Assembly: GCF_039655865.1 (NCBI RefSeq)
Contig: NZ_JBBYXL010000004.1
Span: forward strand, 310,001-374,000
Direction: 5' to 3'
From: Prosthecobacter sp. SYSU 5D2
Lineage (GTDB): Bacteria > Verrucomicrobiota > Verrucomicrobiia > Verrucomicrobiales > Verrucomicrobiaceae
Length of the DNA stretch: 64,000 bases
The position numbers and the translations under genes are program-made. The notes under the pieces were generated by a model that saw only the letters and a program-made list of their open reading frames with translations, did not search any database and was not told the origin of the DNA. Shown piece by piece: positions 1-64,000 of this stretch (positions within the stretch are counted from its first letter, which is position 1; each line of letters starts with the position of its first letter).

Positions 1-1227
1 TGTCTCGCCAAAAAGCGGCCAGTCCAGCAGGAAGCCGCCGCCTTCCTGGGGCACCAGACGCAGGAGCGCACCGGCATCCGGATTGGCATCTGTCAGCACC
101 AGGAAGAGCGGCACCTCTTCCTGTCCAGGCAGCGTGCGGGGCATCTCTGCAGCCAGTTTAAGCAATTTGAGCTTCGGCTTTTTGCGCTCAAAAAAACCTT
201 CCACCTCCACCTGGTACTCATCTGCTTGCGATATCACCGCCGACCTTTCTGCCGCTGTTTCCGCTTTAAACAGTGATTGCAAAAGTGCTTCCGCTTCTTC
301 ATTGGCACGGACCAAATCCAGACCGGCAGAAGCAGCAGGCTGCATCCGCAGATCTCCCTCGGAGGGCACTCCCGCCCTGCGGATCTCAGGTTCCATGACT
401 TCGGGTTGAGGCACCGCAGAGACCGGTTCAGAGACTGCTTCATCTTTCGTTTCCATTGCGACCTGCGGCAAAGGCGCGGGCGCGGGGGCGGGCTCTAGCG
501 GAATGACGGAATCGTTTTCACCGGGGAGTTTCCCGACGTCCGTGTGGGGTGCTTCAAATTCCACCGCCAGGGGTCCTTTCAGATGCCCCCACAGCACCCA
601 GCCGCCAAAGCCCAGAACCAGGAGCAGAAAGATGCCCAGGGGGACATTGCGTTCCTCGCGCTGCGGCCGCCAGGATGGGGCAGGATGATATTCTACCTCC
701 CAGGACCCGATGCCGCCTGCGGAGTCATGCCGTGGGGCGAACTGCATGCTGGGCACATAGGCAGGCGGAGTGGGTGAATACGGCACAGCCTGACTTCCGG
801 CCTCTGCCGCAGACGGCAAATGCGACGGAACGATGCCGAAGGGCGACTGGCCGGAAGGCATCATCGGCTGCCAGGTGGCCGGGGCCGCCGGTGCAGGCGG
901 AAACAAGGACGGGGGGTGTGGGCTGTAGAGCGGTGCCTGCTCAGGAGCCGGCGGCCAGACAGGCAAAGACTGCGGAAGAGCGGAGGGCGGTGAGGCGGAG
1001 AATGATGGAGCCGCAGGCTCCGTAGGCGGACGGCTCGGCTGGACCCGCCTTTGAATCGGCAGGCTGGTCACCGGATGCAGGAAGGGCCCGGATGCCGCAG
1101 GGTAAGATTCCCTCGGAGCACTGCGGGCGCAATGCGGGCATGTCACCATTGCCCCCTGCTGCTGGGGCAGCGAAAGGAACGGACGCGAACACGCAGGGCA
1201 GCGCAGGCTGACAACACCATTGACCAT
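1..1227 (-). CDS. Zinc-ribbon, proline-rich single-pass membrane protein (3' end outside window)
   Basis: Reading the minus strand from an ATG at 1227 gives 409 uninterrupted codons that run off the left edge, so the C-terminus is missing. The N-terminus has two CxxC pairs (CPAC near residue 10, CPHC near residue 30), typical of a small zinc ribbon. About 140 residues rich in Pro, Ser and Ala follow, then one hydrophobic segment (LGIFLLLVLGFGGWVLWG, near residue 200), then an acidic linker and a more ordered domain. This zinc ribbon, disordered linker, membrane helix and extracytoplasmic domain order recurs in Verrucomicrobiota and Planctomycetota proteins of unknown role. A second ATG at 1220 is out of frame. 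Function is not recognised. The coding call is firm because the frame stays open and has sensible composition; the start is less certain. Confidence 0.8.
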   Translation of the reverse strand, partial: MVNGVVSLRCPACSRPFLSLPQQQGAMVTCPHCARSAPRESYPAASGPFLHPVTSLPIQRRVQPSRPPTEPAAPSFSASPPSALPQSLPVWPPAPEQAPLYSPHPPSLFPPAPAAPATWQPMMPSGQSPFGIVPSHLPSAAEAGSQAVPYSPTPPAYVPSMQFAPRHDSAGGIGSWEVEYHPAPSWRPQREERNVPLGIFLLLVLGFGGWVLWGHLKGPLAVEFEAPHTDVGKLPGENDSVIPLEPAPAPAPLPQVAMETKDEAVSEPVSAVPQPEVMEPEIRRAGVPSEGDLRMQPAASAGLDLVRANEEAEALLQSLFKAETAAERSAVISQADEYQVEVEGFFERKKPKLKLLKLAAEMPRTLPGQEEVPLFLVLTDANPDAGALLRLVPQEGGGFLLDWPLFGET

Positions 1228-1297
1228 GGAAACGGACTATCGCCTCATTTACGCATCCCGCCAGTCCTCGGTTTTGTCTTCATCACAAAAGGGTAAG

Positions 1298-1370
<73 letters not shown>

Positions 1371-1481
1371 CTTTTCCTGGCTCTCATGAGGGTTTAAGCC
1401 ATGGCTCCATCCGGTGCAAATTGCTTTTTCAGGACGCTGTTGCAATGGCCGTGACGAAGAGGTGCAGCGCAATCAGATTCC

Positions 1482-2402
1482 TCAGCTTGGATCTGTAGCA
1501 AGCTTGTCCGCCATCCAGAGGGCAAAGAGGTGGGCGTCCCAGATCATGGTGGGCCAGCCGTGTTTTTTGCCGGGGCGGATGAGGAGTTCGACGGTCTTGC
1601 CCATCTCCGTGGCGCGCTTTTGGAAACGCTGGGACTGCTCGAGAGGGACCAAGATATCGGCATCGCCATGAACGATGAAGACGGGTGGCAGCCGGGCTGT
1701 GACGTGGAAGATGGGTGAGACGCCCTGGCCAATGACTTTCCATTTTTCCAGATCGGCGGCATCGGGGCCGAAGGAGTTGCGGTAGCTTTTGGGCGGGCCG
1801 CCATCGTGCAGGTTCTGGGTGGAGGGGCCGAGGTTGAGCAGATCCGTGACGGGATAGAAAACAGTGGCTGCCTGGACGGAGCTGTCTTCACGGTCAATAG
1901 GGTCAGGCGAAGCGGGATCGCCGGGGCCGCCACGGGTGGCGAGCATGAGGCTCAAATGGCCGCCGGAGCTGCCGCCGATGACGCCGAGGCGCTTGGGATC
2001 AATGCAGTAATCCTTGGCATGATGGCGGACAAAACGGGTGGCGCGGTTCACGTCGTCCACGATCTCCATGATCGTGGCTTGCGGCTGGGAAAGATGAGAT
2101 ACGGCGATGACGGTCAGCCCCTGGCGCAGGAATGAGGCCGCCATCCAGGGCTGGAACTTATCAGGGGCCGACTTCCATGAGCCGCTGACCATCATGAGCA
2201 CCCCTGCCCCGTTCGGTTTTTCCGGACGGATGACGTTGAGAGTCAGGTCTGTGCCATGCCTCTGAGCATAGACGATGCCGCGTGTCTCCGTGTAAGCCGG
2301 GGTAAAATACCACCAGGCCAGACCGACCACAAGGACCAGTAATAACACCCCCAGCAGGACGCACCTGATGGCAGCACGAATGTACCGGCGGGAGCGGCTC
2401 AT
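1482..2402 (-). CDS. Membrane-anchored or secreted alpha/beta-hydrolase (esterase/lipase)
   Basis: The 306-residue protein begins with a basic segment and one hydrophobic helix (residues ~11-30), giving a signal anchor or signal peptide. The nucleophile elbow is GGSSGG (GxSxG) in VIGGSSGGHLS. The acid region is HGDADILVP and the probable catalytic His is in KKHGWP near the C-terminus. This order fits the BD-FAE/esterase D-like alpha/beta-hydrolases that cleave carboxylic esters of sugars or lipids outside the cytoplasm. The ATG at 2402 is preferred; an in-frame GTG two codons upstream at 2408 is possible. It lies downstream of the small lysine-rich gene and upstream of the tRNA. The substrate cannot be deduced. 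Confidence 0.85.
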   Translation of the reverse strand: MSRSRRYIRAAIRCVLLGVLLLVLVVGLAWWYFTPAYTETRGIVYAQRHGTDLTLNVIRPEKPNGAGVLMMVSGSWKSAPDKFQPWMAASFLRQGLTVIAVSHLSQPQATIMEIVDDVNRATRFVRHHAKDYCIDPKRLGVIGGSSGGHLSLMLATRGGPGDPASPDPIDREDSSVQAATVFYPVTDLLNLGPSTQNLHDGGPPKSYRNSFGPDAADLEKWKVIGQGVSPIFHVTARLPPVFIVHGDADILVPLEQSQRFQKRATEMGKTVELLIRPGKKHGWPTMIWDAHLFALWMADKLATDPS

Positions 2403-2464
2403 GAACACAAATCAGCAACCGCGCGTGTCGCGTAGCTAAGTGACAAAGAAACAAGCCAGGGCCG

Positions 2465-2554
2465 TTACGGCTTGCGAGAGGTTGGCGCGGGCTTCGGCTT
2501 TTCCTTCTTCGGCTTCTTGACTTCCTTTTTGTGAGCGTTGTTGCCTTTGGCCAT
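2465..2554 (-). CDS. 29-residue lysine-rich small protein of the MAKGNN type
   Basis: An ATG at 2554 opens a 29-codon frame ending in TAA. The product begins MAKGNNAHKKEVKKPKK and ends PAPTSRKP. Very short, highly basic proteins starting MAKGNN and followed by Lys/Pro-rich sequence occur in many Proteobacteria and some other phyla as conserved hypothetical proteins; that similarity is from memory. The composition (11 Lys, no hydrophobic core) suggests an intrinsically disordered nucleic-acid or ribosome-binding peptide, which is inference. No clear Shine-Dalgarno sequence precedes it. Overlapping frames on the same strand (for example 2436-2642) lack family resemblance and were not called. 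Confidence 0.7.
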   Translation of the reverse strand: MAKGNNAHKKEVKKPKKEKPKPAPTSRKP

Positions 2555-2648
2555 ATGCGTAAAGTGTTGTTAAACCGACGTCCATAGATAAGGCAACGCG
2601 CGGCAGCCTGCAAGGGACGGTAAAGAGAAATTTAACGGTCACCCTCTT

Positions 2649-3731
2649 TTACTTTAGAGGCACCTTGACCGCCTTCTTCGGCTGCCGCCACACCTGGGCA
2701 TAATGATGCGCCAGCCGGAGCTTTTGGGCGACTTTCACCGGGATGACAAAAGGATACAGTTCCGACTCTCCAATGCTGTTGGAAACCTCATTCAGCACGC
2801 TGGAAAGGCAGATCCAGCGCTGAAGCCAGGCCAGAAAGGCATCATTGGCCACAGGGTCATGTTTGAGAATGGTGGGTAGAAAGCCAGCCTCCACTGGCAG
2901 GATCACCAGCGGCAGGGCCATGTGCTGCACCTGGATGCCCAGGCTTTCACAGGTCTCCAGGCCATCGGTGATTTGCAGATAATGCGCCCACGTCTCTGCC
3001 CAGTCTTCCCAGGGATGGGAGGCGGCATAACCGGTGATGTAATCGGTCTCCCAGCCCGCCGGTGGCCCCTGCTGATAATGGTTTCCCAGGGCGATGGCAT
3101 AATCCTGCCATTCGTCGCCAAAACGCTCGCGAAAGGCCATCCGCAGCGGGTCTTCCCAAGTGAGGTCTGAAAGGAAACGCTGCCAGAGATAATGGGCGCT
3201 TTCATGGCGAAAGTGCCCCAACAAGGTGCGGCTGTTTTCGCCCAGCTGCTGGCGGTTGATCTGGCGGTAGGTATCGTCCGCTTCTTCCAGATTTACCGTG
3301 ATGACGCCATTGAGATGGCCCGTGGTGACGGTGGGATTCGACAGCGTGCTGACGATGTCAAAGGAAAGTCCCGTCTTGGGGTTCATCGCCTTGGATTGCA
3401 GCGTGATGCCGAGTTGCAACAGGGTATAAATGAGCCGCCTTTTGGCCATCTCCGTGCGTCCCCAGAGCATCAGATTACGCCCCCATTTGAGATCAGGAAT
3501 GGTGCGGTTCATCCGGCAAGCCAGGCACAGCTTTTCCGGGCTGCCCGCAGAGAGCAGCCAGTTGCATACAGCGTGCTCGGAACCGTTTTCACAGCGCTTC
3601 ATCCCGCCGCCCGGCTCCAGTCGCAGCATTTTGCCCGCCTCCGGATCATAGCCCACGTCGCGATCGCACTTCAGGCAGTGGGTACTGCCGAAGAAGAGGA
3701 TGTTGCCGCAGTCGCAGGTAAATCGTTGCAT
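2649..3731 (-). CDS. Putative zinc-binding metallopeptidase with N-terminal zinc ribbon (DUF2248 / Peptidase_Mx type)
   Basis: A 360-residue protein. Residues 1-27 form a zinc ribbon (CDCG...CLKC). Two further Cys pairs follow in the next 65 residues (CENGSEHAVC and CLACR), as in zinc-ribbon/DUF2248 proteins. The catalytic motif HESAHYLW (HExxH) lies near residue 176, followed by a conserved DYITGYAASHPWEDWAETWA segment in which a downstream Glu or Asp could be the third ligand. Family length is about 340-380 residues, so the gene looks complete. No signal peptide is seen, so a cytoplasmic location is likely. The neighbours give no pathway. The family assignment is good; substrate and physiological role are unknown. 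Confidence 0.88.
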   Translation of the reverse strand: MQRFTCDCGNILFFGSTHCLKCDRDVGYDPEAGKMLRLEPGGGMKRCENGSEHAVCNWLLSAGSPEKLCLACRMNRTIPDLKWGRNLMLWGRTEMAKRRLIYTLLQLGITLQSKAMNPKTGLSFDIVSTLSNPTVTTGHLNGVITVNLEEADDTYRQINRQQLGENSRTLLGHFRHESAHYLWQRFLSDLTWEDPLRMAFRERFGDEWQDYAIALGNHYQQGPPAGWETDYITGYAASHPWEDWAETWAHYLQITDGLETCESLGIQVQHMALPLVILPVEAGFLPTILKHDPVANDAFLAWLQRWICLSSVLNEVSNSIGESELYPFVIPVKVAQKLRLAHHYAQVWRQPKKAVKVPLK

Positions 3732-3827
3732 GAGAAAAAGGTGTCAACGCCATGAATGACAGCGGCATATGACCCTTAGCCCCATTTGACGCGTTTGTCA
3801 CCCAATGCTTGGAACCTGCCTTCAATA

Positions 3828-5225
3828 TCAAGCGATCACTTCCTGGATGACTTTGCCGTAGCTGATGGGGACGGGGCGGTTGGCGACGTCATGGACTTCG
3901 GTGTCGTGGCGGATGCCTAACAAATGATACATCGTGGCCGCCAGGTCGTCGGGCTTCACGGGTTTTTCAGCAGGGTATTCGCCGTTTTTATCCGAGGCAC
4001 CGTGGACGAAACCGCGCTTCACGCCGCCACCGGCGAGGAGGGCGGTGTAGCACTGGGGCCAGTGATCGCGGCTGATGTTTTTATTGATCTTCGGCGTGCG
4101 TCCGAATTCCCCCACCCAGACAACGAGAGTTTCATCCAGCAGGCCACGATCATCCATGTCATTGAGGAAGGTGGGCAGGGTCTGCTCCGTCATGGGCATG
4201 TGGTAGGCATCAATGATGGGGAACATGCGGGTGTCATTGAACCCGTGCGTATCCCATCCGCCGGCCGTCGTGCTCTGGCCGCCGATGCTGGGAGCGAAGT
4301 TGACGGTGACAAATTTCACCCCGGCTTCCACCAAGCGGCGGGCCATGAGACAGCTTTGACCATAGGCAGTGCGGCCATAGGCATCGCGGACCTTGTCCGG
4401 CTCCTGGGAGAGATCGAAGGCGGCGCGCAGCTTTTCACTATGCAGCATGGAGAGGGCCTTTTCATAATAGCCCTCAATGCCCTGCGCTTCGGCAGAGTGA
4501 TCCATGAGCCGGGTCTGGGCATCCACCAGCTTTTGCAGCTCGCGCCGGGCAGTCAGGCGCTCATAGCTGATGCCAGGCGGGAGGCTCAGCTCCGGCAGGG
4601 CAAAGTCGGGTGCGCTGGGATCGCGCAGGACGAAGAAAGGATCATGCTGTTTTCCCAAAAAGCTGGCGCGCTGGCCGGGGGTGAAAGAGCCATCGCTGAC
4701 CGTCCAGGGGAAGCTGGCGGCGGTGGGGATCTCTCCCCGGCCCGGAGCCAGGCGATCCACCACGGAAGCATAGGAAGGGAAAAGGTCCGGCGAATCCTTC
4801 AGGCGCTGGTCATCGCTCGGCGGGGCATGGCCGCTGAGCGCGTAATAACCGGCGCTGTTGTGATTCTTCATCGTGTGATGCATGGACCGGATCAAAGTGA
4901 CCTTGTCCATGATCTTGGCCGTCTTCGGCAGGCGGTCGGAAACGTAGATACCATCGGCACTGGATTTGATGGGCTTGTGAAACCCCCGGATACCCTCGGG
5001 CGCGTCCGGCTTCATGTCAAAAGTCTCCAGGTGGCTGGGACCGCCCCACTGGAACAAGAAGACCACCGACTTGGCCTTGGCGATCATCTTCTCCGTCACG
5101 CCCACCTCACTGGCGCGGAGGATGCGCGGCATCGTCAGCCCCAGCATGCCCAGACCACCCGCCGACAGCAAACGGCGGCGCGACCAGGGCGCAGGAGAGC
5201 AGGAACCGATGAGATCAGAAGGCAT
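3828..5225 (-). CDS. DUF1501 domain protein with Tat signal
   Basis: A 465-residue protein with an N-terminal twin-arginine-type signal (SRRRLLSAGGLGMLGLTMP, residues ~15-33), as usual in this family. The body has family-typical stretches: FLFQWGGPSHLETFD near residue 55, SMHHTMKNHNSAGYYALSG, WVGEFGRTPKIN and GRDHWPQ-like SRDHWPQCY near the C-terminus. DUF1501 proteins are sulfatase/phosphatase-fold proteins abundant in Planctomycetota and Verrucomicrobiota, usually encoded beside a DUF1549/DUF1553 cytochrome-like protein. No such partner is adjacent here; the neighbours are a metallopeptidase and a membrane protein. The predicted location is periplasmic via Tat. The biochemical role is unestablished. 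Confidence 0.92.
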   Translation of the reverse strand: MPSDLIGSCSPAPWSRRRLLSAGGLGMLGLTMPRILRASEVGVTEKMIAKAKSVVFLFQWGGPSHLETFDMKPDAPEGIRGFHKPIKSSADGIYVSDRLPKTAKIMDKVTLIRSMHHTMKNHNSAGYYALSGHAPPSDDQRLKDSPDLFPSYASVVDRLAPGRGEIPTAASFPWTVSDGSFTPGQRASFLGKQHDPFFVLRDPSAPDFALPELSLPPGISYERLTARRELQKLVDAQTRLMDHSAEAQGIEGYYEKALSMLHSEKLRAAFDLSQEPDKVRDAYGRTAYGQSCLMARRLVEAGVKFVTVNFAPSIGGQSTTAGGWDTHGFNDTRMFPIIDAYHMPMTEQTLPTFLNDMDDRGLLDETLVVWVGEFGRTPKINKNISRDHWPQCYTALLAGGGVKRGFVHGASDKNGEYPAEKPVKPDDLAATMYHLLGIRHDTEVHDVANRPVPISYGKVIQEVIA

Positions 5226-5299
5226 GGCGAAGATACGGGGAGAGAGGGCGCTTTGTTGCGTGGGCGGCGAGGCAAAAACATCGCTAATTTAGCCGCCCC

Positions 5300-6739
5300 T
5301 CAATGCCCCCGCTGGGCGGCAATGATGATCTCTTTGGCGGCGCCTTCGAGCATGTCGGTCCAGAGTTTTTCGCGGCTGGCGAGTTTGTCCGGCGACCAGC
5401 GGTTGCCGATGCTGGTGGCATCCAGCAGGACGATGATTTCGGCCTCGCGCTGATGGGTGATGAGGGACTGGTGGAGGTCCTGAACGAGGCGGCGCTGCAC
5501 TTCCTGCTCAGGCGTGGTGGCCAGATTAAAAATGATCACCACCTTGGAGCTGGTGGGCTTCCAGGCGGCGACAAAATCATCTTCATCCCCTAACGGGATG
5601 TGAATCATCTCGGGCTCGATCATGGCACCGAAACGCTCGCGCACGCCACGTGCCCAGACATCCCGATGCATGGGGGTGGCATCGGTGGCGTGAATGAGGA
5701 TGGTGATGACCTCCTGCCCGCCTTCCACGGCGCGCAGGGTGCGCTTCAGATAGGTGCGCCAGCCGAGCTTGCGCAGTCTTCTACGCAGAACCATCCGGGC
5801 GCGTAAGAGGGTAAGCCCTGCCAGTCCGCAGCGGGGAACGATGATGAAGAGAAACAGCGTGCCCGCATAGAGATGGATCCAAGGCAGCGCGGGTGCAGGC
5901 GCGGCGGTCTGGCCCTGGGTGCGGTGCATCTGAGGCAGATCCGCCAGGGGCAGATCCAGATTCAGGACTTTGGCCGCCGGACCAAACAAAGCACCGAAAA
6001 ACTTCTGCGCGCCAGCTTCAGAGAGCAGCGTGCTTTCCCACACAGCCCGGTATTCCTGCGACCAGCCACGGGCATACAGGCCCGTGATGCTGCCCAGGGC
6101 CAGCAAGGCCGCTCCAATGTGCATCCAGGCTCGAAGGCGGCGCTGCAGGCGCTCCATGGCCGGCGGCCCGGCCAGCATGGCAAAACGCTGGTCCACCGTC
6201 AGCCCGGTCAAGGTTTCCCCGTCCGAAGGACGCTCTGTGGTGATGGGGGAAACACGCTGCGCCAGCCACTCCAGCATGCTGCTGCCCCGGCTGGCCTGGG
6301 GCGCTGGCCATAGCTCCCAGGTGAGGGACAGTACCATCACCACGGCATTCCAGAGCAGCACACCCACCAGCGGCAGTGCCAGCAGATTGAATTCCGATTC
6401 CTGCCCAAGACCGGAGAGGCCATATCCGGCCGCCAGGGCTGCTGTCCAGCCGATCAAGGCCCATGACCAGCGCCCCTGCACGGTATGCAGGCGGTCCATG
6501 ATGCGCACCAAGGAACCGCTCCAGCCGATGACCTCCCTCTCCAGCCACTGGGAGCGTTTATGCAGAAACGACGCCTCCCGGTCCGTGAGCGGATCTCCCT
6601 TCACATCATCTGCCGTCAAGCCCCCGCGCGTGCGGCCTGTGGCCTCGCGACGCCGGTCCTCAGAGAGGATGGCACCATCAGCATCACCCTCTTCAAGGGC
6701 GCGCCAGCGCAGGATGCTCTGCCAGTCATTCCAGTCCAT
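5300..6739 (-). CDS. DUF2868-like polytopic membrane protein
   Basis: A 479-residue protein. The N-terminal ~90 residues are hydrophilic and charged, followed by two hydrophobic hairpins: about residues 110-165 (WALIGWTAALAAGYG, LLALPLVGVLLWNAVVMVL) and about 230-320 (IGAALLALGSITGLYARG, LYAGTLFLFIIVPRCGLAGL). The C-terminal 160 residues are soluble and resemble a Rossmann-type region (VITILIHATDA..., KVVIIFNLAT..., EIIVLLDATS). The architecture resembles DUF2868 membrane proteins, which in Proteobacteria sit beside a DUF3482 GTPase; no GTPase is adjacent here. It lies 11 bp downstream of the DciA-like gene and is probably co-transcribed with it. The family assignment is tentative; the coding call is firm. 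Confidence 0.75.
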   Translation of the reverse strand: MDWNDWQSILRWRALEEGDADGAILSEDRRREATGRTRGGLTADDVKGDPLTDREASFLHKRSQWLEREVIGWSGSLVRIMDRLHTVQGRWSWALIGWTAALAAGYGLSGLGQESEFNLLALPLVGVLLWNAVVMVLSLTWELWPAPQASRGSSMLEWLAQRVSPITTERPSDGETLTGLTVDQRFAMLAGPPAMERLQRRLRAWMHIGAALLALGSITGLYARGWSQEYRAVWESTLLSEAGAQKFFGALFGPAAKVLNLDLPLADLPQMHRTQGQTAAPAPALPWIHLYAGTLFLFIIVPRCGLAGLTLLRARMVLRRRLRKLGWRTYLKRTLRAVEGGQEVITILIHATDATPMHRDVWARGVRERFGAMIEPEMIHIPLGDEDDFVAAWKPTSSKVVIIFNLATTPEQEVQRRLVQDLHQSLITHQREAEIIVLLDATSIGNRWSPDKLASREKLWTDMLEGAAKEIIIAAQRGH

Positions 6740-6750
6740 GCGCGTTCAGT

Positions 6751-7137
6751 TCAGCCATGCTTCAGCCTTACGTCCTTGATGCCGGAGTTCTTCAGCTTCT
6801 CCTGCAGCCTTTTCAAGATGCGCGGGCGCTCCATGGCCAGCACATGGTGGACGGTCGGCTGCAAAACCCGCACCATCAAAACACCGCGCTGGATGGAATC
6901 CGGCCGCGAGCTTTGATATAAAAAATCACCCACAATCTCCCGCCAGGCAGCCAGCACTTCTTCCAGCTTCATGCGGTCGCCAATGCCGGCCTGGGCCACG
7001 ATGGGACCAACGAGGTCCGCCACGGAAAGCGTGGGCACCTTCAGCGGAGGCCCGTCTTCCATCCTGCGCCACGCCGTGATGAGGGCGTGCCTGCGGCGCT
7101 GGGCAGCGGTGGGAAGGCGATTGGACATGCAGGACAA
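6751..7137 (-). CDS. dciA: DUF721 protein, DciA-type replicative helicase loader/operator
   Basis: A 128-residue protein matching the DUF721 pattern: AAWREIVGDFLYQSSRP (residues ~66-82), GVLMVRVLQPTVHHVLAM, then RPRILKRLQEKL and the terminal IKDVRLKHG. DciA is the ancestral bacterial protein that loads the replicative helicase DnaB onto DNA. It is present where the phage-derived loaders DnaC/DnaI are absent. The gene lies 3.5 kb from dnaA and the candidate origin, a placement consistent with a replication role. The start may be the ATG at 7137 or the second Met three codons in (7128). The N-terminal ~45 residues are basic and likely flexible, as in other DciA proteins. Confidence 0.85.
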   Translation of the reverse strand: MSCMSNRLPTAAQRRRHALITAWRRMEDGPPLKVPTLSVADLVGPIVAQAGIGDRMKLEEVLAAWREIVGDFLYQSSRPDSIQRGVLMVRVLQPTVHHVLAMERPRILKRLQEKLKNSGIKDVRLKHG

Positions 7138-7250
7138 AGATTGCCGCGAGATGGCAGAATGCCAGAGAAATCACCACGATGGTGATTCGCGACCGCTGCT
7201 CATTTTAAATTCGACCCGGCGCGTGCAATTGGTTGCCCCAGATTTCCACC

Positions 7251-8240
7251 TTAAGGCACTTCAAAGACCTTTTGCGTGGTCGGATCCAGGGCCAGCGAAC
7301 CGCTGCTAAGTCCCGTCACATCCAGTTCCTGATAGGGAGGATAAGGGCTGATGACACGCCCTTCTTTGCTCGCCCGCTTGCCTTTCAGGAAAGCGCCGTT
7401 GTTACCGGCAGTGCTGCCTGTGGAAGGCTTGCTGGAAGAGGAGGATGATGTGGAAGGTTTGGCAGCGTCCGTCTTTGGCTTTGCACCTGGGAGCGGATAA
7501 AATTCCGTCTGCTCTGCCGCTGCGGTTTCCTTTTTGCTGGGTGCAGGCGGGGGCATCTCTTCCACGACCGGGCTGGTTTTTTTCGTGATCGTTGGCGGGA
7601 TGTATTTCTTCGGCGGAGACTGGGTGGTCTTAGGGGCCGGTGCAGGCGCTGGCTTCACCGAGGTCCGGGGTGGAGGCGTGCTGCCCATACGGCTGCCCGG
7701 CTGGGAAGCTGACGGGGGGACCGCCTGACGCTGGGGTGGAGGAGACTGATACTGGGGTACTCCAGGCTGGGCATAACCAGGCTGTGCGAATCCCTGTTGC
7801 TGAGGATAGCCTGGGGCCTGCTGGTAACGAGGATCGATAATGCCCGTGCGCGGCTGCTGGCCATAATGGCTCTCATAGGCAGGGGGCGCGGAGTCCAGGC
7901 TGCGCCCGGATCCCGGCATGGGATAGCCGTGGGGAGAATAACCGGGTGCCGGCTGCGAATCCCCATAAAACACGCGCCGGAACATGTCTCCAAACTTGCG
8001 CCCAAAGGTCGGCAGGAACTCCATGGGGCTGACGTATTCCGTCTCGTATTGGGGCTGAGCATAACCCTGCTGCGGATACGCCGGAGCCTGGGAGGGATAC
8101 TGGGGCGCTGCGGGCTGGCTGTAGCCTGGAGGGGGTGGATAACTGTATTGCTGCCCCTGAGCGGAAACCGCCAGGCAGGACAGTGCCAGCACCCCTATGA
8201 GCGGGCCTGTTCCATGCGTTATGAGAAGGCGTGTTTTCAT
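7251..8240 (-). CDS. Secreted proline/glutamine/serine-rich protein of unknown function
   Basis: A 329-residue protein with an N-terminal signal peptide (hydrophobic LIGVLALSCLAVSAQG, cleavage probably after AQG). It is dominated by low-complexity sequence: Tyr-Pro-Gln-rich repeats such as YPPPPGYSQP and GYPQQQGFAQPGYAQPG through about residue 170, then Pro/Lys/Thr-rich and Ser-rich tracts. A short ordered patch (EYVSPMEFLPTFGRKFGDMFRRVFYG, here only summarised) lies near residues 65-95. The C-terminus (ISPYPPYQELDVTGLSSGS) is more ordered. No catalytic motif is visible. It may be an envelope-spanning linker or adhesin-like protein (inference). There are gaps of 113 bp upstream to dciA and 145 bp to the next gene on the other side. 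Confidence 0.75.
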   Translation of the reverse strand: MKTRLLITHGTGPLIGVLALSCLAVSAQGQQYSYPPPPGYSQPAAPQYPSQAPAYPQQGYAQPQYETEYVSPMEFLPTFGRKFGDMFRRVFYGDSQPAPGYSPHGYPMPGSGRSLDSAPPAYESHYGQQPRTGIIDPRYQQAPGYPQQQGFAQPGYAQPGVPQYQSPPPQRQAVPPSASQPGSRMGSTPPPRTSVKPAPAPAPKTTQSPPKKYIPPTITKKTSPVVEEMPPPAPSKKETAAAEQTEFYPLPGAKPKTDAAKPSTSSSSSSKPSTGSTAGNNGAFLKGKRASKEGRVISPYPPYQELDVTGLSSGSLALDPTTQKVFEVP

Positions 8241-8385
8241 ATCTTTAAGGTTTCTTAAATTTTATCCCGAATCAAGAGGTTTCTTTGGCCTGCGGACGCA
8301 GCCAAAACGTGGCCGCCACCTCAGCAGCGACCCTCTTCTTTTTCTCTGACGGAGGGGTGGTCTGAATTGTTCAGCACCATTAGTG

Positions 8386-9246
8386 CTATTTTCGCCTCAG
8401 CCGGGCCAACCAGGAACGCGCCATGAAACTGAGCAGGATCCAGATCTTGCGCAGGGGGTGCAGGCGGCAGCGTTTTTCAAAAACCGGATACCTCTCCTTG
8501 TGGAGCTTTTCCAGAATCTCAAAGTACACCTGGCCCATCATGCGCGCCGGCAGCAGGGCATCCCGGTCCTGCGCGGGAAGCAGGCTTGCGGCCTGATCAT
8601 ACATCTGACGCGCACGCTGGTATTCAAAGTCCATGAGCTGGATGAACCTTTGGTTATGCCGCCCCTCCAGGATCTCTTTTTCACTCACGCCAAAGCGTTT
8701 CAAATCCTCCACTGGCAGGTAGATCCGGCCTGTCTCCCGGGCGTCCTGGCCGACGTCGCGGATAATGTTGGTCAATTGCAGGGCGTAACCAAGCTGGATG
8801 GCGTATTCACGCGACTGGGGCTGGGTGGCACCGAATATCTCGGTGCTCACGAGACCGACGACGGAGGCGACTTTGTAACAATAGCCAAGCAACTCGTCAT
8901 AGGTCTCATAGCGCATGTGAATGATATCACTGGCCACGCCATCAATGATCTCCACCAGCCATGCGCGGGGGAAGCCGTATTTGCGAGGCAGAGGCACCAC
9001 CTCATCGAGGACCAGATGACCCGGGGCGAAACCCTCGCTCACACAACGCCGCCAGTGGGCCAGTTCCCGCTCCTTCTCCTCTTCACCCATTACGGTGCTG
9101 TCGGCGATGTCATCCACCACCCTGCAGAAGGCATAAAAGGAAATCATATCTTTCCGTCGCTCCTCCGGCAGACAGGCCAGTGCGAGGGCCAGATTGGACT
9201 TCGCCCGCTGGGCGATCTCGGCTGAAGTGAGGGCAGGGTCAGTCAT
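8386..9246 (-). CDS. Squalene/phytoene synthase family protein, HpnD-like
   Basis: A 286-residue trans-isoprenyl diphosphate synthase (head-to-head class). The first Asp-rich motif is VVDDIAD (residues ~44-50), preceded by the family-typical FYAFCR. The YCYKVASVVG segment lies near residue 128. The second motif is NIIRDVGQDARETGRIYLP near residue 160. The length and RDVGQDA...GRIYLP motif fit HpnD, the presqualene diphosphate synthase of the HpnCDE squalene route used for hopanoids. Phytoene synthase is the alternative. HpnC and HpnE are not adjacent, so the pathway assignment is inference. The upstream membrane-protein gene ends 9 bp away, suggesting co-transcription. Confidence 0.88.
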   Translation of the reverse strand: MTDPALTSAEIAQRAKSNLALALACLPEERRKDMISFYAFCRVVDDIADSTVMGEEEKERELAHWRRCVSEGFAPGHLVLDEVVPLPRKYGFPRAWLVEIIDGVASDIIHMRYETYDELLGYCYKVASVVGLVSTEIFGATQPQSREYAIQLGYALQLTNIIRDVGQDARETGRIYLPVEDLKRFGVSEKEILEGRHNQRFIQLMDFEYQRARQMYDQAASLLPAQDRDALLPARMMGQVYFEILEKLHKERYPVFEKRCRLHPLRKIWILLSFMARSWLARLRRK

Positions 9247-9255
9247 GATGGCGCA

Positions 9256-10353
9256 TCAATTCCCCGCCTCCTCTGGAGCGGCAGCTTTTAAACCATGACG
9301 AATAAGGGCGAGCACAAGAGCTAGAAATAGCCAACTGCGCACTGTGGCAAGCACCAATGCGATCAAGATGCGAATCAATCCCGGCCACAGGCCAGATTCC
9401 GGCAGCAAAGCGTACAGGCTGCGCATGGAAAAATGCACCAGCATCAGCAGCACAGTGGCCGTGATGGCAAAGCCAAGAAGTGGCAGGATCGTCCGGCCAA
9501 AAACATGCGCCAGAACTTCCACCATCGGACTCCAGCCCATGCGGAAACGGGCGATCACCACCGGCACCACCGCAAAGACCAGTGAGGCCTCCACGACCAG
9601 CCATGGCGAGAGGCCGTGTCCGGGCACAGCCAGGGTGCGCCAGGCCAGCAGCCACAGCAGATCCAGCGCCGCCAGCACCAGGATGCCTTGCCAGTGGGAG
9701 AGGCTCCGCTCCAGCGCCAGCCACAGGTCTTTTTCATCACTCGGCTCCACAGGTTCATCCCAGCCCATCACCATCCGGATCATAAAAACTTGCAGGCCCG
9801 CCATCATCCAGGCCTCCGCCAGCCAGCGCAGAAACAGGCGCAGCGTTTCCATCCATTCAGGCATCAGCTTGAGGCTGCTCATCACCTCCAGCGCCAGCCA
9901 GCACCAAGAAAGGAGAACCGTTAACACGAGTGCCCAAAACACACCGGGACGCTTGCGCCGTGAATGATAACGGTAAGGGAACTTCTTCACCCGCCAGAGC
10001 AGCAGCGGCAGCAGAAAGGGCACTGCCAGCGCTGCCGGCCAGGGAGGAAAGAATCCATGCGTCAGGGCAGCCACTTCCATGGCAGCCGCAGGCAGCATGG
10101 CAAGCATTCCCCGCCAGGCAGTCAGCGCTCCCACCATCCCTTCCATCGGGATCGCCCATGGAGCCAGGGAGCCTGACCTGAGTTGCAGCGCAGCCATCAT
10201 CGGCACCAGCCATCCAAAGGATTGCAGCATGTCCCATGCATCTGAAAAACAGTCCCTCAGCGGATGCCATTTTAAATGCAGCATCAGTCCGGCACCCAGC
10301 GCTGCCAGGACCGCAAAGGTCTGGAGCCAGAGAGTGTGCGAGGGGTCTGTCAT
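9256..10353 (-). CDS. Polytopic membrane protein of unknown function
   Basis: About 365 residues from the ATG at 10353 (MTDPSHTLWLQTF). The frame stays open 31 codons further to 10446, but that extension overlaps the DnaA-box region and is not hydrophobic, so the shorter start is preferred. Roughly eight transmembrane segments are visible, including LQTFAVLAALGAGLML, FLLPLLLW, VFWALVLTVLLSWCWLAL, GILVLAALDLLWLLAW and the C-terminal LVLATVRSWLFLALVLALI. A basic loop (KKFPYRYHSRRKRPG) lies between helices 3 and 4. No family was recognised. It immediately precedes the HpnD-like gene with a 9-bp gap, so a link to isoprenoid lipids or membrane assembly is possible but unproven. Confidence 0.75.
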   Translation of the reverse strand: MTDPSHTLWLQTFAVLAALGAGLMLHLKWHPLRDCFSDAWDMLQSFGWLVPMMAALQLRSGSLAPWAIPMEGMVGALTAWRGMLAMLPAAAMEVAALTHGFFPPWPAALAVPFLLPLLLWRVKKFPYRYHSRRKRPGVFWALVLTVLLSWCWLALEVMSSLKLMPEWMETLRLFLRWLAEAWMMAGLQVFMIRMVMGWDEPVEPSDEKDLWLALERSLSHWQGILVLAALDLLWLLAWRTLAVPGHGLSPWLVVEASLVFAVVPVVIARFRMGWSPMVEVLAHVFGRTILPLLGFAITATVLLMLVHFSMRSLYALLPESGLWPGLIRILIALVLATVRSWLFLALVLALIRHGLKAAAPEEAGN

Positions 10354-10427
10354 GCGAGGGTAGCGTATCCCTGCTGCAAAGTGGGCTTGCTGCCAAGAAG
10401 GGGTTTCAAGAAGCATGCCAGGAATCA

Positions 10428-10612
10428 CTTTCACACAGCTTCCCACAGCCTATTCACAGCTTATTCACCAGTTGTGCAGAGATGGTTAAGGAGTGGGTAT
10501 GATAATTTTTAACATGCCGCCGCCGGAAAGCAGGAAAGTTTAAAATTAAGCTCAAGATTTGCTTGTGGAGCGTGTCGTTTTCGACATACACAAGAGTAGA
10601 TTTTAAAAACAA
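10428..10612. promoter_or_regulatory. Candidate oriC / dnaA control region: phased DnaA-box-like sites and AT-rich stretch
   Basis: Four CAC-containing sites follow each other: TTTCACACA, CTTCCCACA, CTATTCACA and TTATTCACC. Their CAC trinucleotides begin at 10434, 10444, 10455 and 10466, so they are one helical turn apart (10, 11, 11 bp). Against TTATNCACA the last two match 8 of 9. An AT-rich stretch follows (about 10498-10560, including ATAATTTTTAAC and GTTTAAAATTAAG), then a perfect small palindrome TGTCGTTTTCGACA at 10573-10586. Gene direction diverges here: all minus on the left, dnaA plus on the right. This may be the chromosomal origin or only an autoregulatory dnaA promoter. Confidence 0.55.
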
Positions 10613-12172
10613 ATGACGGCGCTGCATTCCCCCCCGAATCAGCGCCGCCTTTGTCCCTTCCCGAACTTTCCCGACCCGCATCAACCACCTATGGAGACCG
10701 ACCATGAAGAACACCCCGCCCCCCCCTCCATATCCGGCCAAGAAAATGATGTGCCGTCACACCTGCATCTCCAGCCCACCGCCTGGGACCAGATCTGCAC
10801 CATCCTGCTGAAGAAGCTTGGCCAGGACAACTTCCAGCGTTGCTTTTCAGGCACCACCGCGCGCATCGCTGACGGGCATCGTTTCATCGTCAATGTGCCG
10901 AACCCGATCCATCAGCTCTGGATCGAAAGCAACTTCGCCGGCACATTGGCAGATGCGGCAGCAGAGGTGCTTGGCACCGCTGCCACCATTGAATACAGCA
11001 TCGCCAATGACACCCAGCCCGGCTTTCCGGTCGCGACCCAGCCACAGCTCAAGGCCGCGCGCGTCATCAGCACCCGGCAAGACGGTGACCGCCCTCTGGC
11101 CAGCCCGCATGTCACGGCCGAGGTCAGTTCCTCCCGCTCCTTTGCGGATGCCGGCCTGAATCTCAAATTCAACTTCGACAGCTTCGTCGTTGGTACCAAT
11201 TGCAGCTACTCCGCCGCCGTCGCACGCGCTGTGTCTGAAAAGCCGGGCCGTATTTACAACCCGCTGTTCTTCTACGGGGCTACCGGTCTTGGCAAAACCC
11301 ACCTCATGCAGGCTATCGGCCAGGAGGTGCTGATGCGCAAAAAGAAGGCCATCGTGCGTTATGTCACGTCAGAGCAGTTCACGAATGAGTTCGTCGAGGC
11401 CATCAAGAAACACAGCTTCACCCAGTTCCGTCAAAAATACCGTAAGGTGGACGTCCTGCTGATTGACGATGTACATTTCTTTGAAGGCAAGGACAGCACC
11501 CAGGAGGAGTTCTTCCACACCTTCAACGAGCTGTTCAACAACGCCAAGCAGATTGTCCTGGCCAGCGACCGACCGCCGAGTGAAATCAAGAATCTCGAAA
11601 GCCGTCTCGTCTCCCGTTTTGAATGGGGTCTCACCACCCAGATCCAGACGCCGGACTTCGAAACCCGCGTGGCCATCCTGCGCCGCAAGATGAGCGACTT
11701 CAATGTCTCGCTGGACCCGTGGATTCTTGAGTTCATCGCCCAGCGCGTCCGCACGAACGTGCGCCGCCTGGAAGGTGCTCTCATGCGGGTTGCGGCCCAT
11801 GTCTCCCTGGAAGGCAGCATGCAGAATGAGTCCACCCTGGCCGCCTTCCTTCATGACGTCATTGATGAAGAGCCCACGAAGTCCATCACTGTGGACCGCG
11901 TGCAACGCGCCGTGGCCAACCAGTATGACCTCCGGGTCAGCGACCTCACCGGCCCGCGCCGCCCCAAGAACATTGCCGAGGCACGCCAGGTGGCCATGTA
12001 CCTGACACGTCACATGATCAAGCTGCCGCTCATTCAGATCGGCGAAGAATTCGGTGGTCGCGACCACGGCACCGTCATTCATGCCTGCAAAGTCATCACC
12101 CAGCGAATGAGCGAAACCCATGACTTCCGCGCCATGGTGGACCGCCTGAGCGCCAAGCTGAAAGAGGCATAA
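10613..12172 (+). CDS. dnaA: Chromosomal replication initiator DnaA
   Basis: Up to 519 residues. Domain I (WDQICTILLKKLGQDNFQRCFSG, residues ~58-80) binds helicase and partners. A variable linker spans ~130-180. The AAA+ domain has Walker A GATGLGKTH (222-230), Walker B VLLIDDVHFF (~283) and sensor segment VLASDRPPSEIKNLE. Domain IV ends with the DnaA signature GEEFGGRDHGTVIHACKVI, which binds DnaA boxes. The ATG at 10613 gives a 26-residue basic/proline-rich extension; the ATG at 10691 (METDHEEHPAPP) is an equally plausible start and gives a more usual length. It lies directly after the DnaA-box-like array, which probably autoregulates it. Confidence 0.98.
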   Translation: MTALHSPPNQRRLCPFPNFPDPHQPPMETDHEEHPAPPSISGQENDVPSHLHLQPTAWDQICTILLKKLGQDNFQRCFSGTTARIADGHRFIVNVPNPIHQLWIESNFAGTLADAAAEVLGTAATIEYSIANDTQPGFPVATQPQLKAARVISTRQDGDRPLASPHVTAEVSSSRSFADAGLNLKFNFDSFVVGTNCSYSAAVARAVSEKPGRIYNPLFFYGATGLGKTHLMQAIGQEVLMRKKKAIVRYVTSEQFTNEFVEAIKKHSFTQFRQKYRKVDVLLIDDVHFFEGKDSTQEEFFHTFNELFNNAKQIVLASDRPPSEIKNLESRLVSRFEWGLTTQIQTPDFETRVAILRRKMSDFNVSLDPWILEFIAQRVRTNVRRLEGALMRVAAHVSLEGSMQNESTLAAFLHDVIDEEPTKSITVDRVQRAVANQYDLRVSDLTGPRRPKNIAEARQVAMYLTRHMIKLPLIQIGEEFGGRDHGTVIHACKVITQRMSETHDFRAMVDRLSAKLKEA

Positions 12173-12204
12173 ACATTGGCCAGAAGATGGCGAAGTGAAG
12201 CGTA

Positions 12205-12221
12205 TTGAGTCTCCTCCATGA
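12205..12221 (+). promoter_or_regulatory. 17-bp leader shared with the SGNH hydrolase gene (copy 1)
   Basis: TTGAGTCTCCTCCATGA spans the start codon (ATG 12218-12220) of the acyl-esterase-like gene. The identical 17 bases occur at 34800-34816 around the start of another secreted hydrolase. The CTCCTCC placed directly before ATG resembles the anti-Shine-Dalgarno sequence rather than a Shine-Dalgarno sequence, so it is not an ordinary ribosome binding site. Its function is unknown. Confidence 0.55.
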
Positions 12222-13312
12222 CTCGTGCTTTTCTCTTCGCCATTTTTGTGTCCACCGCGGGCGCTGCCGACCCGCTATGGGAATCCATCGTCCCCTCTTT
12301 CCAGCCGCCTTTAGAATACGCCGGCAAGATGGGAGAATACCCTTCCCCTTTGAAGTTTAAAGACGGTCGCGAGGTCAAAACACCCGCCGAATGGCAGCAG
12401 CGCCGCCGGGAGATCCGCCAGGAGTGGCATGCCATCATGGGGGAATGGCCTGCCATGGTGGAGAAGCCCAAGCTTGAGATCCTTGAAACCACAAAGCGCG
12501 AGAACTTCACCCAGCACCGCATCCGCCTGCAAATCGCCACCGAGCAGACCGGCGATGGTTATCTCCTCATCCCTGAGGGCAAGGGTCCATTCCCTGCTGT
12601 CTTTGTTCCCTTTTATGATCCCGAGACCAGTATCGGCCTGTCCGGCAAGCCCTTGCGAGACTTCGCCTATCAGCTCACCAAGCGCGGATTTGTCACCCTT
12701 TCCATCGGCTCCCCCGGTGGCGATGCCCGCCTGCCGGTGCTGACCGCCGGGGCCAAATGCCAGCCGCTGAGCTACCTAGGTTACGTCTCCGCCAATGCCT
12801 GGACCGCCCTCTCCCAACGCCCGGAAGTGGATGCCAAGCGCATCGGCATCATGGGCCATTCTTACGGAGGCAAGTGGGCCATGTTCGGTGCCTGCCTGTG
12901 GGACAAATATGCCTGCGGAGTCTGGTCAGATCCCGGCATCGTCTTTGATGAAACCCGCCAGAGCATCAACTACCAGGAGCCCTGGTATCTCGGCTACGAT
13001 CCCGCCGTGACCCGGAAGAGGGGTCTCATCAGCGCGGACAGCCCACGCACGGGTGCTTATAAAACCCTCATCGAACGCGGACATGACCTTGTGGAATTTC
13101 AGGCCCTCATGGCCCCCCGTCCCTTCCTCGTCTCCGGCGGTGCCGAAGATCCCCCCAAGCGCTGGATGCCGCTGAACCACATCATCCAAGTGAATCATTT
13201 GTTAGGCCAAAAACACGGCGTCGCCATGACTAACAGGCCGGACCATTCCCCCACTCCCGAATCCAACCAGCACGTTTACCGCTTTTTGGAGTGGGCGCTG
13301 AGGCCCCGGTAA
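12218..13312 (+). CDS. Secreted alpha/beta-hydrolase, acetyl-esterase / glucuronoyl-esterase-like
   Basis: A 364-residue protein with a short signal peptide (AFLFAIFVSTAGAA). The alpha/beta-hydrolase nucleophile elbow is GHSYGG (near residue 212), after the RIGIMGHS strand. The probable catalytic His is in the C-terminal RPDHSPTPESNQHVYRFLEW. The N-terminal region contains WQQRRREIRQEWHAIMGEWP, typical of the large secreted esterase family of Verrucomicrobiota and Planctomycetota annotated as acetylxylan esterase or dienelactone-hydrolase-like. The likely role is deacylation of plant or algal polysaccharide in the periplasm (inference). It starts 45 bp after dnaA but has its own unusual leader, so independent control is possible. 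Confidence 0.85.
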   Translation: MTRAFLFAIFVSTAGAADPLWESIVPSFQPPLEYAGKMGEYPSPLKFKDGREVKTPAEWQQRRREIRQEWHAIMGEWPAMVEKPKLEILETTKRENFTQHRIRLQIATEQTGDGYLLIPEGKGPFPAVFVPFYDPETSIGLSGKPLRDFAYQLTKRGFVTLSIGSPGGDARLPVLTAGAKCQPLSYLGYVSANAWTALSQRPEVDAKRIGIMGHSYGGKWAMFGACLWDKYACGVWSDPGIVFDETRQSINYQEPWYLGYDPAVTRKRGLISADSPRTGAYKTLIERGHDLVEFQALMAPRPFLVSGGAEDPPKRWMPLNHIIQVNHLLGQKHGVAMTNRPDHSPTPESNQHVYRFLEWALRPR

Positions 13313-13371
13313 GCGCATTCCTCCCTACCCCCACCCTTGGCAACCCGCCAAAACTGTGCCACAACCATCCC

Positions 13372-14355
13372 ATGTCTCTCTGCCTGTCCTTCCCCAAAAC
13401 CGGCAACCCTGCCGATGTCCTTGAACTCATCGACCGCCCCCTTGCCCCTCTCACCGGTCACGACGTGCGCGTACACATGCGCTACGCTCCCATCAACCCC
13501 GCGGATCTGAACTACATCGAGGGCACCTATGGTCGCGCCGCCCACCCTCCTGCGGTCCCCGGCCACGAGGCCTGTGGCGAGGTGGAAGAAGTCGGCCCCC
13601 TGGTCACCTCTCTGGAAAAAGGCGATGTCGTCATCCCCCTCCTCGGTGTCGGCTGCTGGAGCCAGCACCTCACCGCTGCGGAACTCCACTTCGCCAAACT
13701 GCCTCCAGGCATTGACCGAGTTCAAGCCGCAATGCTGCGCGTCAACCCGGTCACTGCCTGGCATCTCCTGAAGAAGTTTGTGGACCTTCCAGAAGGCGGC
13801 TGGGTGGCCCAAAACGCCGCCAATTCCGGCGTTGGTCGCGCATTCATTCAGATCGCCAAGAGCCTCGGCCTTCGCACGGTCAATTTCGTCCGTCGTGCGG
13901 AGCTCATTCCTGAGCTGCTCACCCTGGGTGCAGACTTTGTTTTCCTGGATGATGAAGGTGGCCTGGCCGCTGCCAAACAGATGCTGAAGGATGAAAAGGT
14001 CAGCCTCGCCACCAATGCCGTTGGCGGCGACAGCGCCATCCGGCTCATGGACCTGCTGTCCCCCGGTGGCACCCTGGTCACCTACGGAGCCATGAGCCGC
14101 CTCAGCCTGAAGGTGCCTAACAAATTTTTGATCTTCAAAAATCTCAAGCTCGAAGGTCTGTGGATCAGCCGCTGGTTTGAGGAGTCCGGCAGTGCCGAGC
14201 TGGCCGAAGTGCTGGAACCGCTGGCCAGGATGGTAGCGCATGGAGAGATCGTCACCGCTGTGGATGAGATCTTCCCCCTCACCGACTTCCGCAAGGCCAT
14301 CCTCCGTGCCCAGGAAGGCGGCCGCTCCGGCAAGATCATTCTCGACCTGGCCTAA
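13372..14355 (+). CDS. MDR-family oxidoreductase, 2-enoyl thioester reductase (ETR/MECR)-like
   Basis: A 327-residue medium-chain dehydrogenase/reductase lacking the catalytic-zinc Cys/His set. Distinctive features are APINPADLNYIEGTYG near residue 42, VPGHEACGEVEEVG near residue 60, the nucleotide-binding NAANSGVGRAFIQIAKS near residue 150 (in place of the GxGxxG of ordinary quinone reductases), and NAVGGDSAIRLMDLL. The NPxDxNxIxGxY and NxxNSxVG patterns fit the NADPH-dependent 2-enoyl-ACP/CoA reductases of the Etr1/MECR group; zinc-free quinone oxidoreductase is the alternative. The ATG at 13372 (MSLCLSFPK) is preferred over one 27 codons upstream that would overlap the previous gene. Its stop overlaps the next start (TAATG). 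Confidence 0.85.
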   Translation: MSLCLSFPKTGNPADVLELIDRPLAPLTGHDVRVHMRYAPINPADLNYIEGTYGRAAHPPAVPGHEACGEVEEVGPLVTSLEKGDVVIPLLGVGCWSQHLTAAELHFAKLPPGIDRVQAAMLRVNPVTAWHLLKKFVDLPEGGWVAQNAANSGVGRAFIQIAKSLGLRTVNFVRRAELIPELLTLGADFVFLDDEGGLAAAKQMLKDEKVSLATNAVGGDSAIRLMDLLSPGGTLVTYGAMSRLSLKVPNKFLIFKNLKLEGLWISRWFEESGSAELAEVLEPLARMVAHGEIVTAVDEIFPLTDFRKAILRAQEGGRSGKIILDLA

Positions 14356-15260
14356 TGACTTTTTCCAAATCATTGGCTATGCCATCCCGTCGCGCATTTC
14401 TTCATCAGGGTTCCCTCTGCCTGGCCGGGCTCGGTACGGGCCGCGTTCTCGCTGCTGATTCCTCTGTCAAGCCCACGCTCCGTGTCGGCCTGATGACCGA
14501 CCTGCACTACGCAGACAAGGACTCCACCAAAACCCGCTTCTACCGTGAAGCCCTGGGCAAGCTGGATGAAGCCGTCGCCTTCATGAACCAGGAAAAACCC
14601 GCCTGCGTCATCGAGCTGGGGGACTTCATTGACCAGGCTCCCAGTGTGGAACAGGAGCTGGAATGGCTGAAAACCATGGAGCAGCACTACGCCCGCCTGA
14701 CCATGCCCCGCCATTATGTGCTCGGCAACCACTGCGTGGGCACCCTGACGAAAGCCGAATTTGCCGCGCACACCGGAGCCGCGCTTTCCGGTTACAGCTC
14801 CTTTGAGCAAAACGGCATCCGCTTCATCCTGCTGGACGCCTGTTTTCGTGAAGACGGCATCGCCTATGGCCGCAGTAATTTTCACTGGAAAGACTGCCAC
14901 ATCCCCGCGCAGGAGCAGGCCTGGCTGAAGGATGAGCTCGCCCGCGCCACCGGCCCTGTCATCATCCTGGCCCATCAGCGTCTGGACCTGGACGCCGCGC
15001 ATGCCGTCAAGAATGCCGCCGAAGTGCGCGCTCTTTTGGAGAAGTCCAAAAAGGTCCTCGCCGTCTTCCAGGGTCATTCCCACAAAAACGACCTCCAGGA
15101 GATCAACGGTATACCTTACTGCACCCTCGCCGCCATGATCGAGGGCACAGGCCCGGAAAACAACAGCTACACCCTGCTGGATATCCTGCCCGACAGCTCC
15201 CTGCGGCTCAACGGTTTCCGCAAGCAGACCAGCCGCACCCTCAAAGCTGAAAAAGCATGA
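14355..15260 (+). CDS. Secreted calcineurin-like metallophosphoesterase
   Basis: A 301-residue protein. The N-terminus carries a Tat-like signal (MPSRRAFLHQGSLCLAGLGTG if started at the second Met, 14379). The metallophosphoesterase blocks appear in order: MTDLHYAD (D-x-H), ELGDFID (GD), LGNHC (GNH), ILAHQ and the C-terminal GHSHKND (GHxH). These form the di-metal centre that hydrolyses phosphomonoesters or diesters. It overlaps the upstream MDR gene (TAATG) and the downstream propeller-like gene (ATGA), so the three are translationally coupled. The Tat signal indicates export of a folded metalloenzyme. The substrate is unknown; phosphate scavenging or purple-acid-phosphatase-like activity is plausible. 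Confidence 0.9.
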   Translation: MTFSKSLAMPSRRAFLHQGSLCLAGLGTGRVLAADSSVKPTLRVGLMTDLHYADKDSTKTRFYREALGKLDEAVAFMNQEKPACVIELGDFIDQAPSVEQELEWLKTMEQHYARLTMPRHYVLGNHCVGTLTKAEFAAHTGAALSGYSSFEQNGIRFILLDACFREDGIAYGRSNFHWKDCHIPAQEQAWLKDELARATGPVIILAHQRLDLDAAHAVKNAAEVRALLEKSKKVLAVFQGHSHKNDLQEINGIPYCTLAAMIEGTGPENNSYTLLDILPDSSLRLNGFRKQTSRTLKAEKA

Positions 15261-16114
15261 TGCTCCGCCGGGCCATGTTCAACCTGTTGCCGGTGTTTGT
15301 TTGCACCAGCCTAATCGCAGCCGATAAAACCAAGGAGGACGTCCCGCTCATCACCACCGGCACCTGGAAGCATGAAGAGCTGAAACGTTTCCAAGCCCCC
15401 GAGGCCAACCAGGGCGTGGCTGCGGATGATGAGCATATCTACGTCATCACCAACCGCGCCTTGGGCAAGTATCGCAAAGACACCCTGGAGCGTGTCAACG
15501 GCTGGAAAGACGAAGAGGGTGGCCCTTTCATCCACATGAATGCCGGCATCATCCATGACGGAAAGCTCCTGTGCGCCCACTCCAATTTTCCCGGCACTCC
15601 GATGACCAGTTCCATCGAGATCTTTGATCCCCAAACGATGACCCACATCGGCAGCCTCAGCCTCGGCATCGATTCCGGCTCCCTCACCTGGATCACCTGG
15701 TACGACGGACATTGGTATGCCTGCTTCGCCCATTACGCCAAAAGCCAGCCCGCGACCGGCCGCGACCCCGCCTGGACAGAGCTCGTTCGTTTCGATACCG
15801 AATGGCGGCGCACCGGCGGCTGGGTGTTCCCCAAACGCATCATCGAGATCTTCGGCAGTTCCAGCAGCTCCGGCGGCAGCATCGCCCCGGACGGCACCCT
15901 CTTTATCACCGGCCATGACGCCCGCCAGCTCTTTGTCCTGCGCTTCCCCAAAGCTGGCTCCGTCCTGGAATGGACCGACACCATCCCCATCACCGCCGCC
16001 GGCCAGGCCTTCGCCTGGGACCCCGTGCAGCCCGGCGTCTTCTACAGCATCCTCCGCAGCAGCAAGGAGGTAGTCGTCTCGCGGATCGTACAGTACGCAT
16101 CACTCTCCGAGTGA
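15257..16114 (+). CDS. Secreted beta-propeller-like protein of unknown function
   Basis: A 285-residue protein with a signal peptide (LLPVFVCTSLIAA). The mature part alternates short beta-strand-like blocks, each ending in a Tyr/Asp-rich turn: GVAADDEHIYVITNRALGKY, GIIHDGKLLCAHSN, LTWITWYDGHWYACFAHY, GSIAPDGTLFITGHDARQLFVLRFP and GQAFAWDPVQPGVFYSI. That spacing suggests a 5- or 6-bladed beta-propeller with no catalytic motif visible. It overlaps the metallophosphoesterase by ATGA and is probably made with it, perhaps as a partner or extracellular binding protein (inference). Its last codons and stop (VQYASLSE) lie inside the hairpin repeat at 16088-16117, so the C-terminus may have been rewritten by the repeat. 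Confidence 0.75.
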   Translation: MMLRRAMFNLLPVFVCTSLIAADKTKEDVPLITTGTWKHEELKRFQAPEANQGVAADDEHIYVITNRALGKYRKDTLERVNGWKDEEGGPFIHMNAGIIHDGKLLCAHSNFPGTPMTSSIEIFDPQTMTHIGSLSLGIDSGSLTWITWYDGHWYACFAHYAKSQPATGRDPAWTELVRFDTEWRRTGGWVFPKRIIEIFGSSSSSGGSIAPDGTLFITGHDARQLFVLRFPKAGSVLEWTDTIPITAAGQAFAWDPVQPGVFYSILRSSKEVVVSRIVQYASLSE

Positions 16115-16236
16115 TGAGTTGTCCGACCTCGAAATTCACTCAATCACCAAACTTCCTTCCACTGCCTTCTCAAAATTCTGAAGGCAAAGCACCCGCTGGA
16201 TGCATCGCATCACTCGGAGAGTGATGACTACTGTAC
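16088..16236. repeat. Paired inverted hairpin element between two convergent genes (REP/BIME- or MITE-like)
   Basis: The two 30-bp ends (16088-16117 and 16207-16236) are inverted copies that agree at 27 of 30 positions. Each holds GTACAGTA next to a self-complementary hairpin CATCACTC-TCC-GAGTGATG. The centre contains another small stem (GCCTTC...GAAGGC, 16173-16194). The stop codons of both convergent genes (TGA 16112-16114 on plus, TAG 16230-16228 on minus) lie inside the ends. A related single copy follows the helicase gene at 31591-31616. Confidence 0.75.
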
Positions 16237-18135
16237 CTCACTGGCCGCCTTCAGCGCTTCCAGCTCCTCCCACCGCGCATACAGACGCGCGACTCGCGCC
16301 TTGGTGATCTCCAGCTCCTTCATCAGCCCTTCCGCCTCCGTCGAGCGCGTCACATAAAACGCAGGATCGTTCAGCGTCGCATCCAGCTCCTCCACCTTGC
16401 CTTCCGCCTCCAGGATCACCTGCTCGATCTCCTCAAGCTCACGCACTTCTTTGAAACTTAGCTTGCGCGGTTTGACCTGGTTCTTCGCCGCCGCAGCCTT
16501 CTCGGCCTTCGCGGGTGCGGCCCACAGCTTGTCCCGCGCTTCGCGCTCCTTGCGTTTCTCCAGATAGTAGCTGTAGTTGCCCACCTGCACATGCACGCCG
16601 CTTTCTTCAAAGGCGATGATCTGGTCGCAAACACGGTCCAGGAAATAACGGTCATGGCTCACCACAATGGACGTGCCGGGGAAGTTGCTCAGCGCTTCTT
16701 CCAGGATGCGCAAGCTTTGCAGGTCCAGGTCGTTGGTCGGCTCATCCAGGACGATCACGTTGCCGCCACGCTTCAGCACCTTGGCCAGCATCAGCCGGGC
16801 CCGTTCACCTCCGGAAAGACGGTCCACCCGCTCATTCGTGCGGTCATCATTAAACAAGAACCGCCGCAAATAGGCGCGCGCGCTCATCTTCTGCTGGCCG
16901 AAGAACACCACATCATCCTGGTCCGCCACTTCGGCCAGCACGGTGCCGTCGCCCGTGAGCTGCATGCGGGTCTGGTCAATGTAGTTAAACACCACCTTCT
17001 TGCCCACCGTCGCCTTGCCCACATCCGGATCCCGCTGGCCCATGCAGATGCGAAGCAGGGTGGTTTTGCCGGCGCCATTGCGGCCCACAATGCCGGTGCA
17101 CTGCCCTGGCCGGAAGACCACATCCAGGTTTTTAAACAGCCAGCGTTCACCAGCATCGGTTTCCACCATCCCACCGACGTTTTCCAGGTTCACCGCGATG
17201 TCTCCCATCTCCGCCGGGGGCGGCAACAGCAGATCCATCTCCCGCTCTTCCTGAGGGGCTTCCTGGCCTTCGATGGCGTAGAAGGCATCCAGGCGGCTGC
17301 GCTGCTTGGTGCCACGCGCCTTCACCCCCGCACGCACCCATTCCAGTTCGGTGCGCAGGAAGCGCTGACGGCGGCGCTCCGCCTGCTCGTTGATGGCCTG
17401 GCGGGCCGCTTTGCTTTCCAAAAATGCCGTGTAGTTGCCCGGATGCGAGTAGCAGCGCCCGTCGGAAAGTTCAATGATCCGCGTGGCGATCACGTCCAGG
17501 AAATAGCGGTCATGCGTGACAAAAATCGTCGCTCCGGGAAACCCGCGCAGACAGTCTTCCAGCCAGCGGATGGAGTCCGCATCCAGATGGTTGGTCGGCT
17601 CGTCCAGCAGCAGCAGATCAGGCTGCGCCACCAGCGCCCGGCACAGGGCCACACGGCGTTTTTCACCGCCTGAAAGCGGTGCCACAATGGCATCCAGAGG
17701 GGGCGATGACAAAGCCGTGGCTGTGGCACGGATGCGTGCATCCAGGTTCCAGCCGTCCGCCGCCTCAATCTGGTGCAGCATCTCCGCCAGTTCCGCCTCG
17801 CTGCCGTCACCCGCTTCGTAACGGTTGATCCAGCTCACCAGATCCGCCGCCCCGGCCTGGATGTTTTCCATCACCGTGCGGTCCATATCCAGCTCAAACT
17901 CCTGCGGCAGATAGCCCATGCGCAGACCACGCCGGATGGAGAGCTCGCCCGAGTCCGGCCTCTCCACACCCGACAGGATCTTCAGCAGGCTGGTCTTGCC
18001 ACAGCCATTGCGGCCCACCAAGCCCACCTTTTCTCCGGCGGCCACAGCCAGGGTCACCTCTTCCAAAAGGCGTTGATTGCCATAGGAGAGGGCCAGTTCA
18101 TTGGCAGAAAGGAGGGCGGCGGTCGGTGGTGGCAT
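16228..18135 (-). CDS. ABC-F family ATPase (Uup-like, dual ATPase, soluble)
   Basis: About 635 residues from the ATG at 18135 (MPPPTAALLSANELALSYGNQ). An upstream in-frame start at 18237 adds 34 residues without family character. Two nucleotide-binding domains are present. The first has Walker A GRNGCGKTS, signature LSGGEKRRVALCRAL and Walker B LLLLDEPTNHLD. The second has GRNGAGKTT, LSGGERARLMLAKVL and VIVLDEPTNDLD. The ~80-residue inter-domain linker is rich in Arg/Glu. The C-terminal ~80 residues form a predicted coiled coil (EVRELEEIEQVILEAEGK), as in Uup. No membrane segments are present. ABC-F proteins act on ribosomes or, for Uup, on branched DNA; which applies here is not decided by sequence. 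The last codons and stop lie in the hairpin repeat. Confidence 0.93.
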   Translation of the reverse strand: MPPPTAALLSANELALSYGNQRLLEEVTLAVAAGEKVGLVGRNGCGKTSLLKILSGVERPDSGELSIRRGLRMGYLPQEFELDMDRTVMENIQAGAADLVSWINRYEAGDGSEAELAEMLHQIEAADGWNLDARIRATATALSSPPLDAIVAPLSGGEKRRVALCRALVAQPDLLLLDEPTNHLDADSIRWLEDCLRGFPGATIFVTHDRYFLDVIATRIIELSDGRCYSHPGNYTAFLESKAARQAINEQAERRRQRFLRTELEWVRAGVKARGTKQRSRLDAFYAIEGQEAPQEEREMDLLLPPPAEMGDIAVNLENVGGMVETDAGERWLFKNLDVVFRPGQCTGIVGRNGAGKTTLLRICMGQRDPDVGKATVGKKVVFNYIDQTRMQLTGDGTVLAEVADQDDVVFFGQQKMSARAYLRRFLFNDDRTNERVDRLSGGERARLMLAKVLKRGGNVIVLDEPTNDLDLQSLRILEEALSNFPGTSIVVSHDRYFLDRVCDQIIAFEESGVHVQVGNYSYYLEKRKEREARDKLWAAPAKAEKAAAAKNQVKPRKLSFKEVRELEEIEQVILEAEGKVEELDATLNDPAFYVTRSTEAEGLMKELEITKARVARLYARWEELEALKAASEVQ

Positions 18136-18248
18136 GGCAGGAGGGGGATGGAAGACATACCCCGCTGAAGTTCGCTTGCCAGAACGAATGCAGGCTCGAC
18201 ACCGGATATCTTCTGCATCATGAAAGGGGCGAATCACGTTTTCCCACC

Positions 18249-18617
18249 ATGAAAATCTTCCTCCTCACCCTCGCCACCACCCTCCTGCTCATGACCACCG
18301 CCCCCGCAACCGAAGGCCAGTACCGACATGTCGTCTTTTTCAAATTCAAAGACACCGCCACCCCTGAGCAAGTCCAGGGCATCGAAAAAGCCTTCATCGA
18401 GCTCACCAAAAAAGTGGATACCGTCGAAGCCTTCGAATGGGGCACTAACGTCAGCCCGGAGAACCTCAACGATGGTTTCACCCATTGTTTCCTCGTCACC
18501 TTCGCCAACAAAGCCGGCCTCGAAACCTACCTGCCCCATCCGGAGCATGAAGCCTTTGTCGGCCAGCTCAAGCCGCTTTTGGACAAAGTCTGTGTGCTTG
18601 ATTACGTGGCCAAATAA
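18249..18617 (+). CDS. Secreted Dabb (stress-responsive A/B barrel) domain protein
   Basis: About 122 residues from the ATG at 18249 (MKIFLLTLATTLLLMTTAPA), which gives a clean signal peptide. An in-frame ATG 41 codons upstream would overlap the divergent ABC-F gene and was rejected. The mature domain has the Dabb pattern: YRHVVFFKFKDTATPEQVQGIEKAF, FEWGTNVSPENLNDGFTHCFLVTF, YLPHPEHEAFVGQLKPLLDKVCVLDY. Dabb proteins are small dimeric alpha/beta barrels; some plant homologues are stress-induced. Signal-peptide-bearing versions are frequent in Planctomycetota and Verrucomicrobiota with no assigned reaction. The following aldolase gene starts 19 bp after the stop. Confidence 0.88.
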   Translation: MKIFLLTLATTLLLMTTAPATEGQYRHVVFFKFKDTATPEQVQGIEKAFIELTKKVDTVEAFEWGTNVSPENLNDGFTHCFLVTFANKAGLETYLPHPEHEAFVGQLKPLLDKVCVLDYVAK

Positions 18618-18636
18618 GTCCCTTCCCCATTCTCCA

Positions 18637-19683
18637 GTGAGCACGGCCCCTGTTGTGAAATATCATTTCGCCTCGGACAATACCTCCGGTGTCTGTCCTG
18701 AGGCCTGGCAGGCCATGGCCACCGCCAATGCCGGATACCAGCCCAGCTACGGGGCCGATGCTCTCACCCGCGAAGCTTGCGAAGGCTTCCGCCGTTTCTT
18801 CGAGACCGATTGCGAAGTCTTCTTTGTCTTCAACGGCACCGCCGCGAATTCCCTCTCCCTGGCCTCCCTCTGCCAGAGCTATAACAGCGTCATATGCAGC
18901 GATGTTTCCCATGTGGAAACCGACGAATGCGGCGCTCCCGAATTCTTCTCCAACGGCTCCAAACTTCTTTTGGCGAAAAGTTCGTTAGGCAAGCTGGACC
19001 CGGCGGATGTGGAGAGGCTCATCACCCACCGCACCGACCTGCACTACCCCCGGCCGCGCGCGCTCAGCCTCAGCCAGAGCACGGAACTGGGTACCACCTA
19101 CCGCCGGGAGGAGATCACCCCTCTTTGTCAGGTCGCCAAAAAACACGGACTGCATGTCCACATGGACGGCGCCCGTTTTTTCAACGCGCTGGCCGCCTTG
19201 GGGACTACGCCTGCCGACATCACATGGAAAGCCGGAGTGGATGTGCTCTGCTGCGGCGGCACCAAGCTCGGCATGGCCGTGACGGAAGCCGTCGTCTTTT
19301 TCAATCGCGACCTGGCCCGCGACTTTGAATACCGCTGCAAACAGGCAGGCCAGCTCTGCTCTAAGATGCGCTTCATCTCCGCCCAGTGGCTGCAAATACT
19401 GGAAGTAGACACCTGGCGTCAGCACGCGGCGCACGGCAACCGCATGGCCCGCCAGCTTGCCGATGGCCTCAACGAATTGCCCGGAGTGGACATCCTTTAC
19501 CCCGTGGATGCCAATGCTGTCTTTGCCCGTCTTCCAGAGTCTGTCAAAGCCGCGCTTAAAGAACGCGGCTGGATGTTTTACAGTTTCATCGGTGGCGGCT
19601 CCCGCCTCATGTGCTCTTGGGCCACCACTGTGGCAGATGTGCAGGATTTTCTCCGCGATGCCAGCCAGGCCGCCGCTCAATAG
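18637..19683 (+). CDS. Low-specificity L-threonine aldolase (PLP, fold type I)
   Basis: About 348 residues from a GTG at 18637 (STAPVVKYHFASDNTSG); no in-frame ATG exists near the domain start. The frame stays open upstream through the Dabb gene but has no family similarity there. Motifs: FASDNTSGVCPEAWQAM at the start, GADALTREA, VFNGTAANSLSLASL, HMDGARFFNALAALG (Asp contacting the PLP ring) and CCGGTKLGM, where Lys is the Schiff-base residue. The family cleaves threonine and allo-threonine to glycine and acetaldehyde in the cytoplasm. The 3' end overlaps the convergent Ig-domain gene by 7 bp. Confidence 0.92.
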   Translation: MSTAPVVKYHFASDNTSGVCPEAWQAMATANAGYQPSYGADALTREACEGFRRFFETDCEVFFVFNGTAANSLSLASLCQSYNSVICSDVSHVETDECGAPEFFSNGSKLLLAKSSLGKLDPADVERLITHRTDLHYPRPRALSLSQSTELGTTYRREEITPLCQVAKKHGLHVHMDGARFFNALAALGTTPADITWKAGVDVLCCGGTKLGMAVTEAVVFFNRDLARDFEYRCKQAGQLCSKMRFISAQWLQILEVDTWRQHAAHGNRMARQLADGLNELPGVDILYPVDANAVFARLPESVKAALKERGWMFYSFIGGGSRLMCSWATTVADVQDFLRDASQAAAQ

Positions 19684-21791
19684 TTCACCGCGCTGACCGC
19701 ATCCAGATCAAAACCGGAGCTCGAATGGCCGCTCAACGAGTTGTTTTCATCCGTGTGCCGCACCACCTTGCCAGCTGCATCCCGCATTGCTTCATCGCCC
19801 GTGGAGGTCAGGCGGATGAAGCGGAACCATTGCAAATCCTGACGGCCTAATGCCGCAAGGTCAAAGCTGTCCCCGCCGCTGCTTGATGGATTGGTGGGGT
19901 CCTCCCCGGTCGTGGCATTCACCCCGGCGAAACCCTGGGCATAGTAGGCCGGCTGGAAAAGGTCCACCGTGCCGTCCGCCGCCACATTCACGCGGATGGG
20001 AAACCTGTGCCACTGCCCCTCGAACAGAGCCACCTCCACCGTCGCCGGTTCCATGAACCGTTGATTGGGATCATTGTTTTTGAAAAACACATTTTCAAAG
20101 ACCGTGAAGTCCTGCCCGCTACCCGCCTCAATGATGTTGTCCGTAAACTCCAGCACGATGCTGCCGCCCCCGCCCGTTGTCGCATGCAGTGACAATACTT
20201 CGTTAGGCAGGTGTGCCGGTGTAAAGGTACTGCGGCCATCCGGCGGCCCTGTGACGTTAGAAGGCAGGCTGGCCGAACCGTAGCCGCCTGGCGACAAAGG
20301 ATCAAACTGCACCACGCGGTCCGCATAAGCATCACCCGATACCCCCGGCTGGCCCCGCTGACGGCTCATCGGCAGGATGTTGGCCACCGCTGCCGCATAC
20401 GGCAGCCAGCGCCCGTCTGCCGTGACGGCCGTCAGCTCATAGGAATAGGAAGCTCCCGTCACCAGGTTCCGGTCCACCATATTGGTCCCCTGCCCCCGGT
20501 AGATCTCCGTGCCGTTCCTCGTTAAAACCACCCCGGATACAGGTGCGCCCAGCGCCGCGCTCATGCTCTCATACTGCCAGGCCAGCCCGGCTTTTTCACG
20601 GGAGGCAATCACCAGGAGCCCCTGGCTGACTGTCAGTTGGAAACCTTTCTCAAACGTCTGTCCCGCTGCATCCTCCACCCTCACCTGAAAATCAAAACGC
20701 GCCTCTCCTTCCGGTGCCGTCCCCGTCATCTCCCCCTCTGGCGTCAACGACCAACCCGGCGGAAGCTGGCCTGTTTCCATGCTCCAAACATAAGGCTCTA
20801 CGCCGCCTGCGGCTTCGAACCTGCCGCTGTAAAACGCCCCCGGAGCCGCAGGTGCCAGCGGGGAGCTTGTTACAATGGTCAGCCCTCCTTCCGTCCCCAC
20901 CACAAAGGTCTTTTCCACCTGGCTGATCGTATCACTCAGGACCACCCGCAGCGAATGCTCTCCCGCTGAATCCAGGCTTCCGGAAATCATCCCTGTGCTC
21001 TCATCGCATACCCACCCCTTCGGTCCCCCTGCCAGGCTCCAGACGTAGGGCTGTGCACCGCCCGCGCCTATCAGTTGAGCCGTGTAAACCTGCCCAGGAA
21101 CAGCCTCCGGCAGCATGTCCGTGACGATCATCAAAGGCTCTTCAGAGGCGATGATCACATTCGTCGCCACCGATGCCTGGGTGCCTTCTGCATCCGTCAC
21201 AAACACATTCATGGCCAGTGTCATTGGCTCCTCCGACATGCCTGAAAAATCGCCCGTGTTAGAATCCAGGGTGAAACTAGATTCACCCTCGATTTGAAGA
21301 CTCCAGGCATAAGGCGGCAGTCCGCCCACGGCCGTGAAGCGGTGCTTGAGCCATTCGTTTACCCGGCCCGGATTCGGATGCGAATCCACAATCATCAATG
21401 GCACCTGGTTGATCGCCACCTGTCCAGCTTCGGGGTTTTCCAGATCCTTCACGCCAGACAGATCAAAGACTGGAAACCAAAGGCCGTGGGAGCGGACCTG
21501 ACGCTGCAACCCCCGCCCCCCACGACCGCTGATTTCCGTAACGCCCGCCGGCAGCAGCTCATCCAGCGCATCCATTTCGCCTTGTTGGAGAAACTTCTCC
21601 AACGCGGCATTCAGCCCGTCTTGCGCACCATTTGCTCCAAGCGCAGGCAGACTGCCTTTGGCAGATTCTGATGAATGAGCCACTGTTACTCCCGCACTTT
21701 CATAGCCCAGCCAGACGCCCCCGAGCGTCATTGCCACCAGGAAAACCAGGGCGATGACTTTCAGGGGGAAACGCTGGCCGAAAAGGATCAT
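19677..21791 (-). CDS. Large exported protein with repeated putative Ig (He_PIG) domains
   Basis: A 704-residue protein with an N-terminal hydrophobic segment (VIALVFLVAMTLGGVWLG) and then a linker. At least three Ig-like units are recognisable by the PYxWSL and LPPGW pattern: GGLPPYAWSLQIEG, GAQPYVWSLAGGPKGW and GVEPYVWSMETGQLPPGW. The C-terminal ~220 residues form a separate domain containing LPSNVTGPPDG, GGGSIVLEFTDNIIEAGSGQDFTVFENVF and FRFIRLTSTGD, resembling a calcium- or carbohydrate-binding beta-sandwich seen in secreted proteins of Bacteroidota and Verrucomicrobiota. No PEP-CTERM tail is visible. The start overlaps the stop of the 1010-residue gene (ATGA at 21788-21791), so the two are coupled. 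Confidence 0.85.
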   Translation of the reverse strand: MILFGQRFPLKVIALVFLVAMTLGGVWLGYESAGVTVAHSSESAKGSLPALGANGAQDGLNAALEKFLQQGEMDALDELLPAGVTEISGRGGRGLQRQVRSHGLWFPVFDLSGVKDLENPEAGQVAINQVPLMIVDSHPNPGRVNEWLKHRFTAVGGLPPYAWSLQIEGESSFTLDSNTGDFSGMSEEPMTLAMNVFVTDAEGTQASVATNVIIASEEPLMIVTDMLPEAVPGQVYTAQLIGAGGAQPYVWSLAGGPKGWVCDESTGMISGSLDSAGEHSLRVVLSDTISQVEKTFVVGTEGGLTIVTSSPLAPAAPGAFYSGRFEAAGGVEPYVWSMETGQLPPGWSLTPEGEMTGTAPEGEARFDFQVRVEDAAGQTFEKGFQLTVSQGLLVIASREKAGLAWQYESMSAALGAPVSGVVLTRNGTEIYRGQGTNMVDRNLVTGASYSYELTAVTADGRWLPYAAAVANILPMSRQRGQPGVSGDAYADRVVQFDPLSPGGYGSASLPSNVTGPPDGRSTFTPAHLPNEVLSLHATTGGGGSIVLEFTDNIIEAGSGQDFTVFENVFFKNNDPNQRFMEPATVEVALFEGQWHRFPIRVNVAADGTVDLFQPAYYAQGFAGVNATTGEDPTNPSSSGGDSFDLAALGRQDLQWFRFIRLTSTGDEAMRDAAGKVVRHTDENNSLSGHSSSGFDLDAVSAVNY

Positions 21792-24700
21792 GAGTCTTCC
21801 AGACGTTCAAAGAACACCGCTCCCGCACGGCTCACGCCGGCAGCGCCTGTGGGCAGAATGAAAAAGCCAAATCCTTCCGCATCAAAGGGGTTCTCTGTGG
21901 CGGCATCGGGCACCAGCAGTCCCTGGAACTTCACCACCTTGCGGGCCGATCCTTCACCCAGCGTCACGGAGCCGCTCATCGCTCCCGTCTTGCTGGCCAC
22001 CTTGATCTTCTGCGGCGCTTCCACCACTAGCTTGGTGGCGCTCAGGACGTGCACTCCAAAGGTCTTCGGATTGTCGGTGCTACCGGCAGCCTCAATGCCT
22101 CCGTCTTGCAGAACCAGCAGCGCATTGTCTTCGTCGGAAGGTGTTGCATCCAGCGGCAGGGTGGCACCAGCCGGTGCGCGGTATTTGCCACCCAGCGCCG
22201 TGAGCGCCAGTGGAGTTTCCCAGCCGTCTCTGTAAAGCGGTCCTTTGGCCTGCGCAGGCTTGCTCCAGGTCAGAGTTCCTGTGATGGCATGAGCCAGATT
22301 GTCCGCCAGTGTCACCGTCCCCGTGAAGGTCCCCGGTGTCTTATAAAGCGCCTGATAAATCGTTACGCTGCCATCAATCCCCAGCGGACTGCTCGCAGTG
22401 AATTTAGACCCATCCGCCATTTTCCCCACCACCTTCGCCCCCGCCTTGGTGGAGAGCTTTAAGGACCCGAACGAGGCCCCCTGCGGCACATCATCCGCAG
22501 GATCTGCCTCAGCGGCACGGAAGTTATAGATGCCCGTCCGGTCCGTCGTCGTCTGACCACGCCAACCTGCCAGCACCCCGCCACCTTGCAGAGCACCCAC
22601 CAGAGCACCCGTTGCCGGATCGATCTCAAACTCCAGCTCCTGCGCCGCCGCCGTCTTCAATACCGCCGCCCCTTCCGCATTGCCGCTGCCTGCATCCAGC
22701 AGCCCTTTGATCGCATAAGTCTTCTTTCCGATGAGCACTTTGCCCGTATAGGAAGATTTGGACGTCGTCGTCAGCGTCACCCGTGCGCCCAGGCCATCGG
22801 TCGCGGTTCCAGAACGGGTCACCAGTCCGGTGAAGGTCCCCACGGCACCTGCCGGGAAAGGCTCCACATTCAAGAGGAAGGTCGCCGAAGTGCTGACCCC
22901 AAATTCATTCGTTGCCGTTATGACCACCTGGTCATATTCCCCGGCCTTTGTTGGTGTCCCAGTGATTGTTCCGTCTGCATTGATCTTCATCCCAGGAGGA
23001 AGTCCCTTGGCCGACCAACGGGTGGCTGTCCCGCCCACCGTGACGATTCCATGCTCAAAGGTGGATCCCACGCGCAGCGTGGCAAAATTTTGTTCGGCTA
23101 CAACGCGGGCCCTGTCATCATTGTCCTGGATGGTCAATACAAATCTCCCCGTGGCTGGCAGGCCCAGACCCAGTTCATGAGCAGGCAGGGTGCCAAAATC
23201 AATGATCACCGTTTCATCACTCTCGCGCTCTGTCGCATCATCCAGCACTACGATGTTAAAAGTCTTGGTGCTGTCTGTGGGTTCAATGACCAGTTCCGTC
23301 ACCGTGGTGTAGTCTTCGCCATTCGTAGCCGTACCACTGATCACCAGAGGCACCGTCTCCGTCTGTGTCACAGGCGGGCTGATGTTTACCGTCACACTCA
23401 CCGTTCCGGCCGATTCGTTGACGGTCTGTGCAGGAATGGCAAACCCAATGATCGGCAGCGGTTCATTATTATCCTCAATGGTCAGGATATAAGACTCCGA
23501 ATCCATCGGTCCCAGACCGGCCAGCCCAGCTTCTTCCGGCTCGCCCAGCTTCACAATGATCGTTTCATTGCCCTCTCCCTTCAGGGAATCGTCCACCACA
23601 GTGATATCAAAGGTCTTCACCGTCTCTCCGGCTTCAAAAACGACGCTGGATTCCAGCGTCGTGGTATAGTCGCTGCCCTCGGTCGCAGTTCCCTGGATCT
23701 CCACCGGTACCGTTACAGAGGCGGCCGCAGCCGGTGTCATCTGCACGGTCACGGTAACCGTGTCCTCATCTTCTTCATTCGTCATCGAAGAGGCAGTCGT
23801 GATCTGCACATCTCGCACTACCAGCTCAGCCACCGGCTTATAGCCCAAAACCAAGTCCGAATTGGCCGAATAGAACCCGTCATTGGCCAGGAAGCTCACA
23901 TAGTCCACCGCATCCCTCGTGAATACCTTGGGTGAATAGTTCGGCGGACCGAAGGCCCCTGCCAGCGGCGTATGGTCAGGCACAAACCGCCGGTTGGCGC
24001 CCGTCAGCGGATCATAGGCCTGCAGATGGCTGATCTGATAACCACCCACCCAGATGCGTCCTGCAGCATCCACCGTCATCGCTCCCGAGGCATCCGCCGT
24101 GAAGACCAGCTCCGCTTCCGCCCGTGTCAATGGCATCGGATTTTCCGCGATCAAGGCCGCCACCGCCGCATCCATCTGAGTTGCCGTAAACTTGATGATC
24201 TGGTTGTTTTCCACCGATCCGGTAAACCCGGCCAGGCTCACAAAAACATTGCCCGCATCATCCGTGGCGACACTGCCGCTGAAGCTGCTAAGCGTTCCCG
24301 TCACACTCCCCATGACCGCACCGTCGGTGGAGATGAAGGTGAGGTCACTTGCTCCATTATCGCCATTGGCCCCGCTGACCAGCCAGCCTTCGAGGCCTGA
24401 TGTGGGATGCTTCCAAAAAATGCCCGAATAGTTCTGCAACGTCGCCAGCGGCGGCGTCAACAATGATGTGGCAGGAGCTGAAGGGTCAAAAAGATACACC
24501 CCGGACGGCCCGGTGAACCCGCCAGCCCCCACCAGTGCCTGCGTGCCAGACCGCACCGCCATGAAGGCGGGGTCCATCAGCACGTCTTCGCTGTTCTCCA
24601 GAGCTGTCGCTGCAGCCGCACCATAGCTGTTCTGGATAAAAACCTGCCCCACTGTTCCAAAGAGGAAACGCCCGTCCGGCAGATGGGCATGACTGAAGGA

Positions 24701-24820
24701 AAAATTGACGAGCTCCCCCACTTTGAAGCTGGTCCATTCCTGAGAATACGCTGCGGGGCTCGCGACGGCAAGGGCCGACGCGCAGATGACCGCAGCCCGT
24801 TTAAAGAGACTGATGTGCAT
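21788..24820 (-). CDS. Large secreted protein with two Calx-beta domains, a He_PIG domain and Verrucomicrobia-type C-terminal repeats
   Basis: About 1010 residues from the ATG at 24820, which gives a clean signal peptide (HISLFKRAAVICASALAVASPAAYSQ). An in-frame start 28 codons upstream lacks this. The first ~330 residues resemble a propeller or surface module (FLFGTVGQVFIQNSYG, AGRIWVGGYQISHLQAYDPLTG). Two Calx-beta units follow, each with the IEGTATxGxDYTT and SDETVIIxFG pattern, then a He_PIG unit (GLPPGMKINADGTITGTPTKAGEYD). The last ~300 residues hold GTFTGLVTRSG and GTFTGTVTLADN repeats commonly found in large Verrucomicrobiota surface proteins. The probable role is adhesion or a matrix component (inference). 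The downstream gene overlaps by 4 bp. Confidence 0.87.
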   Translation of the reverse strand: MHISLFKRAAVICASALAVASPAAYSQEWTSFKVGELVNFSFSHAHLPDGRFLFGTVGQVFIQNSYGAAAATALENSEDVLMDPAFMAVRSGTQALVGAGGFTGPSGVYLFDPSAPATSLLTPPLATLQNYSGIFWKHPTSGLEGWLVSGANGDNGASDLTFISTDGAVMGSVTGTLSSFSGSVATDDAGNVFVSLAGFTGSVENNQIIKFTATQMDAAVAALIAENPMPLTRAEAELVFTADASGAMTVDAAGRIWVGGYQISHLQAYDPLTGANRRFVPDHTPLAGAFGPPNYSPKVFTRDAVDYVSFLANDGFYSANSDLVLGYKPVAELVVRDVQITTASSMTNEEDEDTVTVTVQMTPAAAASVTVPVEIQGTATEGSDYTTTLESSVVFEAGETVKTFDITVVDDSLKGEGNETIIVKLGEPEEAGLAGLGPMDSESYILTIEDNNEPLPIIGFAIPAQTVNESAGTVSVTVNISPPVTQTETVPLVISGTATNGEDYTTVTELVIEPTDSTKTFNIVVLDDATERESDETVIIDFGTLPAHELGLGLPATGRFVLTIQDNDDRARVVAEQNFATLRVGSTFEHGIVTVGGTATRWSAKGLPPGMKINADGTITGTPTKAGEYDQVVITATNEFGVSTSATFLLNVEPFPAGAVGTFTGLVTRSGTATDGLGARVTLTTTSKSSYTGKVLIGKKTYAIKGLLDAGSGNAEGAAVLKTAAAQELEFEIDPATGALVGALQGGGVLAGWRGQTTTDRTGIYNFRAAEADPADDVPQGASFGSLKLSTKAGAKVVGKMADGSKFTASSPLGIDGSVTIYQALYKTPGTFTGTVTLADNLAHAITGTLTWSKPAQAKGPLYRDGWETPLALTALGGKYRAPAGATLPLDATPSDEDNALLVLQDGGIEAAGSTDNPKTFGVHVLSATKLVVEAPQKIKVASKTGAMSGSVTLGEGSARKVVKFQGLLVPDAATENPFDAEGFGFFILPTGAAGVSRAGAVFFERLEDS

Positions 24821-25283
24821 TGGCTTGGATATGAATGTGTCTTTGGCGTTCAAGGCGAGAGACGAGCCACCCAACCCCAAGGGCCTTCGGATCACATCTC
24901 CCACTCTTCATTGTTCGATGAAGTTTTTCCCATCCTTCCTGTTAGGCAGAAAGATGAAAGTGAGCATTCCCAGCGAGATATTCGGACTCCGGGTTTGTGG
25001 GACTTGAAATACAAGCCCCGCCTTTCTCACTCGCCTTCACCGGAGGTTGCCCGCCGATTGACTTTGCCCGGCCGTCATCACTGACCGCCGCGTTGTAAAA
25101 AAGTGACCCGATACCGCAGCGACACTGTGACCGGTTCTAACGGTCTTCCCTGCATCTGCGAATGGCTGCCGCCGTCATCATCATGACAGCGGGCTTGATA
25201 AAGAAAACGGGCATCGTGCTGCTGCAGAGACCCGCCATGCTTTGCTCATAGATGCCTCTGGCACCCTGCGCAATGCGAAACAT
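24821..25283. other. 463-bp intergenic region; no gene recognised
   Basis: The region lies upstream of the 24820 gene start and downstream of the AsmA-like gene stop, both on the minus strand. It should carry the promoter for the two large secreted proteins, but I cannot point to convincing hexamers. A weak 6-bp stem (CTTCAT...ATGAAG, about 24906-24923) followed by TTTTT is present on the plus strand. Short frames here show no coding character. Confidence 0.5.
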
Positions 25284-27992
25284 TCACCTTCCGCCAGGCC
25301 GGCTGAAAATGGAGGGCAGCCGCCTCGGCTCATCTTTCGTAGGCGGCGGATTGTCTCCAGCGATCCTCTCCGCATCCCGCAGAGCTTCCGCACTCGGCGG
25401 GGCGCGCTCCTCCGTCTTCCGGTTCCCGCTCAGCAGTTGGGACTTCCATTGGGTGTCACTGATGGAGCCAGTGCCATGGTATTCCAGCAGCTCGCTGAAA
25501 GGCCGCAAAACCAGCCCCGGCAGCCCCCTCACCCGCACTTGCGCGCTCAGGTCCACCGCATCCCGAATGAAGTCCACGCGCCCGTCCAGGGCGATCTTGA
25601 ACACACTCGTCAGCGCTTCAAAGTTTTTGCTGATCACAAACCCGTCCGCCACTTCAAAGGTGCAGTTCGCCTCCTTCGCCACGTTATATCCTTTGATCTG
25701 TCCCGGCAGCAGGCTCCCCAGCAGCGGCGTCAGCGGTCCCAGGATCGGCACCTCATACAGGTTCCCGTTCAGGATGATGCCCACTCCCCCGCCTTTCAGC
25801 GCCATCCAGTCATTCATTCTCCCTGCAAACTTAAAATGTCCCGTGATGTCCCCCTCCGTTTCATTGGTCTTGGAATAGATTTGCACAAAGCGCGGAAAGC
25901 TCACGCCATCCACCCTCAGCTCCCCTTCATACGGTTGTGGATTGGACCTTTCATTCACCATTCCCTTCAGTGAAAACGCACCGCCCAAAAGGGACGAACG
26001 GATGTCAAAGGAAGTGTCGCTGCCCCGGCTGGACACGTCTGCTGTCACCTGGTCAAACGGCACCTTCTTGCCAAACAGCTCGTATGGAAACTGCCCCGCC
26101 TTCACCTGCACCGTAAAGTCATTCGTCCCCGGCTCCAGATCCACATTTCCCTTCGCGCTCATCGCCTTGCCGAACAATGTCCCCCGGATGTCAAAACTCA
26201 TGTCAAAGCCTTTGAACGCCAGGTCTCCCTGCGGAGCAGAGATCAGGTAATCTTCATCCCACAATACATACCTGCCCGTACCAGACGGATGCCGGAATTT
26301 CACCGTGAAGTCACTCCGCTTCGGATCCTTGTGATAGATCACCCCGTCCATCTCCACCTCCGTCGTGACCGGCAGCCGGTACTTGGCGATGATTGCCGCC
26401 GTCTTCGGCGCAAAGCAGCTCGTCACCTCCACCGGATTCAGCTTCGTCTTTACGCCGTCCAGCTTTACCCATTTTTCCTCATCATTCACCTCCACATGGG
26501 CGACCTCTCCAACTCCTTCCGCCCGTTGCAGCTTCGCGTTCCGAAAATGCTGCACCCGGCCCTGAAATTCAACATCTGACTGAATTCTCACCATCTCCAC
26601 GCCCCGGTAGCTGAAGTTGCGCAGATCTCCCCTTCCCCGGTTCAGGCATTGTTGCAAATCTGCCTCCGGTCCGGCTCCCTCCAGTTCAAAATAGATGCTG
26701 GACTTCGGGTTGAACTGAAACCGGCTGATGATCTCCCGCGTCTGCTGCATCTTCGCAAACGGCAGGAACGCATTTGGATCCATCCTCAGCACCGCCTTGT
26801 AGCGGAATCCCTTCTCATCATGAGACATCGCTTGGGCAGAAAGCGTCCCCGTCTCATGCTTCAGAACCAGGTCCCGCACATACACACCTTCCGGTGCCAC
26901 GCCGATGTTCGCCTCCAGCCCGTTGAAAACGGCCCCACGGGTACTGAAACGACCGCAGTCCAGGCTGCCCGTGGCCAATACCGGCCGCTTTCCTTGGGCC
27001 AGAGGCCCATCCACATACCACACCCCGTTCATCGCCAGGTGCGGCGTCCCGTAGAACACCACCTCCCGCAGATTGTCATTGTTTAAAAAGGCCTGCGCCA
27101 GGCCCGGCAGGTCCGCGCTGGAGGTCATCTGGAAGCGCAGTTCCGGTGTGCCCATCTGCCAGGTGGCGCTCGCATTCACCTGCCCAGTCGGGTCCTTCAC
27201 CAACAGTCGCGTCAGGTCAATCAGTCCCGCCTTGTACTCCGCCTCCGCCAGCAGTTCCTCGCATACATAGCTCCCATAGCGCAGACCGGAAGCTTCAAAA
27301 AACAGTCTGGCAGACAGCTCCTGCGGCCGTTCCAGCTCACCGTTTACCTCCAGCCTGATCTCAGGCGGCCTGGCAAACTGGAACCGGTTCAGCCAGTCCA
27401 CCCCGCGCTGAATCCGCCGGTGATGTGCGTTGAGCAGCTTGATCTGCTCCGTCACAGACAGGCTGTTCAGCTTCGGTTTCGACGGTTCATTGGGGTCACG
27501 CCCCGGCAGCGTCAGCAGGCCCGTCACACTGAGATGAATCCCGGACAGAGTCCACTCCGCCTGCCTCACCTCCAGCACCCCGTCCCGCAGAAAGGCCCGT
27601 GCGCTCAGGTCCTCCAGCTGGATCAGCGTTTGCATTCCATCCGGATCCTGCACCGGCAGGGACACGCTCGCATGACTGAGCTCCAGGCCGTCCACCACGA
27701 ACATCTTGTCCAGCAGCTTGCCGTAATCAAAATCCAGGTTCAGCCGGTCCACCGTCGCCAGTACATGCTGCCGGTCCTCCCCCGTATAGACCCGCACCTC
27801 CCGTGCGATCAGTCCGCCAAAAGGATTCAGCATCAGCCTTTCCAGGTCCAGATGCAGCCCGCGATCTGCCAGCTGCCCCATAATAAACTCCCGCCACTGC
27901 CGGGAAAACGACTCCGACCCTGCATACAGCAGCCCGCCCAGCATGGCACTGGCCAGGCAGAGCTTGAACACGCGTCGCAGCATCCTCTTCAT
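25284..27992 (-). CDS. AsmA-like / TamB-type envelope protein
   Basis: About 902 residues from the ATG at 27992 (MKRMLRRVFKLCLASAMLGGLLYAG), which gives one N-terminal transmembrane anchor. An in-frame start 45 codons upstream lacks such a signal. The long remainder is built of repeating beta-strand-rich stretches such as LHLDLERLMLNPFGGLIAREVRVY and VDGLELSHASVSLPVQDPDG, the hallmark of AsmA-family proteins. The C-terminus has the AsmA-type ILGPLTPLLGSLLPGQIKGYNVAKEANCTF, VRGLPGLVLRPFSELLEYHGTGSISDTQW segments (summarised). Family members bridge the periplasm and help lipid transport to the outer membrane. The gene starts 153 bp from the divergent membrane-protein gene. Confidence 0.82.
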   Translation of the reverse strand: MKRMLRRVFKLCLASAMLGGLLYAGSESFSRQWREFIMGQLADRGLHLDLERLMLNPFGGLIAREVRVYTGEDRQHVLATVDRLNLDFDYGKLLDKMFVVDGLELSHASVSLPVQDPDGMQTLIQLEDLSARAFLRDGVLEVRQAEWTLSGIHLSVTGLLTLPGRDPNEPSKPKLNSLSVTEQIKLLNAHHRRIQRGVDWLNRFQFARPPEIRLEVNGELERPQELSARLFFEASGLRYGSYVCEELLAEAEYKAGLIDLTRLLVKDPTGQVNASATWQMGTPELRFQMTSSADLPGLAQAFLNNDNLREVVFYGTPHLAMNGVWYVDGPLAQGKRPVLATGSLDCGRFSTRGAVFNGLEANIGVAPEGVYVRDLVLKHETGTLSAQAMSHDEKGFRYKAVLRMDPNAFLPFAKMQQTREIISRFQFNPKSSIYFELEGAGPEADLQQCLNRGRGDLRNFSYRGVEMVRIQSDVEFQGRVQHFRNAKLQRAEGVGEVAHVEVNDEEKWVKLDGVKTKLNPVEVTSCFAPKTAAIIAKYRLPVTTEVEMDGVIYHKDPKRSDFTVKFRHPSGTGRYVLWDEDYLISAPQGDLAFKGFDMSFDIRGTLFGKAMSAKGNVDLEPGTNDFTVQVKAGQFPYELFGKKVPFDQVTADVSSRGSDTSFDIRSSLLGGAFSLKGMVNERSNPQPYEGELRVDGVSFPRFVQIYSKTNETEGDITGHFKFAGRMNDWMALKGGGVGIILNGNLYEVPILGPLTPLLGSLLPGQIKGYNVAKEANCTFEVADGFVISKNFEALTSVFKIALDGRVDFIRDAVDLSAQVRVRGLPGLVLRPFSELLEYHGTGSISDTQWKSQLLSGNRKTEERAPPSAEALRDAERIAGDNPPPTKDEPRRLPSIFSRPGGR

Positions 27993-28144
27993 CAATGCCC
28001 AAGCTAACCTCCATCCGGCCCATGACAAGGCCCAGGAATCAAGCGAAAACCTGATTCCTCCTTTTTCGCACAGTCTGTGTATTCTGCAGTTGCGCCTTTT
28101 CCCCGTTGCCGCGCCCGCTCTCTTCATGGAGCTTTCCGGCCCGA

Positions 28145-29455
28145 ATGCGAGAGTCCACCTACATCCATGCTTCCCGCGCCAGCCGTGTCATCACCCGCTG
28201 GCGGGGCTTGGGAGCCATCCTCGCCGTCGCCTTTTACAGCCTCTTTTTTGCCGCGCATCAGCAGCTTCAGGACACCCCTGTTTACCTGCGTGATTCCGTT
28301 CTTTTCGCCGCCAAAACCCAGACCGTCTTCAACAGTCTCACGGCCTCCCGCACGGAAGACCACCGTGGCATTGGCGCGGAGCATCCCGCCTTTACCCTGC
28401 TCCACCATGCCCCGGCCCAGGCCCTCATCCGGGGCTGGCAGTTCTTGGGAAAGGACCCAGTGCGCGCCCGCAAGCACGGCATCGCCCTGCTCACCAGCCT
28501 AGCCGGGGCGCTCATCGTCGTCATGGTTTACCATGCCCTGCTATGGAGCAGCGTCGCCTCCCTCCGGTCTATCCTCCTCGCCACCGCCTGCGGGGCTGGC
28601 ACCTGCCTGTGGATCACCGCACCTCTGCCGGAGGTCTGGATCTTCGCCGGGCTCGGTGTGGCAGCGCTCGCGGCCGTCACCGCCCGGGGCACACTCTCTC
28701 CCTGGTGGCTGCACCTCATCGTTGCTGTTTATGCCATCAGTTGTTTCATTGGCAATGTCATCCCCGTTCTCCTGCTCGCCATCGCCCGCTGTGCCCAGGA
28801 GAGCACGCTGCACCAGCGATTCACCCCGCAGCCCCTGCTCATCGCCCTCGCCGCCCTTCCTCTCACCTTCGGACTGGCCAACCTTCAGCGCGTCATTTAT
28901 CCCCTCTCCCCACCCCTGCCTGCCAGCCTGCTCACCTGGAAGATTCCGGACGCCTCCTGGTCCCCCATTATGGAAAACGCCGGCCTCGCCTCCCGTGAGG
29001 TTTTCCTGTCCAATCTCGTCGCGCCCCGCGCCGTCGCCACTGAGCCTGACCCCACCTTTGGCAACCGCCGCCGGGTGGTCCTGTCCGAGGCCTCCTGGTC
29101 ACGGCTGGACGTCCAAAAAGGCATCGGCGCCGCCTGGCTGCTCCTTCTCTCGCTCGCCTTCGCAGGCCTCGTCTGGCGCGCCCAGCTGGATCCCTACGCT
29201 CTGGGCATCATCGCCATTATCGTCTGGTTTCTCGCCGCCCTGCCCTGGTATGGCCATCCTGACCGCCTGCTCCTGCTCGCCTGCCTGTGGACCCCCGCCG
29301 TCGTCATCGCCACCGGCCTCGGCCTTGAGCGCAGCCTGGAGCACTGGCCGAAAATCAAGCTTCCCATCACCCTCCTCCTCATCGCCTTTGTCACCGCGCA
29401 GCTCACCAAAAACTGGCGCTTCATCCAGGAAGCTATCACCCAGGTGCGCCTTTAA
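28145..29455 (+). CDS. Polytopic membrane protein, possible glycosyltransferase-39/PMT-like
   Basis: About 436 residues from the ATG at 28145 (MRESTYIHASRASRV); the ATG 13 codons upstream is possible. Roughly ten to eleven hydrophobic helices are visible (ILAVAFYSLFFAAHQQL, IALLTSLAGALIVVMVYHALL, VWIFAGLGVAALAAVTARG, LIVAVYAISCFIGNVIPVLLLAIA, ALGIIAIIVWFLAALPW, VVIATGLGLE, LPITLLLIAFVTAQL). An extracytoplasmic loop after helix 1 contains RTEDHRGIGAEHPAF. Layout and length resemble lipid-linked-sugar glycosyltransferases or oligosaccharide mannosyl-transferase-like proteins, but no diagnostic DD/DE motif is clear. Function is not assigned. Confidence 0.78.
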   Translation: MRESTYIHASRASRVITRWRGLGAILAVAFYSLFFAAHQQLQDTPVYLRDSVLFAAKTQTVFNSLTASRTEDHRGIGAEHPAFTLLHHAPAQALIRGWQFLGKDPVRARKHGIALLTSLAGALIVVMVYHALLWSSVASLRSILLATACGAGTCLWITAPLPEVWIFAGLGVAALAAVTARGTLSPWWLHLIVAVYAISCFIGNVIPVLLLAIARCAQESTLHQRFTPQPLLIALAALPLTFGLANLQRVIYPLSPPLPASLLTWKIPDASWSPIMENAGLASREVFLSNLVAPRAVATEPDPTFGNRRRVVLSEASWSRLDVQKGIGAAWLLLLSLAFAGLVWRAQLDPYALGIIAIIVWFLAALPWYGHPDRLLLLACLWTPAVVIATGLGLERSLEHWPKIKLPITLLLIAFVTAQLTKNWRFIQEAITQVRL

Positions 29456-29573
29456 CCGCTGTGAAATTTCGAAATCTCTCCCCCGTCCAAATCATAAATC
29501 ACAAGTCATAAATCATAAATACTAACCCCTTGCATCCCCGGTCTCCCCGTCCAAATCCACCCTCACACTTTTC

Positions 29574-31589
29574 ATGAGCGGATTCACAGGCACTCTTAAC
29601 CCCCAGCAGCGCGAAGCGGCGACACATATCCACGGCCCCCTCCTCATCCTGGCCGGGGCCGGGACCGGGAAAACGCGCGTGGTCACCGCGCGCATCGCCC
29701 ACATGGTCAATGAGGGCATCAAGCCGGAAAACATCCTGTCCGTCACCTTCACCAACAAGGCCGCCGCTGAAATGCGCGAGCGTGTGAAGGACATGGTCCG
29801 CGGCTCCGCCGGGAAAAAGGTCGTTCTCGGCACCTTCCACGCCTTTTGTGCCAAGCTCCTGCGCGAGTTTGCCGAATACGTGGGCTATAAAAAGAACTTC
29901 GTCATCTATTCCCAGGGCGACCAAATCAGCCTCATGAAGCGGGTCCTCAAGGGCCTGCTCATCAAGGAGGAAAACATGGATCCGCAGGTAGCCCTTTCCC
30001 GCATCAGCAAGGCCAAAAACAACGACGAAGACCTGGGCGATCCCACCAAGGACCTCATCCCAGCCGTCGCTGAAAAGTACGCCGAGGAGATGCGCGCACT
30101 GAATGCCATGGACTTCGACGACCTCCTCTGCCTGGGGGTCAAGCTGCTGGAGGACAATGCCGAGGTGCGCGAGATCCTGCATCAGCGCCACAAGTACATC
30201 ATGGTGGATGAGTTTCAGGACACCAACTCCCTGCAGATGCGCCTCCTCCGCGCCCTAACCCCGCCCCCATACAACGTCTGCGTTGTGGGCGATGACGACC
30301 AGTCCATCTATGGCTGGCGCGGTGCCGAGATCACCAACATCACCGAGTTCGAAAACTTCTTTCCCAACCCCACCGTCGTCAAGCTGGAGGAAAACTACCG
30401 CTCCACCACCCCCATCCTCCATACCGCCAACAGCCTCATCACCAACAACATTGGCCGCCGGGTCAAGACCCTGTGGAGCCGCAACAAAGGCAACGACCTC
30501 GTCCGCCTCATCGCCACCGAGGAAGACCTGGAGGAGGCCGAGATGATTTCCAAGGAGGTCGAGACCGCCTATTACTCCAACAAAGAACCCTGGGAATCCT
30601 TCGCGGTCCTTTTCCGCACCAACGACCAGAGCCGCATCCTCGAGCAGGCTTTCCGCAAACGCAAAATCCCCTACCGCGTCGTCGGCGCCCGCAGTTTCTT
30701 CGACCGGCGCGAAATCAAGGACACGCTCAGCTACCTCACCGTCCTGCATAACCCGCACGATGACATCGCCCTGCTGCGCATCTTGAACACCCCTTCACGC
30801 GGCATTGGCAATACCACCGCCGAGCTGGCCCGCGACCGCAGCATGGAAAAGCAGTACAGCATCTGGGTGGCCCTGTGTGATCCCGACTTCCTGCGCCAGC
30901 TTCCTGAAAAAGCCCGCACCGCCGTCCGCACCTTCACCGACATCATTTCCAAATACTCCGCCTCCGCTTCCACCACTGGCAGCCAGGGCACCGATCTCGT
31001 CACCATGACCGAGGCCCTCCTCAAGGAAGTGGAGTACATGGAGTATCTGCAAAAGCTCTCCAAAAAGCCTGAGGAGTTTCATGCCTGGGAGCACGGCCTG
31101 GCCGAATTCCTGACCCAGATGAGCAACTATCAGGAGCGCAACCGCAAGGACGGACTGGCCGGTTTCCTGGATGAAATCTCCCTCAATGACGAGCGGGAGG
31201 ACAAGGATGACATCGAAAAGAAAAAGGGCGTCTGCCTCATCACCCTGCATGCCAGCAAAGGCCTCGAATTTCCCATCGTTTACCTTCCCGGCCTGGAAAA
31301 AGGCATCCTGCCGCACAAGCGCAGCTACGATGAAAACCGCGTGGATGAAGAGCGCCGTCTTTTTTACGTCGGCATCACCCGCGCCCGCCTCCGCCTAACA
31401 ATAAGTTACGTAAGATACCGCACCAAATGGGGCCAGCGCCAGGCCGAGCTGCCCAGTCCCTTCCTGGACGAGCTGGACCGCACCTACGTGGACGAGATGG
31501 ACTACACCAAGCACATGAAAGAGGCACCCTCAGTCGAAGAAACCACCAACCTCTTCGCCGGCCTCAAAGCGATGCTAAAGCAGGAATAG
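29574..31589 (+). CDS. UvrD/Rep family ATP-dependent 3'-5' DNA helicase
   Basis: 671 residues of superfamily 1A. Motifs in order: Q-motif LNPQQREAA, Walker A GAGTGKT (28-34), Ia TFTNKAAAEMRERV, II DEFQDTN, III VVGDDDQSIYGWRGA, IV FRTNDQSRILEQAFRKRKIPYRVVG, V ITLHASKGLEFPIVYLPG and VI EERRLFYVGITRAR. DDDQ in motif III is more Rep-like than UvrD/PcrA-like. Such enzymes translocate 3'-5' on single-stranded DNA, assisting replication restart and repair. In motif VI region codons 31395-31418 use an unusual cluster of rare-looking codons. A single hairpin repeat copy begins two bases after the stop. Confidence 0.96.
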   Translation: MSGFTGTLNPQQREAATHIHGPLLILAGAGTGKTRVVTARIAHMVNEGIKPENILSVTFTNKAAAEMRERVKDMVRGSAGKKVVLGTFHAFCAKLLREFAEYVGYKKNFVIYSQGDQISLMKRVLKGLLIKEENMDPQVALSRISKAKNNDEDLGDPTKDLIPAVAEKYAEEMRALNAMDFDDLLCLGVKLLEDNAEVREILHQRHKYIMVDEFQDTNSLQMRLLRALTPPPYNVCVVGDDDQSIYGWRGAEITNITEFENFFPNPTVVKLEENYRSTTPILHTANSLITNNIGRRVKTLWSRNKGNDLVRLIATEEDLEEAEMISKEVETAYYSNKEPWESFAVLFRTNDQSRILEQAFRKRKIPYRVVGARSFFDRREIKDTLSYLTVLHNPHDDIALLRILNTPSRGIGNTTAELARDRSMEKQYSIWVALCDPDFLRQLPEKARTAVRTFTDIISKYSASASTTGSQGTDLVTMTEALLKEVEYMEYLQKLSKKPEEFHAWEHGLAEFLTQMSNYQERNRKDGLAGFLDEISLNDEREDKDDIEKKKGVCLITLHASKGLEFPIVYLPGLEKGILPHKRSYDENRVDEERRLFYVGITRARLRLTISYVRYRTKWGQRQAELPSPFLDELDRTYVDEMDYTKHMKEAPSVEETTNLFAGLKAMLKQE

Positions 31590-31590
31590 A

Positions 31591-31616
31591 CTGTACTCAT
31601 CACTGTCCCAGTGATG
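31591..31616. repeat. Third copy of the hairpin repeat, after the Rep/UvrD gene
   Basis: CTGTAC followed by T and CATCACTG-TCC-CAGTGATG. It matches the 16088 copy at 22 of 26 positions. Two of the four differences exchange a C-G pair for a G-C pair in the stem, so the hairpin is preserved. It begins one base after the helicase stop codon (TAG, 31587-31589). It may act as a transcript-end or mRNA-stabilising hairpin. Confidence 0.7.
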
Positions 31617-31678
31617 GGATCCCGTCTCTGCCTTCCGCCACCCACCCACATCACAAAACATCCACCACCCATCCCCTC

Positions 31679-32665
31679 CTACAACCCGTAATCCCCTTCC
31701 GCCATGACCGTATGCTTGACCATCCGCTTCATGGACGGCGGACTGAGGTGAAAGTGGCAGACATCCACCTCATCCTTTTTGACCCCAGGAACATCCGCCC
31801 AACGCGAATCCTGGGGAAAGCTCATGAGGGAAAGCAGCACCGCAGGCGGCCCCGGCAAGGTGATTTTCTTCCGCACCAAAGCTCCCACCATCGCCTCCAG
31901 TTCCCCATCATCAGCTTCCGTGGAAAAAGCTTCCAGCAGTGACCACCAGGTCAGTCCCTGGCGGCTTTTGGGAGTCAGCCAGAGATAGGAGCTCAGCGTG
32001 CCTTCAGCATCCACCACTCCCACAAACTGATGCTGCCGGGAGGGCGATGCGCCATACCAGCGCAGCCCCTCCGGTGTGATCCATTTTTCCAGCCTGTCCT
32101 CCCACTGCCACGCGCGCACCAGGCGCTTCACCTCATGCACATCCGTCGTGATGCGTCGGCCCGCAGGCAGACGCGGCCAGGGGCGGCCTTTCACCCTGGC
32201 CAGTGCCCTGCCCGCCAGCCCCATCGGCACAAGCACACGGCGGGCCTTCAATTCCCCATGCCAGCCCACGCGTGTGATGATGGCCTGCACCTCAGCACTC
32301 GGTGTCGTATCCAGCAGCAAATAAGTTTTGGCCAGCCTTTGCAAATGCATGGCCATGGGCACCGCCGCATTGCGATGTTCCGGGGCGATGACCCAGCTCG
32401 TCGCAATCAACGCCGGCATTCTTTCTCCCTGACTGGCATAGTCTGCCGGAATGATGCCCAGAAATCCGGCCAGCCCATTCTCATGGCGCAGGACCCAGCC
32501 CTGATGCGGGATGTCACTCACAGAAGGATTTTGATCCCACCAGTGCGCCATCCGCTGCGGCCAGTATGCCGACCGTGGATCATCAGCAAACTGCCCTCGG
32601 AGAAACAGGATCAGCTCTTCCCTGGCACTCGGGCTGTCCACATAAGGCTCGACTCGGCATGGCAT
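31679..32665 (-). CDS. GNAT-like acyltransferase-fold protein
   Basis: A 328-residue protein without signal peptide. The N-terminal half looks like a GNAT domain: DDPRSAYWPQRMAHWW, GWVLRHENGLAGFLGIIPADY (beta4-like strand) and TSWVIAPEHRNAAVPMAMHLQRLAK, where the pyrophosphate-binding region of GNAT enzymes would be, though the canonical R/QxxGxG/A is not perfect. The C-terminal half (VHEVKRLVRAWQWEDRLEKWITPEGLRWYG..., SLMSFPQDSRWADVPG) may be a second, degenerate GNAT unit. It follows the ferritin-like gene by 52 bp on the same strand. The acceptor substrate is unknown; GNAT assignment is moderate. Confidence 0.7.
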   Translation of the reverse strand: MPCRVEPYVDSPSAREELILFLRGQFADDPRSAYWPQRMAHWWDQNPSVSDIPHQGWVLRHENGLAGFLGIIPADYASQGERMPALIATSWVIAPEHRNAAVPMAMHLQRLAKTYLLLDTTPSAEVQAIITRVGWHGELKARRVLVPMGLAGRALARVKGRPWPRLPAGRRITTDVHEVKRLVRAWQWEDRLEKWITPEGLRWYGASPSRQHQFVGVVDAEGTLSSYLWLTPKSRQGLTWWSLLEAFSTEADDGELEAMVGALVRKKITLPGPPAVLLSLMSFPQDSRWADVPGVKKDEVDVCHFHLSPPSMKRMVKHTVMAEGDYGL

Positions 32666-32717
32666 TCCATAAGGTATGCCAGCCGGAAGCGTCTTGGCAA
32701 ATACTCAAGCATTACGA

Positions 32718-34154
32718 TCAAGCGCTGGCCGCCAGTTTTTCCAAGTCCGCCCTTGTGGTTTCATAGGTCGTTGCAAAGTCCAGCGCCGCCGGGTCCGGCC
32801 GGAGGCCCTGCCTTTCACAGAAGCTCTGATACAGGCCCGGCCACCAGTTTCGATGTGTCGTCTTCCCCTCCTCCTTCCACGCGCTCCAGTTGCTCAGCAC
32901 CTTGCTCCAGCAGGCACTGCCAAAGTCGATGGCCTCCTTCTGATCGCCAAAGGCGCTGACATACCAGTCCCGGCCGATGCGGGCATGCAGCACCTCATCC
33001 GCCCAGTCGTAGTCCTGGAACAGCTTGCTCAGCGCATCGCCGGAATCCGCCCCCACCTCCCATTCAAAGCGCTTGCCCGTCTTGGTCATAAGCCCCTGCT
33101 CGATGAAATAAAGCACCGCATGCCGCTCCCAGGGCTGAAGCTGGGTGTTCAGCCCCAGTGACCAGGTGAAGTTCACCATCACATGCTTGGGCCAGTCAAT
33201 GCCCAGCTTCACAAACCCCACCTCGCCCATCATGGCGTGCCGGGCTTCGTCCCAGAGCTGCCGGGTCATGTCTTTGTAATATCCCCAGGGCTTCTGAGGC
33301 GTCTCCGTCAGGATCGTTGCCATCATCTCCGGCACATCAATCTCGCGCAGCCGCTTGTAATACATCATCAGCGTCTTATCCCGGCTCTGGAAACGCGGGT
33401 CATACAGGAACTCTTCTGCATGGACGCCCATGTTATACGGGTCAGGAAAACGCTCATCACGCTTCGGCACCTTGTCATGGACAAAGGCTTGGCCGCTGTA
33501 TCTGAAGATGTCCTCATCCTTCAACGGCATCCGCTCTTGAGAGCCGTCCAAATCCCCCGCCGCATCCAGCAGCGCCTGCAGCAGACTGGTCCAGTCCGCC
33601 ATGACCTGCTTCTGCCCGGCATCCACCAGGCACCCAACCGCTTTCTTCCCATATTCCACCACCTCTTCCATTTCCACAGTTGCAAAGCGGCAGATGCGCA
33701 GGCTCGGGTGGTCGCTCAGAGGATTCGTCTGCTGGACATGCCGCTTCAGTCCCCTTAGCAGCGCCGGGAAGGCATATTCATAGATTCCGGTCAGCAATTC
33801 CTCGGTGGTGGGTGCATTCTGGATTTCATTAAAAAAGGTTTCCAAATGCGGATCCGGGATCTTTTCCAGTCCCAGAGGCGGCGTTCGCATCTCCGCCACC
33901 CTCTCCCGCATGGCCGTGCAGTGCTCCGCGCAGTAATGACTGTGCAGGCTAAATGCCATCTTCAGCTCATACACCGGCTCTGCCGTCAGCCGGGCCTGAA
34001 GGATCTGCATCAGGCGTTTGAGGGCAAAGTGATAACGCTTGATGCGGTCCACACTCTCATCCACACCCAGCCCAGGCTGGGCGGCCTCTTCAAACGAAGC
34101 CAGGCCCGCCAGCGGAGGCAGGTTGCGATAGGGGGAATAAGAAAAATCGCTCAT
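32718..34154 (-). CDS. Ferritin-like diiron-type protein of unknown function
   Basis: About 478 residues from the ATG at 34154 (MSDFSYSPYRNLPPLAGL). An in-frame start 28 codons upstream gives a poor hydrophobic leader. The sequence is strongly helical with E/H pairs suited to a diiron or other dimetal four-helix bundle: HYCAEHCTAMRERVAEMR (~residue 80), DEARHAMMGE (ExxH, ~340) and DWADEVLHARIGRDW (ExxH, ~410). The region between has IYEYAFPALLRGLKRHVQ and FATVEMEEVVEYGKKAV. This helix/ExxH spacing is that of ferritin-like proteins, but the protein is much longer than ferritins or rubrerythrins. No named family was recognised. It is divergent from the 34357 gene across an AT-rich region. Confidence 0.72.
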   Translation of the reverse strand: MSDFSYSPYRNLPPLAGLASFEEAAQPGLGVDESVDRIKRYHFALKRLMQILQARLTAEPVYELKMAFSLHSHYCAEHCTAMRERVAEMRTPPLGLEKIPDPHLETFFNEIQNAPTTEELLTGIYEYAFPALLRGLKRHVQQTNPLSDHPSLRICRFATVEMEEVVEYGKKAVGCLVDAGQKQVMADWTSLLQALLDAAGDLDGSQERMPLKDEDIFRYSGQAFVHDKVPKRDERFPDPYNMGVHAEEFLYDPRFQSRDKTLMMYYKRLREIDVPEMMATILTETPQKPWGYYKDMTRQLWDEARHAMMGEVGFVKLGIDWPKHVMVNFTWSLGLNTQLQPWERHAVLYFIEQGLMTKTGKRFEWEVGADSGDALSKLFQDYDWADEVLHARIGRDWYVSAFGDQKEAIDFGSACWSKVLSNWSAWKEEGKTTHRNWWPGLYQSFCERQGLRPDPAALDFATTYETTRADLEKLAASA

Positions 34155-34308
34155 GATTGCATTTTCGCCTCGCAACCCGGCTTGGCACAAGCACAAGTCA
34201 AAAACCACGAACAAGCAGGCAATTTTCACCAATCCCAACTTGCCAGGCGGGCCACACGTCTTTCATCTCCTGCAAATCCAATGAAAATCGTTGTGATTAG
34301 TATATTAA

Positions 34309-34345
34309 TTTTGAAATTTATGGAATGAGTGTCTAAATTTCAAAA
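34309..34345. promoter_or_regulatory. Perfect 12-bp inverted repeat, candidate operator or 5' hairpin
   Basis: TTTTGAAATTTA (34309-34320) and its exact reverse complement TAAATTTCAAAA (34334-34345) are separated by 13 bp. The repeat lies in a short, unusually AT-rich stretch between divergent genes and ends 11 bp before the ATG at 34357. It could bind a dimeric regulator or form a hairpin in the 5' leader. Confidence 0.6.
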
Positions 34346-34356
34346 AGTTATAACGC

Positions 34357-34752
34357 ATGCCCCTTCCAGCCCTGCCAGATCTTACAGCTCCTACCAACGA
34401 CCTTCAGGCCGTCCGGGCGCGGCTGCTTGCCGTCCGGGCCTCTCTGCAAAAGGCCTGCCAGGAATTGGATGCCCAGATCCAGGCTCTGGAGGAGATGAGC
34501 CTCCCAGCGCAGCATGTAGAGACCCAGCCGAAGCCAAATCTTTTTGAAAGCGAACCGGTGCCTCCCGTGACGGCGGACACCGCCCCCGCCAAGCAGGCTT
34601 GGCAAAACCAGCCGCCCACCAGCATCGTCATGGAAGCCACCTCACCAGTGGCCCTGGCCCCGGAGCTGGAGCAGGCCACATTGGAAGAGCTCAACAACGC
34701 CCTCTCCAAAGCCTTTGCGCAAATTTCTGGGCGTCATCATTGGGCCGGTTGA
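34357..34752 (+). CDS. Small hypothetical protein with coiled-coil start and Pro/Ala-rich linker
   Basis: A 131-residue protein. Residues 13-48 form an amphipathic, coiled-coil-like helix (AVRARLLAVRASLQKACQELDAQIQALEEM). A disordered Pro/Ala/Val-rich stretch follows, then a second helix near the C-terminus (LEQATLEELNNALSKAFAQI). No signal peptide or membrane segment is present. Third-position G/C and reading-frame length support coding. It is the only gene downstream of the 12-bp palindrome at 34309-34345, suggesting dedicated control. Family and function are unrecognised. Confidence 0.65.
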   Translation: MPLPALPDLTAPTNDLQAVRARLLAVRASLQKACQELDAQIQALEEMSLPAQHVETQPKPNLFESEPVPPVTADTAPAKQAWQNQPPTSIVMEATSPVALAPELEQATLEELNNALSKAFAQISGRHHWAG

Positions 34753-34799
34753 TACACCTTTTCGCAACTAAGGCGTGAAATGTCCGGACATCTCTTCCG

Positions 34800-34816
34800 T
34801 TGAGTCTCCTCCATGA
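34800..34816 (+). promoter_or_regulatory. 17-bp leader shared with the 12218 esterase gene (copy 2)
   Basis: TTGAGTCTCCTCCATGA spans the start codon (ATG 34813-34815) of the SGNH hydrolase gene. It is identical to 12205-12221 while the flanks differ. The CTCCTCC immediately before the start is not a Shine-Dalgarno sequence. Confidence 0.55.
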
Positions 34817-35490
34817 AACGCTCCAGCTTTCTCATCGCCCTCACCGCCTCCATCCTCTGCCTCCAGACCGCCGGTGCGGCAGACAAACCGCGTGTGCTGA
34901 TCCTCGGTGATTCAATCTCCATCGGCTATACTCCTTTTGTGCAAACGACGCTGGCAGAGGAAATGAGCGTTATGCGCCCTATGCGGGGTGAAAAGGCGGA
35001 AAACTGTAGCAGCACCACCGCAGGCGTAGAGAACATAGACCGCTGGCTGGCCATTGATGGCGGCAAATGGGACGTTATCCACTTTAACTGGGGGCTGCAT
35101 GACCTCAAGCACGTTAAGGCCGATGGCAAAACTGTCTCCGACCAGGCCGGTGACCCGCCGCTGAATGCCGTGGAAATCTATGAAAAGAACCTCCGCGAGA
35201 TCGTCGCCAAGCTCAAGGCGACCGGAGCCAAACTCATCTTCGCAACCACCACCCCGGTGCCGAATGAACCCATGAAGGTTTATCGCAAAAACTCCAACGT
35301 CATCCTTTACAATGAAGCCGCCCTGCGGGTGATGAAAGACAATGGAATCGCGGTCAATGACCTTTACGCCTTTGCCCTTCCCAAGCTCAAAGACATTCAG
35401 ATCCAGCCCGCCAATGTCCATTTTACTCCGGAAGGTTCCGCCGTTCTCGGTGCCGAGGTGGTGAAAGCCATCCGTACCGCCTTGAAGTAG
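34813..35490 (+). CDS. Secreted SGNH/GDSL hydrolase
   Basis: A 225-residue protein with signal peptide MKRSSFLIALTASILCLQTAGAA. SGNH blocks: ILGDSISIGYTPFV (block I, nucleophile Ser in GDS), NWGLHDLK (block III, with His in place of the usual N-x-D), and NVHFTPEGSAVLG (block V, catalytic Asp replaced by Asn before His as NVH, so the D of DxxH is altered). Family members deacylate sugars or lipids. The GxND-type Asn is not obvious, and VHFT in place of DxxH may affect activity. It is preceded by the shared 17-bp leader. The position downstream of a small helical protein suggests no clear operon. Confidence 0.85.
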   Translation: MKRSSFLIALTASILCLQTAGAADKPRVLILGDSISIGYTPFVQTTLAEEMSVMRPMRGEKAENCSSTTAGVENIDRWLAIDGGKWDVIHFNWGLHDLKHVKADGKTVSDQAGDPPLNAVEIYEKNLREIVAKLKATGAKLIFATTTPVPNEPMKVYRKNSNVILYNEAALRVMKDNGIAVNDLYAFALPKLKDIQIQPANVHFTPEGSAVLGAEVVKAIRTALK

Positions 35491-35626
35491 CGATTTTCGA
35501 TGCTGCCGGGAAAAAGTGAAGCTTTTTTGACTTCGCATACCTCCAGCCGTGGGCCGGGGCACGAAATGACTTCACCAGCAGACTTTCTTGAACATTCCAT
35601 ACCTTTCAGGTGTATAGTGGTACGTG

Positions 35627-36976
35627 ATGATACGCACCACTGCTGCCCTGTTGTTGCTGACAGGCCTCGCCCTGGGTGAGGCCAATGTTCAGAAGCCTGC
35701 CAAAGACCAGAATGCGAAGACGGTCACCGTCGAGCCCGCAACCTCTGCTGAGCAGAAGATCGAAATCTCCGTGGCCAAAAAGCCGGCGGAGAAGGTGAAG
35801 CCGGACCCGCTTGAGAAAATCAAGGCCGAAACTGCCAAGCTCGTCGCTGAGAGGGAAAAGATCGCCGCGCAGATAGCACTGGAACAGGTCAAGCTGGATG
35901 AAAAGCTGGCTGAACGGAAACGCGCCCTGGCTGAAATCCAGGTGCGGATTGAGGAGATGAAGGCCAAATCGGACCTCGCCGATGCTGAGCAGCGCTCCAA
36001 AGACTACGAATCCCTCAGTGAGCTGCGCCGTCAGGCTGAACTGGCCATGATGGAAGCAAGCATCGCCAAAAACAAGGTGGATACCGAGGGCTACGAGATG
36101 AGGCAGGAGGAAAATGCCATCCGCCGCAAGACCACGGCACTGGTCCTGGCCATGGAACTCCAGCAGAAGGAGGCGGAATCACGCACCTATGCAGGCAAAG
36201 AACCCACCTACCTGAAAGACCCGGTACAGGGAAACAAGCTGATCCTTTCCGACCGCACCATCGCCCTCAATGGCGTCATCACGACCAAAACGGCAGACAG
36301 CATTGCTGAGAGGATTGCCTATTATAACAACCGCGATGCGGAGGCACCGGTCTTCATTGTCATTGATGACAGCCCGGGCGGCAGCGTCATGGCAGGGTAC
36401 AAGATCCTGAAGGCCATGCACGGCTCCAAAGCCCCCGTTTACACGGTGGTGAAGTCCTTTGCCGGCAGCATGGCCGCCTGCATCACCACCCTTTCCAAAC
36501 GGTCCTTTGCTTATCCAAATGCCGTCATCCTGCATCACCAACTCTCCGCCGGTGTCATGGGAAACCTGACTCAGCATCGGGAAAGCGTGAAGGAACTGGA
36601 GGAATGGTGGAAGCGCCTGGCGGATCCTGTAGCCACGAAAATGGGTCTGACCCGGGACGAGTTTATCTCTGCCATGTACAAAAAGTCCTCTACCGGTGAC
36701 TGGAATGAATTTGCCGACAATGCCCAGAAGCTGAAGTGGGTGGACACCATTGTGGAAGAAATTGAGGAGACTGCCCTGCTACGGCATCCGGACAGCACCC
36801 AGCCGGCCCAAACTGGCAGCACCTCCGTCCGCATCACACCGCCCGGACACAGCCTGGAAAGCGGCGTCATCGAAGGCAGTGACGAACGCGGCAAACCTGT
36901 GGGCCTCCTGCCCCGGCTAAATCCGCTGGATGCCTACTGGATGTATAACCCGGACGGCTACTACCGGATGCAGTAA
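35627..36976 (+). CDS. Exported ClpP/SppA-superfamily serine protease with N-terminal coiled coil
   Basis: 449 residues; the ATG at 35627 is preferred over the GTG one codon before. A short signal peptide (IRTTAALLLLTGLALGEA) is followed by a Lys/Glu-rich coiled coil (residues ~60-190, e.g. KIKAETAKLVAEREKIAAQ). The protease domain spans about 195-375: VFIVIDDSPGGSVMAGYKILKAM, FAGSMAACI with the probable nucleophile Ser near 281, and AVILHHQ with the catalytic His near 303. This matches the ClpP catalytic order. Cytosolic ClpP has no signal peptide or coiled coil, so this is an envelope-located relative. A TTGAAC/TATAGT hexamer pair lies just upstream. Confidence 0.85.
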   Translation: MIRTTAALLLLTGLALGEANVQKPAKDQNAKTVTVEPATSAEQKIEISVAKKPAEKVKPDPLEKIKAETAKLVAEREKIAAQIALEQVKLDEKLAERKRALAEIQVRIEEMKAKSDLADAEQRSKDYESLSELRRQAELAMMEASIAKNKVDTEGYEMRQEENAIRRKTTALVLAMELQQKEAESRTYAGKEPTYLKDPVQGNKLILSDRTIALNGVITTKTADSIAERIAYYNNRDAEAPVFIVIDDSPGGSVMAGYKILKAMHGSKAPVYTVVKSFAGSMAACITTLSKRSFAYPNAVILHHQLSAGVMGNLTQHRESVKELEEWWKRLADPVATKMGLTRDEFISAMYKKSSTGDWNEFADNAQKLKWVDTIVEEIEETALLRHPDSTQPAQTGSTSVRITPPGHSLESGVIEGSDERGKPVGLLPRLNPLDAYWMYNPDGYYRMQ

Positions 36977-37062
36977 GCAGTTGAGCATCCGCCGATTCAT
37001 GGCTTAGCAGAGGTTGGGCAGCGGTCACAGGATCCCACTGTCCAACCTCTTTTTTATCCCCT

Positions 37063-37629
37063 ATGGCCCAGCCCCCCCTTTCTCCCTTGGAAACCACGAA
37101 TCCCTGGACCACCCTCAGCAGCCGCGAGGGGTATTCAAATCCGTGGATCCGTGTCCGCGAGGACCAGGTCATCAATCCTGGCGGGGGCCGGGGGATCTAC
37201 GGGGTGGTGGAATACAAGAACCGGGCGGTCGGTGTGGTGCCGATTGATGAGGAGGGCCATACTTGGCTGGTGGGCCAGTGGCGCTACTGTCATGAGCAGT
37301 ATGAGTGGGAAATCCCCGAAGGCGGCTGCCCGCCCGGCGAGGATCCTGCTGAGTGCGCCCGGCGCGAACTTCTGGAAGAAACCGGGCTGCGGGCCACGAC
37401 CATCGAGCCCCTGCTCCTGGGCATCCAGCTTTCCAATTCCACCACCAATGAAGTGTGTGATGTCTTCGTGGCCAAAGGCCTCAGACAGGGTGAGGCCGCC
37501 CCGGAGGAAACCGAGCAGCTCGACGTTAAAAAATTGCCCCTGACCGAAGCCATCCAGATGGCTCTGGATGGACGCATTCGCGACAGCGTCAGCGTCCTGG
37601 CGTTGCTGCGGCTGGCGTTGCAAGGTTAA
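37063..37629 (+). CDS. Nudix hydrolase (ADP-ribose pyrophosphatase-like)
   Basis: A 188-residue protein. The Nudix box is complete: GGCPPGEDPAECARRELLEE (residues ~86-105) followed by TG, i.e. Gx5Ex7REUxEExGU. The upstream strand YKNRAVGVVPIDEEGHTWLVGQWRY and the EWEIPEGG preceding the box are typical of ADP-ribose and nucleoside-diphosphate-sugar pyrophosphatases such as NudF. The enzyme hydrolyses nucleoside diphosphates linked to another moiety in the cytoplasm with Mg2+. It lies 86 bp after the ClpP-like gene. Confidence 0.92.
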   Translation: MAQPPLSPLETTNPWTTLSSREGYSNPWIRVREDQVINPGGGRGIYGVVEYKNRAVGVVPIDEEGHTWLVGQWRYCHEQYEWEIPEGGCPPGEDPAECARRELLEETGLRATTIEPLLLGIQLSNSTTNEVCDVFVAKGLRQGEAAPEETEQLDVKKLPLTEAIQMALDGRIRDSVSVLALLRLALQG

Positions 37630-37668
37630 TCGCACCTGGCTTCAAAAGCGGCATCGCATAACGGTTTC

Positions 37669-37709
37669 CTGCGGGACGCAGAAAACGGCAGGCGGGACGC
37701 CCGCGCTCC
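37669..37709. repeat. Two GCGGGACGC hairpin units in the intergenic region
   Basis: GCGGGACGC occurs at 37671-37679 and again at 37692-37700. In the second, the extended GCGGGACGCCCGC forms a stem with a 3-nt loop. Sequences like GGCGGGACGCCCGCGCTCC are, from memory, dispersed in intergenic DNA of several Planctomycetota and Verrucomicrobiota genomes. No second locus is present here, so repeat status is not proven. Confidence 0.4.
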
Positions 37710-37773
37710 AGTTAAGGCCCCTTCGGCGTGTCTTTCCGCTTTCAAGTTGAGTGATTCTGCCTTCCTTCTATGC

Positions 37774-38358
37774 ATGGCTGAAGTTCCTTCCACACGCATT
37801 CTTCCTCTTGGCAGCACGGCTCCTGAAATCGAACTGCCGGATGCGGCGGGAAATGTTTTCACGCTGGATGATGTGCGGGGTCCGCAGGGCCTGCTGGTGA
37901 TGTTTGTCTGCAACCACTGCCCGTTTGTCATTCATCTGGCAGAGGCACTGAGCGGCTTTGCCAAAGAACTGGATGCTCAGGGCGTGGGCGTGGTGGCGAT
38001 CAACTCCAACGATGTGGAAAAGTACCCGGCAGATGCACCGGAGAAGATGCTGGAATTTGCCGCCAAATATGACTGGAAGCTGCCCTATCTCTACGATGCT
38101 GACCAGAGCGTTGCCCATGCCTATGTGGCCGCCTGCACGCCGGATTTTTACCTGTTCGATGGGGAACTGAAGCTGGTTTACTGCGGGCAGTTTGATGGCT
38201 CACGGCCCAAGAACAGCACGCCAGTGACCGGCGAGGATCTACGGGAAGCCGTGCGCGGGATGCTGGCAGGAGAAAGCCCCCTGCCCTCCCAGCGCCCCAG
38301 CACGGGCTGCAACATCAAGTGGAAGACCGGGAATGAGCCGGAGCATTTTGGGAAGTAA
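37774..38358 (+). CDS. Thioredoxin-fold (AhpC/TSA-type) redox protein
   Basis: About 194 residues from the ATG at 37774 (MAEVPSTRILPLGSTAPEIELPDAAG). Typical peroxiredoxin/thioredoxin features: PEIELPDAAGNVFTLDDVRG, the redox motif CNHCPFV (CxxC) near residue 49, GVVAINSNDVEKYPADAPEKM, and cis-Pro region CTPDFYLFDGELKL. CNHCPFV is characteristic of the thioredoxin-family group related to YneN/alkyl hydroperoxide reductase-like proteins. No signal peptide is visible. It probably acts in cytoplasmic redox control. The flanking Nudix and secretion-ATPase genes give no pathway. Confidence 0.9.
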   Translation: MAEVPSTRILPLGSTAPEIELPDAAGNVFTLDDVRGPQGLLVMFVCNHCPFVIHLAEALSGFAKELDAQGVGVVAINSNDVEKYPADAPEKMLEFAAKYDWKLPYLYDADQSVAHAYVAACTPDFYLFDGELKLVYCGQFDGSRPKNSTPVTGEDLREAVRGMLAGESPLPSQRPSTGCNIKWKTGNEPEHFGK

Positions 38359-38447
38359 AGGCAAACCCATTTGGCTCAATCTGTCTCTCTGTGTAATCAC
38401 ATTCTCGCGCAACCTTCAAGGATGGGGAGCGTTGTAAGGGATAACAC

Positions 38448-40142
38448 ATGGCACCGACTTCCCTTTCTGATGTCCTTTTTCAATCGGCGAGCCTGGCGGG
38501 CTGCCGGGATCAACTGCGGCTGCGGCATGCGCTGGAGGAGGCGACGGACAAGCGGCTGCCGCTGATTGATGCGGTGCTGGATGCGAATGTGGTGGATGAG
38601 GAAAGCTTTTTTTCCAGTCTGGCGGGTCAACTGAGCCTGCCCTATGCCAATGAGGAATCAGAGGAGCAGGAAGGCCTGCACAACCGCTTTCCGGCGAAGC
38701 TGGCGCTGCGGCATCGCATCTTCCCGAAGCAGGTGAGCGGGGTGGAGGCGACGGTGCTGACTTACAACCCCTTTGACCTGAGCGCACGCCAGGCGGTGGG
38801 GCAGGAACTGCAAAAGCGGGTGCACTGGCAGATCGCCAGCCGGCATCGCATCCTGGAGGCGCTGCACCAGGGCTACGGCGTGGGGGCGGAGAACTTCGAG
38901 GAACTGCTGGAAGGCCGCGAGGGCGGTGACCAGGACGATGACATGAAGCAGGAGGTCAACGTGCTGGACGAGGCGGATGAGGAGGCCACGGTGATGAACT
39001 TTGTGAACCAGGTCTTCCGCGAGGCGCTCAAGGAACGGGCGACGGACATCCATGTGGAGCCGCTGGAGCGGGACCTGCGCATCCGCTACCGCGTGGACGG
39101 CAAGCTGATCGAGGTGCCGGTGCCGCCCAACATGCGCGTGCTGCAAAATTCGCTGATTTCACGACTGAAGATCATGGCGCACCTGGACATCGCGGAGCGC
39201 CGCATGCCGCAGGACGGACGCATCAACCTGGAGCTGGACGGCGAGCCCATTGACGTCCGTGTCGCGACCATCCCGAGCGTCAATGGTGAGTCGGTGGCCC
39301 TGCGTTTGCTGACGCGGAAAAAATTCGACATGAACGCCATCGGCCTGGATCCGGAGACGGAGGCGAAGTTCCGCAAATTGCTCGCCGCACCCAACGGGAT
39401 CATCCTCATCACCGGCCCGACGGGGTCCGGGAAAAGCACGACGCTTTACACGCTGCTGAAGGAGCTGAACACCAAGGACCGGCGCATTGTGACCATCGAA
39501 GACCCGGTGGAAAACAAGCTGGACGGCATCATCCAGATCGCCGTGAAGCCGGAGATTGACCTGACCTTTGCCGCCGGTCTGCGCAGTATCCTGCGCGGTG
39601 ACCCGAACGTGATCATGGTGGGGGAAATGCGTGACCAGGAGACGGTGGAAATCGCCATCCGTGGCGCGCTGACGGGTCACTTGGTGTTCTCCACCTTGCA
39701 CACGAATGATGCGGTGGGCGGCATTTCACGCCTTTTGGACATGGGGATTGAGCCGTTCATGGTCTCATCCTCGGTCCGTGCTTTCCAGGCCCAGCGGCTG
39801 GTGCGCACCCTGTGCCCGCATTGCAAGGCCCCGGCGCATCATGAGGACAGCTTTCTCAAGGCCTGCGGATTTCCTCTGGAGTGGAAGGACAAGCTCTTCA
39901 CCCCGGTGGGCTGCCGCTCCTGCCGCAACACCGGTTTCACTGGACGGCTGGCCATCATGGAGATCTGCCTCATGACGGAGACGCTTCAGGAGAAGATCAA
40001 CCAGCGGGCGACGAGCATGGAATTGAAAGCGCAGGCCCTGAAGGATGGCATGATCCCGATGCGCCAGTATGGATTCCGCAAAGCCTTCCAGGGTATCACG
40101 ACGCTGGAAGAAGTGATGACCGTGACGGCCGCGAGCGAGTGA
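38448..40142 (+). CDS. GspE/PulE/PilB-family secretion or pilus assembly ATPase
   Basis: 564 residues. The N-terminal ~150 residues resemble the MshE/GspE N-domain (LRHALEEATDKRLPLIDAVL, LSLPY). The ATPase core has DIHVEPLERDLRIRYRVDG, Walker A GPTGSGKSTT (~residue 325), the Asp box (RIVTIEDPVENKL), Walker B ILRGDPNVIMVGEMRDQET and the His box HLVFSTLHTNDA. A tetracysteine zinc site follows (CPHC ... CRSC), as in GspE and PilB. The hexamer powers type II secretion or type IV pilus extension at the inner membrane. No gspF/pilC or pseudopilin genes are adjacent, so this is an orphan ATPase in the window. Confidence 0.93.
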   Translation: MAPTSLSDVLFQSASLAGCRDQLRLRHALEEATDKRLPLIDAVLDANVVDEESFFSSLAGQLSLPYANEESEEQEGLHNRFPAKLALRHRIFPKQVSGVEATVLTYNPFDLSARQAVGQELQKRVHWQIASRHRILEALHQGYGVGAENFEELLEGREGGDQDDDMKQEVNVLDEADEEATVMNFVNQVFREALKERATDIHVEPLERDLRIRYRVDGKLIEVPVPPNMRVLQNSLISRLKIMAHLDIAERRMPQDGRINLELDGEPIDVRVATIPSVNGESVALRLLTRKKFDMNAIGLDPETEAKFRKLLAAPNGIILITGPTGSGKSTTLYTLLKELNTKDRRIVTIEDPVENKLDGIIQIAVKPEIDLTFAAGLRSILRGDPNVIMVGEMRDQETVEIAIRGALTGHLVFSTLHTNDAVGGISRLLDMGIEPFMVSSSVRAFQAQRLVRTLCPHCKAPAHHEDSFLKACGFPLEWKDKLFTPVGCRSCRNTGFTGRLAIMEICLMTETLQEKINQRATSMELKAQALKDGMIPMRQYGFRKAFQGITTLEEVMTVTAASE

Positions 40143-40209
40143 GGTGCGTAGCTGCCCTCGCCAGAGGGTGGTCTTTGCACCCTGCCAAAAATGAGTCTAT
40201 GGAAGGACC

Positions 40210-40614
40210 ATGGCAGGTCATTCCCCCCTCGAACTCGGCAAAAAATTCCTCACTGAAAACGCCACCCAGCCGGGTGTCATCACCACGGCCAGCGGCCTGC
40301 AATACCTGGTGCTCCAGGAAGGCAGCGGCAAAAGCCCAACGCTGAAAGACACAGTCGTCGTTCACTACCGGGGGACGCTGATCAACGGCGCGGAATTTGA
40401 CAGCTCCTACAAGCGGGATGAACCGGCTGAGTTCCCCCTGAAACGGGTCATCAAGGGCTGGAAGGAAGGCGTGCAGCTGATGAAAGAAGGGGCGAAATAC
40501 CGCTTCTTTGTGCCGCCGAAACTTGGCTATGGAACACGCGGGTCCGGCATTGAGATCGCTCCGAATGAGACGCTCATTTTTGAAGTTGAGCTGCTGAAGG
40601 TGTGGGAGGATTGA
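40210..40614 (+). CDS. FKBP-type peptidyl-prolyl cis-trans isomerase
   Basis: A 134-residue protein with no signal peptide. It follows the FkpA/FKBP pattern: GVITTASGLQYLVLQEGSGKSPTLKDTVVVHYRGTL (here summarised), FDSSYKRDEPAEFPL, VIKGWKEGVQLMKEGAKYRFFVPPKLGYG and a terminal LIFEVELLKV strand. The key active-site aromatic and Asp residues (Y of VHYRG, D of FDSS, W of GWKEG, Y of LGYG) are present. It speeds proline isomerisation during protein folding. It starts 67 bp after the secretion-type ATPase and 43 bp before the sulfatase. Confidence 0.95.
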   Translation: MAGHSPLELGKKFLTENATQPGVITTASGLQYLVLQEGSGKSPTLKDTVVVHYRGTLINGAEFDSSYKRDEPAEFPLKRVIKGWKEGVQLMKEGAKYRFFVPPKLGYGTRGSGIEIAPNETLIFEVELLKVWED

Positions 40615-40657
40615 TTTAGCGCAATCTTGGGGTGGCGGGTTTCGTTTCAGCATTTCT

Positions 40658-42199
40658 ATGATGCGCCGAATCCTTTTTTCCTGCCTTTGTCTGACCAGTG
40701 CGGCCTTTGCCGATCTCGCCGGGAGCAAGCCGAACATCCTGTTCATTCTGACGGATGACCAGGGCTACGGAGACCTCTCCGCGCATGGCAATCCGGTGCT
40801 GAAGACGCCGCATCTGGACAGGCTGCGGGAGGAGAGCGTGCGCTTCACGGACTTCATGGTCAGCCCGACTTGTGCACCGACGCGTAGCGCAATTCAGACG
40901 GGCCGACATGAGTTCCGCAACGGGGTGACGCATACCATTCTGGAACGCGAACGCATGGATCCCAAGGCCACGACCATCGCCCAGGTGCTGAAGGATGCGG
41001 GCTACAAGACTGGCATCTTTGGCAAATGGCATCTGGGGGATGAAAAAGAGTACCGGCCCACGGCACGCGGTTTTGATGAGCAGTTCATCCATGGCGGCGG
41101 GGGCATCGGCCAGAGCTACCCTGGAAGCTGCGGAGATGCGCCGGGGAATGAATACTTCAATCCGGCGATCCTGCATAACGACAAGTTTGTCAAAACGGAA
41201 GGCTATTGCACGGATGTCTTTTTTGCCCAGGCGACGAAGTGGCTGGAGTCGGTGAAGGGTGGGGAGCCTTTTTACTGCCACATTGCAACGAACGCGCCGC
41301 ACGGGCCATACATCGCCAAACCGGAGGACCGGGCGCTGTATGACGGCAAGGTGCCGGATGAGGCGGTGGCGAACTTTTTTGGAATGATCCATAACATTGA
41401 TGAAAATGTAGGCCGGCTGATGGCGAAGCTGGAGGAGTGGGGCATCGCCAAAAACACGCTGGTGGTTTTTATGAACGACAACGGCGGCACGGCAGGGGTG
41501 AAGGTGTACAATGCGGACATGCGCGGCTCCAAAGGCAGTCCCTGGATCGGCGGCACACGGGCGATGTCCTTCTGGCGCTGGCCGGGCACGCTGGTGCCTG
41601 CAGACTGCGGGGCGCTTACGGCGCACGTGGATGTCTTCCGCACCTGGGCCGGGCTGGCGGGTGCCACGCTGAGCGCCGGGGCTGAAAAGCAGGCGGAAGG
41701 CCGCAATCTGCTGCCGCTGCTGGAAAAGCCGGACAGCGCCTGGGAGGACCGCGCTCTCTTCAGCCATGTGGGCCGCTGGCCGAAGGGCACGGATCATGAA
41801 GCAGCCAAGGCACGCAATGCCAGCATCCGCACGACGCAATATCAACTTGTCAGCGAGGGCGCACGCCGCCAGCCCTCCAAGGTCAAAGCCAAGGCTCAGC
41901 CATCTGCCGAAGCACCCGGCTGGCAGCTTTTTGATGTCAAAGCCGATCCTTCACAGACAAAGAACATTGCGGCGGAAAAGCCTGAGGTGGTGAAGTCCAT
42001 GCTGGCGACGTATGACCAGTGGTGGGATTCGCTGGGCGGCCAGATCGTCCTGAATGAATCCGCCAAGGGACCGAAGCTGAACCCGTTTGCGGAAGAATAC
42101 TGGGCCCAGTTTGGCGGCGGTCCGACGGACCAAGACCGGGCGAGAATGGACCCGGAGAAGGCCTGGAGCTTCGAGGCGGGCCGGGCGAAGAAAAAATGA
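40658..42199 (+). CDS. Secreted sulfatase (arylsulfatase family)
   Basis: 513 residues with signal peptide MMRRILFSCLCLTSAAFA. The alkaline-phosphatase-superfamily metal site starts at LTDDQGYGD (Asp 33/34). The sulfatase signature SPTCAPTRSAIQTGR contains C-x-P-x-R (Cys72, Arg76), where Cys is converted to formylglycine by a generating enzyme. GKWHLGD follows near residue 125, and NDNGG carries the further Asp/Asn ligands. The C-terminal sub-domain contains WQLFDVKADPSQTKNIA. The Cys-type signature requires formylglycine maturation in the cytoplasm before export. Natural substrates are likely sulfated polysaccharides (inference). Confidence 0.95.
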   Translation: MMRRILFSCLCLTSAAFADLAGSKPNILFILTDDQGYGDLSAHGNPVLKTPHLDRLREESVRFTDFMVSPTCAPTRSAIQTGRHEFRNGVTHTILERERMDPKATTIAQVLKDAGYKTGIFGKWHLGDEKEYRPTARGFDEQFIHGGGGIGQSYPGSCGDAPGNEYFNPAILHNDKFVKTEGYCTDVFFAQATKWLESVKGGEPFYCHIATNAPHGPYIAKPEDRALYDGKVPDEAVANFFGMIHNIDENVGRLMAKLEEWGIAKNTLVVFMNDNGGTAGVKVYNADMRGSKGSPWIGGTRAMSFWRWPGTLVPADCGALTAHVDVFRTWAGLAGATLSAGAEKQAEGRNLLPLLEKPDSAWEDRALFSHVGRWPKGTDHEAAKARNASIRTTQYQLVSEGARRQPSKVKAKAQPSAEAPGWQLFDVKADPSQTKNIAAEKPEVVKSMLATYDQWWDSLGGQIVLNESAKGPKLNPFAEEYWAQFGGGPTDQDRARMDPEKAWSFEAGRAKKK

Positions 42200-42278
42200 C
42201 CCGGACACGGGCCCCAAAGTTAGGCTGCCTGTTTTAGCAGGTAAGGAGTTTGTAAAGGAGCATCACGACTATTGATTC

Positions 42279-42284
42279 TATAAT
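42279..42284 (+). promoter_or_regulatory. Perfect -10 hexamer TATAAT upstream of the PelA-like gene
   Basis: TATAAT lies 54 bp before the ATG at 42339. A convincing -35 at 17-bp spacing is not present. If used, transcription would start near 42291, immediately before the strong hairpin at 42295-42337. Confidence 0.45.
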
Positions 42285-42294
42285 CTGAGACGCT

Positions 42295-42337
42295 AAAATG
42301 GGCTTATTATCATCTTTGATAGTAAGCGGCTCATTTT
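42295..42337 (+). promoter_or_regulatory. 5' leader hairpin ending directly at the start codon of the PelA-like gene
   Basis: CTTATTATCA (42303-42312) pairs with TGATAGTAAG (42317-42326) around a 4-nt loop: ten pairs, one of them G-U. An outer AAAATG (42295-42300) pairs with CATTTT (42332-42337). The ATG follows at 42339. The outer stem is followed by a short T-run, so it could be an attenuator, or it could sequester the translation start. Confidence 0.6.
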
Positions 42338-42338
42338 T

Positions 42339-44996
42339 ATGGCTTCTCTTCGTTCCATCTTCTTCTTGATCGCAGTCCTTTTGATAGGGGCTACCGCTGG
42401 TCTGGCAGTCAATCCGGTAAGGCTGATGGTGGATCTCTCCCCGGAGCCAGACGGTGTGATGCTAAGCGCCTTTGATCTTTGCATCGTGGATGCGCAGGCA
42501 AAGGTAAACCTGGAGGCGCAGCAGGCGCTGGGAAACAAGATGCTGGCGCGGGTGAATGTCTTCGAGGTACCGCAGGACTCTCCTGCCGCAGAAGCCGCAC
42601 GGTCTGTCGGTGTGCCGCTGCTGGAGGCGACCCGGAAAGGCTGTGTGCGGCTGGATGCCACGCATCCGCATTGGGTAGCGGTCGTGGTTTACCAGCTGGT
42701 GCAAGGGGCCGCTGAGCGCGGTTTTGACGGATTTGTCCTCACCGGCCTGGAGACGCTGAGCCAGGATGCAGAAAGAGCGGCCTGTTTGAGGGTGATCGCT
42801 GAGGTGGACAAGGCCTACCCGGACAAGCAACTCATGATTGAAGGCGGGCTGGACCTGGTTCCGGAGGCACGCCGCTGGCTGGAAGGCGCGCTGTTTTTGG
42901 GTGATGCTGCACGTTCCCCCGCCCGTGACCGGCAGATCCGCGAGGTCAAAAGGCTGGGGGTGCGGCCGCTGGTGGTGGACTCTCTGGCAGCGGACGTGAG
43001 CCAGGAGGAAATTGAAAGCCGGGCGCAGCATTACCGGGCCATGGGGGCGGTACCGTTTTTTACCACGCCGACCATGGACGGGACGCACCTGGGACCGCTG
43101 CGGGAAGTGACCCGGCGTGTGCTGGTGATCCACTCCGGTCCGGCACGGGAGACCTTCACGGCGAAGCTGCTGCACGGGAGCCTGGAGTGGATGGGCTACC
43201 AGGTGCGGTATGTGGATGCAGGAGTCTCGGCCAGACCGGACTGGGAGAGTGAGCTTTCCCGCATCAACGGAGTGATTTTAGATGCACGTCTGGCTCCGCT
43301 GCCGGAGCAGCAGGCGGCTTTGCTCGGGCTGGTGGACCACTTGAAAGCTCATGAAGTGCCGCTGCTGATCACCGGGGCCATGTGGGGGAATGCGGAAGAA
43401 TTTGCAGAGTGGGCAAAAAGGCTCGGCCTGCGCGGGAGCGGGAAATCTCTGGCAGTAGGGACCGACTGCCGGGTGAACTGCATCGAAAACGCTTGGCTTC
43501 AGGAAGACGGGGCCGTGCGCGCGCGGAGCCGGGGATTTCGGGATTTGCAGGCACCGGCAGGGGCGAGAGTGGTGAGTTCATTTGAATCCGGGGAGGGAAA
43601 GAAGGCGGTACGGTTTGACCCGGTGTTTCTAGCGTCCTGGGGCGGTTTCTGGCTGGATGAGGCGGCCATGGAGCTTGGGCCGCAACTGCAGCCGCTGCCG
43701 TTTATTGAAAATTGGTTAGGCCAGCAGTCATTGCTGCCGGTAGCGGACGTGGCCAGCCAGAACGGGCGACGTCTGATGGTGCCGCACATCAGCAGCGAGG
43801 GTTTCGCTGCCGGCACCAGCCTGCAAGGCCTGCCCATCGCTGCGGAGGTGATGACGGAGAGGATTCTGTCCCGCTATTCCCTGCCCTTCACCGTGGCGGT
43901 GTGTGAAGGCGATGTGCGCGGGATCAATCCCGGACATGAGGCGCGGGACGCGCTGCGGTATGAGACGGCGGCGCGCGCGTTGTTTGCCCTGCCCCAGGTC
44001 AGGGCAGCCTCCGCCAGCCTCAGCCGCCCTCAGGACTGGAGCAGATGTGAGACGATGCCGCGTGAGGTGGCGGGGTCCATGGCCTACATTCACCGGCAGC
44101 TCCTGCCCGCAGGTCGGCGGGTGGAGCTGATGCTCTGGCCCCATGGTTCACCGCCAACCGCAGAGGGAGTGGCCTTCAGCAAAAGGATGGGCGTGGACAA
44201 TGTGCAGCCCCAGCTCCTCGACAACGCCACGGGACGCCTGCCACCGCCTGCGGCCATGACATGGGGCAGAAAGGATTCTTTCCAGTCGCTGGCACCTGGC
44301 CTGCGGCGCAAAGGGCCTCTGGATGCGACTTCGTTCATCAGTCTGGCGGAGGCTCAGGGACGGGGCCGGTGGATGGCACCGGTGCATGTGGGACTGAATT
44401 TTCACGATGCCACCAGTGAGGAATCGCTGTGGGAGGTGGAGCGGGTGCTGGACTGGTGCGCCAGCCAGCCGCTGCAAGCCATGAGCCTGACGGACCACGC
44501 CAAAATGGTCCGCGACGCTGCGGAAACACGGTTTTTCATCCAGGGACCCGGACACTGGATCATCGTCAATGCAGGGCACGCACGCACTTTGAGGGTTCCG
44601 GTGAGCGCCGGTGTGCCTGACCTGGACCGGAGCATCGGCATCGCCGGGTATGTGCAGCGGGGCGGAGACCTGTATATCCATACCCTGGGCCGGCGGCGCA
44701 CGGAACTGGTGCTGAGCCCGAAAGGCAGCCCCGGACATCTGCGGCTGGCCAGCAGCAGCGGGGCCGTGCGTTACATGGAGGCAGGGCATCAAATGGCCCT
44801 GCTGCAAGTGGCTGATCTGCGGCCGGTAGAACTGGTTTTTGCAGGCATCCAGCCAGGAGCGATGTGCCAGATTTATACCAGTGAGCAGCCGCAGTTCATC
44901 CTCGCGGATGCCAAGGGACAGGTGGAGGTGACCGTGCCCGCCCAGACCCTGATGCGCCTGCAAGTGCTGCCGGCCCAGCAGGCGGCCATGAGATAA
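42339..44996 (+). CDS. PelA-like exopolysaccharide-modifying protein with degenerate deacetylase site
   Basis: 885 residues with signal peptide MASLRSIFFLIAVLLIGATAG. Three regions parallel PelA. Residues ~28-255 form a GH114/GH166-like barrel (ERGFDGFVLTGLETL where PelA has GFDGFFLDTLD). Residues ~258-370 form a Rossmann-like domain (VLVIHSGPARETF). Residues ~478-760 follow the PelA deacetylase: HISSEGFAAGT, YSLPFTVAVCEGDV, ALPQVRAASASLSRPQDW, then SLWEVERVLDWCASQPLQAMSLTDHAKMV. The PelA metal ligands, Asp in DGDG and two His in SHxxSHP, are replaced by SSEG and ASASLSRP. The TPR gene follows by 29 bp. The PelA similarity is from memory of the family. Confidence 0.75.
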   Translation: MASLRSIFFLIAVLLIGATAGLAVNPVRLMVDLSPEPDGVMLSAFDLCIVDAQAKVNLEAQQALGNKMLARVNVFEVPQDSPAAEAARSVGVPLLEATRKGCVRLDATHPHWVAVVVYQLVQGAAERGFDGFVLTGLETLSQDAERAACLRVIAEVDKAYPDKQLMIEGGLDLVPEARRWLEGALFLGDAARSPARDRQIREVKRLGVRPLVVDSLAADVSQEEIESRAQHYRAMGAVPFFTTPTMDGTHLGPLREVTRRVLVIHSGPARETFTAKLLHGSLEWMGYQVRYVDAGVSARPDWESELSRINGVILDARLAPLPEQQAALLGLVDHLKAHEVPLLITGAMWGNAEEFAEWAKRLGLRGSGKSLAVGTDCRVNCIENAWLQEDGAVRARSRGFRDLQAPAGARVVSSFESGEGKKAVRFDPVFLASWGGFWLDEAAMELGPQLQPLPFIENWLGQQSLLPVADVASQNGRRLMVPHISSEGFAAGTSLQGLPIAAEVMTERILSRYSLPFTVAVCEGDVRGINPGHEARDALRYETAARALFALPQVRAASASLSRPQDWSRCETMPREVAGSMAYIHRQLLPAGRRVELMLWPHGSPPTAEGVAFSKRMGVDNVQPQLLDNATGRLPPPAAMTWGRKDSFQSLAPGLRRKGPLDATSFISLAEAQGRGRWMAPVHVGLNFHDATSEESLWEVERVLDWCASQPLQAMSLTDHAKMVRDAAETRFFIQGPGHWIIVNAGHARTLRVPVSAGVPDLDRSIGIAGYVQRGGDLYIHTLGRRRTELVLSPKGSPGHLRLASSSGAVRYMEAGHQMALLQVADLRPVELVFAGIQPGAMCQIYTSEQPQFILADAKGQVEVTVPAQTLMRLQVLPAQQAAMR

Positions 44997-45025
44997 ATCC
45001 CCGTCATTTCTCCACTCTCCCGACT

Positions 45026-46447
45026 ATGAAATTCCGCTCGCGCACTGCTGTTTTGCTGATTCTTCTCTACGGTATTCTGGCCCTGGCATGGAACCATCGC
45101 CTGGCACAGAAAGAGGACGATGGGCAGGCAGGCAGGCGCCTGGAAAGGCAGGAGCACATTGCGCTGTATCTGGCCAAGACTCCTGAAGGCAACGTGACGC
45201 CGGCGCTGATGGGGCTGGTCTCCCTGCCGGATGAGCAGTTGCAGGCGCTTTCCGAATGGGTGGACCTTCCGCCGTTGACCCAGATCCGGCAGCTGACGGT
45301 GCAAGAAGGCCGGGTGGCGGCACTGGGACCTGAATGGGGCGAATTTTTGTTGGATACCTGGTTAGCCCATGACCGGCCTGCGGATCTCATTGAAGTCCAC
45401 CTGATGATCGCCGCCGCAGGTGACCGGCTCAGCGATGAGGCGCGACGGGCCGCGCTGGAGTATCTGGCGCACGTGGCCATGCGGAGAGGGGATACGGCAG
45501 ATGCGGTGACCATCCTCGGGAGGGCGAATGAACTTCCCGGTGCCACCTGGGAGACCCTGCAACAGCTCGCTACCGCCTGCCGCAGCGCGCAGAACACCGC
45601 CCCAGCGCTGCGTGCCATCACCCTCTGGTTGAACCGGCACGAGAGCCAGTCGGGTCATCCCGCATTGGAAGAGGCACGGGATCTGGAGCTGGCACTGATG
45701 ATGGAAGCCGGCCGCACGCCGGAAGCGCTGTCTTTGCAACTGAGCCAGCTCACCGGCTACGCACCCTACCCGGAGCGCACGCTGGACCGTGCCTGCCTGG
45801 CCGCCCGCAAGGCCCACCAGGGTTCCAGCATGCTGCCGGTCTTGGAGCGCCACCTGGAGACTTTCCCTGAGCATGCGCTGTCCTTGGAAAAACTGAGCCA
45901 CCAGGTGCCCGTGAATGCAGACTACCTGCGCTGGCTCACCTGGCATGCGGCCATCAGTGATGATGAGCAGCCTGGACCAGCGGCCTTTGCCTCCTACCGG
46001 CGGCTGGCGGCGGCGCGCGTCTCCCAGGCCCTGCCCAGGCTGTGTGCGCTGGCCAGCAATGAGGCCATGAAGAAGGAATTGCAGGAAGCACTTTCCCAGG
46101 GTCTGGACCGCGCGGAAATGCAGCTCACCGCCCTGCAACTGGCCCAGCATGATCCTGTGGCCCAAAAGGTGCTTTCTGACCGGCTGCGGGCGGAACCAAA
46201 GAATCGTGACCTGCACTTCGCCGCGACGCTGGCGGCGGCAGCAGCGCAGCACAGCGGGTCCACCGGCATTTTGTGGCAGGAGTTTTTACGCCGGTTTCCC
46301 GGTGACCAGGCGGCCCGGCGGCGGCTGGTGCAGGCCTACATCCACGAGCAGCAGCCCGGCATGGCGCTGCGCACCTATGCGGAGTTCCCAGCCGGAGAGC
46401 TGACGGCGGAAGACCGCCAGCACCGGGAGCTTTTGAAGCAGCTTTAA
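45026..46447 (+). CDS. Membrane-anchored TPR protein, PelB-like by position
   Basis: A 473-residue protein with an N-terminal transmembrane anchor (TAVLLILLYGILALAW). Helical repeats follow throughout: LIEVHLMIAAAGDRLSDEARRAALEYLAHVAMRRGDTADAVTILGRA (a typical TPR pair, summarised), ALSLQLSQLTGYAPYPERTLDRACLAARKAH, and the C-terminal QAARRRLVQAYIHEQQPGMALRTYAEF. PelB combines an N-terminal TM and TPRs with a C-terminal outer-membrane barrel; here the barrel is absent. The pelA-then-pelB order matches the Pseudomonas operon. No PelC-PelG genes are nearby. The PelB assignment is inference; the TPR and anchor call is solid. Confidence 0.7.
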   Translation: MKFRSRTAVLLILLYGILALAWNHRLAQKEDDGQAGRRLERQEHIALYLAKTPEGNVTPALMGLVSLPDEQLQALSEWVDLPPLTQIRQLTVQEGRVAALGPEWGEFLLDTWLAHDRPADLIEVHLMIAAAGDRLSDEARRAALEYLAHVAMRRGDTADAVTILGRANELPGATWETLQQLATACRSAQNTAPALRAITLWLNRHESQSGHPALEEARDLELALMMEAGRTPEALSLQLSQLTGYAPYPERTLDRACLAARKAHQGSSMLPVLERHLETFPEHALSLEKLSHQVPVNADYLRWLTWHAAISDDEQPGPAAFASYRRLAAARVSQALPRLCALASNEAMKKELQEALSQGLDRAEMQLTALQLAQHDPVAQKVLSDRLRAEPKNRDLHFAATLAAAAAQHSGSTGILWQEFLRRFPGDQAARRRLVQAYIHEQQPGMALRTYAEFPAGELTAEDRQHRELLKQL

Positions 46448-47094
46448 TCTCTGATCGCCACCGCAGGGCCGTAAAATTTGGGTTCGGTCTGCAGCAGAGT
46501 GACATCCAGCGCAGCATTGACACGGGCCAGGTACTCCCGCAGATGCGTGGCCAGGCCAAAGGTGCGGGAGACATCTTCGGCATTGAAGCCTGTGGCCTCC
46601 AGCCCATGCTGCCGGGCCAGGAAAACGGCGCGCTCATTATGGAAGCGCTGGGAGACGATGATGAAGCGGCTCTGGCCAAAGATTTCTTTGGCACGCACCA
46701 CCGAGTCCAAGGTACGGAAGCCGGCATAATCGCAGTAGATGCGGTCAGCGGGCACTCCGGCGGCGACGAGGGATTCCTTCATAGCGGTGGGTTCATCGTA
46801 TAGATGGGTACTGTTGTCACCGCTGACGATCAGGGCCCGGACCTTCCCTGAATGGTAAAGCGCGGCAGCGGCCTCCATGCGGTATTGGTAGAAGAGATTG
46901 GGCCGGCTGCCGATGCTCGGGGAGCAGCCGAGAACGAGGGCGACGGGCGTCCCCGGGAGATAGGAAACATCATCCGTGCATCTGCCCTCAGCGGCCAGTT
47001 TCACCCACCCATGGCTGCCACCGAGAACCAATGCGCAGGCAGCAAGGCCGAGGATGAGGACGATGAAGATGCGTTTCAGGCTGAGGCGTTTCAT
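46444..47094 (-). CDS. SanA/YdcF-like DUF218 envelope protein
   Basis: A 216-residue protein with an N-terminal anchor (IFIVLILGLAACALVLGG). The DUF218 pattern is present: VALVLGCSPSIGSRPN, ALIVSGDN, DEPTAMKESLVAAGVPADRIYCDYAG, RTLDSVVRAKEIFG, FIIVSQRFHNERAVFLAR. SanA-type proteins are inner-membrane proteins whose loss affects envelope permeability and vancomycin sensitivity. The 3' end overlaps the convergent TPR gene by 4 bp. It starts 3 bp after the stop of the O-antigen-ligase-like gene and is likely co-transcribed with it. The role is envelope barrier function (inference from family). Confidence 0.9.
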   Translation of the reverse strand: MKRLSLKRIFIVLILGLAACALVLGGSHGWVKLAAEGRCTDDVSYLPGTPVALVLGCSPSIGSRPNLFYQYRMEAAAALYHSGKVRALIVSGDNSTHLYDEPTAMKESLVAAGVPADRIYCDYAGFRTLDSVVRAKEIFGQSRFIIVSQRFHNERAVFLARQHGLEATGFNAEDVSRTFGLATHLREYLARVNAALDVTLLQTEPKFYGPAVAIRD

Positions 47095-47097
47095 GGT

Positions 47098-48987
47098 TCA
47101 TTGCGGGGGTTGCGGGCGCATCAGGACCACGTGCTGAAGCAGCAGGCGGTAATTGTCAATCCAGCGGCTGGTGCCGTCCTCGTTCATGGCCTTGGCCTGG
47201 CTGGCCCAAAGGTAGGCTTCTTCAGCCTTGGCAAACTGGCCTTGCCGGTGCCAGTGCACGGCCAGGGCCATGCGGGACTCTTCATGAAGCGGTGACTGGT
47301 AGATGGCATTGCGGATCTGCGCCAGGGCCTCATTATGGCGCCCCTGGGCGTCATAGGCATCCGCAAGGGCCAGGGCATACAGATAATGGTGGCCGTTCAA
47401 GGCGACAACTTTTTCAAGATCTGCCGTGGCCCGTTTGAGGACGGGATGATCGGGGGTGCGCTGGTCAGCCGTCAGCTTTTCCAGCAACGCCAGGGCACGC
47501 TGGTAACGGGGGACCGGATTGGCGGGATCCGCCTCGACAGCCGCATTCAGAAACTGCTGGCGGGAGAAGCCATCGTTTTGTGCACCGGCGATCTGCGCAC
47601 GGGCCAGATAATAATCCCCCCACCCATGCAGCCAGGGGCCGGCCAGCAAAAGCAGCGAGGCCGAGGCAAGCAGCACTTTGGCCAGGGGCCGGGCCAAAGG
47701 CAGGCGCAGCGGTGTGTGGCCCTCGCCCTCCTGGCCTGGATTGGCCAGAAGACCGAGCAGCAGGGCCAGCGTCAGGGCCGGTGCGGCGACGTGAAACTGA
47801 AACTCAAAGAGCGCATGAACAAGCATGGCGACCAAGGCGGACAAGGCCCCGAGGCAGAGCGCCAGATTGTTGCTCAGGACACGTCCGGTTTGCAAAAAAC
47901 GATGCCCGGCAAACCACGCGAGAAAGCGCAGCCCGTTCACCGCATGTACGATCACCACCAGGGCCAGCAGCAGCAGCCCCGCCCAGCCATAGTCCGCCAG
48001 CATTTGCAGATACTCATTGTGGGCGAAGAGCGCCTCGCCGGAATAGGAAGGCAGAGCCTCCGAACGGTAGCGGATGCTGCCATCATAAAACATCCGTGCC
48101 CCGACGCCGGTCCACGGTGACTGCGCATGCTGGGCCAGGGCCGCCTGCCAGATCTCCAGCCGCACATCATTGGCCATGGGGCTGGCGATTTCGCGGCCCC
48201 GCAGGTATTCTTCATTCACCTTCCAAAGGATGGATCCGCCCACCATCACAAGAAAGAGCCCGCCGCCCAGCAGGCTCCAGAACAGATGCCGCTGAGTCTG
48301 CCACACCATGATGAGGGCCAGCAGTGAGAAAATGACGGCCCCGGTGGCCAGGCCAGTCAAAGCTCCACGGCTGGCCGTGAGAGCCACGCCCAGAGCCATG
48401 GCCACCATGAGGAAGCCCAGGCACATCTTGATCATGGCCCCTCCCCGGCCAAAGCACAGAAGGCCGCACGCCAGGAAGAAGACCATGGAGAAAAAGGCCC
48501 CGAGATGATTCGGGTTGGCATAAAAACCACCGATGCGCCCGGCCGCAGCGGAGCGGAAGAAATGGGGCACAACGTGAAAGTCCCACTGCCCTGACAGATG
48601 GATGAAACCCACGGCGAGATTTCCCGCCACCAAGGCCAGCAGGACACCAAAGACTGCCAGCCGCCAGCGGGGATGGCTGGCGGCAGTGGCGGTGAGCATA
48701 TAGGCCACCCAGGCAGCGGCGAGAATAAACAGATCCTCCCGTGCATAAGCAGCCACGGGGGAGAGCCAGGCCCGTGCGGCGATGTAGCCGGTGAACAGGG
48801 CCATAACGCCCAGGCAGACATCACTGGGTGAGAAGAAGACTTTCAGCCGCCAGCGCAGGGTGGCCACCAGACCTGCCAGTCCTAAAAGGGCCGCGCCAGG
48901 CCAGAAAAACAGCAGGCGGGTCTCCGTCCCCAGCACTCCGGCAATGAACAGGCCCAGCAAGAACAGAATGAGTGCGGCGAATTGCAT
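47098..48987 (-). CDS. O-antigen ligase (Wzy_C)-type membrane protein with C-terminal TPRs
   Basis: About 629 residues from the ATG at 48987 (MQFAALILFLLGLFIAG); the open frame extends 70 codons further without membrane character and overlaps the next gene. Some ten to twelve transmembrane segments cover the first ~430 residues. The Wzy/WaaL region has GGFYANPNHLGAFFSMVFFLACGLL and a large periplasmic loop before YSGEALFAHNEYLQMLADYG, a classic O-antigen-ligase stretch. Residues ~470-629 form TPRs (AAVEADPANPVPRYQRALALLEKL, ALALADAYDAQGRHNEALAQI). The family joins or polymerises lipid-linked glycans at the periplasmic face. The glycan substrate is unknown. Confidence 0.88.
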   Translation of the reverse strand: MQFAALILFLLGLFIAGVLGTETRLLFFWPGAALLGLAGLVATLRWRLKVFFSPSDVCLGVMALFTGYIAARAWLSPVAAYAREDLFILAAAWVAYMLTATAASHPRWRLAVFGVLLALVAGNLAVGFIHLSGQWDFHVVPHFFRSAAAGRIGGFYANPNHLGAFFSMVFFLACGLLCFGRGGAMIKMCLGFLMVAMALGVALTASRGALTGLATGAVIFSLLALIMVWQTQRHLFWSLLGGGLFLVMVGGSILWKVNEEYLRGREIASPMANDVRLEIWQAALAQHAQSPWTGVGARMFYDGSIRYRSEALPSYSGEALFAHNEYLQMLADYGWAGLLLLALVVIVHAVNGLRFLAWFAGHRFLQTGRVLSNNLALCLGALSALVAMLVHALFEFQFHVAAPALTLALLLGLLANPGQEGEGHTPLRLPLARPLAKVLLASASLLLLAGPWLHGWGDYYLARAQIAGAQNDGFSRQQFLNAAVEADPANPVPRYQRALALLEKLTADQRTPDHPVLKRATADLEKVVALNGHHYLYALALADAYDAQGRHNEALAQIRNAIYQSPLHEESRMALAVHWHRQGQFAKAEEAYLWASQAKAMNEDGTSRWIDNYRLLLQHVVLMRPQPPQ

Positions 48988-49051
48988 AGAGGGGGCTTCT
49001 TTTTTGCCGCTGAATGTTCCGGGATGCAATGCCGCTATGCAAGGAGGCGCT

Positions 49052-49807
49052 TTACCAAAATCCCCACTGGCGTGTGGCCATGACATAGCCACCCAGAAGA
49101 AGATTCGCCACCGCATGCATGACAATGCAGGCACCAAGGCTGCGGGTGCGCACTGCCAGGAAATAAACCAGTGAACCCCAGATGAAGGCAGCGGCATAGT
49201 CCGCAGGATGGTGCGCCAGCATCACCAGAAAGGTCACCAGCCCATACACGGGCCAGGAGTGCTCACCAAACGGCACCTGCTTCCAGTCGCGGTCCCCTGC
49301 CCCGATGTAACGCATCAGAAAGCCGCGCCAGAAGATCTCCTCCACCAAGGGAACAATGATGACGAGACGGATGAAACGCATGCCGATGGAAAGGCCCTGC
49401 CAGAACGGCCAGGCGCTGAGCACTTCTGGATTGAAGCCGTCCGTCCGGGCCTCAAAACCCAGCCATCCAGCCCAAGTCGGCACCTCCACACCGGATGTCA
49501 CCCAATGCTGATGGAGGTAGGCCGGCAGGATCCAGAAAAAGATGCCGGCAGTGCCCAGCAGCACCGCCAGCCACAGCCCACGCCACGGCCCAAAGCGGTA
49601 GTGCCGGGAAAAAAACAAAAGCAGCGCCCCTGTCACGACCGTCTGCAGCGGATACAGCCAGTGCTCCGGCGCACGCTGGTACCAGGGCAGTTCAGGATTC
49701 TCGATCCGCAGCCAGCCCGGTACACCCGTCAATAACATAAAAACCGCCAGCGGCAGCACATAGGCTGCGGTGGCGGATTCTTGCAGTCGGCGGAGACGGT
49801 CAGACAT
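49052..49807 (-). CDS. CPBP/CAAX-type intramembrane metalloprotease, exosortase-associated kind
   Basis: A 251-residue protein with about seven membrane segments. The CPBP motif 1 is VPLVEEIFWRGFLMR (EExxxR-like, Glu-Glu then Arg). Motif 2 is MLAHHPADYAAAF (His). Motif 3 is CIVMHAVANLLLGG (HxxxN). The tail GYVMATRQWGFW and the overall pattern match, from memory, the CAAX prenyl-protease-related family found beside exosortase/PEP-CTERM systems (TIGR03008). No exosortase gene is visible in the window. It lies 64 bp upstream of the O-antigen-ligase-like gene on the same strand and is probably co-transcribed with it. Activity on a specific substrate is unknown. Confidence 0.82.
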   Translation of the reverse strand: MSDRLRRLQESATAAYVLPLAVFMLLTGVPGWLRIENPELPWYQRAPEHWLYPLQTVVTGALLLFFSRHYRFGPWRGLWLAVLLGTAGIFFWILPAYLHQHWVTSGVEVPTWAGWLGFEARTDGFNPEVLSAWPFWQGLSIGMRFIRLVIIVPLVEEIFWRGFLMRYIGAGDRDWKQVPFGEHSWPVYGLVTFLVMLAHHPADYAAAFIWGSLVYFLAVRTRSLGACIVMHAVANLLLGGYVMATRQWGFW

Positions 49808-49889
49808 GGATGAGCCAGACGGAGTCGCACTGGTGCATCATCATGCAAGCGCGGTCTTCATGGGAAGTCCGCGCCTGCGGGAGGCAGAA

Positions 49890-51605
49890 CTACCTGCGCT
49901 TCTTTTTACCACGACCATGCAGGATGGCGCGGGCCTTGTCCTCTTCATCCAGGACGGTGGTGTATTTGTAGCTGAAGCCTTCCAGCTTTTTACGCTCGAT
50001 CTTCTGATTGATGAGGCGCTCGATGCTGGCGACGTAAGGCAGCTCCTCCGCGCTGAACATGGTGTAGGCATCGCCCTCTTTCTGGGCACGGCCGGTGCGG
50101 CCGATTCGGTGGACATAGTCTTCAGAGTTTTCCGGCACCATGTAGTTGATGACGTGGGTGACACCGCTGATGTCCAGGCCACGGGCGGCAAGGTCGGTGG
50201 CGACGATGACTTCAAACTCGCCATCGCGGAAGCCTTTGAGGGCGCGCTCACGCTCGCTCTGGCGGATGTCTGAATGCATCACGGCGACTTTGTATTCACC
50301 TTCCTGCTGGAGGGCTGCATAGAGCTGGTCTGCCTGCGCCTTGGTACGGGTGAAGATCATCAGGCTGGCGAAGTGGGTCTTCTTCAGGATGGCCAGCAGC
50401 AGTTCCTGGCGCTGGTCGCTGGCCACGGGATACATGTAATGGCTGACCGTCTCCGCTGGAGAGAAGCGGATGCCGATCTCGATGCTGGTGGGGTCCTTCA
50501 GCGCAAACTCGGCCAGCGTCTTGATCTGCGGCGGCATGGTCGCCGAGAAGAACAGGGTCTGGCGTGACTTCGGGGTACGCTCAACAATGCGCCTGACGTC
50601 CGGCAGGAAACCCATGTCCAGCATACGGTCCACCTCATCCAGGATGAGCACTTCCAGGTTCTCGAGGTTGGCGGTGCCGTCCTGCATAAAGTCAAGGAGA
50701 CGGCCAGGCGTGGCGACAACCACGTCCACGCCCTGTTGCAGGCCTTTGCGCTGCTTTTCATAACCGACACCGCCGTGAACGAGGAGCACACGGAGACCGG
50801 TATGCGCGCCGTATTTTTCAAACTGCTCCACCACCTGGGCAGCCAGTTCGCGGGTCGGTTCAAGGACAAGGCAGCGGAATTTCCCGGGGGCGCCCAGACG
50901 GCTCAGAGTGGGCAGGGCGAATGCGGCAGTCTTGCCAGTGCCGGTCTGGGAAGCACCGATGACATCGCGGCCTTCCATGACCACAGGTATGGCCTGGGCC
51001 TGGATCTGCGTGGGCTTTTCATAGCCCGTTTCCCTGACGGCGGCGAGAACGCCGTGGCTGAGACCGAGGATTTCAAAAGCTTCCGGGAAAGGGCCTTCAG
51101 GAGCCTGGGGGGCGGGAGGAGGCGGCAGGGCCTCGTAGTTTTCACGAGGCTTGGAATCGCCGGAATCCCGCTCACGGGCAGGGCGCTCACCGCGACGCGG
51201 ACGGCCATCGGGACGGTCGCCGCGCGGTTCACGGGCAGGGCGGTCTCCGCGTGGTTCACGCGGTGGACGGTCGCCGCGGGGCTCACGCGGTTCACGAGGG
51301 GGCCTGTCACCACGGGGTTCACGCGGCGCGCGCGGCTCACGCATAGGCTGGTCACCGCGGGGTTCGCGTGGCGGACGGTCCCCCCGCTCACGGCGTGGAC
51401 CATCACGATCCCGGCGGCGCTCTCCAGCCGGCGTGGCAGGAGCCGGTGCTTCGTCAGGGAACATGGATGCAGGATTGCGGGCTTCAGCCTTGGTCCCTGC
51501 TTTGGATTTCTTTTCGCCCAGGCCAATTGCTTTTTTAATGCCTGTCTTCAGGCGGCTCATCAGGGACGCTTTTTTCTTGGGCTCGGAATGTCTCGGTTCG
51601 CTCAC
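49890..51605 (-). CDS. DEAD-box RNA helicase with Arg/Gly/Pro-rich N-terminal tail
   Basis: 571 residues. The first ~165 contain a basic start (KKASLMSRLKTGIKKAIGLG) and repeats of the type REPRGDRPP, giving an intrinsically disordered, RNA-binding-like tail. The helicase core has the Q-motif region (GYEKPTQIQAQAIPVV), Walker A ASQTGTGKT, Ia PTRELAAQV, motif II as DEVD (LILDEVDRMLD) instead of DEAD, SAT (FFSATMP), motif V ATDLAARGLDI and motif VI HRIGRTGRAQ. The family remodels RNA in ribosome assembly, mRNA decay and the cold response. In most DEAD-box proteins the Arg-rich tail is C-terminal; here it precedes the core. Confidence 0.94.
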   Translation of the reverse strand: MSEPRHSEPKKKASLMSRLKTGIKKAIGLGEKKSKAGTKAEARNPASMFPDEAPAPATPAGERRRDRDGPRRERGDRPPREPRGDQPMREPRAPREPRGDRPPREPREPRGDRPPREPRGDRPAREPRGDRPDGRPRRGERPARERDSGDSKPRENYEALPPPPAPQAPEGPFPEAFEILGLSHGVLAAVRETGYEKPTQIQAQAIPVVMEGRDVIGASQTGTGKTAAFALPTLSRLGAPGKFRCLVLEPTRELAAQVVEQFEKYGAHTGLRVLLVHGGVGYEKQRKGLQQGVDVVVATPGRLLDFMQDGTANLENLEVLILDEVDRMLDMGFLPDVRRIVERTPKSRQTLFFSATMPPQIKTLAEFALKDPTSIEIGIRFSPAETVSHYMYPVASDQRQELLLAILKKTHFASLMIFTRTKAQADQLYAALQQEGEYKVAVMHSDIRQSERERALKGFRDGEFEVIVATDLAARGLDISGVTHVINYMVPENSEDYVHRIGRTGRAQKEGDAYTMFSAEELPYVASIERLINQKIERKKLEGFSYKYTTVLDEEDKARAILHGRGKKKRR

Positions 51606-51736
51606 AATGATATTGGTTAGGTAGTCGGTCAGGTCCTATCGGCCACACAGCACCACAATGCAAATAGAGGGGTGATGCAAATGCATACGGCGGATTGGTT
51701 CAGTACCTTTTGGGGCTTGTTAATATGCCACCTTTT

Positions 51737-51812
51737 TGGTGGAGCATAGCGGGTTCGAACCGCTGACCTCCTGCATGCCATGCAGGCGCTCTACCAACTG
51801 AGCTAATGCCCC
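51737..51812 (-). tRNA. tRNA-Ala(GGC)
   Basis: A 76-nt cloverleaf on the minus strand with the CCA end encoded (51739-51737). Acceptor GGGGCAT pairs with ATGCTCC; the D-stem is GCTC/GAGC; the anticodon stem CCTGC/GCAGG encloses the loop ATGGCAT, so the anticodon is GGC; the T-loop is TTCGAAC. The anticodon arm is nearly identical to E. coli tRNA-Ala(GGC). It reads GCC and GCT codons. Confidence 0.97.
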
Positions 51813-51817
51813 GGAAA

Positions 51818-51851
51818 TAAAAAAACCGGCTCCCCTTTTCTGGGGAGCCGG
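51818..51851 (-). terminator. Rho-independent terminator of the Sel1-repeat gene
   Basis: CCGGCTCCCC and GGGGAGCCGG form a perfect 10-bp stem (51826-51851) with a 6-nt loop. On the minus strand it is followed by a run of eight T (51825-51818). It lies 52 bp after the stop of the 51903 gene and 6 bp before the tRNA-Ala 5' end. Confidence 0.92.
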
Positions 51852-51902
51852 AGATTAGCGTCGGCACTTGTTTTGACAAGTGATTTCTGCTCTTTTTTTG
51901 AA

Positions 51903-53528
51903 TTACTTTTTCGCTGGAGCCGCAGGCTTGGCAGGAGCGGCCGCAGCGGGGGTGGTCTTCTTGCTGTCGTAGATTTTCTTGGCTTCGGCGATCTGGGCGG
52001 CGGTCATTTTGGCCTTCAACTCATCACGATATTTGACGGCCAGCTCAGCGCTGTTGGAAGCGTCCACAGCCAGGTCGGCATAGGCCAGGGAGCGGGCGAG
52101 GTCGGGTTCATTTTTGGCTGTCGCAAGACCACGCTCATACAGGCTGGCAAGGCGCAACATGGCGAGGGGTTCCCCCTGCTCTGCAGCATTGCTGTATTGA
52201 AGAGCAGCTGCGGTGGCATCGACAGAACCGCCGGCACCCGTTTCATACATCTGGCCAAGAGCCACCTGGCTGGCGGCAAAATTGCGTGAGGCAGCGCGCT
52301 GATACCAGCCCATGGCTGCAACGACGTCCTGGGCGACACCGGTGCCGTTCTGATATAGGCCGGCGAGGCGGTGCTGGGCCTGCGGAAGACCGGAATTGGC
52401 CGCGCGCAGATGGAAGGTGAAGGCCTTGGCAGGATCTTTGTCCACCACGGTGCCGGTTTCATAATAAACACCGACATTGTAGAAGGCCTCTGCGGAACCG
52501 TTCTGAGCGGCCAGGCGATAAAGGTCGAGAGCGCTTTTGGCATTCTGGACCACGATGGCTTCGGCGTCCGCAGCGTCGCTGGCTTTAAGGCCGGATTCAA
52601 AGTAGTTACCGAGGCGGAAAAGGGCCTGGGCATCGTTGGCGTTGGCGGCCTTGGTGTAATATTCCACGGCTTTCTTGAGGTCCTTGGGCTGACCGCCGAG
52701 GCCGTTTTCATAAATGGCACCCAGAAGGCGGTTGGCGGCGGCAAAGCCTTTAGCAGCGGCATCTTCAAACATTTTGATGGCAGCTGCAGGGTCTTTTTTG
52801 ACGAGCTGCTTGCTGCCTTCAGCCGGCGGATCACCATCAAAAAGGCGGGCTGCATAGGTGCTCATGGCCACGGCATTTTCCTGCTTGGTGGCTTCAATGA
52901 GGTAGTCCAGAGATTTCTGCTCGTCCTTCGGTAGTCCGGGAACGCCGGCTGCGTAGAGCTGGCTCAGACCCAGAGTGGATTCACCATCGCCTTCAGCACT
53001 GCCCTTTTCCAGGAGTGCACGGGCTTTGTCCACGCTCTTTTCAATGCCGCCTGCACCGGCAAGGTGCAGATTGGCAAGGAGACGGCGGGCGACCTTGTTG
53101 TTGGCGGCTTCGGCTTCCTGGATGAGCTTGACGGCTTCCTGCACACGCTCAGCGTCCTGAGGGAAGGCCTGAAGAAGGACCTGGGCCAGCTCCACCTTGG
53201 CCAGGACCTGGCCCTGGGCGGCGGCTTTGCGGAAGAGCTCAACGATCTCGTTGACGTTGCTGTTGCTGAGAACACCCCAGTGACCGAGGGCATACTGGGC
53301 ATCTTTGTCACCGTTCTTGGCGAGTTCATTGACCTTGGCCAGTGCTGCATTGAAGGAGGCGTTGACATCAGGCCCTTTCCCAGGCTGGTCTGCGGCAGCT
53401 TTTTGATCGGCGGCAAGCTGTGTCAGGATGGCTTCCAGGGCCGGACTCACGTTCGGCATTTCGGCGGTGTCAAGACCGGCGACTGCGACCATGGAGGCAA
53501 GATTAACTTTTAGGGCTGTGAGTAACAT
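51903..53528 (-). CDS. Secreted Sel1-like/TPR repeat protein
   Basis: About 541 residues from the ATG at 53528 (MLLTALKVNLASMVAVAGLDTA); an in-frame start 19 codons upstream lacks a signal-like character. At least nine Sel1-like repeats are visible, e.g. AAAKGFAAANRLLGAIYENGLGG, AANANDAQALFRLGNYFESG, AAQNGSAEAFYNVGVYYETG, AANSGLPQAQHRLAGLYQNG and AASRNFAASQVALGQMYETG, each with the A-x-x-L/YxxG pattern. The C-terminus is Lys/Pro/Ala-rich (PAAAAPAKPAAPAKK). Sel1 repeats mediate protein-protein contacts. The gene has its own terminator (51818-51851) and no operon partners. The partner is unknown. Confidence 0.88.
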   Translation of the reverse strand: MLLTALKVNLASMVAVAGLDTAEMPNVSPALEAILTQLAADQKAAADQPGKGPDVNASFNAALAKVNELAKNGDKDAQYALGHWGVLSNSNVNEIVELFRKAAAQGQVLAKVELAQVLLQAFPQDAERVQEAVKLIQEAEAANNKVARRLLANLHLAGAGGIEKSVDKARALLEKGSAEGDGESTLGLSQLYAAGVPGLPKDEQKSLDYLIEATKQENAVAMSTYAARLFDGDPPAEGSKQLVKKDPAAAIKMFEDAAAKGFAAANRLLGAIYENGLGGQPKDLKKAVEYYTKAANANDAQALFRLGNYFESGLKASDAADAEAIVVQNAKSALDLYRLAAQNGSAEAFYNVGVYYETGTVVDKDPAKAFTFHLRAANSGLPQAQHRLAGLYQNGTGVAQDVVAAMGWYQRAASRNFAASQVALGQMYETGAGGSVDATAAALQYSNAAEQGEPLAMLRLASLYERGLATAKNEPDLARSLAYADLAVDASNSAELAVKYRDELKAKMTAAQIAEAKKIYDSKKTTPAAAAPAKPAAPAKK

Positions 53529-53664
53529 ATGGGGTTGGTTTTTAAAGAACTCGGTTTTAGACCCGCCACGGCGGGAAGCGCTCATTTTTTCCGATTTTGT
53601 GCAAACAAATCAAGACTTTACCGCTTATTTGAGAAAATACTGCGAAAGAACCGGCGATGGAGTG

Positions 53665-54477
53665 TCAGAGGGCGATGACAGACACCTTTTTTTGGACGCA
53701 CTCAGCGACCATTTCCTCCTTGCCTAACAACAAGGTCATGCCGGCTTCCACGGCTATGACATCCACCCCCGCGGCTGCGGCGTTGCGAATGGTGTCCGGA
53801 CCGATGACAGGAACATCAAAACGCATGTCCTGTCCAGGCTTGGAGACCTTGGCCATCGTGGCCCCGCCCCGCCCCAATGCACCGCCGCGTTTGACCGCTT
53901 CATTGGTTCCTTCAAAGGCTTCGACGGCCAGGACGGTACCGTTTTTCACCACGACGGTCTGGCCGATGTCCAAGCGGCTGCTTTCCTTGGCAATTTTAAA
54001 GCCGTACTCGGCATCCTCCCAACGGCGTTTCTTGATGACCGGCCCTGCGACATGACCGGGCACCGGCATGAGCTCTTCCAGAAACGTGGTGGCGGGAAGC
54101 AGGGTGATACCGTCCTTGGCCAGTTCATCGCTGATGGCCCCAAAAAGCGTCTCGGCATTCCGCTGTTTCAGCCTGGCCAGCATCATGAGCAGACGAAGAT
54201 CCGGCCGGAGATCGAACAGATTGTTAGGCGCGATCTGGCCCACCATCACCACCTGCCTAACTTCTTGTTTGACAAAGAAGGCGATCATCTTGCTGAGCTG
54301 GCCCACACGAAACCATTCGATGGCATCCACCCTGTCCGCCAGTTCAGGCCTGGTTTCATTGACAAAAGCGGCCGCCACCAGACGCCGGACACCGGCCTTG
54401 CGCGCAGCCTGGACAAAGGTTTCCGGATAGATGCCGTTCCCGGCAATCAATGCAATGTTGGAGAGGTCTGGGGACAT
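53665..54477 (-). CDS. lpxI: UDP-2,3-diacylglucosamine pyrophosphatase LpxI (DUF1009)
   Basis: A 270-residue protein with the LpxI pattern. The N-terminal domain begins NIALIAGNGIYPETFVQAARK and contains VGQLSKMIAFF and VGQIAPNNLFDLRPD. The C-terminal catalytic domain has IGQTVVVKNGTVLAVEAFEGTNEAVKRGG, MAKVSKPGQDMRFDVPVIG and AGVDVIAVEAGMTLLL. LpxI hydrolyses UDP-2,3-diacylglucosamine to lipid X in lipid A biosynthesis, replacing LpxH. Its presence shows that the organism makes lipid A, so a Gram-negative envelope. It sits 3 bp downstream of the zinc-ribbon gene. Confidence 0.95.
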   Translation of the reverse strand: MSPDLSNIALIAGNGIYPETFVQAARKAGVRRLVAAAFVNETRPELADRVDAIEWFRVGQLSKMIAFFVKQEVRQVVMVGQIAPNNLFDLRPDLRLLMMLARLKQRNAETLFGAISDELAKDGITLLPATTFLEELMPVPGHVAGPVIKKRRWEDAEYGFKIAKESSRLDIGQTVVVKNGTVLAVEAFEGTNEAVKRGGALGRGGATMAKVSKPGQDMRFDVPVIGPDTIRNAAAAGVDVIAVEAGMTLLLGKEEMVAECVQKKVSVIAL

Positions 54478-54480
54478 GGG

Positions 54481-54771
54481 TCAACGGGCGGCCATGATAT
54501 AACCGAGCAGCATCACAGCCAGTACAATGGCTGCCACCCAGCGCCAGAAAATTTCTTTGGATGCAGTTTTGCGCGACGAGCCGCTGCCGAACTCACGTTC
54601 GGCAAATTCGTCATAATCGAAGTCTTCATCCGGGAGGTCCAGGCCGTCATACCGGCTGTTGTCTTTTTTCCAGCCCGACTGGGCGCAGGCACCGCAGTCA
54701 TCACAGGCCTCCTGTCCACGCGGCACCCACTCACCGCATGCAGGGCACTGACCTGGAGGCTTGAATGACAT
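54481..54771 (-). CDS. Small zinc-ribbon protein with C-terminal membrane anchor
   Basis: A 96-residue protein. Residues 9-29 contain CPAC...CDDCGAC, a zinc ribbon. An acidic, Asp/Tyr-rich linker follows (DLPDEDFDYDEFAE), and residues ~77-94 form one hydrophobic helix (WVAAIVLAVMLLGYIMA). It resembles the zinc-ribbon-plus-anchor layout of the gene at the left edge of the window. It lies 3 bp upstream of lpxI and 47 bp from the aminotransferase gene. Function is unknown; co-transcription with lpxI may link it to envelope work (inference). Confidence 0.8.
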   Translation of the reverse strand: MSFKPPGQCPACGEWVPRGQEACDDCGACAQSGWKKDNSRYDGLDLPDEDFDYDEFAEREFGSGSSRKTASKEIFWRWVAAIVLAVMLLGYIMAAR

Positions 54772-54818
54772 GGGGAAAACGGCTGGCAGAAGTTGCAGGT
54801 CTGCCAGCCGTGCAGGGG

Positions 54819-55898
54819 TTAGAGCTTGGCCAGGCTGTCATCCAGGGCGGCGATGACGGTGCCGATCGTTTCATCGGTTTCATCACCCATGTTGGAGATG
54901 CGGAAGGTCTTGCCCTTCAGCTTTCCGTAACCCCCGTCAATGATGAAGCTGTGGTTCTTCTTCAAAAGACCGATGAAGGCGGCAACGTCAATGTTGCGGT
55001 TGTTGGCCACGCAGGTCAGCGATTTGGATCGGTAACCTTCCGGGGCGAAGAACTCGAAGCCGTTTTTCCGCACCCATTCATGGACCATGCCGTTGAGCCG
55101 GGCATGGCGCGCATAGCGGTTTTCCAGACCTTCGGCAAACATGGCCTGGAGCTGATGACGGAGACCGTAGATGAGGCTGATGCAAGGGGTGCTCGGCGTC
55201 ATGCTTTTTTCGCCATTGGACTTGAACTCAAGGAAATCGAAGTAATAACCCCGGTCATTGATCGTGGCTGCGCGGGCCATGGCGGCTTCTGAGGCGGCAA
55301 AAAGGGCCAGACCTGGAGGCAGTGCAAAGGCCTTCTGGCTGCCGGTCAGGAGGACATCAATGCCCAGTTCATCAAAGTTCACCGGCACCGTAGTAAAACC
55401 GGAGACGGAATCGGTGATGAACATCACATCAGGATATTTCTTCTTCAGCGCAGCAATTTCAGCCAGGGGGCTGAGCACGCCGGTGGAGGTTTCATTGTGA
55501 ATGAAAGTGACGGCGTCAAACTCACCGGTGGCGAGGCGTTTGTCCATCTCCTCAGCGAGGATGGGCTGTCCCCACTCCACCTGATAAGCCTCGGCTTCCT
55601 TGCCGCAGCGGCGGGAGACATCCAGCCACTTGTCCGAAAAGGCGCCGTTGCAGCAGTTGAGGACCTTTTTCTTCACCAGGTTGCGGATGGAGCCTTCCAT
55701 GACGCCCCAGGCGGAGGAGGTGGAAAGAAAGACCTGCTGTTTCGTTCCAAAAAGCGTCTGGAGCTGCGGCTGGATCTCTGCATACAGATCCTGGAAGCCT
55801 TTGCCACGATGCCCCATCATGGGCTGGGACATGGCCGCGAAGGTGGCGGGACTGACTTCGACGGGACCGGGGATATAGAGTTTGACGTGAGTGCTCAT
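54819..55898 (-). CDS. Class V PLP aminotransferase (alanine-glyoxylate / serine-pyruvate type)
   Basis: About 359 residues from the ATG at 55898 (MSTHVKLYIPGPVEVSPAT), which starts exactly at the conserved LYxPGP region. The longer open frame upstream has no family character. Motifs: SQPMMGHRGKGFQDLYAEI, FLSTSSAWGVMEG, HNETSTGVLSP, ITDSVSGFTTVPVNFDELGIDVLLTGSQKAFALPPGLA (summarised), where Lys in SQKAF binds PLP. Substrate is undecided between alanine/serine with glyoxylate and related amino donors; the family includes phosphonate-linked and photorespiratory-type enzymes. Gap to the DUF4340 gene is 109 bp. Confidence 0.9.
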   Translation of the reverse strand: MSTHVKLYIPGPVEVSPATFAAMSQPMMGHRGKGFQDLYAEIQPQLQTLFGTKQQVFLSTSSAWGVMEGSIRNLVKKKVLNCCNGAFSDKWLDVSRRCGKEAEAYQVEWGQPILAEEMDKRLATGEFDAVTFIHNETSTGVLSPLAEIAALKKKYPDVMFITDSVSGFTTVPVNFDELGIDVLLTGSQKAFALPPGLALFAASEAAMARAATINDRGYYFDFLEFKSNGEKSMTPSTPCISLIYGLRHQLQAMFAEGLENRYARHARLNGMVHEWVRKNGFEFFAPEGYRSKSLTCVANNRNIDVAAFIGLLKKNHSFIIDGGYGKLKGKTFRISNMGDETDETIGTVIAALDDSLAKL

Positions 55899-56007
55899 GG
55901 AATGGTTGGGCCTGCAGCAGGCAGATAAAATGGGCCGGGAAGGTAGAACCAACGCGCCTGCGTGCAACTGCGGATGCAAGGCAAGTGATACCCGCGGCGG
56001 ACGGCGC

Positions 56008-57867
56008 TTACTCCTCCTTGAAAACCGGCTGGAGAACTTCCAACAGCGCGGTGCGGGTGATGTAAAAAACATCCGGCCCATTATCCACCTGGCCAAAATA
56101 CAGGGCGGTGGATTCCATGCCCTCCTGGGTGGGGGCGAAATTCAGGGTGATGTCCCGTGTCGGTCCGGTATTTGTGCCAGGCTCGCCAAGGGTCACCACG
56201 ATCCGCAGCGCGGGCTTTTGGAGGGCGGTGATGGCATTGGTCGCATCGGCAGACCAGTCCTGCACATTCATCCGGGCCAGCAGGCCGGCCAGGCGGTCGG
56301 CTTTCACACGGTCAATCTGGGGCGTGATGTCCCGCTGGGCACGTTCACCTGTCCACTGGGCGGTGGCGGGATCATAATTCAGGATGAGGGGAGGATTGCT
56401 GCCGAGTGAAAGGCTGATCCTGCGGAGGGCAAACTGGGTGAAACGCAGCACGCCCAGCCCTTTCCATTTGATGCCCTCCTGCGGGATGCTGGGCAGAAGG
56501 GAGGCGTCAATCTGGTAAACGCTTGGCTCCGTTTCATACTTGGCAAAGAACTCGGTGCGCTCCGCATTGGCACCGAAGAGGATTTTGAATGATCGTGCCT
56601 GTTCATCCGCCAGTGTCAGGGTGAGGAAAGGCTTGTCGAGCCCGTAGAGGCTGAGATTGGCCGCTGAATCAGAGGCATAACTGCGAACGGCATGGCTGTT
56701 TAACGCTTCAAAGAGGCGGGAAACGCGGTCGCCATTGGCCGGCTCCACGCGCTCATTGCGCAACAGGAACCAGGAGCCCGATTTCTTGGCCAGGACAACA
56801 GTGGGGAAGATGACGGAATCAATGCGAATGCCAGCCATTTTTTCTTCATCAATGCGGGTCAGCATGCGGTCGCGAAGGTCATTTGGCTGGGCCCAGAGGT
56901 CCTTCAAGGATTTGGAAACAACCGTGAAAACCGGGCGCCGGTGACTGGACGTGGCCTTGGTTTCCATTGCATCTGCCAGGGGTTTGGTGAGGGTGATTTC
57001 CACCGGTTTCGACTCCTCCCCCTCGGCAGCTGCTGAGGTGATGGTGACCTTCAGCGTCTGCGCATTGAGATCCGCATTGCTTGTACCTGGTTCAGGAGCG
57101 GCGGGAGAAGCCCCGCCGGAAGCTTCGACAGCATCTTTGATTTCAAGATTGAGCAGAGTGGACAAAAGCTCGCCAATTCTTTCCTTGCTGCCGCGCGTTT
57201 GGAGAGGTTTGACGAGAATCCAGTCGCCATCCTTGTTGACGCGCTGCAGTTCGATCTGGCCACCTTCCTGGACCAGTTTGACTCCGGTGACATTTTCGGC
57301 GGGCACCCTGACGAGCTTGTTGTCACGCCAGTCTTTGGGAGCGGGGTTCAGCAGTTCCGGCAGGGTGGTCTTCACCACATAATAAGCCTCTTTATCAGTG
57401 TCATTGGATTTCTGAACGCCCAGATAATGGCTTCCTTCCAATGCGGACGGTGCTCCCAGCCAGATCTCCAGCACTTCTTTGCTGCCCGCCATCAGGCGGA
57501 GCTTGTGCCGGGGCTGGTCCAGGGCGGTCTTGGCCCAGCCGGCACTGTCAAATTCGTCCCGGTGCACTCTTTCGATCCATCCGATGGCCTGGAGCTCTGT
57601 GAACAGCTTGCTGACTTTTTCAGAATCGGCGTGATCATTAAACGGACGCCGCACCCACCAGGTCTTGCCTTCGCTGGCCAGCGTGACTCCATCCCCGCCG
57701 CTGGAATCAATTTCAAACTGGGTGATTTCCGACTTGTTGAACTTGACGGGGCCGCGCTTCATCTCCTGAAGTTCACGTGTGGAGGGAAGATAGCGTTCAA
57801 TGCCAAGAATGACGGCTCCCAGCCCGACGGCAAGAAGCAGCAAAAGAACCGTGGTGCGCAAATGCAT
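56008..57867 (-). CDS. DUF4340 protein, ABC-cluster partner
   Basis: A 619-residue protein with an N-terminal membrane anchor (TTVLLLLLAVGLGAVILG). The rest is beta-rich: ITQFEIDSSGGDGVTLASEGKTWWVRRPFNDHADSEKV is DUF4340-like (summarised), followed by WLGAPSALEGSHYLGVQKSN and later repeats (LYGLDKPFLTLTLADEQARSFKILFG). DUF4340 genes normally follow GldG-type genes in ABC transporter clusters of Planctomycetota, Verrucomicrobiota and Bacteroidota, as here. The role is unknown; it may bind an exported or cell-wall ligand. It starts 11 bp after the GldG-like stop. Confidence 0.88.
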   Translation of the reverse strand: MHLRTTVLLLLLAVGLGAVILGIERYLPSTRELQEMKRGPVKFNKSEITQFEIDSSGGDGVTLASEGKTWWVRRPFNDHADSEKVSKLFTELQAIGWIERVHRDEFDSAGWAKTALDQPRHKLRLMAGSKEVLEIWLGAPSALEGSHYLGVQKSNDTDKEAYYVVKTTLPELLNPAPKDWRDNKLVRVPAENVTGVKLVQEGGQIELQRVNKDGDWILVKPLQTRGSKERIGELLSTLLNLEIKDAVEASGGASPAAPEPGTSNADLNAQTLKVTITSAAAEGEESKPVEITLTKPLADAMETKATSSHRRPVFTVVSKSLKDLWAQPNDLRDRMLTRIDEEKMAGIRIDSVIFPTVVLAKKSGSWFLLRNERVEPANGDRVSRLFEALNSHAVRSYASDSAANLSLYGLDKPFLTLTLADEQARSFKILFGANAERTEFFAKYETEPSVYQIDASLLPSIPQEGIKWKGLGVLRFTQFALRRISLSLGSNPPLILNYDPATAQWTGERAQRDITPQIDRVKADRLAGLLARMNVQDWSADATNAITALQKPALRIVVTLGEPGTNTGPTRDITLNFAPTQEGMESTALYFGQVDNGPDVFYITRTALLEVLQPVFKEE

Positions 57868-57878
57868 GATGATAGAGG

Positions 57879-59369
57879 TCAGGCGGCCCTGCGGGATGCC
57901 CAGACGAGAAGGCCGAGCACAAGCACCAGGCCGGGCATGGTGATGGAGGTGATCCAGAAAATCAGTTCGTTCTGACGGGGGCTGAGCTGAATGCGGTAGC
58001 TGTGCTTAAGCTTCGAAGGAATGCCGCTGACCCGGTCACGGTTGACAATCCAGTTAAGGCTGGCTGCAACAAAATCCCGGTTAACCGCAAGGGCCGTTTT
58101 TTTGTCCAGCAAAGAGGCATTTCCCACCACCACCATGCGGCAGCCGTCCACGCTCAGGCGGACATCCGCCACGATGCCGCGCTCCACAGAAGCGGCCAGA
58201 TAAACAGGCTGCCTGGTATCCTCGTCATCCACCACCGGGAGATCTTCGAGGTAGTTTTTCTCCCCCCAGTAGCGGTCGGTAGCAGCAATCAGAGGGTGCA
58301 CCGTGATGTTTTGGTTTTGCAGATACTCGTCTGAAAAACGCACATCCAGGGACTGGGACTGGCCCGGCAGGCTTACGGTGGAAGAGGAAAGCGGTCCCGT
58401 GATGGTGGATTCATTGTCGAAAATGGCCTGGACAGAGAACTCTTTGCGTGTGCCAGAGCCGGTGCTTTCGGCATAGAGCACACGGTCTTCACGGGGCATC
58501 ACCCCGTTCAACCCCAGAAAAGCATGCAGACGCGAAGTCTCGCCTCCCGGATCCAGCATGACCATCAGGCCCGCACGCCGCCCTTCCCAATAGGCCTTCA
58601 GCATCGCGATTTCGCGCTCGGAAAGATCATAGCGGATGCCTGCCAGAATCAGCCCGTCCGCATCCTCCGGGATCTGGGTGATTTCGGCCAGGTTCAACGG
58701 CAGGAGCTGGAAATTCTGCTGCCGTCCCAGTTCGCCCAGTGCGGCCATGACATCGGTGAGCGCCCCTTCGGTGCGTGAGCCCTTGCCCACCACCAGGTAA
58801 AATTTCCGCTCCCCGCCTTCCACGAGGTTCATCAGCGCGGAGGTCACGGCATCTTCGCCACGAAACTCCTTGATGGCCCGGGTGGTCGCCGTGCCTGTCT
58901 CGCGGATGATCATTTCTTCCTCACGGATAAAGCGGGTGCGGCCGCCAGCCCGGATAACGATTCCGCTTTGGTCCAGAGGCAGACCGGTTTCCGCCTTCAG
59001 CTCCTCGGCACGCTCCAGGTCCCGCAGAGGATCAATAGACCGGAGCTTGATGCGTCCTTTACCATGAATGCGGTATTCCTCCAGCAGTGCCTGCACATCT
59101 GGGAAGATCTTGGCATCACGGGCGAAGACGTTGGCGATCAGCACATCTTTGGGCAGCTTGCTGACATAGTTCTGGGTCAGCGAGCTGAGCGTGTAACTTT
59201 GCTGCGGGCTCAGGTCCCAGCGCGCGTGGTAGCGGTAGCTGATGCGGTTCACCCCAAAAAAAATGGCCAGCACCAAAAGGACCTGCAAGGCCACGTTCAT
59301 GCCAATGCCCCATCGTTGGGGGATGGAAGCAGCGGCGGGCTTGGGAGTTTCAGGTGTGGGATCGGGCAT
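57879..59369 (-). CDS. GldG-like ABC transporter auxiliary protein
   Basis: 496 residues. It has an N-terminal hydrophobic helix (ALQVLLVLAIFFGVN), a long periplasmic domain and a C-terminal helix (ELIFWITSITMPGLVLVLGLLVWAS). The ABC-2/GldG domain pattern includes YTLSSLTQNYVSKLPKDVLIANVFARDAKIFPDVQALLEEYR (summarised), DADGLILAGIRYDLSEREIAMLKAYWEGRRAGLMVMLDPGGETSRLHAFL (summarised) and GNASLLDKKTALAVNRDFVAASLNWI. GldG interacts with GldF/GldA in gliding-type exporters, whose exact substrate is unsettled outside Bacteroidota. It is 11 bp from the DUF4340 gene and 45 bp from the permease. Confidence 0.9.
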   Translation of the reverse strand: MPDPTPETPKPAAASIPQRWGIGMNVALQVLLVLAIFFGVNRISYRYHARWDLSPQQSYTLSSLTQNYVSKLPKDVLIANVFARDAKIFPDVQALLEEYRIHGKGRIKLRSIDPLRDLERAEELKAETGLPLDQSGIVIRAGGRTRFIREEEMIIRETGTATTRAIKEFRGEDAVTSALMNLVEGGERKFYLVVGKGSRTEGALTDVMAALGELGRQQNFQLLPLNLAEITQIPEDADGLILAGIRYDLSEREIAMLKAYWEGRRAGLMVMLDPGGETSRLHAFLGLNGVMPREDRVLYAESTGSGTRKEFSVQAIFDNESTITGPLSSSTVSLPGQSQSLDVRFSDEYLQNQNITVHPLIAATDRYWGEKNYLEDLPVVDDEDTRQPVYLAASVERGIVADVRLSVDGCRMVVVGNASLLDKKTALAVNRDFVAASLNWIVNRDRVSGIPSKLKHSYRIQLSPRQNELIFWITSITMPGLVLVLGLLVWASRRAA

Positions 59370-59414
59370 CGCGGCGAAGGCAGGAAAAATCAGCTTTGAA
59401 AAGAAACGGCCAGG

Positions 59415-60173
59415 TCAGGACCTCCAGCGGCGATACTCCACCACCTGATGGGTCAGGGCCAGAAAGAGCAGCGCCAGACTGGTGTAATACACCAGCGGAC
59501 GCGTATCAATGAGGCCGCTGGTGAAGGTGCGGATGTGCTCCCGGCTGGCAAAGTAGTTGGTGATGTCCACAAAGGTTTCGTTCACTTGACGGCCAATGAC
59601 ACTGATAAAAAGGCCCACCAGGAAATGCAACAGGCTGGCGGTGAAGGAGATGATGGCGGCGATGATCTGGTTGGATGTCATGGCGGAGGCCAGGCAGCCC
59701 ATGGCCAAATTAAAGAGCCCCATGGCAAACAGAATCAGGTAGCTGCCCTTCATGGCTCCTTCAGGCATCTCAATCTGCCCCACGGTGATCCAGTCCAGGA
59801 TCTGGAAGTTGAGGTAGCTTGGCACCCACAGCACACAGTAAATCACCACCGAGGCGATGTATTTGGCCCAGACCACCTGCCACGCGCGGACCGGGGCGGT
59901 GAAGAGTGTTTCAAAGGTGCCCATCTTTTTCTCCTCGGCAAAGAGGCGCATGGTCAGCAGCGGGAAGACGAAGAAATAGGAGAGCCAGAACCAGATGGCA
60001 TCAAAAGTCCAGGTGACGATGGAACCCTCGCTCGGAGCGCTTTCCAACAGGGAAAGGGCGGCCCGCAGGCAGAAGCCATTCAGCACCATGATCAGCGCCA
60101 GGACAATGTATGCCATGGGCGACACGAAAAAGGCGCGCATTTCTTTTTTGAGCAGGACCCAGAAAATTCTCAT
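59415..60173 (-). CDS. ABC-2 type permease, GldF-like
   Basis: A 252-residue protein with six transmembrane segments, e.g. PMAYIVLALIMVLNGF, FWLSYFFVFPLLTMRLFAEEKK, YIASVVIYCVLWVPSYLNF, LILFAMGLFNLAMGCLASAMTSN, IISFTASLLHFLVGLFISVIG and LLFLALTHQVVEY. The MRLFAEEKKMGTFETLFTAPV segment is the conserved cytoplasmic coupling region of ABC-2 permeases. It works with the ATPase encoded 16 bp upstream (60190-61131) and the GldG-like protein. Confidence 0.92.
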   Translation of the reverse strand: MRIFWVLLKKEMRAFFVSPMAYIVLALIMVLNGFCLRAALSLLESAPSEGSIVTWTFDAIWFWLSYFFVFPLLTMRLFAEEKKMGTFETLFTAPVRAWQVVWAKYIASVVIYCVLWVPSYLNFQILDWITVGQIEMPEGAMKGSYLILFAMGLFNLAMGCLASAMTSNQIIAAIISFTASLLHFLVGLFISVIGRQVNETFVDITNYFASREHIRTFTSGLIDTRPLVYYTSLALLFLALTHQVVEYRRWRS

Positions 60174-60189
60174 CGTGTGTCAGTCAGTA

Positions 60190-61131
60190 TCAGGATTTCA
60201 CCGGTTCAGAGGCGGCCAGCTCCACAAAAACATCTTCCAGGCTGGGCAGTTGCCAGTGCAGCTCCCGCAGCTTCCAGCCTTTGGCGGCTGCCGACTGCAT
60301 CACGGCTTCGCGCACATCATGTCCAGGCTCCACCCGCAGCACTAAGCGCGTCCAGACACCGTCTTTGGATTCCTCCATGACTTTGCGGACCTTGGGGAGG
60401 GCTTCAAAGGCGGAAATGAAGTCCCCCTGCCCTTCCACTTCCACAACAACCTGGGTCAGCGCACGCAGCTTGCGCGTCAGGTTGGCAGGGGTGTCATAGG
60501 CCAGCAGGCGGCCATGATGGATCACCAGGACGCGATCGCAAATCTGCTCCACCTCCTGCATGATATGGGTGGAAAGCAGGATGGTGTGTTTGGGCCGCAG
60601 GCTGGCCAGCAGCTCGCGCACCTGGCGGATCTGCACGGGGTCCAGGCCGCTTGTCGGCTCATCCAGGATGAGCAGCGGTGGCTCATGCAAAAGCGCATCC
60701 GCCAGGGCCACCCGCTGGCGGTAGCCTTTGGAAAGATTGCCAATCAGCCGGCGCCGCACATCCGTCACGGAGCACAGGTCCATGACCTCCCCCACGCGGT
60801 GGCGCATTTGCCGCCCACGCAGCCCTTTCAGCTCCCCACGGAAGCGCAGATACTCTTTCACCTTCATGTCGGTATAAAGAGGGGCCATTTCCGGCATGTA
60901 CCCTACGGAACGCTTCACTTCCAGAGACTCACGAAACACATCAAACCCGTTCACCCGCACACTCCCGGAGGAAGGCGGCAGGTAGCCGGTGAGCACTCTC
61001 ATGGTGGTGGACTTCCCGGCACCGTTGGGGCCCAAGAAACCGACGATCTCACCCGGCTCCACCTCAAAGGAGATGTGGTCCACCGCCATGCGTCCTGCAT
61101 ACTGCTTGGTGAGGTCTTGTACGGAAATCAT
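60190..61131 (-). CDS. ABC transporter ATP-binding protein, GldA-like
   Basis: About 313 residues from the ATG at 61131 (MISVQDLTKQYAGRMAVDHI); the upstream open frame has no family character. Walker A GPNGAGKSTT, Q-loop GYMPEMAPLYTDMKVKEYL, signature LSKGYRQRVALADAL (LSKGY instead of LSGGQ, as in GldA and NatA-like proteins), Walker B LLILDEPTSGLDP and H-loop LLSTHIMQEV are present. The C-terminal ~90 residues form a regulatory domain. It drives the permease at 59415. It diverges from tatA across 188 bp that contains the tatA promoter. Confidence 0.94.
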   Translation of the reverse strand: MISVQDLTKQYAGRMAVDHISFEVEPGEIVGFLGPNGAGKSTTMRVLTGYLPPSSGSVRVNGFDVFRESLEVKRSVGYMPEMAPLYTDMKVKEYLRFRGELKGLRGRQMRHRVGEVMDLCSVTDVRRRLIGNLSKGYRQRVALADALLHEPPLLILDEPTSGLDPVQIRQVRELLASLRPKHTILLSTHIMQEVEQICDRVLVIHHGRLLAYDTPANLTRKLRALTQVVVEVEGQGDFISAFEALPKVRKVMEESKDGVWTRLVLRVEPGHDVREAVMQSAAAKGWKLRELHWQLPSLEDVFVELAASEPVKS

Positions 61132-61281
61132 TATCAAAGAAAAAGAATGCGCGAGAAGATGTTTTTTGAGCGGATTTGAAATAAAGACCACATAACGGAC
61201 GATGACAACACCGGAACGGACTTTCCCCCAAATCGTCCGCCCTCGTGCAACCCGGCCACCCACGTGGAGAAAAGGCCGCCC

Positions 61282-61310
61282 TTGCACCCTGTCCGTTTTA
61301 ACCTTATTAT
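61282..61310 (+). promoter_or_regulatory. Sigma70-type promoter of tatA
   Basis: A -35 TTGCAC (61282-61287) and a -10 TATTAT (61305-61310) are separated by exactly 17 bp. Transcription would start about 61317, only a few bases before the tatA ATG at 61320, so the message may be leaderless. The match is good for a GC-rich genome, but the call is by eye. Confidence 0.65.
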
Positions 61311-61319
61311 CCGACAATC

Positions 61320-61595
61320 ATGAACACTTCCCATCTCTTTGCTGCTTTTGGCCCTCTCGGCACGCCTGAGCTGATCATCATCGCCGTTCTCGTCCTGGTT
61401 CTTTTCGGAGCCAAGAAGCTTCCAACGTTCGCCCGCAGCCTGGGCAAGAGCATGGGGGAATTCAAGAAAGCCCGTGAGGAGTTCGAGCATGAGCTGACCC
61501 GCTCCCAGGAAGAGGCTGAGCGCCCGACCCCTGCTCCGGTCATCCCTGCCACTGCTGAAAAGCGCCAGCCGGTCACTTCCGCCAAAGACATCTAA
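61320..61595 (+). CDS. tatA: Twin-arginine translocase subunit TatA/TatE
   Basis: A 91-residue protein with the TatA pattern: one membrane helix ([20 protein letters not shown], residues ~14-33), the conserved FG-x-K-x-LP hinge (FGAKKLP), then an amphipathic helix ([22 protein letters not shown]) and a Pro-rich tail. TatA forms the translocation pore of the Tat system, which exports folded proteins with RR signals, such as the DUF1501 protein and metallophosphoesterase in this window. TatC is not in the window. TatB is ruled out by the short amphipathic region only tentatively. Confidence 0.93.
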
Positions 61596-61612
61596 TTCCT
61601 GTCGGCTGCCCC

Positions 61613-62569
61613 ATGCACGCCGGTCATGCTTTTTTTCAACGGCGGGGATTCGTCCCCGCCGTTTTCTTTTGCCTGCTGCTTCCCTGGCTGCCTGCCGGGG
61701 CCCAGGAAAGGCCTGAAGCGGTTGTCTTCTGCTCTTACAATGTCAAAAACTGGCTGCTGATGCAGCGCTCCTTTGGTGACAAGGACGCCCCGCCCGCCTC
61801 CAAACCCGAAAAGGAAAAGGCGAAAGTGGTGGAGTTTCTCGCCGACATCCGGCCGGATATCCTGGGATTGTGCGAGATTGGCAGCGTCGCGGACTTGAAG
61901 GAGATCCAGTCGCGCCTTCAATCGGAGGGAATTGACCTGCCGCATCTGGAGCATTGCGCTGGCGCAGATCCCACCCGCAGCCTGGGGCTGCTGTCCCGCT
62001 ACCCGATCATGGGGCGAAATTCTCAAAACAGGCTCTATTACCAGATGGGAGCCGCCTCCTTCCCCATGCAGCGAGGCATCCTGGATGCGACAGTCAGTAT
62101 CACCACGGATTTCCAGGTGCGTTTTCTGGGGGTGCATTTGAAATCCAAACGGGCGATTCCTGAAGCCGACGAAACCCTTATGCGCCGCAATGAAGCGCAT
62201 CTGTTGCGGTTGCACATGGACAGGCTCTTTGTGCAGGAACCCGGAGCCCAGGTCGTCTGCTATGGCGACTTCAACGAGCATCGCAATGAACCCGCCATCA
62301 GTGCCATCATCGGCTCCCGCGCCAGCCCCGGCTACATGACGGACCTGCATCTGCAGGATGCGCACGGGCTGGTTTGGACCCATTTTTGGGATGACGCGGA
62401 TGTTTATGGCAGGCTGGACTACTTATTTGTCAGCCGCAGCCTTCGGCCCCGAGTGGACATGAAAGGCTCCTATATCCATACCGCCGCCGATTTTGACAAA
62501 GCCAGCGACCACCGCCCCATCGTCATGACGATCAAGCCGGGGCGCAACTCTTCACGCGCTCAGCAGTGA
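61613..62569 (+). CDS. Secreted endonuclease/exonuclease/phosphatase (EEP) family protein
   Basis: A 318-residue protein with an N-terminal signal peptide (FVPAVFFCLLLPWLPAGAQ). EEP motifs: FCSYNVKNW (metal Asn), LGLCEIGS (metal Glu), LLSRYPIMGRN, FLGVHLKSK, VCYGDFNEH (GDFN) and KASDHRPIVMTI (SDHxP, catalytic His). The family cleaves DNA/RNA, phosphodiesters or phospholipids; the substrate here is unknown. The first codons overlap an intrinsic terminator (61638-61670), so expression depends on readthrough or a separate promoter. The 3' end overlaps the convergent ribF by 18 bp. Confidence 0.9.
   Translation: MHAGHAFFQRRGFVPAVFFCLLLPWLPAGAQERPEAVVFCSYNVKNWLLMQRSFGDKDAPPASKPEKEKAKVVEFLADIRPDILGLCEIGSVADLKEIQSRLQSEGIDLPHLEHCAGADPTRSLGLLSRYPIMGRNSQNRLYYQMGAASFPMQRGILDATVSITTDFQVRFLGVHLKSKRAIPEADETLMRRNEAHLLRLHMDRLFVQEPGAQVVCYGDFNEHRNEPAISAIIGSRASPGYMTDLHLQDAHGLVWTHFWDDADVYGRLDYLFVSRSLRPRVDMKGSYIHTAADFDKASDHRPIVMTIKPGRNSSRAQQ
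61638..61670 (+). terminator. Rho-independent terminator downstream of tatA, inside the next ORF's signal-peptide codons
   Basis: AACGGCGGGGA (61638-61648) and TCCCCGCCGTT (61653-61663) form a perfect 11-bp stem around a TTCG tetraloop, followed by a T-rich tail TTCTTTT (61664-61670). It lies 43 bp after the tatA stop but 25 bp inside the following coding sequence. Confidence 0.85.
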
Positions 62570-63481
62570 GCGGGCACGGGTCACATCGGTGCGGATCTGG
62601 GTCAGGAGTTCTTCGACACCGCTGAATTTTTTCTCGGGGCGCAGGAAGGTTCCCATACGCACCTCCACGTCCTGGCCGTAGAGGTCCCCTTCCCAGTCAA
62701 AAACATGTATTTCCAGGGCTGGCGCCACGACATCTGACTCCACGGTCGGGCGGATGCCGAGATTGGCGATGCCGGGCCGCCAGTCGTCCGCAATGCGGGC
62801 CTGCACGGCATAGACACCAAAGGGTGGCAGCACCTCCGCCTCGGGGCGGACATTGGCGGTGGGAAAACCGAGCTGGCGGGCGAGCTGGCGGCCTGCGATG
62901 ACCTGGCCCAGCAAGGAGTAGGGCCGGCCCAGCAGGGCTCCGGCACGGACAAGGTCACCGACGGTCACGGCATCGCGGATCAGCGTGCTGCTGACCACCT
63001 CCCCATCCAGGCGGATGGGCGGCACCCCATAGACGGCAAAGTCATGCTGCTGGCCCAGGTCCATGAGGGAGTGAATGTTGCCGCTCCGGTTCTTCCCGAA
63101 ACTCCAGGTGTAGCCGACTGAAATGCACCCGAGCGGGCGGCAGGCAGCCACCAGGGAGCGGACAAATTCTTCGGCCGAGGTCTCCGCCACCTCGCAGGTG
63201 AAGGGACAAAGCAAAGTGCCCGCCACACCCATCTCCGCCAGCAGCCGAGCCCGCAGTTTTTCCCCGCACAGCCGCTTCGGCATCATGTCCGGCCGCAGCA
63301 CGCTGAGGGGATGCGGGTCAAAGCTCATGACCACCGCCTGCCCATGATGCTGCACCGCATGCTCCTGCGCCGCCCGGATGACCTCCTGATGCCCCAGATG
63401 CACGCCATCAAAGACACCAATGGCCAGGGAAACAGGGCCGGGAATCTGGGAAAGCTCGTGGATGGAACGCAATTGCAGCAT
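62552..63481 (-). CDS. ribF: Bifunctional riboflavin kinase / FAD synthetase
   Basis: About 309 residues from the ATG at 63481 (MLQLRSIHELSQIPGPVSLAIG); the longer open frame upstream adds 49 residues without family character. The N-terminal FAD-synthetase domain has GVFDGVHLGHQEVI (HxGH), FDPHPLSVLRP, VGYTWSFGKNRSGN and SSTLIRDAV. The C-terminal riboflavin kinase domain has GRPYSLLGQVIAGRQLARQLG, FPTANV, GVYAVQARI and IANLGIRPT. The enzyme makes FMN from riboflavin and FAD from FMN with ATP. The 3' end overlaps the EEP gene by 18 bp. No FMN riboswitch is visible upstream. Confidence 0.95.
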   Translation of the reverse strand: MLQLRSIHELSQIPGPVSLAIGVFDGVHLGHQEVIRAAQEHAVQHHGQAVVMSFDPHPLSVLRPDMMPKRLCGEKLRARLLAEMGVAGTLLCPFTCEVAETSAEEFVRSLVAACRPLGCISVGYTWSFGKNRSGNIHSLMDLGQQHDFAVYGVPPIRLDGEVVSSTLIRDAVTVGDLVRAGALLGRPYSLLGQVIAGRQLARQLGFPTANVRPEAEVLPPFGVYAVQARIADDWRPGIANLGIRPTVESDVVAPALEIHVFDWEGDLYGQDVEVRMGTFLRPEKKFSGVEELLTQIRTDVTRARSLLSA

Positions 63482-63718
63482 GACGTCCCTTCCATACGCC
63501 CAGGAGATGCGGTTTGGCAAAGGCTGGATGACGGCTACAGCCGGAGAATGTGAGGGCGATGGGGCAAGGCGGCCCGTCGGGGAACGCTGCTTGCAGAGGA
63601 GTCTAACGAAATTTGCATAATGCCACACCCCCTCGGAAAACCTTTATCCATTAGATCATAAATGTTGAACAAATCGGGCAAATAGACGGTCTAAAACAGC
63701 AAGAAAGGAACATCAACC

Positions 63719-64000
63719 ATGAACCCCAATTTGAATCCATCCTCCCCCGGATGGATGCGGAATGCGGAAGATCCGGGGATGGCAGGCGGCGGTGCGGCAA
63801 CACCCGCTCCAGGGCAGCCACGCATCGGCCTGGCACTGTCTGGCGGCGGGGCACGCGGGCTGGCCCATGTCGGCGTTTTGCAAGTTTTGGAGGAGCATCA
63901 AATCCCTCTGGCAGCCGTCGCAGGCACCAGCATGGGAGCCTACGTCGGCGCGCTTCACGCCTCGGGGTTTAACACCCAGGACCTGGAATCGCTGGCGCGC
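63719..64000 (+). CDS. Patatin-like phospholipase (3' end outside window)
   Basis: 94 codons run off the right edge. The ATG at 63719 has a plausible Shine-Dalgarno AAAGGA ~11 bp upstream. Patatin motifs are complete in the visible part: the oxyanion hole [14 protein letters not shown] (residues ~41-54) and the nucleophile elbow GTSMGA (~69-74). Family members hydrolyse acyl esters of phospholipids using a Ser-Asp dyad. The Asp lies beyond the window. The first ~35 residues are Pro/Gly-rich and not conserved, so an internal start is possible. Confidence 0.88.

Follow-up and report, generated by a model that had tools for sequence, protein, structure and literature searches.

The closest described counterparts of the locus studied here are PelA, an enzyme that trims the biofilm sugar Pel, and PelB, both of the Pel biosynthesis system. 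PelA of Pseudomonas aeruginosa (PaPelA) and of Pseudomonas thermotolerans (PtPelA) combines a GH166 hydrolase with a CE21 deacetylase in a chain of four domains, represented by the structure 9CGY (P. thermotolerans) and, for the isolated GH166 domain, by 5TCB. The PelB protein of P. aeruginosa has an inner-membrane helix at its N-terminus, 19 TPRs and an outer-membrane barrel, and in the model proposed for this species the TPRs are contacted by the deacetylase and mixed domains of PelA, not by the hydrolase (PMC12022489). The same study places every PelA homologue with an examinable genome in a pel operon, reports conserved active sites and infers a common modification mechanism (PMC12022489). 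Fission of pelB has been reported in other bacteria (PMC7112194).

A PelA derivative with altered domain activity is also on record: PelA-DA of Bacillus cereus is described as a deacetylase-only form, an active de-N-acetylase encoded in a pel operon (PMC13254593). The protein described below is likewise an altered PelA derivative, but it has all of the domains, no active sites and no operon. In the literature that we searched, no PelA pseudo-enzyme is described.

The PelA-like gene and its catalytic residues

The window, i.e. the whole stretch of 64 000 nucleotides of Prosthecobacter sp. SYSU 5D2 that was analysed, carries an intact gene for a homologue of PelA (table 1). The initial annotation had described it as full length and PelA-like, and both points hold: the gene is a single ATG-to-stop frame, and a phmmer query with the single sequence matched 9CGY at E=1.6e-26. 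A profile built from 21 relatives matched 9CGY at E=9.4e-78 over profile positions 50-836, which is nearly full length, and also matched 5TCB at E=1.8e-17. The AlphaFold2 model (pLDDT 83.8, pTM 0.81) is strongly similar to 9CGY in Foldseek (E=2.2e-50; TM 0.69 for the query and 0.74 for the target), and the four-domain fold of 9CGY is present. The window protein thus has in common with the Pseudomonas proteins the order of the four domains, the fold and sequence similarity over the full length. The hydrophobic helix at its N-terminus is probably a signal peptide. Scans of the protein against Pfam and NCBIfam gave no match, and annotation pipelines therefore probably label it as hypothetical; in five of its relatives the domain scan returned a weak GH114 echo only.

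Table 1. Features of the PelA-like gene, its upstream element and its partner gene, in window coordinates.
Feature	Position	Strand	Basis
Conserved promoter-like element	42241..42329	+	Cross-species conservation, genome-wide pattern searches
Element part GTAAGGAGTTTGTAA	42241-42255	+	Conserved upstream block
Element part TTGATT	42272-42277	+	Conserved upstream block
Element part TAAAAT	42294-42299	+	Conserved upstream block
Element part, dyad	42302-42327	+	Conserved upstream block
PelA-like doubly inactive protein, 885 aa: N-terminal hydrophobic helix and four PelA domains	42339..44996	+	ORF, homology, AlphaFold2, Foldseek
GH166-type barrel domain, ~residues 24-255, catalytic residues lost	42408..43103	+	5TCB match (E=1.8e-17); residue losses
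T135 codon, site of PaPelA D160	42741..42743	+	Residue mapping
L187 codon, site of PaPelA E218	42897..42899	+	Residue mapping
Mixed alpha/beta domain, ~residues 256-475	43104..43763	+	9CGY alignment
CE21-type deacetylase domain, ~residues 476-745, active site lost	43764..44573	+	Alignment, residue mapping
MT1 motif HISSEG (residues 483-488), replacing HIDGDG	43785..43802	+	PelA alignment
MT2 motif SASLSRP (residues 558-564), replacing SHTFSHP	44010..44030	+	PelA alignment
N687 codon, site of PaPelA H761 (catalytic acid)	44397..44399	+	Residue mapping
Beta-rich C-terminal domain, ~residues 746-885	44574..44993	+	Model; more conserved in dead clade than in active homologues
Partner: all-helical TPR protein, 473 aa, N-terminal membrane helix (residues 3-27; probable), no beta barrel	45026..46447	+	Domain scan, AlphaFold2

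The residues of PaPelA were mapped onto the window protein via 9CGY and 5TCB, using the numbering of PMC12022489; the aligned chains agree with the spacings D528-H600-H604-E723-H761 and D160-E218. Three altered motifs had been pointed out in the initial annotation, and each of them falls on catalytic positions. The DGDG motif reads SSEG at residues 485-488, where the base D528 is replaced by S485 and the metal ligand D530 by E487. In the SHxxSHP motif (SHTFSHP in PelA, SASLSRP at residues 558-564), the metal ligands H600 and H604 are replaced by A559 and R563. In the barrel, PelA reads GLFLDTLD and the window protein GFVLTGLE (residues 131-138), with T135 at the place of D160. The mapping adds two losses to these, the catalytic Glu of the GH166 pair (E218, now L187) and the catalytic acid of CE21 (H761, now N687). 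Of the eight catalytic residues compared, only H526 is kept, as H483, and the loop carrying E723 does not align with the window protein. The residues of an active CE21 deacetylase and those of an active GH166 hydrolase are both missing.

The surroundings of the two sites are changed as well. In the hydrolase groove, most of the positions that are invariant in GH166-intact relatives are replaced, including residue positions 33, 71, 73, 101, 168 and 169 of the window protein (Y, Y, S, W, N, R); structural glycines and prolines and W112 are retained. Nearly all conserved motifs of the deacetylase cleft are gone. The initial annotation had suggested a protein that binds rather than modifies a glycan, and these replacements do not support it. 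Such a lectin-like protein would hold a polysaccharide in its dead clefts while a TPR partner guides or tethers it. The fold does feature deep clefts (PMC12022489), and a protein of polysaccharide-handling type has here retained its four domains, each of them under selection; however, with the groove and cleft residues largely replaced and no endogenous Pel-type synthase left, we regard this explanation as doubtful. A role as a protein scaffold fits at least as well as glycan binding.

Several positions have become invariant in the dead clade: the charged residues D32, E59, D162 and E176 in the barrel, and H585 and D690 in the deacetylase domain. They speak for a re-invented enzyme that would have gained a different activity through new catalytic residues, located either in the barrel or in the altered cleft of the deacetylase. 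Against this, no substitute metal triad is visible, because the His/acidic positions that have newly become invariant in the deacetylase domain are H585 and D690, and a search of the invariant alignment columns of this domain for a substitute Asp/His triad found none. The metal-ligand positions also drift freely between subclades (S/D/Q/N/L/G/E at 528 and E/T/A/K/D/S at 530). We consider a new enzymatic activity very unlikely.

Catalytic residues and Pel synthase genes across the family

The residue losses are shared by the genus (here Prosthecobacter/Brevifollis). None of the 35 genus sequences compared has a complete site of either kind, CE21 or GH166, and both residues of the GH166 pair (D160, E218) are gone in all 34 sequences covering these positions. 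With G050 and its relative L108, the set comprises 37 homologues from genomes that have no detected PelG or belong to the same clade (PelG was not searched for in L098, L100, L102, L103 and L108). A complete CE21 site occurs in 0/37: His is never found at 604 or at 761, Asp is found once at 530 and His twice at 600. G050 and L108 have lost the deacetylase and keep the hydrolase pair. In PelG-bearing genomes, D528, D530, H600, H604 and H761 are kept in 17/17 compared copies covering the deacetylase domain, a count that includes PtPelA as reference; the sole exception among copies from such genomes is G057b, which its genome carries in addition to intact paralogues.

In the careful tree, the genus sequences form one clade (97/95), which is united in one clade with G050 (100/100). 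G057b appeared as sister in a quick tree and has no settled position in the careful one. Named GTDB hits belong to Prosthecobacter, Brevifollis and other Verrucomicrobiaceae. In one congener, G041 (L077:6625-8677), the PelA-like gene is fragmented with no TPR partner alongside, an apparent loss in progress.

The genomes were also searched for PelG (PF16933) and for DUF3492 (PF11997), which we take to be the PelF-type domain; at pel loci the DUF3492 gene adjoins PelG. Neither occurs in the window's genome (99.98% complete) or in any of the 47 congeners, several of which are at 99% completeness. As positive controls, both were found in sister genera within the family and in further families of the order, and the sister genera with pelFG keep CE21-intact copies of PelA. 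A class-wide sample of 286 genomes contains five PelA carriers outside the family. All five have PelG, and the orphan PelA is therefore peculiar to the window lineage within this sample; in those with readable motifs the deacetylase looks intact.

Unlike the Pseudomonas species, the window's genome has no pelF/pelG, the gene pair by which a Pel biosynthesis system is recognized. By its sequence, the window protein is a member of the PelA family by descent that carries neither the CE21 nor the GH166 catalytic residues and is encoded outside a Pel system. The initial description of a disarmed pseudo-enzyme is supported, and the disarming is deeper than it had stated, reaching both catalytic domains and the whole genus, with no Pel synthase left. 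The window lineage goes against the published generalization that PelA homologues lie in pel operons and have conserved sites. Since this genus has neither, annotating 'PelA' hits by homology as Pel producers would be wrong there.

The TPR partner and the upstream element

The partner gene starts 29 bp downstream of the PelA-like gene on the same strand. A TPR homologue directly follows the PelA-like gene in every complete locus of the genus, amid other flanks that differ between subgroups, and the partner is homologous to the TPR genes found beside CE21-intact PelA in sister genera. Its AlphaFold2 model (pLDDT 88.7) is all-helical and has no beta strand; there is therefore no barrel of the kind that PelB places in the outer membrane. 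As in PelB of P. aeruginosa, the N-terminal helix of the partner precedes a TPR-like helical array, and a PelA homologue accompanies it; unlike PelB, the partner lacks the barrel, and the solved PelB fragment is not among its sequence matches or its top-ranked fold matches. Because sequence and fold searches against the PDB reached generic TPR proteins only, we do not claim the partner as PelB. It is probably anchored in the inner membrane, and it resembles the TPR part of a PelB from which the porin barrel is missing.

In the pel-bearing sister genera, a frequent order is PelA, a TPR gene (~730 aa) and a larger TPR/outer-membrane-type gene, an arrangement that looks like a split PelB. This order, and the fact that PelA-PelB-type pairs serve polymer export, would suit a pair working for another synthase-dependent polysaccharide. 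In the genus, however, the pair has neither a synthase gene nor a porin gene as a conserved neighbour, and we find this explanation improbable.

No third conserved gene was found beside the pair in clade A. In 9/9 loci of clade B, the TPR gene is closely followed by a small lipoprotein-like gene (~150-195 aa; L074:5176-5628, equivalents in L071-L080), which could be a third component of the module in that clade; the single copy scanned gave no match in Pfam. A sulfatase encoded upstream in the window was left out because it is not conserved beside the pair elsewhere.

The gene is preceded, at ~10-100 bp, by a non-coding element that is conserved amid unrelated flanks in much of the genus, between species whose proteins are 30-75% identical, and also in G050. 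The consensus comprises GTAAG-nnn-TTTGTAA, TTGATT/TTGCTT, a TAAAAT-type -10 and a TTCTCA...TGAAA dyad, the palindrome of which is variable among relatives. Three genome-wide pattern searches for further copies that might form a regulon found the element only at the PelA-like gene, and an Rfam scan returned no RNA family. The element would most simply be a promoter with private operator sites, and as it is unique in the genome, its regulator may be private to the gene pair.

Selection, possible function and origin

Between close and moderately close relatives, the dN/dS ratio is ~0.06-0.2 in each of the four domains, the dead ones included (silent sites are saturated in more distant pairs), and the reading frames are intact in nearly all species. 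Together with the conserved gene pairing and the conserved promoter-like element, these values argue against a decaying, functionless relic of a lost pel operon. The missing synthase genes, the lost catalytic residues and the broken copy without a TPR gene in the congener G041 are what such a relic could claim; we strongly disfavour it, and it is the explanation to which we give hardly any credence. Compared with active homologues, the barrel and the beta-rich domain are more conserved, whereas the deacetylase is not; as the two sets are of unequal depth, this domain-wise shift is only suggestive.

Strong selection throughout the genus, a constant partner and a promoter-like element of its own persist despite the loss of both sets of catalytic residues and of the Pel synthase genes, and so the PelA-like protein probably has a non-enzymatic function in the cell envelope. 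We favour, with somewhat more than even confidence, the reading that the doubly inactive PelA pseudo-enzyme and its barrel-less, PelB-like TPR partner form a putative non-catalytic scaffold or adaptor of the envelope, kept after the loss of Pel synthesis, whose client would be another protein or a different glycan. The PelB contacts modelled for P. aeruginosa, which involve the deacetylase and mixed domains and not the hydrolase, speak for this reading. Whether the PelA-PelB pair of Prosthecobacter/Brevifollis, stripped of both activities, the porin and the synthase, is a non-catalytic module of the envelope that stands on its own, is under private regulation and has no relation to Pel seems to us evenly balanced. 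The probabilities that we attach to the various readings overlap.

In one course of events that would fit, PelA was duplicated in the family and its functions divided among paralogues; hydrolase-only, deacetylase-only and half-dead copies coexist in pel-bearing genera. One TPR-linked copy would have lost its deacetylase; the genus would have lost pelFG, and the hydrolase would have died too (the order of these last steps is conjecture). The pair would have been kept for a role that depends on the folds and not on the chemistry. The ordered loss series, from a dead deacetylase with the hydrolase residues kept (G050) to both dead (the genus), lets one ask how a two-enzyme protein survives as a scaffold, and in this case what the PelA-PelB contact does structurally can be viewed apart from catalysis.

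Other forms of PelA occur in the family. One sister-genus genome, G057, has four PelA paralogues with split activities (L044, L045, L046, L047): the copy in the pel locus has an intact hydrolase and a dead deacetylase, and the copies elsewhere have an intact deacetylase with a degenerate or missing hydrolase domain. The pel-locus copy, G057b (L045:10772-13393), resembles the window protein in its destroyed CE21 site (D528S, MT2 deleted, H761D) and its adjoining TPR gene; it differs in its intact GH166, the presence of PelF and PelG, and the CE21 kept by other paralogues of the genome. Deacetylase-only PelA forms are present in sister genera. In G051, a hydrolase-only PelA of ~310 aa (L061:8177-9109) lies two genes from pelF/pelG and a separate deacetylase-type PelA is found elsewhere in the genome, i.e. 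PelA is split in that genus. Genes adjacent to pelF in Verrucomicrobiaceae (L045:7268-8605, L061:6918-8171, L062:7491-8810) encode a membrane protein at the place expected for PelD; the two that were scanned gave no NCBIfam PelD hit and contain a GAF-like domain.
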